Part shown: in pieces, positions 1 to 53,437 of the stretch | Position numbering within the stretch: position 1 is the first letter of the stretch | Layout: each line of letters opens with the position of its first letter | From: Chromera velia | Lineage: Eukaryota > Sar > Chromeraceae | Direction of reading: 5' to 3' | Assembly: GCA_018398765.1 (NCBI GenBank) | Contig: JAHBMJ010000009.1 | Location: 6,363 to 59,799, forward strand | Length of the DNA stretch: 53,437 bases | Made by a program: the position numbers and the translations under genes | The notes under the pieces: model-generated | The model's database searches: none | What the model saw: the letters and a program-made list of their open reading frames with translations, nothing else | What the model was told of the DNA's origin: nothing

Positions 1-2411
1 GGGGGGGGGGGGGGGGAAGGGAAGGAGGGACTGCCTGCTTCTGTTTCTGCAGCAGCACGCGACTCTCTGTTTCTCTCTTTGTAAGCATGCGTGTGCGTGT
101 CTTCGTGTGTTTGTACGAAAAAGTGAACGTGGCGCAGTGCCTCTGCATGAGTGCGTGTGCATCCCCATGCATCCTTCGGTGTAAGTGAAAATCATTGTGT
201 AACTCCTTTTCCGTACGTACCACCGGAACTTTGAGGCAGTCCACCGTACAGCGTCACTGTTTCTTCCTCAATCCGCTCCTTCGACCAGCAAGCAGGCTGC
301 ATGAATTCTCGATTGTCGCAGCGAGTTAACCCCCTTTTTCTGACTTGATCGCCTAGTTGATCGCCCAAGTTATCGATCTACCTCTTCTCTCAATTAACGA
401 TGGACCGTCTGCTTGCATGCGTGGGTAGTCCGTGATTTTTCGCCTTTTTAAATTATATGCAAGAAGTGATGCACAAGCCCGGGATCCTAATTCCCAAGCT
501 CATTCCGGCCCAGATCTAAGCCCAAACCCTTGTGTAAATCCTAATATGAATCCATGTAAGCCCGATGATGATGATTGAGGGTTAAATCCTAGATCCAGCG
601 ATGCCAGACCCCAAGCCACTAAGAAGGCTTTGAGGATAACCCCATGTCATGTAAAACGCTCATTCAACCTAGGTTTCATGGAGCATTTGAAGGCTTGCAA
701 GACTAGGCGGCCCCTTCGCTTTTATTCGCTTTAGTCTTAAGCATGCACGCCAGACGGAGGTACCCAGTCTTCGAAAAAGACAAAACTTACATAGCAGACA
801 ACAAACCAACCCTCCTTTGTATGCTGTGACAAAGCGGCCCTTTTTTAAGTTTTATACTGTGATCGGCCTCTGCGCGCACGGCTCCGGCAAGCCCGCTTGA
901 TGCAATGTGTTATTGCTTAAAAAAGCTAGGTGTTGCACACGTAAAAAGCATGCATGCACGCGCATCAAATTTCTTAATCTGGTGTAATTTTGGCCATCTG
1001 GAGAGGATTTCAGCCTCTTCAGCGGCGAAGCTAGCTTCACTCAGGAGGGGAATCGTAGGCTGATCGACACAACAGGCCGTCAGTAGTAAGTAGAGGAAAA
1101 GCTCTAAGATGCTGGGTCTTTTGTGTTGCAATTCACTAAATAGAGATCGAAATGCATAACATTTCAAAATCGATGTTGCAACTGCAAACTGTGTTGTAAG
1201 CTTCCCTACTGAACTTCATCTGAAGCTAGACTGCTTTTTATCGATCTTCTTTCTTTCCTAATGAACCTCTAGAGGTTTTTACAGACTTTGACGGTCTTTT
1301 GTCTGCTTCTTTGTAAGAGAGCAGGCCTCTAGAAGGCCAGGAAGGCCTTGTAAAAGTGCTTGGGACTCCATTTTGGCCTTGAAGTTCACTCCGCGCGATT
1401 CAAAAGTGATCGGTCAGCTATCAGATCGGCCTTCCCATAGGCCTTCGCAGCCTTGCAGCAACCTGTCTGCCCTTTGTTTGATTGCTTTTCTGCTAGAAGG
1501 AGGCTGCTGTAAGCTTTGGGACTCTATTTGTCTTTGCAGGATCGATATAAGCTTTCGATCGATATGTGACATCGATAGGAAGACTGTCAGGTCAAGGCTC
1601 GAAAGGAACCATCTCGCGAGCACGCTCAGCTTCTGACCGACATGCGAATACAATCTCATGTAGCGAAGTTAACTGCAACATCGAAGCCGATTTTTGCACG
1701 TAGTGTTAAAAATTAACTTTGAAAAATGTACAAAAACTTGATAGGTTAATTTTTATCACTTTTTTATATTTTTTTTTGTACACTTTCATAGAGCACAAAT
1801 CAAATTAATCTGATTTATGATATTTTTTTTTAGTTTCTGATTTACAAAAACATTTTTTGAGTTTAAAATTGCGTTGTCAGTATTTATATGCTGGTCATAT
1901 TAATTTGCCGACTAGCTAGCTTACCGATACATCATGTATACTTGCTAAACGCTATAGACGCCCAGCTAGCTATATATTCATCTAGAATAGTTTTTAGATT
2001 TAATTGTGGGCTAAAGTTGAGTCTGCCATCTAACCTGTGCCAGCTTAAGCTTAATAGGAACCTCAGTAGCTGTAATTGACTAGAACTAGGACTAGAAATT
2101 TAGTAAAAAAATATATTACGGTTACAAAAATAATCATATTTTTATTAAAAATTTTGATACACTTAGTAGTGACTTACTAATATATAATTATTGAAATATC
2201 AGAAAAATAAAAAATAAATGTTCCACCTTCTGTATGTAAAGCTTGATGTAAAGGAAACCTGTATTGCATGCAATTAAAATGTGCACAAAAGATCAAATAC
2301 AGTTGACCTAGCAGTTAACTTTCATTCTAGTTTTCATTGTGATATTGTTTAAGCTAGTATTCAAGTCATGTTGAATCTAGTGTTGAATCTCTGTACACGT
2401 GCATTTCGTGT
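1..2411. other. Gene-poor flank
   Basis: No convincing coding region is visible on either strand. The first 16 bases are a G homopolymer. The stretch from about 1680 to 2360 is strongly AT-rich with T and A runs. Short open frames here have no splice context and no recognisable composition. The end nearest 2411 may hold the 3' untranslated region of the minus-strand gene that follows. Confidence 0.5.
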
Positions 2412-5400
2412 TTATAATTTGACCCCTGGTCGTTGCAAGAAGGCCAGAAGGAAGACGAAGCTGACCCCGAGTCCCGCAGCCAGGAAGAGAGGCCGCACGA
2501 CTCCATTGATCAGAAGGAGAGTCAGAGCAGAGTTGCCCATCTCCACAACATTGCTCGTGTCTATCGGGTAGACGAGAGCAAAGGCAAGTGTGTAAAATAC
2601 ACATACGCACATCCAAAAAACACAAAAAGAAATCCCAACCAGTCGCCTCCGATTCTGCCTGAACAACCAGAAAGCTCGGAAGGCCTCAGGGAGAATCCAC
2701 TGCTTTGTTGCCTGACACATCGCGGCCATATCTGTTCCCTCCCCCTTCTCGTCTCCTTTTTGCCCAACCGTCCCCCTCCTTCTCCATTGCACAATTCTTT
2801 CCAGCGTCTTCTCCCTCTGCCACGCAGGGGACAGAATAGAAAGGCCCAGGGGGACCACCACCTTGTTTTTCCTCCTCCTACACAGGCCCCGATTCGCAAC
2901 GGTGGAAGAAGCCCAAAGGAGATTCGTTTGGTCTAGTGTGATGCGATTACCTTTCTTGGCAAGAGCACTGATGTCTTTCAGCTCTCTCACCTCGGGGGTG
3001 TGCGGCTTGAGGAGAAAGTCTGCCAAGAGCCCCACGTGAATTGTGAGTGCGTAGACGAACAACACTCCCAAAAGGGAGCTGTCGGAGAACGACGACAGCG
3101 TTGCAATCACGACATCCATGGCTGTGAGGTCACTTGATAATTCTGGAGTGTTGGAACTGAGTACCCCAAAAAACAGGAGCAACAGGAACTCCCACGTGAA
3201 GACCATTGTCCACTGGTGCAATGCTTGAGTGACCCGCGACACACCGGGGAGAACTGTGTGATTGCCTCCCAAAAACATGGAGCTGAGGGGTAGAATAAAC
3301 AACCGGATCTGAAGGTAGACCAAGCCCCACCCGAAGAATCGAACTCTGCAGACACAAAGAACGCAAATGTAGAAGCACTTCTTCAACAAGCATTCGGATA
3401 CATTGAAAATAGACAGCACACACGCATGTACGAACCTACATGCAGTAAAAAGAAGAACGGAGACAAGAAAGAGAGCAATACTCCAAATTTTCGTGCAAAT
3501 GGTCTGACAACAAAAAAGTTCGACATTCAACGCACATCCCTTGCTCCGTCCACATTGAACAATCCTCCCTTCCTTCCTTTCTCTCTCTCTTTCCCTCGGA
3601 GTCAGCTTCTTTCTCTCTCTCCCCAAAACTTTCTTCCGTTTAATCCTGTCTGAAACCTTCTTCCTCTCTCCGCCTTTTCTCACCTTTTGACGTCCTCTTC
3701 CACCTGTTCCTCCAATTCTCTCCACACAGGCAGCCTCCTCAGGGCTGTCGTCTCGCAGGCCTTTGCTTTCAGACAGAGATGACCGATAAAACGGAGCGTC
3801 TCCTCATTTTGCTCTCTCTCTTCCGGCGAGATATGCACGTTCTCTGTACCCACACGGGACTTCAACATATTTCTCTGATGGGAGCCAATCTCCATGCGTG
3901 CCCCCTCCCCTTTCCCCTCCCTGCCCTTCGTTCCAATTTGGCCTCCAGGGTTCTTGGCACTTCCGCACTGGTTTCCGGGAGAAGAGACAGATAAGACGGA
4001 AATGTCCAAACCGACAACCCCGCTGGGTGATTCTTTGCATTTGATGAACAGGCGGAGGACAGACACGTCGGGGCGTTCCTCGAGAAAGTGAACGCAGAAC
4101 GACGGACACAAAGTCTGTCCGAGGTCCTCAACCTTCTCTTGAGAGGAAGAGGAAGGCAACTCCAAAGAGGCAGCGGAGGACTCAACACGCCACTCGCGCT
4201 CTGCAACCTCAGTCAGAACATCTGCCTGCTGCTTTGTTTCCACTTTACGCCCCCCGCACCCCCCTCGAACCGTCCCCGTCCTTCTCCCTTTCAAAATTCC
4301 TGCAGGCGAGGCTGCTTTGATCAGGCGGGCCGACAGCACAGCCTGTGAGGGAATAATTACTCCCAACCTGGCACCTGCACCATCCAGGAATCCTGCGCCT
4401 CTTTCCTTGAGAAGAGGAGGGGGAATAGCGCCGGACAGGGGGGGTCCCCCAGGATTCGCGGCGCTAATCTGAGGCAAAGGGAGGGGAAAGCACAATCAAG
4501 AGGAAGAAGTGAAGGCAGAATGAATCAATTCAGCCAGCGAGGGACAGGTTGCAATGAATCAAGGCTCAGCAGGGAAACAAGGAATCCATGAGGGAAGCTT
4601 GAACAGAAGAGCAAACAACTAAAGGGCACGAAGACGCGAAGTTTTCAAGCAAGTCAACCGTTGGAACAACTGATTCTTCCACAACTCTTCCACAATAGCA
4701 CTGCCCTGTGGTATCGACAAAGAAAAAACCAAGCACACGCACAGAGGGCCTTTAACTTTCACGTCAGCCATGCATTGTGCAATAGAGTGAGCTGTGCTTT
4801 GTCCAAGTGATCCAGATGAAATTGCATCAACGCAAAATGCATGTTGGCATGCCAAGCGACGTACCTTCAGAAAAGACCCTTTGACTTCAAGCCTCACAGA
4901 GACGCTCTCAGATGTCCACAGCAACCCCCCTTCTCCTCGACCCTCTTGCTTCTCTCCCTTTTCCCCTTCCCCGCTAGAATCGACTAGATCTGTACCATGC
5001 TCTACGGCCTCCTTCCACTCATCACTTCCTAGTTCCGGGACAGTGGGTGGCCAGGGTAACAGAAAACCCCGGAGGTCGAGCAGACTGAAACAATGACGCT
5101 CGCGGTTTATATCATCAGACGCTTCCTTGATCTGATGCTTCTCATTCTCACCATCCTTCTTTCTCTTCCTCTCTTTCCACCTTCTCACTGCATTGGTCAC
5201 CAATTGCCACCTCCTTGCTTGTCGTTCTGCCAGGCCCTCCAGCCGCTTTCTGAACGTCCCGGACCTGATGAGGAACCTTGCCGCAGACAGGAGCTCCCAG
5301 TCCTCCTCTCCGATTGGGTCTACAGAGAGGTCCCTCTTCCACCTCAACCCAAGATTCGATCTGAGGCTGAAGGGAAGAACGGGGGGGGGACGAGGATCCC

Positions 5401-5922
5401 AGAGGGGGTTCAAGACTCTCGAAGTATTTGTCTGTCTCCCCATGGGGGTTCTGACTGCTGCTGCTGGTGAGAGGAGACGACGGTCTTCAAGGAGACACAA
5501 CTCGGGGGAGACCACCACAATCTCCCTGTGCGACCCCAAGGATGACGTGTTCGATCCTACTCCCTGCGAGAGGAGTTTCTGGGCATCGGCTGTGAGAAGA
5601 GCCACGAGGTCGGTCTGTCTGAAGGCGAGCATGCCGAGGCCTTCAAAGTATTCATCAAATTCCGAGGGCACCTCTTCCGCGTCAGACGCCGTCAACGGAT
5701 AAGCGCACTCGTTTGAAAATCGATGTTGATATCTCCCCTCATTCCCTGACACCCCCTCTTCAGCAAGGCGCTCTACTTGCATTTGAAGGAAGGCAAGGGA
5801 ACAGCAGGGCGGGCGGTGTCTGCCGTCCCATGCAGCTGCCAAAACTGGTTTGTTGGAGAGATAGGCAGACTCCAGAATGCTCAAAGTGGCTCTGGGACTT
5901 CGCCGGTCCCGGAGAAGAGCAC

Positions 5923-5960
<38 letters not shown>

Positions 5961-8900
5961 CAGGTGGGCAGCGAAAGAGGAAGAGTGCAGCAACCAAAAA
6001 ACAAGGACTGCATTTTTTCACTCGGTTCCTCTGTCCGTCCCTCCCGCCGCCAGTCTTGACTATCTGTTTCTCTATCCGGTCTGTTTGCCGATCTACCCGT
6101 CTGGCTGAGTATCTCGGCTCGTTGCTGCCTTTGTTTCCATTTCCTAAACCAACCGTTCAGCGATGATCAAATGAAACGTCGGACTTGGAAACTCACATCT
6201 CAACATAGACTGTCGATATCTGCAAACCAACCGAAAGGAAGATAAGCAAGGAATCAAATTCTTTCAACGTAAAGACTGACACCATCAAGTGAGTCACCAG
6301 AGACCCAACCAAAATGACCACCAGCCACAAAGCTATGTTGTCCATCCTTGCCCCTTCCCCAAACTTGTCCACCCTCCAGATCACCGAAAGGTCTGCCCCT
6401 GCAGCGACGGCCAAAACGTCTCCAACAAACGAACCATATTCGGTCTCCATCAACCCACCCCCCGCGCCTTCACATTCGCACCCCCCACCCGCACCTGCCG
6501 AGCAAAGAGAGCTCCACCCCACCTCATTCTCATCAAAAGAAGCACACCCCTCCTCACCCCCCTCTTCTTGCAATCGTCTCCTACGCGCACTGTCTCCAGA
6601 CCCTATGCCTTCAATGCTGACAGTAATTCTGTCCTCCCCAAACACCTCCCTTCCCACCTCTCTCCCACACCAATACAGACGAAGCGACTGCGAAGACGAA
6701 GCCTGCCGCTCCCCCCCTACGTATCCCCTCACGTCCCCACTCCACCCAACGGCAACCAACCCGAGCACAGAACTGACAGGGTCGCCACAACTTAAATTAC
6801 GCAACCGGTCCCTCACAGTCACCGGCAGTTTCGGGATTGTCACCGTCATCGACCCGAGGCTCCCTCTGATGGTTCCCGCGTCTGCCACTGCGGTCGGGTC
6901 CCCCAGAACCACTCCCGAGAGAGAGAAGGAGTCTGTTGTCAGCTCAGACGCTCCACCCGCTCCTGCTTGAAGCAGAACTTGAGGTCCTGCACGCCAATTA
7001 ACGCACAGACGGAATAGACTCAGTGTGCTTGAAGCGCTGTACACGGGAGAAAAGGAAGACTGACTGACGGCTGTGACCTCGACTTCAGAGGGTGTGTCGA
7101 GCCACATGCAGACACAATTAAGGGAGCAGAGGTAACTTCTTACGCCTTTTTTTCCTTTGCTAAACAGTCAGAAGTGAGAAATAAACGAAAAGCCCAACTA
7201 TTCTCTTCCCTTTCTCGAGCACAAAATGCGATCCGTTTCCATTCGAAAATCGCAGAAAGATATTATATGTTTTTTCCAAAGCTCCACGTGATTCTTTTTT
7301 TTCAGCTTGAAGGAAAACAAACACCGATTGTACCAGCCCAGCTGCACAGAAGGAAAAGAGTGCCATCAGGCAGGTGGGCCCTGCGAGCGAACTTGAACTG
7401 ACCAAGAAACTCTGTGGCGACCTTGATCACCCTTTGTGTTGCCGAGTGAAGTTCATCCCTTCTGGTCTGAATGCTCTCTGGATCCACATCTCCTGCTGAA
7501 CCTGCAGTCACCCCGGCGTCCGAAGCGGCGTTCTCCAGGACGCTCTCGAGAGACTTCAGAATAGGCAGTTGGTTCTTCACCGCGTCCTTCCCTGTCCTGG
7601 TCTTCGATGGGGCCTCGGAGAGAGAGATGGTGTCCGACAGAGAGGATGCCAACTGCAACACCAAAAAGGAGATCAACCAAGAGAATCATTTTTCCTAAAT
7701 ACAATGCGAATAAAGAATGCAGACACACACGATGACACCACAATGATTCGGAGGAATGCTTGACAGCGTATCACATAGACCTTCTTCGTGGCAATTTGAA
7801 GAGGCCGTCCCCGAGTAGTTTGCACATCCTGAGGAGCAATACGAATTTATAGGCAGGTAGCCCATACAATTTGTTTGTATCGCACGTAATACCCACTCAC
7901 CTTATCGACAGCTGCTGCTGCCGCCTTCGTTTGTGCATCTTTCTTCTCCTCCACATTCGTTGCTGTGTCCTCATCTTCATCCTCTGTCGAAGATTCTTCA
8001 AAAACTTTCGACAGCCCTTGTCCTGCAGCAACCAGCACATCTCTGATGGCTTTGGACTCCTCTGTCGCCAGCTTTCGACCGCTTGAGGACGCCAGCGAGA
8101 GCGTGTTGCTCACCCTCACAGCAACCGCATCGACAGTCCCGGCAGCGTCGGTTCGGGAAATCGCAGAGGTGTCTGAAAGCTTCGAGGAGGTCAGTGTAGT
8201 GAGGGCCTGCATCCATCCATTCATCCATCCATCCATCCATGCATGCATGCAATCAAAGAGGGGAGGGCAGATTGATGAACCACAAAGAGTTCTCATTTTT
8301 TGGAAGCAGAAAGCATCAGCAACACTATAAGCGGGCTTTCTCAAGATTTGCCGACCAGTTTTCCTTCTTTTAGATTTTAAAATCGACCTCCAAAATTAAT
8401 AGTCCATCAATCGTTTGTCAAAGGAGCAAAAACTTAATTGTTCTATTTGTCATTTTATCTTTCTCTGCGGAATTGTCAGCTGACCTCCATAGTCTGTACA
8501 TTGGTGGCTGTCCCCTCGTCTGCAGTGACCTCCTCTTCTAGCACCGAGGTCTCGATTGTCGTAGGAAAAATGCATTCGAACCCCCCCAGGGTGTTCACGC
8601 AGGTGCTGATGGACGGACAAGTGTGGGTACCCGATGAGCACTCATCCTCATCTGCATTCATGTTTCATGCACCCGTCATAAGTAGACAAAAAAAAGAAAG
8701 AAAGAAAGAAAGAAAGAAACAAACAAAAGTCAGGTGTGAACGGAGACTCCCTCCAGCGATCGAGAGATCTCTGAATGCTAATTTTTTTTCAGAAGCGGAA
8801 ACAAAGCAGTCAGAGTCGGGCGACTTAACCCACAGAGCCAGCGACCTGAATATTCATCCATCATTCGACCTCTGAGAGACCTCTCACATTCTGCACAGGG

Positions 8901-11900
8901 ACCGGACAGATTTCTGATCTGAACACTGCAAAGGGACTGAAGCCTGACATGTTGAAAATCTGTCAGAGCATTTTATGGGGCTGCCCTAGTCCTCATGCAG
9001 CGCATTGCTTCTTTTTCTCTTCTACTTTCAGTTCTTCTGTTCCGTTGTACAACTTCGACATTGAGAGATGTACTCGAAAAAACATTTGAAGAAAAGAGTT
9101 GCGCTTCAAGAACAGAGACCGGTCACAAACCCCACATGCATGCACAACTGTCACTCACCGAAGCAGACGCAGAATCCCTCCTCGAGAGGTTGCATGCACT
9201 CCCCGTAAGATGCACACTGCCAACTTTCATCGCAAGCCGTTGCATCCTCACAAGTCTTGGTCTCTGCACGTGCCCCAGCTCAAGGGGGGGGAAGGAATAT
9301 AGGATATGCAGCAATGAAGTCAGAGAGGGGATGAAGGAGGGACTCCGGACTGAAAGACCTGTCCCTTGCAATGCTTAAAATGGAGGCACATTAACAAAGA
9401 TGGCCATAGCAGTTTAATTTGGGGGTCAAATTGGGAGGGAGAGACCTTCAGCGAGTGTCAAAGGCTGCGGCCAAGGCCCGCGACCTGTCACGGACTGCCG
9501 GCAGACTGTCGGGTCACACGACGGCAGGAAACCACTAGGAATGGAGAGATCAGGGCGTTGAGTGCAAACAAGATATCTCATAGCAACGTGTCCAGAGACT
9601 ACATGTGAATTTGAATATTCGGGCATGAAGGTACTTGGACGGAATGCGAAACAAAGCAAAACAGGCGAGACTCACTCTCATCCTGGAAAATGGGAAAACC
9701 CAAAAGAAAACGCAATGGAACAAAGAGAAGGACAGAGTACCATGCAAGGGTCTTGTTGATGGTGAGGGAGGTAGACTCACTCGCACAGAAATTGATAGGA
9801 TCTCCCTCAAACCCTGAGGGGCAAGAACACGCAAAGCTGCCCGCACTGTCTGTACACTCTGCGTTGACACCGCAATTGTGCGCTCCTGTCGTACACTCGT
9901 CTATATCTGCATGATGCATCAAGGAGCAGAGAGGAAAATTGTATGAAAGAACACGAAATGTATGTAGAGAGCGCATGAATCGAATTCGAGAGTGTAGGTC
10001 AGGTTCCTGTCTCCTAGCCAATTTAATTGTCTCTCTCTGTTATTTTTCTGTCTGGAACTGCATGCTTCTGTTCTTCGGTTTGCGAGAGAGTGTGCCAGGT
10101 GAAACGCCTGCCTGTATCTCTACTCATATGTCACTTCTCTTGTATTTGTCTCAGTCAAGAAAGAAGTTGAAAAACAAAAATGTTGCTCAGCATGGATATC
10201 TGATTACTTGCCATAGGGTTACTTCTGAATCCTCACTGTGCCAACTCACTTGTACAAGAGACGCCCCCTCCGCTATACCCGTTGTTGCACGCGCACGTGA
10301 AACTGCCCACGCTGTTTGTGCACGCGGCATTCGTGTGGCAGTCGTGAATACTGTTGGTGCATTCGTCAATGTCTGCAACCACGCACGGAGGTAGAAAGGC
10401 AGAAACACGATTGATGAACAAACACGCAGGAGAGCTAGCGCCTCAGGGCGAATGAACAGCCCAGTAGGAGGAGCAAAATGCACCTCCATCCATCCATCCA
10501 TCCCAATAGCAGGTCCCGAAGATGCCCCCATGCAAGAATGGAACAAGCAGTCACAGTTCTCTTCTTAGCCAGACAGGCCGGAGCCCTGCGCTGGTTTTCA
10601 AGCAGACAACAAGCCACCGCATTCCATCCAATCCAAAAACGTTTCTGACATGCATCAGAGAACGGAACTGCCACCAGCATACTAAGTGCAGATAGATGGC
10701 TTCGGACAAGTCTATGCAGGGGTTGATTGCGCCCTCTCCCCAGCATGTCGGCACCTCACATATCGTTCCTGCCGGCCTGTGCACAGACCTACAGACCTAC
10801 CTCCGTAAAGGTAAATTTCAGATGTTGACATCCAGAAATTGGCGCTTTGCGAGATTCTCTTCAGATGAAAACGGAATGCCCTGTAGGCTGTCGTGCTGTC
10901 TGTGGTGGAGAAGGACCGCACCTCGCCGTTAGTCCAGCCGGTCTCACCGCTGTACGAGCCTATCAGAGTCCAGCTAGCGGATGATGTGCTCTGGTCAGTG
11001 GAGCCGTAAACGTCCAACACGCTTGGCGTTTGGTAGGGCTCCGCGCCTATTCGCGCCTTCACCGCATACCTGTCGGCACGCAGTCAGGCAGGGAGGGGGG
11101 CATACGGCCATTCACTCAATGATTCATATTCCCATTGAGATTTTTGGAAATTTGCCGTTTGCACCAGGTCCATCCACAGCTTACACAGGTGTGCAAGGTA
11201 AAGAAAATGAACTCACCCCCCACAAAACATGTGTAAGCCAGAAAAAGAAGAAGAATGGGGCGAAGCAGAAGGCTCTGACTGGACAAAGCATGCAGAAATT
11301 GAACGGCTCATTGGCTCTCTCTACTTCACGAAAGCTCTCAATCAAACTTCCTTTTTCTATGAAGATTCTCTGTGCATGTACGACGAACTTTGCGCAGACC
11401 GACATTTACATGTTGGAGCGTTTAATGCCGTTGACCGACCAATAAAGGTACGTATAACAGGGCAGCCAGATCCAGAGTTCGGTGGCTGCGTCAGCGCCTG
11501 CCCCAATTCCAGGAGCGTAATAAGATGAGGACCCGTCCCCTGTGCCGACGTGCCAATTCGTCGAGTCCGTACGGTCGAACGCCCCGGCCACAGAAGAGTC
11601 GGAGCTCCAAGCGCAACATCCAGTGTCACTCGCCCAGTCTTCGTTTGTTAGTGCTCTGTACTGCCCAGCACACGTTCCTGTGTATGATTTGTAAATGGAA
11701 TACTGCCCCGAAAGCTGAACTGAATTGTCTTGTGTCCAATCGGTTTGAATTCCGATGTCAGAGGGTGGGAGCAGGTTCAACGTCGTGCAGGTGGTGCCAT
11801 CCCCAGCGTCGGGGTAACTGCACGAATTGGCCGCCGCGCTTCTGACTCCCGAAGAGACATACCAAGTCAATTCTCTGTTTGAGTTTTGGGAAAGGTTCCA

Positions 11901-11954
11901 ATTGGCAGAAAGGAACGAGAGAGCAAGAAGGATTCGACTTTCAAAGCGCAACAT
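2412..11954 (-). CDS. Multi-exon multi-pass membrane protein: signal peptide, discoidin domain, EGF repeats, GPS-like motif
   Basis: Exons that join with matching phase, 5' to 3': 11954-11452, 11069-10801, 10372-10250, 9906-9781, 9263-9159, 8651-8485, 8206-7901, 7652-7403, about 7160-6197 (5' limit unresolved), 5921-4865, 4468-3684, 3345-2412 (possible extra intron near 2950). The sum is about 1,860 residues. The start ATG gives [19 protein letters not shown], a likely signal peptide. Exons 1-2 form a discoidin/F5-8C-like domain (ELWIWLPCY, then WTLIGSYSG, then EIYLYG). Four EGF modules follow: three with calcium-binding type starts (DIDEC, NIDEC, DEDEC) and one divergent, joined by phase-1 introns as is usual for EGF exons. 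Next comes a Ser/Ala-rich region, then a GPS-like motif ([16 protein letters not shown]), then TM1. Two long cytosolic-looking exons lead to about five more membrane segments. The order resembles polycystin-1-like or GAIN/GPS proteins (family knowledge); a role in adhesion or sensing is inference. No PLAT domain or channel pore was recognised. Junction 7403/7160 does not resolve cleanly. Confidence 0.8.
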
Positions 11955-12546
11955 TCTGAGACGTGTGATAATACAATTAATGTGTATCTATATATATACA
12001 TACTTCGAAACAGTTATTTGTGTTCTTGCATGCGAGTCAAGTGTCGACGACACAAAAGGCAGGAGAATGCCCTCCCACACCGATTTCTGGAACTGCGGTA
12101 ACGTAGCTATGTATATATATAGTGCATGGCAGCATCCAAAGAGACGTGTATATCTCACATTTTTATCAACAGTATAGTTAACAATTAAAATTAACTCACA
12201 GAATACACAATTAAGCATGCATGGCATGTATAGCTAGATTCGCGCTCACACTTCGCGCGCCATCTGCATGCATGCATGCATGCGCAATTGTGGCGGCCCC
12301 GCCAAGCCGATTAATCGGATGTGCAAGTCAGTACCCCTAGCTATTTGCATGGAGTTAGGGATCGATGCATGCATACGGTTCTCTATCCTTTCACGCGGAT
12401 CCATTTCGCTCGGCGATTGGGCAGTGTCTGGGCAGTGTCAATCTGAGTCTCACCGCTGCATCAGACCGTTTTCAGTGGGTTCAGAAGCGCTACATCATTC
12501 ACGGAGTCATTCGCGTAATCGAATCGTCCCGTTCTTTTCTTTCACG
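11955..12546. promoter_or_regulatory. Divergent intergenic region between the membrane-protein gene and TSR3
   Basis: About 590 bp separate the inferred start codons of two head-to-head genes, so both promoters should lie here. It holds an AT-rich stretch with TA dinucleotides (11980-12000, 12105-12120) and a palindromic GCAT run near 12265-12285. No specific factor site was identified; the promoter role is inferred from gene orientation only. Confidence 0.45.
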
Positions 12547-15500
12547 ATGAAGAAGGCCGGGAGGGGTGGTCGAAAAAACCACCGGCAGAGTCACCATCAC
12601 AGGGGCAAAGGCCGCCATGGAGGGGGGCTGCGGGAGGAAGATGGGGGTGGGAGCTTTGAACCTCGGCCGGACCCGCTTGCTCAAGACGAAGATGGAGAGG
12701 AGGAGGAAGAAGAGGCGAAGCAGGAGTCGAAACCTGGCGAAGGAGACGTCGAGGCAGCAGAGGGAGATCCTGAACTTCAGGGGGCCGAGCGTGCGTCATT
12801 CCCCCTGGCTATGTGGGTAAGTCCTTAAGCCGACGAGTGTATGCCGTCAACCCTTCTCTTCATGGTCTTTTCGTGAAATCCATTTGTTTTACTTGGGTGA
12901 TAGCTCGTTGGAGACGGCGGCTCGTTGGTCACTGAAAATCCTTACGGTCATAAACCCACCCAGACAAACGCCAACAGACATGCAGACAATCTGAGTAGAT
13001 GCTTTCTCAACAATGTGATCTACTGTATGCCCAGTCGAAAGGTCGGACAGCTCACTAGATGCCCTCGAACGGCCCTCAGGGCTGTGAGCCTTCATCACCT
13101 CTTGACGGACTGTTTGATGGACTGAGTGCAGGATTACGGACATTGCGACATCAAGAAGTGCAGTGGCAGGAAGCTGGTGAGGTTCAATCGCATTCGCAGC
13201 CTGAAACCAGGGGCACGGTTCCCCGGTATTGTCCTCAGGTCAGCCTAAGCCAGTAAGGCGGAGAAGAACAGTTAGTAGAGGGGACTGTATGTATTATGTC
13301 GCGCTGTCATGGTAGAATCTTCCAGAAAGAACAAGATGGGCAAGAGGGGTCAACAACGTTGCTGCTCCATTTCCATCAGGATGAGCGCCCCAACGTCTCT
13401 TCCTTCACTTTTGAATGTGCTCCCTCGTTTCTTTCTTTCCTTTCCGTCCTCCCATCCTCTTCTCTTTTCTTTTCTGCCCATCGTTCCCCTTAGTCCCCTC
13501 GCCACGCGCACGATCTCCCGAGCCGACGAGGAACTGATCAAATCGAAAGGACTCTGTGTGATCGACTGTTCGTGGAACCGTCTGGAGGAGGTGCCCTTCA
13601 GACGCATTCACAACGGAAACGAACGCCTACGTGAGTCCCTCAGAAGTCAGGCTGTCCGTCTGACGGTTACAGCGAGAGAGGCGCAAGAAGCTAAATCGCG
13701 CTTTCGGAACGGAGCCCTCGCATTCCCCCTGAGTTGCTTCCTTCCCTTCGGATGAAGAGGCAGCCTGGGTCCTGACTACAGATTCAGCAGCCTGTCGAGC
13801 AGCATGGATGTTTCCTCTAGGATTGTGCTGGTCTTCTTCGCCTGCTCCTTTTGTCTCGTTCCTCCTTTTCCTTCTGTGGTTGCAAGGCTCTTTTCTCCTC
13901 CCTCAAGGCATCGTCCCCCCCTTCCTCATTCTTTTCCTTCCTGCAGTTCCCTTCCTCGTGGCGGCAAATCCTCCTCATTACGGGAAGCCTTGTGAGGTCT
14001 GTTTGCATGGCCGTCTGTAGGACTCCTCTGCCTGCCAGCTTGAAGATAGATAGATTCTCTTGCAGACAGAGATATAAATGGAGAGGCTGAGCAAACAACC
14101 AAGTGAACTGTACATCCATCAGGGCCGGGGCAGGAGGGAGGAGGTTGAAGGCACACGAACGAAATAGGTGCAAACACACCTGAGAAAAGGAAGTCCGGTC
14201 TCTCTTTCTCCCTCGCCTCAGCTTTCTATTTTAAAACAGCCCAGAAAGAAAGCAACGGGACGGCAAAGGAGGGAAAGAGGAAGGGTGAAGATTCAAATGG
14301 AGGGGAGGGGAAGAATGGGCAGAGAGGGAGGGGGGAGGAATCACAAGGCACTTACTTGATTTCATGATAGTGTCTCTCTGCTCTCCTCATCTAGATTCCT
14401 GTCCTTCTTTCTGTCCACTTTTCTATACCAGTCAGTCCGTCCTTTCTGTTGCTTCCCTTCCCGTCACCTGCCTGCACACTCTTCTTCTCTGTTTTCTTTT
14501 TGTGTGTGCAGCTGTCTTGTGTGGAGGCTCTCGCAGCTGCTTTGTACATCTCGGTCAGTCGATCTACCTGCCTGCCTGCCTGCCTGCCTGCCTGCGTGTG
14601 CGGATGTAGGCAAAGTCTTTGCTCGACGAATCGGCCTGATTGATTCTTTTTATTTCCATGGTGGTAGTGTCGGTTCAGGTCTAATGAGGAGGACTGCTTT
14701 GCGTCTGCTCCCTGTGTTCAACTGTGAGGGGCTTATGGCTCAATTTGCGTGCTGTATTTCATTAAGAATAGTTGTACGTGTATGTGGGATGGTGCTTACT
14801 GGTCGATTCTGCCTTCTTGCTCAGCCCATCGGTCTCTGTCTCTTTTTGTCGGAGCGCATCCGTCTCTCTGCCAAGCAGTTGCTTCGATCCCGTCTGTTGT
14901 GTGTGTTGCGCTTTCTTCCCTCCTCTTGCCTCAGGGCTGCGTCGGGGAGGCACAAGATCTCCTGGGGCTCTTCAAGTGGGGCCCTGAATTTGTCACGTTA
15001 AATAAGTCAGTGGTAGTCTTTCTTTCTGTTCTGTCTCTGTGTGGCATTGAATAAGTCAGCAGTCTTTCTTTCTGTTCTGTCTCTGTGTGACATTGAATAA
15101 GTCGGTAGTTTTTTTCTTTCTGTTCTGCCTCTGTGTGACATTGAATAAGTCGGTAGTCTTTCTTTCTGTTCTTTTTCTGTGTGACATTGAATAAGTCAGC
15201 AGTCTTTCTTTCTCTTCTGCCTCTGTCCATCTGGAAGGATAAAGAAAAAGAAAGGGGTCGATTATTAATGGTCTGTGTGTCATTCAGCAGTGGTAAAGCA
15301 AGAGGAACACTGTACAAGGAAACCCACAAAAGAACTCAGGAGCAAACAGAAAGAAGAGAAGAAGAAAGGGATAACAGCTGACGGGCCCGCGCACCAACTT
15401 ACATGCACTCTTGGGTGGAAGCTCACTTGTGTGTGTGTGAGCAGGCGTACATGACAGCGAGGGAGAGAAAAGAAAACAAAGAAAGAAAGAAAGAAAGAAA

Positions 15501-16742
15501 GAAAGAAGAAAGATTGCACAGAGAAACAGAAAGTATGCGCCTGTGTGTATGAAGAGGGGAACTAGGGACAAATGGATGCACTGCCCGTGTTTATGTATTG
15601 AAGAATGACATTGACTCCCTGTCTCTATGGTCTTGATGGATTCTTGCTGATGCCTGCCTGACCTGAATTGACTGCAGAGAGCTGCTGGAGCGCTATCGCC
15701 TGGAGGGACACGATTCTGCAGGGGTGCTGCGCGTCCAGGCAGACTTCATTCAGAAGGCCAAGGAAGACAGGGAGAGAAGGGCGGCTGAGGATCCCTTTGC
15801 AGGACTGCCTCCGAGTACGTCGATCTTCCTGCCTGCACAGTTTTTTTCTTCGTGCTGTGCATTTATCTCTGTATTTTTGTCTGACTGACTGACTGCCTGT
15901 CTGTCTGGTCTGTGTGTTGATCTGTCAGTCTGTTTGCTGTCTGATTGAGTCAAAAGAGGGAAAGAAAGGAGAGGAAACGTCACACGGTCTGTTTGTTGCC
16001 TTTATGAAAGAAACAAAACAGGAGCAAAATGATGGATGTACCCTGTCTGGCTCGGGTGAAACAAAACTCGAAAAAACGAATAAAAAACTAGAGCGCGTAT
16101 GGCTTCCAGAAAGGGAGGAGGCAGAATATCATCAGACTATTCTCCGCCTTTTCTTGCCTCTTTTCCTTATTCCCCCATGTCTTCGTTAATTTGTGGCTGT
16201 ACTTCTCTGTTTCAAAGCTGTTGTTTTCTTGCTTGACTTGCTTGCTGCATGATATTTCCATTTGCATTTCGTCGACCCGCGTTCAGTCCCATCGAACGGA
16301 CTGCCACGAAACCTTTTCTGTCAACGCCACTTCTTTTTTTGCTCTAGTTGGATTTCTTTCCTTTTTACGACCTCACCCCTTTTGATCTCTTCTTCTTGCA
16401 GTGTCTTCCGACGAAGAGGAAGAAGAGGAGGATGCGGAGAAGACGGGAGCAGACGCGTTACAGGAGGATCCGATCAAAAGGGGAGACGGGGCAGCAGTAG
16501 AGGAAGGAACGGGAGGGGGACGAGGAGACGGAAGCGCTAGTGACCCTCCTGCCGTCTCCTCACAAGGAAGTCCTGACCATGCTGACTGCTCAGGAGACAC
16601 TAAAAGGCTGACCCCAGTTGAACCTCTGTCGGCGTCATCGCCCTCTCCAGCAGGAAAAGAGCAGACAGGAGAAGAAAACAACTTGCTAGACAACTTGTCG
16701 CAGGATCCCGTGGAATCTCCCGGTCCATCCTCTCCATTGTAG
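12547..16742 (+). CDS. TSR3: TSR3 homologue: 18S rRNA aminocarboxypropyltransferase
   Basis: Tsr3 transfers the 3-amino-3-carboxypropyl group from S-adenosylmethionine to the hypermodified pseudouridine of small-subunit rRNA late in 40S maturation (family knowledge). Eight exons join with matching phase: 12547-12816, 13132-13238, 13494-13630, 13947-13996, 14512-14553, 14935-15005, 15678-15814, 16402-16742; total 384 residues and a TAG stop. Family landmarks in order: a basic/Gly N-terminus then an acidic stretch, PLAMW joined to DYGHCDIKKCSGRKL, RFPGIVLSP, VIDCSWNRLEEVPF, GNERLLPFLVAANP, HYGKPCELSCVEALAAAL, and LFKWGPEFVTLN followed by a helix with NK-ELLERY. These match the conserved RLI-N-like and DUF367 parts of Tsr3. 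The last exon is an acidic, Ser-rich tail of about 113 residues, as many Tsr3 proteins have acidic C-termini. No catalytic landmark looks missing. Introns hold microsatellites and a tandem repeat at 15001-15230. Confidence 0.93.
14563..14597. repeat. CCTG microsatellite in TSR3 intron 5
   Basis: A CTGC/CCTG tetranucleotide run begins about 10 bases after the exon-5 donor at 14554. It is intronic and does not change coding. Confidence 0.8.
15001..15230. repeat. About 52-bp tandem repeat that includes the TSR3 exon-6 donor
   Basis: Roughly five imperfect copies each carry AATAAGTC[AG]G followed by a TTTCTTTCTGTTCTG-like pyrimidine tract and CTGTGTG[AG]CATTG. The first copy overlaps the end of exon 6, whose donor lies at 15006; the others repeat a donor-like AATAAGTC within the intron at about 15050, 15096, 15145 and 15190. 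Confidence 0.8.
15478..15510. repeat. GAAA microsatellite
   Basis: A run of about seven GAAA units lies within TSR3 intron 6. No other function is visible. Confidence 0.8.
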
Positions 16743-16804
16743 TTGGACGGACAGCAGAGGGATGAGAGAATTGAAGTGAAATATCCGGATGTTTGCTAGG
16801 CGTG

Positions 16805-18150
16805 AACTTTAGTTAGTTTAGCTCTTTACACTTGGACTTTAAGAGTTACCCGAATAGCACAGTAACTTTAGGGTCCAAGACCCCCAAAAGTTACCATACT
16901 TTAGTAACTTTGAGAGTTGCCCTAAAAATACTAAAGTATAGTAGAAAGGTTCTGCTATCATAGTGAAACTAGTGTGTACACACTGGCAGTTTTTTTCAGT
17001 AGTGTGACATTGTTTTAAAATGCTAGTTAAACTGTTTTCTCTGCTTTAGACATGCAGCAAAATGATTTAAAGCTATCAGTTTAAGAAAATAGACTAATAC
17101 CATCTAGGGCTGGGAAAAGGTTCATTGAGAAAAGGTTCAAATCTGAAAAAGTGAACCTGTTGAACCTGTTTTGAACCTGTTAAACCTGTTTTGAACCTGT
17201 TTTGGAGGCCAGACGCGCGGCCACTGGCACAAGGCCGGCCAGGCCCGCGCCGCCCGCGGCCGATATAGGTGAAATAAGGAGCCGGACCCGCGCGCACAGC
17301 AACTGTCCCTAGCCGGTTCAATCTATTGTGTCGGACAAACGCATGTCAGCATATGTCAGCATCATATGTCAATATGAAAACTCATGCTGACGGTTGCAGA
17401 AGTGAAGAAGTATGCGTGACTTAACAGGGAGCAGGGGCTGCGGGGCAACCGGTGAGCAGACGAAAGAAAGAAAGAAACGCTGTGATGGTCTTATGTTGAC
17501 TAAATTGTCATGATTAATACGATCATATAAATTTAATTATGGCATTTTCCAATTTTTTCAGGCTTTTTTGATTACTAATTTTCGACTATAAACAGTGAAT
17601 AACTTGAGACTAGCACCTAATGTGAGCGTAAATATTGATTTAAACTATTTAAAAACACTACTAAGGCATAGATTCTATAATAAAACGTTCTAAAAATGGA
17701 TTAAAGCCTAATTTAAAGACATAAAATAACATGAAAAAAATGAGGTTTCTATTAATTAAAAGTGAACCTGTTTTTGAACCTAATTCAGGTTCATTACTTC
17801 GAAGTGAACCTTGAACCTTGAACCTTGAACCTTTTCTTAGCACTAATACCATCACTTCAGAGACTTTTTTGAAGTTATTGCATAAGTCATCGTGCGTCAC
17901 TGTGGTAAAATTCAGTAAAAAATTGAGACCAACTGTGATGTTTAACTATCACAGACAGACAGAGTCTCATAGACAGACAAACAGACAGACAGACAAACAG
18001 ACAGACTCTATCATCTTTTCTTTACTTCACTTTTTCTGAATCACCTCCTTTCTTTCTGACAGACAAACAGACAAGAAGGCATACAGACAGACCGGCAGAC
18101 AGACAAACAGACAGTTACAGACAGTCTGAGACAGACAAACAGACAGACAC

Positions 18151-18196
<46 letters not shown>

Positions 18197-18515
18197 TCTA
18201 TATTTTTTCTTCTTTTCCCTTCTTTTCTTTAAGAACATAGTAGACAACAGACAGACAGACAGACAGACAGATAGTAGACAGAGACGGTTATTAACCATGC
18301 AAAGACGCACAGGAACGGCCCCGAAAAGTCTTTGAATATGGTCTAAAAAAGAGTTAAATTACGGTAACTTGACTCCTCCAACAGGCTAAAAGCCGTTGGT
18401 AACCAGTAAAAAGTTACGTAATTCTGGTAACCCAACTTTTTTATAAATTTAAAGTCTCTCAGTAACTCTTAAGGATTCTTAAGGTCCAAGTGTATAGCTC
18501 TTTAGTTAGTTCATA
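16805..18515. mobile_element. Candidate non-autonomous element with imperfect inverted ends
   Basis: The left end near 16805-16850 (TGAACTTTAGTTAG, CTCTTTACACTTGGAC, AAGAGTTAC) is matched in reverse complement by the right end near 18460-18515 (AACTCTTAAGG, GTCCAAGTGTATAGCTC, TTTAGTTAGTTCA). The interior of about 1.6 kb has no open frame that looks coding, and a CAGA microsatellite occupies part of it. A foldback or MITE-like origin is inferred; no target duplication was identified. Confidence 0.4.
17945..18285. repeat. CAGA microsatellite cluster
   Basis: Several blocks of CAGA/CAGACAAA units are separated by short T-rich segments (around 18005-18055 and 18195-18235). The long minus-strand open frame rich in Cys, Leu and Ser here is a translation of the repeat and is not a gene. 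Confidence 0.9.
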
Positions 18516-20548
18516 TTTCCCCAAAAAAGTAAACTAACTAACTAACTTATGAATTAAACCAGTTATAGAGGGTTTTTAGTTTAGTTAGTTTAGTTTAATA
18601 TATTAAACTGTATTACTATAAAAGGTTTGATTACTTATTGTCTGCTAGCATTGTCTGAGTCTAGGAGCGCCCGTCGAAGCCTCAGCCTAGGGTCGATCTT
18701 CTTTGTATGGGAGGCTTTGAGTCACTTTTGATCTAAATAGCAGCACCGGGAGGACCTGGTGCTGCGCGTGGATCCGAGAGCGAGAGGCACAGGCTTTTGC
18801 ACTAGCCTTGATCTTGTTGGGGTTACATGTCATTTATTGTTATCAACGACACTAGCAAGGACACTAACAATGATATTAAGCATCCTAATACTGGGAGGGA
18901 AGAGGGGTGTGGGGTGCAAAGTTGTAAACGCTCTTTAATTTGCAGCAGCTCAAATTTTAGGGTTAAACTAGGTCAAAATTGTTTAGTTAGTTTAGTTAGT
19001 TAGTTAGTTCTCCACGGGGTCATAAACTAAACTAACTAACTACTAACTAAAGTCCATGCCTAGGATGTTTAAGTTTAAATTTAAATAAGAAAAGTTGTAA
19101 TAATTGTTCAATAAATTTTGAATAAGAATTCTGATGAATTATTGTGCTATGCATTTTACTAGCTATCCCTAATCCTATTGAGTCTTCACGCGCAACTCTA
19201 AGTCCTCTTGGTGCTGCTCATCATCTGATAAAGTGACTTAACCCACCAGCTATCGTGTCCTATTCTTTAATACACTCCTAATAAACAATCTATTTAGACT
19301 AGTATTTAGATTGAAAGACTATAACATAATGAAACTAGTAATGAAAGTGACCCAGAGCCTCCTATGTACGTAGAGAAGACGCCTTCGATGAGCGCTCTTT
19401 GACTAGGTTAGGTTATTAGGACTCAAACTAACTCAGACAATGAACCTGAGTGATCAAACCGTTTCTAGAACCTTTTACGGTTTCATACATCAAACTAAAC
19501 TAACTAAACTAAAGACAAGCAAAGACCACGTATAACTAGTTTTTATCACAGTTTAGTTAGTTAGTTTAGTTTTCTGCAGAAATATAAACTAACAAAAGAA
19601 CTAAACTAACTAAAGTCTACACCTACGTAACGACTGGTTTAGTGCTTAGGTGAAGAGCTTGGTGAAGTGTTCTTGTATATGTATTTCGCCTTCCAGCAAT
19701 CGGTTGATTATGGAGGGTATACGTTTAGAAACCTGTTCACGTAGTGGTTAGCAGAGTAACTTAATTAAACATTTGTAGACTTATTATCTGACTTAACTCA
19801 ATAATCCTCATTATTACTCATTATAAGACTAATGTGAGCCGATTGTAGAACATGTAGTAATAAGTAGTAATAAGTAGACTTAGATAGACTAAGTTTAACT
19901 AAATAAAACAGTACCAAGCAGTCTTTAGTTGTAGGTGATAGTTCAAAATATAAATTTAACATAATTTAACAATTACATTACTTTTTCTGTGAAATTCCAT
20001 GATATCATGCATGACCTTCCGTTTCAGTTTGCTTTGGTACACTTCGGTCTAGAAGTGAAAGACTATGAAAGACGTATCAGAGCGGCAGAGAAGTTCAGAT
20101 GGGGTGGGTGGGGGGGGGGGACAAAGAGAGTTGGAGGGCGGTGGAATGCGGCGGAGCTTGATTTCGGGGGGGCAAGGCATTCGTAGGGTGCATGGTCCTG
20201 GCGGACTGAGGCGGGCAGGGCCCCCCCTGCTTTGGGGGGGGCCGGGACGCCGGGGGTGATCATGCATTGAAATTTGGAATGCCCTGAGAATCAATTACAA
20301 GTCCATAAAATGCTGAAGATCGTTGTCACTCTGTGAATTGATGATGCATACCGAACTCTCAATCATCTTTGGTCTGAGCAAAATTGGTCAGGATTGAGGG
20401 AAAGTGCTCTGCATTCTGTCGACAGGTTCTTCAATCTGGTTGAGACGGAGCCATCTCGTCCGACCTGGTTTTTGACACTGGATTCCACCGCTGTTTCAGT
20501 CGTCCGAACCTGCAGCTGTTCTCCCTCTTTGCCTTGTTCCTTTAAAGG

Positions 20549-23500
20549 ATGACAGCGAAGGAAGCGGATATTTTGAGTGTTCTGGTTCAGACCGGAATTT
20601 TGGGATTGCGCGGATTCTGGAAAATCTCCGCCGTCTCCAAGAAGCTTCTCTCTCTGAGAGACGATGCAACTGCTTTAGGTTTTGGCAGTGTCTGTTCAGG
20701 CTTCTCTTCTGTCACTGAGAGGCAGGAGGTATGGAGGCTGATTGACGATTGTCTCTCACGCGATGATGAGAAAGCTCTGCAGCAGCTATTTGCCCTTGCT
20801 GGGGTTTCTGGGCGTTACCCTTTTCTGCTGCGACGACTCGTAGAGAAGGGCCCCGACTCGGAAAAGTGCCGAAAATATTTGATGAAGAGGGGGGTGACTC
20901 CGTGCCTCACTGAGATTTCGTATGCGCAGCGAACCTTGGGTGGGACCAAGTTGACGAAAAAACTCGTAGACGAAATGGTCAGCCATCGTATTTTGCAAAC
21001 CGACGCCTGGTCAGTATTTCCGTCCCGGGAGGACGATTTTGTCGTCTTCGACCCTGTTTCCGTTCACTTTCTTGAGAATGACCGATTTGACTTGGCTGAG
21101 TCCCTGCTTGATGCGGGCTCACGTATGGATGTTTGTGCATGGGAGTGGGAGAGATTTCCCCGCGTTCCCGATGTGGGGGTAACGCCCCTTCAATGCTTAG
21201 TACAGCGCCTCGTGAGACTTGATTCTAAGGAGCATGCGTTGCGTCAGAAGGGGTTAGCTCTCCTTGACCGAGTTGCGAGAGCATCCAAGGCAGCCGGATG
21301 TTTGGATTGGAAGTTCGTCCATGACGATCGACGGGTGGCCGTCATGCGTGAGGGCACGGCTCTCGGTTTTGCGTGTCTCCGTCGAGATGCACAGATTGTG
21401 AGAGTGTTAGGGGGGGTGACTGAGAGAATTGATCAGGAGGGTCTTCCCTTCTTGATTCTTACGGGCGACGATGATCATTATGACCCTGAAAGACTCAGTC
21501 CAGAGAAAGTTGACAGTCGTTGTGCAGACACGCTTGAGGAACTTGCAAATATACGGGGGGTGAATCTGAATGCCGTCAACAGAGACGGACACACGCCCCT
21601 CTCTCTTGCCTGTTCTCTGGCGCTAGAGAAGAGTGCAGCAGTGCTTCTAAAGAGAGGCGCCCTGCCGAAAAGAGTGAAGGGACGGAAGAGAATGAGCCTG
21701 TCACCCCTGTATGAAGCCTTGAAAACCCGATCAGAGACCATCTGCTCTCTGCTACTTCAGTGGAAGGCAGACCCAAATGAAGTGGTGGTGGAAGGGGCAG
21801 GGGCCTGCACACTCCTGCAAAAGACACTGCTGAAGGCCTTTACCTGCCGGGAGTCGGACCGAAAAATAACCGCAGCTCTTGCAAAGCTACTGATCGAGAA
21901 CGGTGCACGAGCATGTGTGCTTTCTTCTCCCCTCCTTCCGACAACAGAAAAGGGTCAGACAGGCACTCCCCCTCTGATTGAGTTCTCAACGCTGTTGATG
22001 GCGTGTCAGACAGAGGACGCCGATTTCGTGCGTCTCCTCGTCACCAAAGGGGGGGGGGATCCGAATGCAAAGGCAAAGACCAGGGAGATGGATGCCGCAG
22101 AATGCCCCGTGTTTTTTGTTCTCTGGTATTTTCGGCATTCGGACTCGGTGATCATGTCTCTTTTGAACACTCTAGCAGAATTTGGAGCAGATCTGAAAGT
22201 TGACAGGGGTGATGGGCACAGTCTCTTGTCTCTCGCCTGCCACCATCAGTGCGGCTCTGCAGTACTGGAATTCCTTCTTGAAAAAGGGGTGCAAGTGGGA
22301 GGGCTGAGGCGAGAGGGGGGTGCGGGACCCGTCCCTCTGGTCGAGGCGGCTGCATCGCTTTGCCCCGAGAACGTTCGCGTCCTTCTGAAATGGGGTACAG
22401 AGGTGAATCATCCAGGGTTGGTGGAGGATTGGGAGGTTCAACGTCCCCCCGGAACGGTCAGGACCCTTAGGAGGGTCAGGCGTAGAACTGTCATGTTTCC
22501 GCTGCAGGCAGCTGTACAGGTACAGAAGCAAGATCGTATGCAGGAAATGTTCGCTATTGTAAAGATGTTGATTGACAATGGAGCCAAATGTCGTGCCTGC
22601 CCGTCTCCATCAATAGATGCGTCAGAACCTCCCCTTTCCGTGCTGCCGCCTCTTGAGAGCAGCGTCTCTCCGTTGTGGAAGGCGTGTGAGCTGCGAGATG
22701 CATGCCTGATACGTTTGCTTTGTGAAAAGGGGGGGGGGCTGCCCGAGGGGGGAAAGGAGGTCGGTGCCGCAGTGTCGGTTCTGGTGTCTGATAGAGATTT
22801 CCAGAGTCAGAAGGACGTGCACTGCCAGGAGGGGGCAATCTTGGAACATTGGCGCTTGGCTGAGTCGCTTTTGCAGGTAGGTGAGTGTGCGTGTGTGTGT
22901 GTGTGTGTGCGTGCGTGCGCGCGCGCGCGCGAGTGAGTGAGTGAGTGAGTGAGTGAGTGAGAGAGAGAGAGTGAGTGTGTGTGTGTGTGCTTGTGTGTGT
23001 GTGTGTGTGTGTGCGTACGTGCGTGCGTGCGTGCGTGCGCTCGAGCGAGTGAGTAAGTGAGTGAGTGAGTGTGTGAGTCTGTGTGTGTGTGTTTGCTAGG
23101 TATGTTTGTGTGTTCGCGCGCGTGCGTGTCTCTGGGTGTGCGTGTGTTTTAGTGCGCTTATGTACACGTGTGTGTACGCGTATGTGTGTGCGGTCACGTC
23201 TGCATGTGCGCGTGTTTGTCCGGGGGAAGGGGGGGAGCGCCAGACAGAAGAGGGGAGGAAGAGAGAAGGAGAATGTGTTGGTTGTTTACTCAGGTTTCTC
23301 TTCTCTGCTCGTTCAGTTTTTTCAAGGACTTCCAAGGCATATCTGGCGGCAATGCCCTCCCGGGCGTATTGTCTTTTTACAATGATTTTGCAGAATGGTT
23401 GAACTCCAACAGTCTGTACTGCAAGGCTCCAAACATGCAGGGAAACTACCTGTTGCTCCTTGTCGTTTTTACCACTGGGTGTTTCTTCATATCGATCATT

Positions 23501-24095
23501 TGCTGATTGTTTCTATCTACACTCTCATTCACTGTTTTCCTCACGGACCGATGATTTTTTTTTGCAGCAACACGGCGAAGTTGACCTTTCCTTACCTGCC
23601 TCGGACATTCCAGGAATGGTCCCGGGTTGCGGGTCTGGTTCCTGGTTCTTCGACCTGATCAGTCTCGAAGAGGCGAGGGGCCCCTCTCTGCTGAAGGTCA
23701 TTCGATCTTCCCCTTTGAAGGAACTGGACAGGATAGTGCAGGTGGCGACAGAGGGCTGGAATTCGGAAACCCACGTCTCGTCTCTGGGCATGGCAATCAG
23801 GAGTAAGTGGGAAGAGGGGGTGACTGCACTACTAGAGAGGGGGGTAAATCCGAACCTGGACCCGTTTGTTTTGTCGGAAAGCCCCCTTTTCGCGGCTTTC
23901 GATAGTGAACAATGGGATAATGCGAGATCCCTCCTCAAAAAAGGAGCGGGGCTGTTTTCTAGATGCGAGAGCGAGGCCAAAGAGTTAGAGGCAAAAAGGT
24001 GTCAATTGCCCCCCGACCTCCGATCTTTCCGACTGACTTCTTGTGCCACGACAGACGGGGTACTCAAAATTACTTTTGATAAAGACGTTGTTTGA
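20549..24095 (+). CDS. Ankyrin-repeat protein, two exons
   Basis: Exon 1 is 20549-22876 (776 codons, ending CAG before a GTAGGT donor). Exon 2 is 23568-24095, after a T-rich tract and GCAG acceptor, in the same phase, ending TGA; the total is about 951 residues. Ankyrin-type units are visible as TPLxLAC, LLxxGA and related patterns: DGHTPLSLACSLALEKS with LLKRGA, LSPLYEALKTR with LLLQWKADPN, STLLMACQTEDADFVRLL, DGHSLLSLACHHQ with FLLEKG, VPLVEAAASL with VLLKWGTEVN, VSPLWKACEL, and in exon 2 SSLGMAIRSK with LLERGVNPN and SPLFAAFDSEQWDNARSLLKK. The first 150 residues are helical-looking without a recognised domain. Ankyrin arrays bind proteins; no enzymatic domain is seen, so the partner is unknown. 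The intron (22877-23567) is full of GT and GTGA microsatellite. Exon 2 is present again downstream at 24633-25160. Possible extra small exons inside the intron cannot be excluded. Confidence 0.8.
22883..23098. repeat. GT, GTGA and GC-alternating microsatellite in the ankyrin-gene intron
   Basis: Runs of GT, GTGC, GC and GTGA repeat over about 215 bases, starting seven bases after the donor. Alternating purine-pyrimidine DNA of this kind is difficult to assemble, which matters for the duplication next to it. Confidence 0.9.
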
Positions 24096-24118
24096 TTCAC
24101 TACCTTTGATCAACTGAN

Positions 24119-24153
<35 letters not shown>

Positions 24154-25182
24154 GTGCGTGCGCGCGTTTGTGTGCGTGTCGCGCGCGTGCGTGTCTCTGG
24201 GTGTGCGTGTGTTTTAGTGCGCTTATGTACACGTGTGTGTACGCGTATGTGTGTGCGGTCACGTCTGCATGTGCGCGTGTTTGTCCGGGGGAAGGGGGGG
24301 AGCGCCAGACAGAAGAGGGGAGGAAGAGAGAAGGAGAATGTGTTGGTTGTTTACTCAGGTTTCTCTTCTCTGCTCGTTCAGTTTTTTCAAGGACTTCCAA
24401 GGCATATCTGGCGGCAATGCCCTCCCGGGCGTATTGTCTTTTTACAATGATTTTGCAGAATGGTTGAACTCCAACAGTCTGTACTGCAAGGCTCCAAACA
24501 TGCAGGGAAACTACCTGTTGCTCCTTGTCGTTTTTACCACTGGGTGTTTCTTCATATCGATCATTTGCTGATTGTTTCTATCTACACTCTCATTCACTGT
24601 TTTCCTCACGGACCGATGATTTTTTTTTGCAGCAACACGGCGAAGTTGACCTTTCCTTACCTGCCTCGGACATTCCAGGAATGGTCCCGGGTTGCGGGTC
24701 TGGTTCCTGGTTCTTCGACCTGATCAGTCTCGAAGAGGCGAGGGGCCCCTCTCTGCTGAAGGTCATTCGATCTTCCCCTTTGAAGGAACTGGACAGGATA
24801 GTGCAGGTGGCGACAGAGGGCTGGAATTCGGAAACCCACGTCTCGTCTCTGGGCATGGCAATCAGGAGTAAGTGGGAAGAGGGGGTGACTGCACTACTAG
24901 AGAGGGGGGTAAATCCGAACCTGGACCCGTTTGTTTTGTCGGAAAGCCCCCTTTTCGCGGCTTTCGATAGTGAACAATGGGATAATGCGAGATCCCTCCT
25001 CAAAAAAGGAGCGGGGCTGTTTTCTAGATGCGAGAGCGAGGCCAAAGAGTTAGAGGCAAAAAGGTGTCAATTGCCCCCCGACCTCCGATCTTTCCGACTG
25101 ACTTCTTGTGCCACGACAGACGGGGTACTCAAAATTACTTTTGATAAAGACGTTGTTTGATTCACTACCTTTGATCAACTGA
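23114..25182. repeat. Direct tandem duplication, about 1,004-bp units 1,065 bp apart
   Basis: The segment from about 23114 to 24117 recurs at about 24179 to 25182. By eye the copies are the same in coding and intronic parts. Copy one ends at an N at 24118, followed by a GT microsatellite that leads into copy two. Both copies hold the ankyrin-gene exon 2 with its acceptor and stop. Confidence 0.9.
24633..25160 (+). pseudogene. Second copy of ankyrin-gene exon 2
   Basis: This is the copy of exon 2 (23568-24095) in the tandem duplication, with the same T-rich acceptor, frame and TGA stop. Because the first copy already ends in a stop, this one would only be used by alternative splicing that skips copy one. 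It is either a very recent duplication or an assembly artefact. Confidence 0.6.
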
Positions 25183-25463
25183 CTATAATATATATTCAAT
25201 TGAATGTCATGTACCCTATATGAAATCGAGACAAATTAGTATAAGTACTACAAGAAATGTTCTAATTTTGGTACTTAGTACACATTTTCTTTAAAAAAGT
25301 TTTACATATTTTCTTAGACTAGCAAACCTTTAAGATCTAGATGTACCAGTAAATGAATGAATAAACCTAACATTTAAACCAAACTAATTTTGATACACTG
25401 GAACTATAGTGTATCACAATAAGAATTTGTAGTCTGTAAATTGTAGAACCTTTTGTATCACAA
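25183..25463. other. AT-rich spacer without gene
   Basis: No open frame or RNA gene is supported. A CACAATAAGAAT motif near 25416 recurs just beyond the right LTR of the next element, near 27425. Confidence 0.5.
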
Positions 25464-25753
25464 TGTTGTGTGCCGCCTTAGTGTGTTCTACACAGATACC
25501 GAGGCCAATACGGCATGTCCCAACCCGGCATTCCGGGGGCTACGGCAACTATTCTATCCGCAGCACTAGCTGCAACATCCTATTAGATATTTCTGGCTCA
25601 GCAGCGCATTCTTTAACACTGCTTTGGCAGCTTTGTCCAGTTGATCAATGGAATCAGACCTAGCCTCCTGACTGACAGTCTCACGTGACCGCGGTCTATG
25701 AATTTGTTGTATTATGCCTAGACTGTCTGCGTATGGAGTCTAGCTGGTATACA
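25464..25753 (+). repeat. Left (5') LTR of element A
   Basis: It starts TGTTGTGTG and ends near TATACA. It shares TACACAGATACCGAGGC, ATATTTCTGGCTCAGCAGC and GGAGTCTAGCTGGTA with the right LTR. Most differences from the right LTR are transitions. Confidence 0.8.
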
Positions 25754-26699
25754 ATATGGCAGCGAGCCTGGTTCCGGGTCATATTTGAGAACCGCAGCTG
25801 CCACTGTTAATTGCAACCCGTCTTCTCTTTGAGAAATTAGTTTTGCAGGGTTCACGCTTCTGGCAGCAAGCTCGCAAACGTTTTCCGAAGTAGACAGATA
25901 GACACAGTGGCGCGTATCCCTCAGAGTCTTCTCTTCTGGGTTTAATGAATTTATCCTAGAATTTACCCCCCTGGCTTCAAAAATTGCAACGTACTGAATT
26001 TTGAAAGACTCATCTCCTTTGTGAGTGTATCTTTCTCGCTCCGCTAGCCACTGCCCTAGCCACTGCCTTCTTGAAATGTCTTCTCTGTTTGGAGAAGTAT
26101 CCACTATGGTGATGGCACTCAAGCAGGTATGTGATGGAGCCCTGGAAACAATTTTAAAAGCTTCATGGTGCTGAGGACTGCCACATCGCTCTGACTATTG
26201 CCGCTAAGACTTACTTCTCTTTGGTTTCTCAAACTTGTCTCGTCTTTGAGGCACACAGGCCTTAGAAACGCCGTAGAAAACGTGGTGTGGGCGTAAAAAA
26301 GAAGAAGACTTTTTGTGCACCGACCGTCAGCTAGTGCTTGCATTGCTTCTGCTGCAGCTTGTTTATCAACTCCAACACCGGAGCTACCTCTCGGACCCAG
26401 GTGCAGCCGCTTCTGAACCTTCTATTCCCGACAGGTCATCTGGCACACATGCAACTCATGCAACCTTGCCCCTTTCCTTCTACAATCATGATGCACCAAA
26501 GTCATTCCTCTACTTTTGCCTTCTCCCCCTCGCTCTGCTGAAGTTCCCAAGCAATTGAGCAGCTCTCTGCTTTCCTTTTTCAGAACTATTCCCACAACTC
26601 TTCTGGAAATAAAGCTGGAAAACATACTAAGCGAGGAGTAACCCCCTCCCCCTCCCATTCCTACTGAATCGACCATAATCTCAGAGTCTACAAATACCC

Positions 26700-27098
26700 A
26701 TGTGGAGGTTAATTGTGGTTTCTTCTCAGCACTCTAGCTTTCTTGTTCCACCCGATGCCGCTATTACAACTCCTTCCAAGACCCCCAATCCCCCCCCCAA
26801 ACCCAAACTCATTCGAATGGTGAAAGTGGGATCCAAGTTCATCCCTGACCCCCATGAAGTGGATGAATTTCACTGCCGTCTCCCTTGCAGTGAGGAAAAG
26901 CAGGATACAGCGGCGACGGTCTTTCAGATAGACAGATCGACCCGCCTAATGCTTCCTCATATATGGATTAACCCAACTACCCTGCCTCCTCCTGATGAAC
27001 TAACGTCTGCTGCCATGACAGCTGCAAGAACCGCTTCCGCCAAACGCTTGCCCGATTCTGCGTGGCACCTTCCTTGGTGGGAGCAGTACTGGCTATGA
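26700..27098 (+). pseudogene. Unrecognised open frame inside element A
   Basis: About 132 codons are open, with a Pro-rich start (NPPPKPK) and a Trp-rich end (WHLPWWEQYW), just upstream of the polypurine tract. Its position matches the 3' end of a retroelement coding region, but no reverse transcriptase, integrase or RNase H motif is visible. It is probably a remnant of the element's polyprotein or an accessory frame. Confidence 0.35.
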
Positions 27099-27136
27099 TT
27101 TTGTACTGCCTGTTCAGAAGAAAGGAAAGGGATGCA

Positions 27137-27428
27137 TGTTGTATGTCACCTCAGTGTGTCCTACACAGATACCGAGGCTAATCTGGTATGTCCCAACCCG
27201 GCAGTCCGGAGGCCATGGTAACTATTCCATCCGCAGCATCCCATTGGATATTTCTGGCTCAGCAGCACATTCTCTAACACTGCTTTGGCAGCTTTGTCCG
27301 GTTGATCGATGGAATCAGACCTAACCTCTTAACTGACAGTCTCACGTGACCGTGATCCATACATTTAATTGTTGGATTATGCCTAGACGTGCTTAGACTG
27401 CCTGCGTACGGAGTCTAGCTGGTACACA
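27137..27428 (+). repeat. Right (3') LTR of element A
   Basis: It starts TGTTGTATG directly after the polypurine tract and ends GGTACACA. It is the paired copy of 25464-25753. Confidence 0.8.
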
Positions 27429-27909
27429 ATAAGAATGATTTGTGACATAATTTCGTGTCACATAAATGTCACACAATAATTGTAATTTTAAGAACTTTTG
27501 ACTGATAATCCCAGCTCATTAAAATTCAATAAAAACTTTAAAAATTATTCAAGCTCTTGTTTAAACTTAATTCATTCATAAAATTTTTACTTAACTTATT
27601 GTAGGTTATTAATTCAATTAAAACGAAAGAAAAAATTTCTAGAAAAAATCCTATTCATTGTATCATTTCCTAGATCTTAGGTTTTCTAGCCTATTACTAC
27701 TACTAGTAGATCGTTTGAACCGTAACTTCAACCGTTTTATACTAAGGCTAGTATCAAGGCTACTTTAATAGACTACAGATGTTAGATATAAGAATCACCA
27801 ATCAATTCATTCTAAAATAATTCAGAATATTTTCTACATAGACAAACATAGTGACACACTGACATATATACACACACAAAGAAAGACAGAGAGACAGACA
27901 GATAGAGAG
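27429..27909. other. AT-rich spacer between elements A and B
   Basis: No gene is supported. It ends in a short GACA/GATA-rich stretch (27880-27909) next to element B. Confidence 0.5.
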
Positions 27910-28184
27910 TGAAGTATATAGTAGAATATAACTAGCGTGAATAACATGAGATGAATCGGCCATTATAGAGTCCAAAGACTGTCAAGCAAGAGTCTTAGAG
28001 CTTAATAGATCGAACACAAAGTTAAGTTTTAACGTTGCGATCTGCCACTGAAGGGAATTGGAGTGAATAATTGATCCGTCGGATAATTTGCTTTCGCCGG
28101 GGCCCCTGGACCGCGCACTGCCAGTACCTGTACGTACCACAGTGTGCATGCCGGGGCAACCACTTAGTGCGGTCGAACACAACA
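27910..28184 (-). repeat. 3' LTR of element B
   Basis: It pairs with 30225-30489, sharing GTGAATAACATGAGATGAAT, GATCTGCCACTGAA and TTTGCTTTCGCCGGGG. Differences are mainly transitions plus a few short indels. Confidence 0.85.
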
Positions 28185-28979
28185 TGCATTCCTTTTCTTT
28201 CTTTCTCCTCTCCAGGGACCTCTATCGACTTTCTGGGGTCTTGTCCTCCCTCTCTTCCATTTTGGCTTGTCACGTTCCTTTCTTCCCCTCCCTTTTCTGC
28301 CCGACACTTCAAGCTAACACCTCCTTAATTACAGGAGGATTTTTTATTAAGACATGGAGAAGGGATGAAATTCTTTTCATGCTGACACCTCAGGTGACTG
28401 CCAAAGGATTTCTGTGTCAGTACATAACAAAAGAGACAATGCATGTAGGTCAGGGTAGGGAAGAAAACACAATGACAAAGGGGGAAGACAGATTCCTAGC
28501 TGCACTTGTTTAAGGCTTGTAAAGGTGCGCAACCGCTGTTGCTGTGGGTGTGGACTCTGAGCCAGAGTTGGGGTCGGATACAGATCATTCAGAGGAAACG
28601 GAGGAAAAAGTGTTATACCTCCTCTTCGATGCTTTTGATCGCTTTGCTGGGGGAGGCGTACAGCTAAAGTAGAGCTTAAGCTTCTCTTGCAAGCTCTTCC
28701 GGCAGTGTCTGGTCTTGTGTCCCTTCTGTAAGCACGTCTAGCGAAAAAACTAGAAAAGACCTCGAGAAGTGGGGTGGGTGGGGTTTTTGCAGCGATGGTA
28801 AAGGGGGCCTTCAGGGAGAGGCACAGAGTTCTGGCCGGCTGCTGTTGCAGCCGGTTGTAGCAGGTTGGTTCAATTAATTGGGTTCATTGGAGGGTGACTG
28901 GACAGAGTGGTTGGGAGGAGACGGAGACAGAGAAAGGTGTTGATGATCCATTAATGGGGAAATGTTCCGTCCAAGCTCA

Positions 28980-30035
28980 TTCGTATGGCGGAGGTAGGTT
29001 ATTTTGATGCCTCCTTTTCCCTTCCACCGGAAAAAGGTTGCTATAGTCGCGACAGGTCCCTGCAGTTTGAAAAGGATCGCGCGGAGAAGGAAAAAACAAC
29101 CTGAGATTAAAAAGCCTCCTTGGTAGGAAAAGGGACGAAGGGCGGCGACTTCTTCGAGTTGGTGGTAGTAGTTTTTCAGATCTCTCTTGTCTTCTTCTCC
29201 TGTTCAAACAAAAACCATCTCCTCCTTATGATACAGTCGCTCAACACCGTTGGACTAAGTCTTGAGTTCAACAGTTTGGATGAGCTCTGTTGGGTGAAGT
29301 TTGGGGGCAGTCAGGGGTAAGACTTAGTTCATGAGCGCTCCCAGGTTGGTATCAAAGATGACAGCGGGGTCACTGTCAAAGAAGGTGCGGAGTTCGTCTT
29401 CAATAGTAGGGAGGCTGCGGCGGGAGGCAGAGTCAAGGGTGAGAAGGAAGTTGTGGATTTTGATATACTTTTCTGCACCAGAAACAAACGCATTGGCAAG
29501 TTATATAGGATTGGCGCCCTCCATATTGTTCTCTGCATGACGTTAGAATGACTCAAAAATGTCTTCAAGGGAAAGAGTGTCATTTTTGAATTGAACAGAG
29601 CATTTCCACTCCGGGAAGGTGGTAGGGGTTTTCGGTTTGGAGAGCAGTGCTGAACGGAGCGTAGCATTTTCCATCTCCAGTTCAAGCATGCGCTGGTCTT
29701 TGAGGGAAGACTTCAGACGAACATTCTCTGTCACAGTGCACGCAAGGCAGTAAGCTCAGCCTCAGGAGATGAGGGCTGCTGAGCTAGCTGCTGAGACTGT
29801 TGAGACGAAGGTAGGGGTTTCAGGAGCTGGTACCTGGATGAAGCCACTCTGGAAATTGTGTGAGGGGGAAAACTGGGGCAAGAGATCGTCTGAATGTAGA
29901 GGGGGCATCGCCAGTTGGGGTGTGGGTGGGAAGGGGAACAATTTTCGTTATTTTGGTTTCCTCCACCTGAAGGTGGTTTTCGTCTTCCCACTGATCTTGC
30001 CATTCGTACGCCGGTGGAGCCTCCTGATTAAACAT
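28980..30035 (-). pseudogene. gag: Gag-like remnant of element B
   Basis: A minus-strand ATG at 30035 opens an acidic, Pro-rich segment (MFNQEAPPAYEWQDQWEDEN). After frame changes near 29820 and 29735 a coiled-coil-like stretch (ENVRLKSSLKDQRMLELEME) leads into a helical gag-like region (FVSGAEKYIKIHNFLLTLDS, SLPTIEDELRTFFDS). From 29734 downward one frame continues to about 28980. It is interrupted by stops at 29543 (TAA), 29501 (TAA), 29324 (TAA), 29255 (TAG) and 29204 (TGA), each of which sits where Gln or Arg would be reasonable. It is not functional as it stands. Confidence 0.6.
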
Positions 30036-30224
30036 GCTGCTGCTTGCAAAATATGGAGTATGGACAGAGTCCGCAGCGGGCGTGCACAGGAAAAAACGAC
30101 CTGACAGGGTTGTAGAAAAATCAAGTTGATTTAGAGTGAAGGTTGCAATTAATATGAGAAAGATATAAAATCAACCATCTCCTCAAGACTCCCTGGTTTC
30201 AAAGTAGAACCCGCTCTGGTACCA

Positions 30225-30487
30225 TGAAGTGTACAACAGAATATGGTTAGCGTGAATAACATGAGATGAATCGGCCGTTATAGAGTCTAAAGACTGTTAA
30301 GCAAGAGTCTTAGAGCTCAATAGAACACAAACGTTACGATCTGCCACTGAAAGGAATTGGAGTGAATTATACTGTGAACAATTGATCCGTCGGACAATTT
30401 GCTTTCGCCGGGGCTCCTGAACCGCACGGTGCCTGTACGTACTACAGTCTGCATGCCGGGGCAACCACTCAGTGCGGCGGAACACAA

Positions 30488-30489
<2 letters not shown>
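30225..30489 (-). repeat. 5' LTR of element B
   Basis: It is flanked on its inner side by the initiator-Met-like primer-binding site (plus positions about 30207-30224). Its outer side runs into a GA microsatellite, so a target duplication cannot be read. Confidence 0.85.
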
Positions 30490-30523
<34 letters not shown>

Positions 30524-30920
30524 CTGAGAGAGAGAGCTAGAGAGGAGAGAGAAAGAGACAGACAGACAGACAGAGACAGACAGACAGACACAGACACAGA
30601 CACGCATGCACGCACGCAGGCAAGCGCAGACATAAAGGGAGCGGGGCAGCACTCGGGGCGGCGGGGAGAGACGAAGAGGAGATGCTGGATCGAAGACAGA
30701 TCTAGAGACAGGTAGGAATCTAGATTTTTTTTTTTTAGTTAGGCATTGTGCAGAGGTTACGAACTTGAGTATTTATAGAACGAATTGAACTCAGTCTCTC
30801 TAACAGGTTGTCTATCTTTCTCACTCGAATCCTTTCCTGCATTCACAAGGTTCTGATGCTACCAGATCCCGGTCTCCATTCTTCTTTCTTTTTGCCAGTG
30901 GCCTTCTAAGCCCCGCCTCT
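30490..30920. repeat. GA and GACA microsatellites, then non-coding
   Basis: A GA run (30488-30520) and GACA/CACAGA units (30555-30605) are followed by AT-rich DNA with a T run at 30726. No gene is supported until the minus-strand exon at 30921. Confidence 0.7.
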
Positions 30921-31715
30921 TCAAGCATCTCCCGTGTCACCGAAGTGTCCTTCAAAAGTGCTTGCAGCTGAATCATGGGGATCCTTTTCTCTTGACGAAG
31001 CAAGCATAAGGAAAATCTGAAAGGAGGAAGAGGGGAGAGAAGGAAGCTAGGACTTCTACAAAGAGAATATTGACCGACCCCCTTTTGATTCACGCTCCCA
31101 CTGCCAACATCAGGCCAGCCGATTGGAAAATAATCTCTCCGTCCTTTTCTCTTCCTTTCTTTTCCTTCTGTAGATCCACACACGTGCCTCCCCCTCCCCC
31201 TCAGACGCTGAATTTGCTTGCCACGCTGGGTGGTGCTGCGTATTTGAGTGTCTCGATCCTGGGGTCTTTTGTCTTCAGAGTTCCGAAGTCCACTCCCGAG
31301 AAGGCCCCCAACCTGCCCCTCATCTCCTTCCAAGACGAGTCCTCTGACTCCAATAACTGCGGGTAGAACCTCCCGATGCAACGCACGTACTTGGCCTGCA
31401 TGCCTTCGTAGTCAGCCACAGCGATCTTCTGGGCTGCCATCCTGCAGACAGAAAGAAGAATTCATCAAGGGGACAGACATCAGAGGGGGGTGTCCATCCA
31501 TTCATCATACCTTTAAATGATGTGCAATGAGCAGCGGGACCTCCAAGAAAATTTGCGCACACCAAGCGCTTCATGAAGATTTCATCAGCTTGCCATTTTC
31601 TGAGGCAACGGAAGGAGGCAGAGAGAAGGCAAGGGGCAGAGAGAAAGTGAGAGAAAGAAAGAAGGAAAGAAGCAGGGGGAGGGACTGAGCAAGCGAGAGA
31701 GAGAGAGAGAGAGAA

Positions 31716-31789
<74 letters not shown>

Positions 31790-32831
31790 AAAAGCCTATT
31801 AAACGATCGAACAAAACTAACTTAAGCAAGCAAGCAAACTAGGAACAAATATGCATGAAAGAACGGAAGCCTCTCTCTCTCCCACGATGGACATTGTGCA
31901 AGAAAGGAAGCAAGCGAAGGAAAAGAATACGGAGGGGGCAGCCAAGCAGAAAAGACGGACATTGTGCAAGAGGGAAAGGAAGAGAAAAAAAGCGACGCGG
32001 GAGGTGCAGCCGCGGGAGTGCACACTTTTTTGTTTTCTTTTTCTTCTTTCAGAAACAATCAATCACACAGGCGAACAGCGACGACCGGACGAATGTAGGA
32101 GTGGACAGGAAATGGAGACGACTTAGAAGAAGGTCCAAAACATATCTATATAGCAGAATGCGCCTTACACCACTTCTCTTGACATTGGAGTTTCATTTGG
32201 ATAAAGAAATAATTCGAACACGCTACCTACTTCAGCAAACAAAGGAATCCGGAAAGAGAGGGACGGACACTCATGCAAAGAGACAAACCGAACATTAGAG
32301 AGTACGGCACTCTGCCTCATATTGCTACCACGATTTGCATCTATGAAAAGAGTTCAGCTCGCCAGTGGCATCCAGAAGAAATTAAATAAAGTTCGCACTG
32401 GTAATTCAAGACCCGAGACACACCCGCACACAAAGGTACAGACAAACTCACAGGCAAACGACACAGCTGGTGAAGCCGTTTCAGTTCATACTTTTGAAGC
32501 TTTCTGTTCTTGAGAAGTAGGTTTTTGGCCAAAACACACGGCAAGAGATTGACTGAATCCCTCCCTTGATGACTGACTCTCTCCTGGCCGAGTTCACTTG
32601 CATCTCCAGGCTCTTGCAGTCAGAGATCTCCGATGGAGAGGGCAGGGCGGGGGCGGTGGGGGCCTCCTTGGCCTTGTCGTAATTCACAAACGGTGCGGGC
32701 TCTGCCAGGAAGATCTCCTGGACAGGAGAAGCTGCAGGGTGAAAGGAGAGGAAGTTGTGAAAAGGGGAGGAGAGATGGATTTTGTGCGTACATCTGGAAC
32801 CAAGCCAACCACTCACCTGGATACCGAACAT
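30921..32831 (-). CDS. Compact four-exon gene, about 161 residues, unrecognised
   Basis: Exons joined by phase, 5' to 3': 32831-32817 (start MFGIQ), 32717-32578, 31441-31207, 31016-30921 (TGA stop). Lengths 15, 140, 235 and 96 give 162 codons. Donors read GTGAGT, GTCAGT and GTCTGA; the acceptors have good pyrimidine tracts. The protein begins MFGIQEIFLAEPAPFVNYDK, continues with a Pro/Ala segment, then a helical stretch (KSLEMQVNSARREMAAQKIA), then YVRCIGRFYPQLL and RGRLGAFSGVDF, and ends with an acidic tail (FEGHFGDTGDA). There is no clear signal peptide or membrane span. I do not recognise the family. The open frame extends upstream of MFGIQ to 33188, so the start is uncertain, and the last exon could instead be read in another frame to 30821. 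Confidence 0.6.
31690..31788. repeat. GA and CAGA microsatellites
   Basis: GA runs flank a CAGA block inside an intron of the minus-strand gene. Confidence 0.85.
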
Positions 32832-34152
32832 TGCGGGGCATTCTCTATCCTGGACAGCGGGGAGTTTCTGAAGCTGCCGACAATGGTCCAAAAGGCGCCA
32901 GTGGATCGAAGGAAAGCAACACAGGAAATCTCCTTCCGCGCTGTGTGTATCCGGTCTGTGATGCGCGGAGAAGGGCTCAGCGGCAGCACAGAGACCGATC
33001 CAGCTGTGACAGTAAGGCAAAATTGGACTAGGACTGACGTAACAATTAATCGTGAAAGTGACGGCAGTTTCTCTGAACTTTCTCAGCAGATCGAAAGCCA
33101 GAATTAAGCTTGAAGAAAGTTCGGAGACAGAAAAGGAGACTGCATGCATGCAGGCGATGCGGCGACGGGAAAAGTGCGGCGTCGCCATGCACTAGCTGAG
33201 TGATCGACGACATGTGATCGACGACCACGGCTTGTGTGGCGGCGCACATTTTGGCCCGATCGATTATCGGTCGCTCAAAGATCGGCGATGTCAGATTGAT
33301 TTCGATCGACGGCTTTTCCACTGTCACTGTGTGTCACACGATCGACAGGCACAACAGCTCCATCTTACACCTCTGTATAGTCACTGTCAGAAGTCCTGTG
33401 GTGACAAGGTCGAGCGGCTGTGATTCCAAGACGTGCTTTCTGCTTGTATCTCCTTCTGTTGCACTGTCACCTCGAACCGTCTCATCCGCGTCGATACCTC
33501 GTTCCTGTACCGCAGTCTGAGCTGGCGTGTACAAAGGCGTAGTTCGGCGGGGATTCATGGTTACGTCTGGTGTGACAGAGACTATGGGGAGGTCTTGCAA
33601 GCTGCTGTTTGGGTGAAATGTTTTCGGTGAGTGATATTTATGTGTGGGTATCGCAAGTGGCTGCATCACGACGGTAGACGGTCCAAGTGTTCGCACACAG
33701 AAATTGGCCAGCCACATGACGGGAAAGCGACGGGCAATTTTACATTCACAGACTGCTTTGACATGCTTCCCCTCTTTCCGTCTTTTGCACGTCATTCTTT
33801 GTGGGCCCCTCTGCCCCCCCCGTCCCGTTTTCCCGTCTACGTACATCAATATTTCCTTTTCGTCTCTGGCTCTGCCTCCCGTCGTCTCCCCATTCGCCTC
33901 CGGCTTTCCCCATGGTCCTCTGCTGTTGACCTTTCACGAACTGCGCCCTTTACTCTATTATGCCGTGCAGTGAGTGTGTGTGTGGAGTTTGAAGTCTGAA
34001 GATCCAAGAGCTGAATAATCCGACAGGCTCATTGTCCGGATTCTCTCCTGGGAAGTTGAGTAATATAATTTTGTCTGTACTGTACAGTCATAAAGAGGGA
34101 GACCGAGCTGTAGCGCGAAGAAGGAACAGGGAAGAAAGACGGGGAAGGGAGG
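32832..34152. promoter_or_regulatory. Divergent intergenic region, 1.3 kb
   Basis: It lies between two head-to-head genes (minus start near 32831, plus start at 34153), so promoters are expected by position. Several TCGATCGAC-like repeats occur at 33195-33345. No supported coding exon was found, although the minus frame upstream of 32831 is open to 33188 and could be 5' coding sequence. Confidence 0.35.
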
Positions 34153-34442
34153 ATGGCGACGGCGGCATCCCGACTGGCTCTCCTGCGGGAGGAGTTGAAG
34201 AGTCTAAAGGAGGAAATGAGCGTCCGTGAGAGCAGTCAGTCAATCAGTCAGGCAGTGAGTCAGTCAGACAGTTCTGTGCTCCCTCGCTGGTCTTGTGAGG
34301 GACGGGACGTGTTCCGAATTTTCCTCTCTTCTGCCTGTCGTTCTTTTGCAAAAGACCCACAAGCGGACGGACAGGAGAACAAGCGAGCAGACAGAGATCC
34401 GGACAGAGGGATAAAGAGAGGGATAGGGATAGGCAGAGAAAG

Positions 34443-34524
<82 letters not shown>

Positions 34525-37500
34525 GGAGAAAGGGAGAAAGGGAAAAAGGGAAAAAGGGAAAAAGAAAGAAAGAAAGAAAGAAAGAAAGACGACCGACAGA
34601 CAGACAGACAGACAGGCAGACAGACAGAACGAACAGACAGGCAGACAGACAGAACGAACAGAGAGAACGAACAGACAGAACAGACAGACAGACAGAACAG
34701 ACACACAGTACGACACAGAAACAAGTAAAGACCTCCTGATTCAAGGAAGGGAGCGCACTGAATTTCGTTTGTATAGCAGAATTACTGTCTTTTTTATTTT
34801 TGAGGTAATTGATCGTACTGGCATTTGCTCGTTTCTTTTTCATTCTTTGAAAAGTTTCCGCAAGGAATTTTTCAATCTGTCAGCACACTTGTCTGCCTCT
34901 CCGTCTATGTATGAAAACATTGCGTCCTGCGTGGTGATTATCATTCAGTCATTCCTTCTCAGAAGATGTTGGCTGTGACACCCCCCTCTTTCTGCCTGTA
35001 CGCGGAGTGCATCGTCTCCGTGCTTCCCCCGATTTTCTTCTGAGCAGACGCCAGCCTGAGTGGAATCGGTGCTTCCGCCTCCTGTTCTCTGTCGCTGTCT
35101 ATGTCAAGGGGCCGAATCCCACCCAGCCCGCCCCGTGTGCGGAAAGGAGGCAAGGGAGGGAATGGGCCTGTGGAAGGGGAGAGTCTCTCTCTACTGTCGA
35201 CGTCCTTCTTGTCGGACGGTCTGGGCCTGGGTTTAGGCAGCAGGCATACACAGTCAGGGTCCCGAGAGAGTCGGGGAGGGGGGGCGGGGGCCTCTCCGTC
35301 CAGACCCTCATGGAAGGGTAAGTGAGGGGGGGTGCAGTTGTCATTGTATGTGCATGGATGGAAAGCATGCAACATCAGCCATGAGAGCCTGATTGGTGCT
35401 CGGCTTTGGAGGTGTTTGGAAAGATTGCGTGCGTCTTTCTTTTGTTCGTGCACGTTCTGCATTCTAGGTTTGTATGGCCTGAAGGGTCCTCGACTTGAAG
35501 TTTTTTTCTCTTTTGCGGGTCATCCGCGGATGAATGTTTTTTCTCCTCGTTGCCATCACCTCCGAAGTACTGTCCATTTGTCTGCTTTTCTCCTTTTCTC
35601 CTTACACCATTTTTCTTTGCTGCAATGCACCTCTTTTTCCTTAGCTACATCGTCGCACTATGGTCCGTCTTTGCAGGTGTGACCAATGCGCTGCGTGCGA
35701 CCTCCTCCCCGGAGCGGGGGGGTGTTGGGGTCGGTCGAAGTGTATGTGTGTGTTCATTGACAGCACCGATGGGGTCGGGGTGTCCTGAAGGGAAAGCTCT
35801 ACAAAAATGGAACCCGCAAGACACCGCAAATGCAAAATATGATCGTCTGCCCTGCCCTGACAGACAGTTGGGGCTCCAGGCAAGCATTTGGCGTTCTCGG
35901 TTTGCCTTTTGTCTTTTGTTTCTCAGCTCTGTACATACATGGTCTCTCTCTGTCTGCCTCTCCTGTTGGCTGTGTGCGAAGAGAAAAGGAGAGGAGAACA
36001 AAGCAAAAACAAGTGACGCCGACCCTCTGATGAGAAGAAAATGCCGTCTGTCCGACTCTCCGTCTATCTCTCTGTCGTTTTGATGAATTGCTAATCAAAA
36101 GAAGAAAACAAGAAGAAAGGATCCCATGTATCCTCTCGGTCTGAGGGTTTGTCTGTCTGAGAGTATCCGTCTCTCTGCCTGTACGTCCGCCTGTCTGTTT
36201 GTCCTCCTCTCTCGCTGCAGAGGTCCCAGAGGTTGTCGAGTGCTTTCATACATTTATTATTTTTTTTTTTTGTATGAAAGTAAACGCATTGTCCTCCTCT
36301 GTCGCTGCAGAGGTCTCAGAGATCGTTGAGAGGTCAGCAGCCGCGCGTCGTCTTCTCTCCCCCCCGGAGGTCTCAGGGGAGACGGAGCCAGGAGGGAGAG
36401 GGAGAAGGAGGACTGCCGCCCCCCTTACCCCCTCCCTTCGTGGCAGCTCTGTCAGGCCACACACGCTTACTCACAGACCCTTCCATGCTACAGGCACCTG
36501 AAAGATGGAAGGGGAGAGCAGAAAGAGAGGCTTTCCATTCTTCTTCTCTGACTTCAGTCTTTTCAGCCTACCGGTCTCATCCCGATCCTTTCTCTGCTGT
36601 GCACCAACACCAACACCAGCAGCAACACCAGGAGGGCCCCTTCCCCCCTCGTTCTTCCAATGAAGTGTCTAGAGGTGGATCTCTCGAGAAGAAGACCCAC
36701 ACCCGCTCTCCTTCCCCCTCTTTCCCTCACACCCGAAACGCCCTGGAGGCATCCACAGAAGCTCTGAATGCAGACAACGGTCCTATGCCGAGTCTCCATC
36801 TAGACTTTCAACGTCTCTCAATTCAGTCAGTGAAGAGGGAGAAGGGAGAAGGGGGAAGGCACCAGATGCGCACGTGGCTTGGCAAGAGCAGAGAAGGGAA
36901 ACAGGACGCTGGAGCAAGCGTTTATTCTCATTCCTCTCTTCGCTTTTCCGGGCCCCAATCCGGAGAGGTGCCAAACAAGGGGCAAGAGACCCAATGGAGG
37001 ATGGAAAGGGAAAGGGAAAGAGCGGGGCATCTCACGGTGCCTCCACCGTGTCAGCCAATCGGGGGGGTTCTTGCAGGATCCACACCCTCCTTGGTTGAGG
37101 ACAGACAGACAGGCTTCCATGTCTCTCCTCAAGACAGTGGAAGGACGCAGGGTGGAGAGGAAAGATTTGATGTTCCTGCCTCTTCTTCTCAGTCTGCTAC
37201 ACACAGTGCACAACAACCTCTCCCCCTCTCTGTACAGAAATCTTCCGAGAGTCAGCTAGGGGCAGCAGGAGCAGGCCCCCCGGAGTCCTCTCCTGTCTCC
37301 CGACTCCGGTCAGCAGCCAGTCGCCCCCACGCTGGGTTGTCGTCTTCCTCTCATTTGAGCACCCAGCCCCACGCCCCACACCCCAAACAACTCCCACACA
37401 AACCCGCATCTTCCCCTTCCTCTGGGCCTCTGGAGCATTCAAGGGACGTGGCAAGCGGGGTTGCGTCAAAGCACACGAACACACATAGTCCGACTTCAGG

Positions 37501-39340
37501 AAAGATAGAGAAGAGCCGAGCCGACGCTAGGCGTACTAGCATCGTGATAGGACCCCACACACGCCACCCCGTCCCCCTCCCATCCCACCCAACGGGACCC
37601 CGCCTCCCCTCAGGGCCCGCCTCCCCCCCGAGACTCGCAGGCCCGTCGGCTGTCCCCCCTGCCCCCACACTCAACGCATCGATGCCTGAGGGAGAAAGAG
37701 ACACGCATCCTTCGATCAGTGCCTCAGAACAGGGACATGCCCAGAGAGACGGAGAAAGAAAGGCACTCACCTCTTCCCATCTGCACAGAAGCACTGTCCC
37801 TCTTCCACCACACCCTCACACAGTTTCGCATCAGAGCTCTGTCGTAGGGTCCCAGAAGTCTCCGACAAAGGCCGTGGAGGCTTCTGTCGTTGCCTCCTCT
37901 TCTGCCCTCCCGTCTCGACAAAAGGGGCCTGTCAGTGAGTCAGGCAATCCCCCTCCACAAAAGAGCCGGCCAGGCTCTAGAGAGAGAACCCAATCTGTCA
38001 GGGGAGGGGGAAGAAAGGCCCCCCTGACGGTCACGCAGCCTCGACCCTCTGTGACTCAGCAGAGACTAGGTCGGGGAGCGCGTGCTCCTCTGTCAGGGAA
38101 AGCAGAGAGACCCCCTGCGGCCTCTACCATACAGGCAGGCCGGAGGACGGACACACGTGCACCAACAGCAGAGCCGTCTAGAGTGCACGGGCAAGGGGGA
38201 CAGAGTCAGTCGGTCCGAGAGACGGCGTCTCACCAGAAGGGGGAGGGAGGCAGCACTGCTTCTCAAAAGTTGGAGGGCTCTCAGACAGGGCGGAGGGGGG
38301 ACCCTGCACACGTCGTCCTGAGCAGGCAGCAAGCGGGGGCCTCCCACGGTCCCTCCACACGCCCTGCTGAGAGGGCAGCAGAAGTTATTAATCGCCGTGT
38401 CGTGCATGGGAGCCTTGAAGGGGCCGAGGGGAGTCCAGCCAATGCGCACGCGCCTGCAGAGACCGTGGATGAGCTTGAACGGCTGCGCGAGAGGAATCGG
38501 GTGCTGTTTGAAATTCTCCAAGGCCTTCTGGGTGAGGGAAACCTGCCCAACAGATGGATGAGTGCCTTGAAAGGCCGCCGGTGTGTCGCCTGCACCAAAC
38601 GAGACGGAAATCGTAGCCGAACAGACTGTTCTACCAGACGTTCAAGATCAATGGCCCCGGAAAGAAACGCAGTAAGCCGAACGTCCGACTGCGAAGAATC
38701 ACAGACAAAAGGGGACCCTAGAAGGGTCATGGCCCACAGTAGTCAAGAAGTGAGTGTCCAGGCAGCAGATCAGAGCCTGACCGAGCCAAACTCTCGTGGT
38801 CCTGCTGGAGTAGCACGAAACGCCTCTCGTCGATCGACCTCCATGCCGTCACTTCGTAACCAAAGAGCACCCAGGCTCTCGTCTCGTCTCCTTCCCTCAA
38901 GTTCCACCCCCCGCACGGAAATCGCGAAAGACACAAGCGCGGTTGACAGCGCGACTAGACCCTCAAAGTCGGGTCTCCACTCCGGTCTACAGAGGGGGGG
39001 CAACGGTCAGGGGGGGGCTCCACAGCAGCAGGGGACCTTGCAGCGGGGACCCACTCCCGTGCCGTCACGAAGGTGTGACCCTCCGGCACAGTCCCACCCA
39101 CTGGTCCCACGTCGCCTTCCGAGATCACCCGTCAGGTGGGAAGCCAGAAAAGCCCAACGGCAGATGCGTATGCAAGAGCCAAATACAACGAGAACCATTG
39201 CAGCAGCAGACGCTAGAGCAGACGTGAAACAGAGCGGGATAACGCTATCGCGTTCCCGTCCTGTGCCGTTTTCCTTGCAGGAAGGAAGTTTATTTCGATG
39301 CCCCGTTTGTGACCGTGCAGACAATTTAGAATTAGTGTAA
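34153..39340 (+). CDS. Long Ser/Pro-rich protein with N-terminal coiled coil and Cys-pair C-terminus
   Basis: Exon 1, 34153-34225, encodes a short coiled coil (SRLALLREELKSLKEEMSV) and ends in phase 1. Exon 2, 35048-35317, and a candidate exon 3, 35677-35739, keep phase 1. The next acceptor occurs twice, at 36220 and 36310. The final exon is open to 39340 (TAA), about 950-1,000 codons. It is dominated by Ser, Pro, Arg, Gln and His and is probably disordered. Near 38470 there is a leucine-rich helix (VDELERLRERNRVLFEILQG), then CVACTKRD; the last residues are FRCPVCDRADNLELV, a possible half zinc-binding knuckle. Which frame joins exon 3 to the long exon is unresolved: either phase 0 at 36311, or phase 1 followed by a very short intron 36451-36493. 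No enzyme domain is seen. A scaffold or cytoskeletal role would be speculation. Confidence 0.55.
34438..34720. repeat. GAAA then CAGA microsatellites in intron 1
   Basis: GAAA units cover about 34440-34590 and CAGA/GAACAGA units 34590-34700. Long open frames on both strands here are repeat translations. Confidence 0.9.
36201..36330. repeat. Duplicated 3' splice site, 90 bp apart
   Basis: Positions 36201-36240 and 36291-36330 match at about 35 of 40 bases. Both contain GTCCTCCTCT, CTCGCTGCAG or GTCGCTGCAG, then AGGTC and the exon start. A 9-bp inverted repeat (CTTTCATAC and GTATGAAAG) lies between them. Confidence 0.8.
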
Positions 39341-40221
39341 ATGACTTAGAAGCATGATCTAGGCGTCGAAAAAAAAAAATTCAACGATCGGAGGAGATTT
39401 TTTTTTTTTGCTTTCTAAACCGAGTTCCAAGGTAAACCAAAAGTAACACTTAATAATAGTTGTTGAACTGTACAATATATAGGATAAGATAGGATAGGAT
39501 AATAAGTATTAAGCAAAGATATATACGTCTAGGCCTCGGGAGCTTCAAGTTAGCGCTCCAACTAAGGTGATACATACTCTAAGTAACGTAGCTAGTAACT
39601 AATTAACTAACTAACATGCATAAACCCTATACTTATGCATCCCTGATATGAGGTGCAACACTAGGTGCAACAGTCTAGCAATATGACATATTGAACATGC
39701 AGTTCTTCAAGTTTTTTATAGTTATTTCATTGTTGAAACAGCCTTCTAGTCACCAGCCTCCTAGGTTACTTTAATTAGGAGTTAATTGTAGAATAATTCT
39801 ACATTAGTAATTTATGTATCATGATGATCCAATCATTATTGATAATAATCTTCTAATATTAATTCTTTTAGACATCATTAGATGATAACTTAACTTGAAT
39901 TTTTTGATAACTAATTAAGACTAAAACTATAAGACAGGAGATATATATAAGCATCATAAAAACTTTTAATCGAATAAAACTCAGATTACTCTACATGCAT
40001 AAATTAGAATAAACTTCCAAAAGTTGAAGCAATCAGTCTTTAAACGCCTAATTCAAAGAAAAAAAAATGGGTCTGAGTCACTTACGTAAACTAGAATCAA
40101 GGATACCAGATTTCTATTTCTATAAACTTTTTGAAGTAAGTGGTACTCTTGAAACAGTAAGTACGCACTCACAGGTTCAAACAGATTGACACATATTGGC
40201 ACACGCATTTGCGTAGAGACC
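39341..40221. other. AT-rich intergenic spacer
   Basis: No open frame or RNA gene is supported. It contains short A and T runs, a GGATA repeat near 39485 and CTAACTAA motifs. Confidence 0.55.
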
Positions 40222-40736
40222 TCAGACTGATAGGCATGTATAGCCACATCTTGTGTGACTGTATTGAGTTGTCAGAGGGATGGCAGGCAGCAGTCTTCTG
40301 GGTGGTACATTGCTTTGTCGCTTGATCGATCCTCGCTTCTTCCATCTCTTTGCCGACTGGTCCCGTCGTCCCCTCTTCCGCCTCTTCGACGCGTCTCCGG
40401 CCAGGCTTGGTTTATGGGTCTCATACAGGAATGAATGCCGATGTAGTTCAACAAGGAGAGGACGGAACCGAGGAGATGCAGCCAGACACACACAGAGGGG
40501 CGGGGGGGCGGAAATGTGTCATTCAACGTTTGGAATGTGTCATTCAACGTTTTCTAAAAAAGAGACGTTCATTTGCATGCAGAATACCACCTGCATTCAT
40601 GCAGTGTCCTCCCATTCATCCTCTCTGGCTGTCGTCCTTTGGCGTGCAGATACGGAGAGGGACCAATTCAAATCAGTGTTTTTAAGGCTGAGACCTGTCC
40701 TGTCAGTGACACTCAAAAATGAAATGATATTGGCCC

Positions 40737-40756
40737 NNNNNNNNNNNNNNNNNNNN
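40737..40756. other. Assembly gap of 20 N
   Basis: Twenty undetermined bases interrupt the sequence. The true distance across the gap is unknown. Confidence 0.99.
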
Positions 40757-41220
40757 GTTGGATTCTCAGTTTTAGCCGTGAAAATCTCTTAGCATCCAAG
40801 GCGTTAAACCAGCCAGAGAAGAGCTCCCCCCCCCCTTCATCCTTGCTTATCCGTGCTTACCATTTGAGAGAGCAAGTACGCAGTTCCTTCGCGTAGAGCA
40901 CATTGTCGGCCGGCTTGCGATCTCCCCTGCGGCTCCAGTTCGCTGTTCCCACCCTTCATTCTCAATCTCTCTCTGCATCAACAATTCTTTGTGCTGCCTG
41001 CCACCCATGACTTTTGTCATCATCGGTCTCTGTCTTTGCGTTTGTGCCAGCTAGCTGCCATCTAGCTGCTTGAATGAAGTGTACACACAACCTTGAGCCA
41101 GAACCTTGTCTTCTGCCTGCCCCCTCTCTCCTCGGAAGCGGCCGCGGCCACCGCATCTTCTGGGGTCTCGCAGAGTTGTGGTGGCTCGATGCCAGTGAGG
41201 AAGTTCCGTACATGCAATCA

Positions 41221-41221
41221 G

Positions 41222-41251
<30 letters not shown>
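41221..41251. repeat. CA microsatellite
   Basis: About 15 CA units are followed by a G run. No other function is visible. Confidence 0.85.
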
Positions 41252-41252
<1 letters not shown>

Positions 41253-41816
41253 GGGGGGGAGGGAAATGCGTCAATCAACATATTCCAAAAAATCGAGCCA
41301 TCGCCCACTGATGCATGACACTACAGTCACGTTAATTTTCGTCTCATGCCCTCTGTGGCTGTCGTCCTTCGTTGCTTGCAGGGGCTCTTGGCAGTAATCG
41401 AATGGGGAGCGAGGAGGGCGCAGCCATGATTTGCTACCGTCATACTGAGCCAGCCGTAAAGGGACATTCTAGGGGACATTTCGATTTGTGCAACCTCCAT
41501 GACCCTAATCCATGACCAATACGGCTTTTCCTTCTGTCGCAGTCAGACGTCATTAACATGTGCACTTGCATGCTTTTCGAACAGAGAGCAACAGACAAAA
41601 GAGAAACTTTGGCCTCGAGCAACGGAGTCCGACACTGTAGGGCAACATTCTCTCTCAATCATGCACATTTCGTTCCTCCCCCCCATTCATTCTTCCTCTC
41701 TCTCGTTAAGTTACTAATTTTGCACATTTCGGTCCGGCTCTCACTGGAGTTTCAAGCTAGAAAAAGAGAAATCAAAGCACCAGAACAATTGTCGATCGTT
41801 GGAAGGGCAGCAACAA

Positions 41817-41851
<35 letters not shown>

Positions 41852-42523
41852 TCGACTGTCATTCATGGAGAGAAACGAGATGGGACAGAAGATGGAAAGA
41901 AGCGTTGACTCGTCATGCCATGCACAGCAACCTCGTGTTTGTTAGGCCGACAGGTGCATGGGTAGTCTGATTAAGTACAAAGACCCCAACAATAGCGACA
42001 TGAAAAACAGATGAACGAAAGCCGGGTCGGCAGGTTGGTTGAGAGACATCCTGGGACCTTGCCTGTATTTTTGTTGGCGTTCTTTCTTCATTCCTCCATT
42101 TCTTCATTCGTTCACCGTTTGCTTCTCACTCCCCCCCTCTGACGTACTCTCTTTCATAGGCTGCTCGAGCAAAAACTCAACTTCATCCGGTGAGAAAGAT
42201 GAAAAAGAAGATGGCCAACAAAGATAGATCGAGAGTTTGACCCTCACATGCATGCAGAATTAGCGAAGTAGTGAGTCGCGTCACTGAACCGCAAGACTTT
42301 GACTGTGAGACAACGAAATGAACCCACTGTATACAAACGAATCCATGTCCTCTGCCTATATCTCTTTCGCCGATAGTCTCTTGAAATGAACGCTTTTTAC
42401 AGCTATATATAAGTAGTATCTAGCTGACGTCTTGACCTGCGTGCAAATCACGCAAAGGCTCCAAACCAGCCACAGCTTTTCAGGCATGAGAGGAAAACAC
42501 CAGACCTGCCCTCCCCTGCTTAC

Positions 42524-42956
42524 CATTGAGTTGAGGTTGACGTTCTTGACATTTGGAGTCAAAGCATGCCAGGGGCGTCAGGGAGTGGGAGCTGGAGTGG
42601 TAGGGGTGGTTGAGGTCAACTTGAAAGCGGGGGCGACGTGGGAAGGTGGTGTGGGCAATGCAGTCGAAGCCGTTGAGGGACTTTGGCGCACTGTGCATGT
42701 CGAAGTCGTAATCGACGGCGTGTGAGCGACGTGTGTCATCAGTGACTGTCTGCACTCCTGAAGATGGGAGAGGGAGAAGAAGAACGTTTGAAGGACGCAG
42801 TACGAGACCATGCATAAGTTTCATCCTTGTAGTGAGTCGGCATACATGAAGGACACGCGACCCAGACCTTCAAGACGATGAAGAAAAAGCAACTCGGAGA
42901 AACAAAGAAAGGATATTGGTAGAGTGAAGGCCTTCAGAGCTTCACACAGACACACA

Positions 42957-42996
<40 letters not shown>

Positions 42997-43045
42997 GTCA
43001 TATATACGTGCGTTTCTCTTCCTTCCATTTGAGTCTCTTCACACA

Positions 43046-43094
<49 letters not shown>

Positions 43095-46000
43095 CATTGA
43101 CAACCGACGCTTGCACCCATTTATTCAAAATTGAAGACAGCCAGGCAGTCATGGCGACAGGCAGACAGACAGGCATCCAGACAGCCGGAAAGGCAGAAAG
43201 AGAAACGGAGAAACAGAGAGACAGCAAGTCACTCGTGACATTCTCATGCTCATGCGCGCACCTGTACGGGGGAGTGACGATGACCTTTCGTGGAATTCCA
43301 GGAAGGTCAGCATATCTTCCTTTTCTTGCCTCTGCAGACGACAGAAGGAAGCGGTAGAGACTCGATCGATCAGTGGACATGCATGTATGTCTATGTAGAA
43401 GCTAAGTCAAGGAGAACAGAGGAATTAAGGGGTGGTTCATGAAACTCTACCGGAAGAATGATCGATATCATGGGCTTTTCGTTTTCCCTGCTTATTCACT
43501 TTACTCACGCTCGACAGACAATGAGAAAAGAAGAGAACTAAAGGCAATGGGTCGAAGGTCTGGAAGACAGCCAATGACTGCGGACACCAGGCCGTGTAAT
43601 TCAGGACCCATGCAGGCACACACAAAAGTAAGTTGGTGCGTGCAGAGAAGAGCAAGCCAGCCAAACGTCGTGATTGCGGAGGGATCACGGTGAGATGCAA
43701 TGAATGCTCAATCTCCCCTCCCTCAGCCGCCTCTCATGGGAAAGAATCCTCATCTTCTCTCTTCTGCTCGTGTTCCTTCCATTCTATCCATATTCCATGC
43801 TTACTTTCTTCGTCTTTTCCCTCCATTCTGTCTTCCATGATTCTATGCTTCTGCATGGCGACCACTGCTTCTTTGCGACCTCCCTAGATTTTTTTATCCA
43901 CAGTTCCTTGTCTTTTTGTTTTTCTTTCATTTTCCTCTTCTCCGTCACAAAATGAATAATCCTTCTCTGTCTAATCACTTGCCGATGCATTCATTTCTTC
44001 GATTTTTTCCCCCTCCCATCCTTTCTGCTTCATGCACTGTTCGCAGGCTTCCTCTCTTTCCGTTTTCATTTTAAATTGACCCTTGTGTTTCTCTTCACAT
44101 ATGCTCTTCCATTCGGATCACGCCATTTCCAAGGCGTACTTCATTTTCAGTGAAAGGAAAAAGCATGCGAAGAATGGAAATCGTTCTCTCCTCTACCCGG
44201 CCCATCCTTCTCAACAACGCGGAAACGGTCGGTGGAACCGCAATCAGCAGTCAAACTCAAAAGACAGGCGTTGCAGTCCTCTCAAAAGACAAAAGCAAAC
44301 GGGAAAGAATGCGAGAAGCGAATCAACAATCAGCTGGGCAGAACGAACCTCCGAGGAGGAAGGATGAGCACCTTCGAGAACACGTTGTCAGATATCAAGG
44401 AAGATGCAGGGAGAAGTTCTTGATTCTTGCACCGAGACGATGCCGAGGCCGGTAGCGGTGGTGGTGGTGGCTGTATGGAATGGCCAGGTCACGTTTGAGA
44501 GGGCACGCGGACTCGGAGAAGGCGGGGTTGCAGTTTGAGAGCGCGGGCGGACTTGGGGAAGGCGGGGTTGCAGTTTGACAGGGCGGGCGGACTCGGGGAA
44601 GGCGTGGTTGCAGTTTGACAGCGCGGGCGGACTCGGGGAAGGCGGGGTTGCAGTTTGAGAGCGCGGGCGGACTCGGCGAAGGCTGGGTTGCAGTTTGACA
44701 GCGCGGGCGGACTCGGGGAAGGCGTGGTTGCAGTTTGAGGGGGGCTGGCGGACTTGGGGAAGGCGTGATTGTAGTCTGAGAGGGCTGGCGGACTCGGGGA
44801 AGGCGTGGTTGCAGTTTGAGGGGGGTGGTGGACTTGGGGAAGGTGTGGTTGTAGTCTTAGAGGGCTGGCGGACTCGGGGAAGGCGTGGTTGCAGTTTGAG
44901 GGGGGCTGGCGGACTCGGAGAAGGCGTGGTTTCAGTAAAGGCTGGCGAGGGGCTTTGCGATGCCACATTGCTCTCCATCGCTTTGTTTCCGGTCGGTGCC
45001 CCGGACGGAGCCTCAAGTTTGTGTATGTACATGCAGACACCTGCAGGGAGGAAAAGGAGAGGAGAAGTGGTTGAATGACGGAGTTCGAAGATATCAGCTC
45101 CGTTTGACGGTTAAGATGCACAAGGAGGGGCGGGCTGTAGAAAGAGGTGGTTGAAAAGTGCGGGATTCGTACGGCAGAATACAGCGTGCCCCCTGAAGGC
45201 GATAGAAGAGCTGTCATGAGCAAGGTAAACGCCGCGAACTGGAGTACTGCTTACAGTAAAGGCCGGAGTGTTGTGTGTTACTGAATATCACAGCACTGAC
45301 CTTGACCGATACAGCAGCTTGTGGCGTGCAGAGGGATCCCTTCCTCGTTCCTCACATCCTCCGACCTGCGAGGAGCATCAATTCATCGTTGTGGATGCAT
45401 GCTTTTCCCTTAAGTCTTTGCGACATTAGCATCTGGCGGGTTCTCTCAAAGGGCGTTCGACTCGTGGTCTGCCTTACCGTGACTTTAGAAGAGACACGTG
45501 CAGTCGACTCCGTCGCAAAGAGACATGAGCTACCAGATCTCTGTGTCACCCGGGCACACACTGAAATTGCCGAACGGTCCGGCATTCAGAGGAGTCATTG
45601 AGAAGAGCCTTCAGTCAGCACGCGGGCGCCAGCTTCCCCCAGAGTGGAGAGGTGAAGAGGTGGAGAGGGGGAGGGGGTCCGGGTAAGAGGGAATGTCCGT
45701 CTATGTGTTTCCCGTCTTCACAGTTCAGGGTCTTGCCAGGAGGAAGGCAGTTGAATCAATCGCTGACAATCAGTGCTTTGCATGGGCTCGGGTCCAGCGT
45801 GAAAGCGACTCGAGAGATGTTCAGTCATGCGCACTTGTACGAGTTTGAAACTGCAATACATGCAGGTTCGGCCGGCCGACGCGTATACGCGATTGATGCA
45901 TGGGACATACAGGCGTGCATGCACGCAAGAAAATTGAGGTTGACTCAGATGGCAGTCTTCAACGCGAAGAGGCCCCAGTAAAAAGGTGTGAATCTGCGCA

Positions 46001-46725
46001 TCCGCAGAATCGGCGCAGATCACGGTGTGGAACCAAAAACATATGCTTGTGAAGCACCTCCGCGTGCCATCCACGGAACGCACATGCATGCACTTTCAGT
46101 CACACAAATGGAGAGTGTGTCTCTTGAAAAAACTCGTTAATTAATTAATTAAATTAAATTAAATTAAATCCAAAAATTGGATCGGATATATATATATATA
46201 TATATACAGAGGCTGATGATCAGATACAGAGGCTGAAATTACCTGTAAGGACGACCATCTTGTGCGAAGTGACGCCGAAGTAGGACACGGCAAATTCGCT
46301 CCTTGCATCTGTATCGTGTTGCAAAGCAAAGCTCTCAACAGCTCTCAGCCCTCTCTGCGAGACGCTGTCCCTTCTGTCAGCCAGTGTTGCAGGCAACATC
46401 AACTCCAATAAACACAGCGAATGTGCGAGACCGACTGCGGTCGAAAGGTGATGAAATTCGGGCAGGTGGGCCCCTCCTTTTTTTGTTCTTGTGCGAGCGT
46501 GAATCACAACAGAATTACGAGTTTCGAAACAGAATCAGTTTTCCCAAAAAACTCCAGTTTTCTTCTCGGAACTCGAGTTTTCCACTGAAACACAAAGTGA
46601 AAACCCTGATCGTTCTCCGAAAACTCAAAATCAACTCTGAGGCCCCGCGCAAGCAAGTATGGACCGATAGAAGAAGTCTGACCTTGCAAACCACTGGTTG
46701 AGAAACGCAAACTCAGAGCTGCCAT
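42524..46725 (-). CDS. Unrecognised multi-exon gene, partly resolved
   Basis: The start ATG at 46725 opens exon 46725-46683 (MAALSLRFSTSGLQ, phase 1). It joins 46434-46243 (GLAHSLCLLELMLPATLADR, then ARSEFAVSYFGVTSHKMVV, phase 1) and 45560-45478 (CARVTQRSGSSCLFATES, phase 0). Downstream, exon 43331-43262 (QEKEDMLTFLEFHERSSSL, phase 0 in and 1 out) joins 42757-42524 (VQTVTDDTRRSHAVDYDFDM, then QVDLNHPYHSSSHSL, phase 1). The two blocks are on the same strand and may be one gene, linked through an exon starting at 45040 that includes the 40-bp minisatellite. That link is inference, and further exons below 42524 are likely. Donors read GTCAGA, GTAATT, GTAAGG, GTGCGC and GTAAGC. No domain was recognised. 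The hydrophobic stretch LCLLELMLPATLA near the N-terminus might be a membrane or transit segment. Confidence 0.45.
42946..43096. repeat. CA and GA microsatellites
   Basis: CA runs at 42946-42992 and 43041-43061 are followed by a GA run at 43062-43092, in a presumed intron. Confidence 0.85.
44495..44940. repeat. 40-bp minisatellite, about 11 copies
   Basis: The unit contains GGACTCGGGGAAGGCGTGG and TTGCAGTTTGA followed by GAGGG, CAGCG or GGGGG variants. The period is 40 bp (clear at 44591, 44631). On the minus strand more than one frame stays open through the array, giving Pro/Ser/Ala/Gln-rich peptides such as TPSPSPPALSNCN. Confidence 0.9.
46140..46206. repeat. TTAAT and TA simple repeats
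   Basis: TTAAT/TAAAT units (46140-46168) are followed by a TA run (46186-46206). They lie in an intron of the minus-strand gene. Confidence 0.85.
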
Positions 46726-46797
46726 TGCTCAGGGAAAGGGATCCCGCTTGAGACAGTCATTGCGAGCCCAACCTCTGCTGGGTCTGTCTGAAGACTG

Positions 46798-47632
46798 TTG
46801 GAACTCCATGAAGCCTGCAACATCCCGAACTTCACCTTTCCTGAGGCAAAAGGTGCCATTCCGCAGAAGGAGTCGAATATGTCAATACATATTCATTCTG
46901 GAACCTCTAAGTGTTGCACTTGTGTTGCAGACCCTTTCAAAGTCATCCCATGCAAGGTCATTTCGACTGAAAGCCCTGCAAGCAGGCAGGTGGACGGTCT
47001 TTTGCCATCAATCGATCGATCGATTGATCGGCATTCGGTCCCGCTCTTGTGCTCCGCCCTGCAGAAGCCATCTGCGGCCTTTCAATCGATCGATTGACTC
47101 TTTCATTGGAGTGCCAGGATGTTCTTCTCCGCGCTCATTGTCCTCGCAACTCTGGTTGGAGCCTCTGGACTTCGGCATCTGACCAAAGCGAAGGAACAAT
47201 GCCCTTGCAGGTGCTTTCGATCCGAATTCTTGGCACTGTACCCTACAGAGCATGCCTCTGACTGGTGGAACTGTTCAGCTTTTGAAGAACGTCATCCCAA
47301 GCTGATATCGCCTCCTCCGTGCAGCGACCTCTGTCCAGGCACGTCCAGACCGAAATCTTTTGGCGCTTCATCCTGAAGCAAGCTCCTGTGGACGCCAGTC
47401 GAAGTCGCTTGCAGAGTCTGCGGCAACTCTGACCTGAGGCTCCTGTTTTAGCGAATGTGCCGCAAGCTTGGACAAAGCCGAATGCCCGACTGGTATTACG
47501 GACTGGAAGTTCGAGTTCGCGATTTCCGATGTTGAAGTCTCAGCAGCAGGTCCAGCGGAATCGGGCTTCATGCTTCGAAACGCCTGTCTGCCTGCCTACC
47601 TTTTGGCACAAAGGTTCACCCATCAAACTTGA
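46798..47632 (+). CDS. Possible small secreted Cys-rich protein, exons uncertain
   Basis: An ATG at 47119 gives MFFSALIVLATLVGASG, a plausible signal peptide, then CPCRCF before a possible donor at 47213. A further open exon, 47452-47632, after a TTTTAG acceptor reads ECAASLDKAECPTGITDWKF and ends at TGA. The upstream segment 46830-46988 (HSGTSKCCTCVADPF) also has Cys pairs and ends at CAG before GTGGAC. The exons cannot be joined in a single consistent phase: the same 47119 block has an alternative phase-0 frame (DVLLRAHCPRNSGWSLWTS). The minus strand is also open over 47368-47571. It is reported as a candidate only. Confidence 0.25.
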
Positions 47633-48573
47633 GCGCTTCTGATAGGCTGTGGAGCCGGGCAGCAACGGTTTCTCTGCACACCGAAGAGAAGCGAGAAGCG
47701 TGAATGCGATACGAGAGAGGATGGAAGCATGCTCACGGCAACTTCTGGTGGACGGCTTGTGGCGAGGCTGAGTGTCCCGAGGAAAAGCGAGTCGGCCGAA
47801 CGACGCGTCGATGCCTTCCCTTCCAAGGTTGATGAAGCGATTGTAGCTTTGACTCTAGCTTTGACTCTGTACAAAAATAGATTTTTATTTTTTATCCTGG
47901 GCCTATGGGGTCATGGGCCACAAACCTGAGTTTAGAATTTAGATTTGCATGGACTGATTCAACCCCTTAGCTAAGTATTTAAAAACCACAGAACAATTAT
48001 GATTGGTCGATGCCTAGGCAGCCTAGTCCCTAGCCTAGTCCATAGTGTTTAGCAGTGGAGTCTAGAGTAAAGTATGAGTTAGGTAGGTTTTACTAGGATC
48101 GAAAACGACATAACATAGTCGACACCACTAACAAATCCTAGAAAGCCCTAGAGATAAGAAAATCACTAAAAACTAAACTAAAAGCTAAATTAAGACTCTT
48201 AAAATTAATGAGCTATTGTCAAAGCTAAGAGCTTACATAAGTTTTTAGCTTACAGTCACCCTAGAGAGTCACCTCGAAGATTTGAGATTAAAGGTTCAGA
48301 TTTGAAGTAGATTTGATAGGATTTGATAGGTCGTATCATGCTAAAGTTTCTCAGGCCTAAGATTTGATTTGAGATTAAGCTCTACTTTAAATCAAATCAA
48401 ATCAAATCTGGTCACTATTATCAGTTCATCTAGTTTGGTAACTTTGGTATACTTTTATCAAAGATTGACACTGTTGGTCTAGGTAAAATTAGGCAAACTA
48501 TGAAATGTCAGCATTGTATTGAAACATAAATGTCGTTGTCGATCAGTGCCGTTTATACGTTTAGTGTCAATAA
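47633..48573. other. AT-rich spacer upstream of the copia element
   Basis: No gene is supported. The stretch 48280-48412 is made of GATTTGA and AAATCAAATC units. A short inverted repeat (AATAACGG and CCGTTATT, 48569-48599) sits where the recognisable retroelement sequence begins. Confidence 0.5.
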
Positions 48574-51500
48574 CGGCATTTATTGCCCACCACCGTTATT
48601 AATTTTCTCCATGCAGAAAATGACCTGTTTTTTCTGCCTCTGGAGATAGACAGGACTTCCCCACCCAAGTCCCCACCCATTTCGAATTCCCATTCCGTGT
48701 CTCCAGAGGCCGTTGCAGTGGGTCCTGCATTGCCTGTGTCCCCTCCGTTGTCTCCTTCTCCTGTTGTCCTTGCAAATGGGCACCTCCCCGCTCGTTTGAA
48801 GGCAGCTAAACAGAGGAAGCACCAACGAGGAAATCGCACCTAGTCTCATGTTGTGCAAGCCCATTCAGAAGAATCTGCTGTCTCTCCCCCCGTTTCTTCA
48901 TTTTATGACAGTTCTCCAGCCTCCGCTCAGCAGCCCCAATCTTCTTCCTCACAGGACCTCCCTCCCATCTCAATAAAAGCCACTGTTGATGAACTCATCC
49001 GCGCACATCACGAATGGTTAGGACATGCCGGTATCGAGGCCACTTGGCGTTCCCTCCGTGCGTCCCTTTCTGACCTCCTTCCCGGTCGTAGCAGCATTTC
49101 CCGCCATGCCGTTCAACGCGCCCTGCTCCCATACATCCGAGGGGGTACGTGTGCGCACATGAAGCCGAGGCATGGGGGGGACGGCACCCGGGGGTCTTTG
49201 AAGGTCGATCGCCCCAGGTAGCGAGTGTGTTGTGACCTGGTGATGGGGTTGAAGGGGGGGTACTCGTTACACATCCAAGATCAGCATGATGATTGGCTCG
49301 CCCAAGAGGTAGTCGAAACAAAAGACTCCGCCACAATCTGTGCTACCTATGATTGTTGGTCCCGCAGTCTGGAGGGTGACCTCACTCCTGAGGTGATGAC
49401 CGATCACGGACCCGAATTTCAAGGCGACTGGTATGAGTGGTTGGCTGAGCGGGAAGCTACAAACCCTTTAACCCCTGTGGGCAGCCACCACTCTCTCGGC
49501 AAAACAGAGCGTTCCTATCATGAGTGGCTCATGATCTTATGGGGCATTTTGAGAGATCGTGGTCTTGACGATTCGCATTGGAAGGAGTTTGCTTCTCTTG
49601 CGACAGCGACATACAATCGTCAGCCTCGAAGGTCCTCTCACAAGAGCCCCTTTGAGCGACGCTGGGGTGCTTAGCCACCCAGTCCTCCCATCGACGCCCT
49701 GCATGACCTTCTTTAGACCTTCCATCGTCCCTCTGCTGAGATGTCTCCCTTTCTCATTGGCTCGTCTGTTTTGTATCATCACCCCGATCACCCCCGCGCC
49801 AAACTTGCCCCCCTGTACACTCCTGCGACTATGCTGCAGCGCATTAGCGAGCATGTGTTCCGCTTACGTCTCCCTTTAGGACGTCCCATCCTGTTACATC
49901 GCAGGTGCATCCGTCCCAATGATAGCCCCAACCCCGACCCCGTCTATGTCGTTCCATTGCCGTTGGACTCCCCTCTTGAGCGTGCGGATACATCCGTTGG
50001 GTCTTCTCAGTAGCAGGAGCAGCAGCAGTAGCAGTCTTCTGACTCGCCGTGTTCGTCTGCCCCGCATTCTTCCCCCAAGTTTGATATCACCGATTTTGGC
50101 AAAGATGAGCTCATTTTTTGGCGGGATGAGAATACAGGCCGCTGCTTCCTTAGTAGCATCCGTGCTGTCGACCCTGAGGGTGAGGGACGGGTTGAGGTTC
50201 AGGCATGGGGGTTAAATGGCAAGCAGTCTCTTGCCAGCCGACGTATGCAGCCTGCATGGTACCCTTTCAGGGGCCACCCCAAACTTTTGTACGGTGCGCA
50301 GAAACCTTCTGGGTATGGGCCCGAGCTTTGTTTTCTGGTGCCAGAAGAGGTGGTGGAGAGAAACATTGTCCTCTCTGCCGAGGGAACCCTCCCCTCCCAC
50401 CTTTGTAACACTTACCGAAGTGTTCTTCTGGCCAGCCCAGAAACTGTGTTCCCCACCGATCGGTTGTCTTCTAATTACCTTGCCTCCTCAGCAGCTGCGG
50501 CTGCCATCTTCTCTCCTCCCCCCCACCCAACTCCCGTTGCAGGTGCCTCTGTTGTGTACTTGTGGAACGAGGATGATGAGGTGGGGCCTGGTGCGTTCTA
50601 AGCTGCGACAACTCATATTCCCCTCCCCTGCCGGGGACTCATAGTAGAACAACTCGATGGGAGAGCCCAGTCCCGTGCCGCCGAGTTGCAGTTCCTTGCC
50701 GATAACGATGCGTACAAGCGAGTCCCAATCGCCGAAGTAAACGCCGAGCACCGCCGCTCTGCAGTGCCCACGCATTTTGTTGACACCGAGAAGCGTGTTG
50801 AGGAAGGTGCTTGGACTTACAAGTCTAGAGTCGTTGCTGACGGCACTCCTTTCTTCGACCGCCATGAAGGAGTCACCACGTCTTGCGCTACCGTCTCCTA
50901 GTCTGCTATACATATTGCCCTTGCCATGGCATTTGCCCATTCCGATTTTAACCCCCGTGAAATCGTTGTAGCCGATGTGAAAACAGCATATCTCACGGCT
51001 CTCCATTCCGATTCCCTTTACGTCCATCCCCCAAAAGATCACCCTGACCATGGGCAGTTCCTGTGGCTCCTCAACCGAGCGCTTTACGGACTTCGCGATT
51101 CTGGTAATCTGTGGGACCGCTCTCGCAATAAGACGCTCGCAGCAGCAGGGTGGGTGCCTTCCTCTGTTTGAGGAATATGGTGGAAATAGACGGGTAAGCC
51201 TGAGGCCCCCACTTCACGCCTCCTTAGGATTCTCCCCACTTTTGTTGACGACTTTGCCATCCTACCCATTGGTCGATCTGCAGTTCAGCTTGCGCACGAG
51301 ATCGCAACCAAAGGAGGTTACCAGATGAAGATCACCAAACCCAAGAACGGAATCCTCCGCTGGGCAGGGGTGGATTTCAATGTGTCACGAGACTCTGTGC
51401 ACATCCACCAAACCAAGTACCTCCTGTCTCTCCCCCTCCCTGAAGGTATGGGAGAGTCTGAAGATTTTTCCGCATCCACTCCCTCTTCCGTTCCCATTCC

Positions 51501-52362
51501 TTCTCCCGATTTGTTCCCCCTCTCCCCATCGTCTTGCGAGCTTCCTTTTGAACCGCCTCGTCTCTTGACAGCCCAAGAAGGCAAAGCCTTTCGTGAACGG
51601 CTGGGGTGTCTTTCGTGGGTTGCACGAGATACTCGCCCTGACTTGTCCTAAGGGTACAATCAACTGAGCCGTCATTCGTCCGCTCCCACTCAAGCCGACG
51701 CTGCTTACCTCCTTTCGCTTCTCCGTTATGCCCGTCGCACCGTAACCTCCCGTATCCTCCGTATCTCCCGCTCTGATGTCCCTCCCATATCGTCTCCCCT
51801 CTCCACTAAGTCATAGAGCGATGCCGCGTTGGGGTCTGCAAGAAATGCGCATCCACAGTCTGGGTGGCTCTTCACTTTAAAGTCTGCCATCCTGCACTGG
51901 CGGGCCTTTTCTCAGAAGCAAGTCGCCAGGTCTTCCACCCGAGCAGAGCTCTATGCTGCTCATGACCTCGTTGATTTCTTAGAGTGCCTCTTGCCTGTCC
52001 TGCGGTGCGTCTGGAAAGCGGGAGTCACAGCGGAAGTGGGGGTAGACTTAAATGACTTGCTGAAGCTGGTTTCTAGTGAGATGCCCCGTCTGACCGAGCG
52101 TGCCCTCCAGTCCGTCATCGAGTCACTTCAGCTCGGCATCATCAAAAAATCGCCCTGCACACTTGTTTTGCATACCTTTTCCCTCCGTGATGCGTTAGAT
52201 GAAGCTTCCATCCGCCTTTCGTTCGTCCCTTCTCATTCTAATATGGCTGACCCTTTCACAAAGCCCATGTCAATTGAGCTTTTACTCCCTTATTTCACTT
52301 CCCTCTCCCCTCATCCTGACAGTGTGACATCGTCCCCATCAGATTTTCCGATTGTCCTGTAA
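48574..52362 (+). pseudogene. pol: Copia pol: integrase, reverse transcriptase, RNase H with 12 in-frame stops
   Basis: One frame runs from 48574 to the TAA at 52360 without a frameshift. Integrase: HHEWLGHAG (49006) as pre-integrase motif, then the core with TDHGPEF (49399) and HHSLGKTERSYHEW, where the catalytic Glu is codon 49507. Reverse transcriptase: ADVKTAYL (about 50971), LLNRALYGLRDSGNLW (51067), FVDD (51241). RNase H: SDAALGSA (51817), SSTRAELYA, and MADPFTKPM near the end. Internal stops: TAG at 48841, 49219, 49672, 49714, 50011, 50029, 50899, 51187 and 51814; TAA at 50599 and 51649; TGA at 51169. Nearly all catalytic landmarks are intact. It cannot be translated by the standard code as read. 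Confidence 0.9.
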
Positions 52363-52383
52363 AAAAAAAAAAAAAGGAAGTCA

Positions 52384-52677
52384 TGTAATCAGCCACTTAT
52401 AGAGAGGCGGCGGCGGGCGTGCAGTGGTCGGCCCGACTCGGTCGGTCTCGAGCCGCGGCGTTGCTTATCGGAGCAGCACGGCTGGAGGCATTACGGAGAG
52501 TATGCATGTATTGATCCATGTTGTGAAGTTGATTCGCGCAATACTTCGAGTGATTCAATAAAGCAACTCTCAATAGATGAGAGCAGAAGCCGGACAGAAG
52601 TCGTGTAGTATTATTCCTGTATAAAGAACCGTAAGATTGACTGGACTGTCCTTGACTGGACTCTCTAGTTCATTACA
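52384..52677 (+). repeat. 3' LTR of the copia element
   Basis: About 294 bp begin TGTAATC and end CATTACA, so the termini are a 6-bp inverted repeat (TGTAAT and ATTACA). An AATAAA polyadenylation signal lies near 52557. It follows directly on the polypurine tract. Confidence 0.8.
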
Positions 52678-53437
52678 CCCATAGTATTTACAAACTCTAT
52701 GTTTTACTCAAAACATATATCATAATAAACTAGAATGCTGTAATCTCTAACCTAATTCTAATTCACCCTATAGTCTAGATGATGATAAATAAATAATCAT
52801 ATAATTTTAAATTTACACTTGTCAAGTATAAGTTGTGAATTTAAAGAATAAACATCAACTTTGAAATTATATAATTTTTTTATTTAAACAAGAAAGTTGA
52901 GCTAGCAACATCATCAACATATTTCTCCCGATTTCGCTTTGCATATATTAATATATAATTGTTTGGGCAATTTTTGTTCCTGCCAATGATTTAATTACCG
53001 TTAAATTTGTTTAATGAATGTTTTATATGATCTAAGGTATGGTCTAAGGTCCTAGGTAGTCTTCTGAAGTTAGTGACCATGTTTGATTTGATTTGATTTG
53101 ATTTGATTTGAGGTAGGGCTTAAGCTCAAATCAAATATCCAGTCAGGGAGGATCTAGTGTTTAAAGATCTATCAAATACGATCAAATATTTGATTAATAT
53201 GACTTTCAACCTCAAATATGAAGGTCCCGAAAAAACTTTTGCAAGTACCGATCCGTCACGCATGCTGATTCAAATAAAAAAACCTAAATCTTGATAGTTT
53301 ACTCTCAAGAAAAAAACGTTTTGAGCTGCACTGAAATTGACGTTTCACCCCCTTTTACTTCATGCAGAGGTAAACCGATCAGCTGAACGTTTTCCCAAAC
53401 AGCTGTGTTGACTTTTCTGGTGCTGGAACATCTTTTA
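52678..53437. other. AT-rich flank
   Basis: No gene is supported. A GATTT repeat with an adjoining inverted segment (53080-53134) matches 48358-48412 in reverse complement. Confidence 0.5.

Follow-up and report, generated by a model that had tools for sequence, protein, structure and literature searches.

A dead Copia-type retrotransposon copy in Chromera velia with twelve in-frame stops, and a post-insertion C-to-T bias in its family

The retroelement described here lies in a stretch of 53,437 nucleotides from Chromera velia (contig JAHBMJ010000009.1, C9 in our comparison), which was analysed as a whole and is called the window below. Its features are collected in Table 1. Including the 3′ LTR, the Copia copy spans 48586–52677. 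RVT_2, the Copia-type reverse transcriptase, scored above the Pfam cut-off at 50902–51168 (E 2.9e-8); in the pieces between stops, rve (upstream and weak) and Integrase_H2C2 reached only sub-cut-off scores, and four of the seven pieces gave no Pfam match. RVT_2, the weak rve and the LTR pair known from relatives place the element in the Copia (Ty1) group. The relatives carry two LTRs of ~294 bp and measure ~6.1 kb in total, whereas the window copy retains only its 3′ LTR and lacks ~2 kb that they possess (the 5′ LTR and ~1.7 kb). The element is a dead, 5′-truncated Copia copy. Its alignable part begins at 48586, and the neighbouring repeat ends at ~48583. An earlier note on this DNA had placed the pol frame at 48574–52362; the frame does run to the terminal TAA, but the first 12 nt of that span do not belong to the element. 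On the 5′ side, 48101–48418 is a ~320-bp repeat with ~30 other places in the genome, and 48386–48583 has two other places. Part of the ~320-bp repeat (48311–48408) has an inverted partner at 53090–53187, across the Copia copy, and 47007–47831 matches three other places in the genome at 92% identity.

Table 1. The Copia copy and the repetitive DNA at its 5′ border (positions in the window)
Feature	Position	Strand	Basis
Pol frame of the dead Copia-type copy, with 12 internal stops, without frameshift and without the 5′ part of the element	48586..52359	+	
Internal stops (12)	48841, 49219, 49672, 49714, 50011, 50029, 50599, 50899, 51169, 51187, 51649, 51814 (within 48841..51816)	+	
Terminal stop of the pol frame, TAA	52360..52362	+	translation
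3′ LTR, ~294 bp	52384..52677	+	matches both ends of relatives, e.g. L010, L014
Other repetitive DNA adjoining the truncated 5′ end of the Copia copy	48101..48583		

The genome used for comparison comprised 177.8 Mb in 4040 contigs; for the published C. velia genome, PMC4501334 gives 193.66 Mb in 5953 scaffolds, with ~30 Mb of transposons. Related sequence occurred at 40 or more places, of which 20 were fetched, including the window copy, so that 19 other copies were compared. Group A consisted of the window copy and seven copies at 92.7–94.5% identity, and group B of twelve copies with ~85–87% identity in the main matches. A change was counted as private where one copy differed from at least five other aligned copies of its group that agreed. 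The most diverged copy, L022 (267 private changes), was excluded from the group B rates, the group B totals of private changes and the stop expectation; it was included in the codon comparison at stop sites and in the per-copy tally of private changes. L020 and L021 were aligned over only about half of the region.

Translation of 48574–52362 gave nine TAG, two TAA and one TGA internal stops in an unshifted frame, and comparison with the seven close copies bore out this reading of the earlier note. At ten of the twelve sites the relatives carried CAG, CAA or CGA, which the note had assumed throughout; at the remaining two they carried TGG, changed by G>A. The stops thus arose from cytosines turned into thymine. 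At each of the twelve sites, a sense codon stands in most aligned copies. Stops at ten sites recur in at least one other copy; such copies occur here and there in both subfamilies, a scatter that recurrent mutation of the same convertible codons would produce. Position 51649 has a stop in 7 of the 18 aligned copies, from both subfamilies, and is a possible deamination hotspot. We also considered an excess or a conservation of stops and rejected both: the window copy has 12 stops, where 8.4 would follow from the rate measured in the same copy at positions that cannot yield a stop (Poisson P = 0.14), and the eight group A copies show 41 stop-making changes where mutation alone predicts 44.7. Among changes at CpA and CpG (CpR), those making stops were somewhat less frequent than synonymous ones (0.048 versus 0.066 in group A, 0.040 versus 0.070 in group B). 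This deficit speaks against strict neutrality; it may reflect mild selection, whether preceding insertion or following it, or a slow CAG context.

The coding part of the window copy contains no indel of its own when set against the seven close copies. Among those seven, only L011 has a frame-changing indel, one of 17 nt. Four of the twelve group B copies, two of them half-length, are free of frame-changing indels, and in L017 and L026 such indels add up to a multiple of three. The absence of indels reported in the earlier note holds for the coding part of the window copy; the loss of ~2 kb on the 5′ side means that decay did include one structural event.

The substitutions were dominated by one class. 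Private changes of the window copy numbered 85 (44 C>T, 35 G>A, 2 T>C and 4 transversions), so that 79 were C:G>T:A. In the coding part of group A the same class made up 373 of 418 (201 C>T, 172 G>A), the rest being 18 reverse transitions and 27 transversions, the latter over 25,205 sites. Group B without L022 gave 454 of 545; L022 alone was less biased (154/267). Third codon positions of the element, taken separately, still gave 138/159. Per site, C>T (0.0264) and G>A (0.0306) were nearly symmetric between strands, against 0.0014–0.0016 for reverse transitions. In group A the changes fell on 136 of 2672 CpG, 128 of 3070 CpA and 131 of 8255 CpC and CpT sites, i.e. at rates of 0.051, 0.042 and 0.016 (CpG/CpA versus CpC + CpT: odds ratio 3.0, P 1.3e-25). 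The CpR rate is thus ~30 times that of reverse transitions; CpC and CpT are likewise raised, about tenfold. These results support the cytosine deamination of transposons that the earlier note had put forward, and the excess of C-to-T and G-to-A that it expected from an alignment appeared among the 20 copies, but in CpA plus CpG and not in a single dinucleotide. The outcomes it had named beforehand as contrary, namely relatives without CAG, CAA or CGA at the stop sites, or frequent transversions and indels, did not occur: these codons stand at ten of the twelve sites, and transversions and frame-changing indels are rare.

Preferential CHG methylation was rejected as a description of the context, as CAG had the lowest rate of the CAN triplets in group A (0.028) and neither CTG nor CCG was raised. 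In group B, CAG (0.032) was near-lowest, next to CAC (0.030). The numerous TAG stops are consequently not due to targeting of CAG; codon use is their likelier cause. Significant runs of one strand (P < 0.01) were seen in one of the 19 copies (L026), while C>T and G>A changes were intermingled in the other 18, and no clustering along the element was detected in the five copies tested. This arrangement fits a process acting on double-stranded genomic DNA, not on cDNA. Copies with more changes of other types also carried a higher C>T load (Spearman 0.50, P 0.03, for 19 copies that differ in length), as slow accumulation predicts, and the loads varied little in kind from copy to copy (heterogeneity P 0.008 for all copies together and 0.09 inside either group).

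The two LTRs of a copy are identical at insertion, so that differences between them date from later. LTR pairs were obtained from 11 copies; the pair of L016, with only 48 aligned bases and no difference, was left out, and the other ten gave 107 differences, of which 100 were transitions. Private C:G>T:A changes were distributed about evenly over codon positions. Differences between the subfamilies, i.e. those fixed or nearly fixed with at most one dissenter per group, comprised 141 transitions and 88 transversions (38%), and 169 of these 229 (74%) lay at position 3. Taken together, the LTR pairs and the contrast in codon positions indicate that the element lineage evolved under selection and with a more ordinary spectrum, and that C>T changes hit the inserted copies. 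Divergence mainly at position 3 also identifies the sense protein as the selected product.

The bias is not confined to Copia. A second retroelement family, of RVT_1 type (12 copies, up to 1.5 kb), gave 170 C:G>T:A changes out of 211 in the same contexts. Its copies (L040 to L051) are young and carry between 0 and 2 indels each along this length. Twelve copies of the ~320-bp repeat were partially biased (35/64), with CpA and CpG raised. Host genes were sampled through light-harvesting proteins, which had 58 matches in the genome; one of these proteins, compared with PDB, had relatives of fucoxanthin and peridinin type. Two sets of duplicated genes (4 and 5 copies) gave 5/18 and 14/80 C:G>T:A changes; these sets are small, coding and under selection, and most of their changes lack direction because 14/18 and 72/80 fall on one divergent copy. 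Irrespective of direction, 52 of 98 changes in the gene duplicates were transitions; group A had 391 such changes among its 418 (P 4.7e-20). The duplicates, few and short coding sequences with 551–670 aligned bases at ~96–99% identity, showed no C>T bias. On these small samples the bias is absent from host gene duplicates, and transposons are biased while the few host genes sampled are apparently spared. Continued indefinitely, the element spectrum predicts an equilibrium GC content of 6–10%; in the rest of the window, GC content is 49%, CpA is 1.11 times and TpA 0.56 times its expectation. Both the element and the remaining sequence have CpG at 0.72 of expectation, and CpG loss may therefore be partly general.

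A search with the PF00145 profile (E ≤ 0.001), run exon by exon, returned four exon matches on three contigs, which we assign to three genes. The best PDB match of L029 and of L030 was DNMT2; L030 and L031 belong to one gene, L031 having been scanned with Pfam only. The third gene (L032 and L052) is called DNMT2-like on the resemblance of its exons to the other two genes. The C5-methyltransferases found so far, in an inventory left incomplete by the exon-wise search, are these three DNMT2-like genes, and no RID-type gene was seen among the matches. The DNMT1-RFD and APOBEC_N profiles matched nothing in this genome and nothing in the control genomes either. A gene with an SRA domain, a reader of methylated DNA, was found as two exons at C2797:69898-70705. 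DNMT2 is described as chiefly a tRNA enzyme in PMC9246332, and DNA activity is reported for PfDNMT2 of Plasmodium in PMC10164579. In the open-access papers listed for Chromera together with methylation or DNMT2, none of these terms appeared in a title or abstract, and among those listed for RIP in algae or protists no report from an alga or alveolate was seen.

The post-insertion C:G>T:A bias is strand-symmetric, favours a purine 3′ of the cytosine and is present in another retroelement family. DNA methyltransferases prefer particular bases 3′ of the target cytosine, and an excess of C>T on both strands, after insertion and in such a 3′ context, is what deamination of 5-methylcytosine (5mC) would leave behind. 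We consider that transposon-targeted cytosine methylation, followed by deamination of the inserted copies, probably made this decay. Methylation would be placed on transposon chromatin; after insertion, 5mC would deaminate to thymine on both strands, mostly at CpA and CpG, and codons for Gln, Arg and Trp would become stops far more quickly than background indels and transversions break the frame. We infer both the 5mC intermediate and a methyltransferase that would place it. The SRA-domain gene is an indirect sign of such methylation. Less in keeping with this reading are the find of DNMT2-like methyltransferases only, a family acting chiefly on tRNA, the equal CpG depletion inside and outside the element, the small and mostly undirected gene control, the raised CpC and CpT rates, and the weaker bias of the ~320-bp repeat and of L022.

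We favour this methylation-linked deamination over RIP-like active mutagenesis, in which, as in Ascomycota, an enzyme would recognise repeats and mutate their cytosines to thymine in bursts, and which seems unlikely here. RIP-like mutagenesis would account for C:G>T:A changes on both strands of repeats, for gene duplicates that look spared and for a CpR rate far above that of reverse transitions. According to section 13 of PMC9246332, spontaneous deamination is probably not fast enough to explain fungal RIP, and a RIP-like process may have evolved outside fungi. The graded loads, which vary little in kind between copies and rise with their other changes, speak against it, and no RID-type gene was seen in the incomplete exon-wise search. 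The context of classical Neurospora RIP is CpA, and CpA was not above CpG in group A. Moreover, homology-triggered RIP mutates any long duplicate, genes included; the near-identical gene duplicates, though short, few and coding, are within its expected reach and carry no C>T bias, and their apparent sparing speaks against the classical form of the process. A more specific version appears doubtful: a RIP-like, non-fungal genome defence in this photosynthetic alga, itself probably an alveolate, would mutate transposons at CpA and CpG, and its agent might be an enzyme of the DNMT2 family redirected from tRNA to transposon DNA. Such an enzyme is proposed since the search has so far turned up no C5-methyltransferases other than the three DNMT2-like genes.

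A genome-wide C>T bias, from a recent mutator or from lost repair of uracil or 5mC, and merely visible in repeats, is improbable. It would be compatible with the bias in both of the two retroelement families, with the equal CpG depletion outside the element, and with directed changes that all come from repeats and coding duplicates, none from single-copy noncoding DNA. The share of transitions in the gene duplicates argues against it, as do the third codon positions of the element, which keep the bias. In base and CpA content, the remaining sequence of the window also lies a long way from the equilibrium that this spectrum predicts, although equilibrium would not yet be attained under a recent mutator either. 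Editing of retrotransposon cDNA or single-stranded DNA by APOBEC/AID-type enzymes would likewise produce a C>T excess in a retroelement, but is highly improbable: these deaminases select on the 5′ side of the cytosine, whereas the context here lies 3′ of it; C>T and G>A changes occur equally often and intermingled, with strand runs only in L026; and APOBEC_N was not found, in a search that was also without a match in control genomes. The last alternative, raised in the earlier note, is that the stops are tolerated or recoded by read-through in a living element, and that shared stop positions would betray this. The sharing at ten sites is real, yet its scatter over both subfamilies is that of recurrent mutation. 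With a sense codon in most copies at every site, stop-making changes no rarer or commoner than mutation alone predicts, selection for the sense protein and a copy that lacks its 5′ LTR, read-through fails, and we give it practically no credence.

The pattern seen here has partial counterparts in known systems. Methylated transposons of plants and animals undergo C>T decay after insertion through deamination of 5mC, as seen here; the present copies differ from plants in having no CHG signal, and from CpG-only methylation in that CpA equals CpG. In the alveolate Symbiodinium, a dinoflagellate, PMC5890265 describes CH methylation (~1%) that lies mainly on transposons and, as here, has no preference for CHG over CHH, together with CG methylation on genes and transposons alike. 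As described there, it offers an alveolate precedent for transposon-directed non-CG methylation; in C. velia, where the pattern is known from mutations alone, CpA is as strong as CpG and the sampled genes look spared. Ascomycota RIP (PMC9246332) shares C:G>T:A changes on both strands of repeats and stops without indels; here, CpA is not above CpG, the sampled near-identical gene duplicates look spared, no RID gene was seen in the exon-wise search, and the host lies outside fungi. PfDNMT2 (PMC10164579), with its reported DNA activity, resembles the C5-methyltransferase genes found here in being of DNMT2 type; these are three in number, and any action of theirs on DNA would be hypothetical. Our refinements of the original proposal are the CpA plus CpG context on both strands, the post-insertion timing and the apparent sparing of genes. 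If the preferred reading is true, sequence alone would predict transposon-specific methylation of CpG and CpA in an alga whose methyltransferases, as far as found, are all DNMT2-like. It would then become testable whether enzymes of the DNMT2 family can act on DNA here and whether mutational transposon defence arose outside fungi.

Two further observations concern the rest of the window. The open frames at 23403–24095 and 24468–25160 have identical translations, with dinucleotide repeats and an unresolved base between them, and stem either from duplication in tandem or from an error of assembly. At 20546–22936 there is an open frame of 796 amino acids that resembles an ankyrin-repeat protein by eye.
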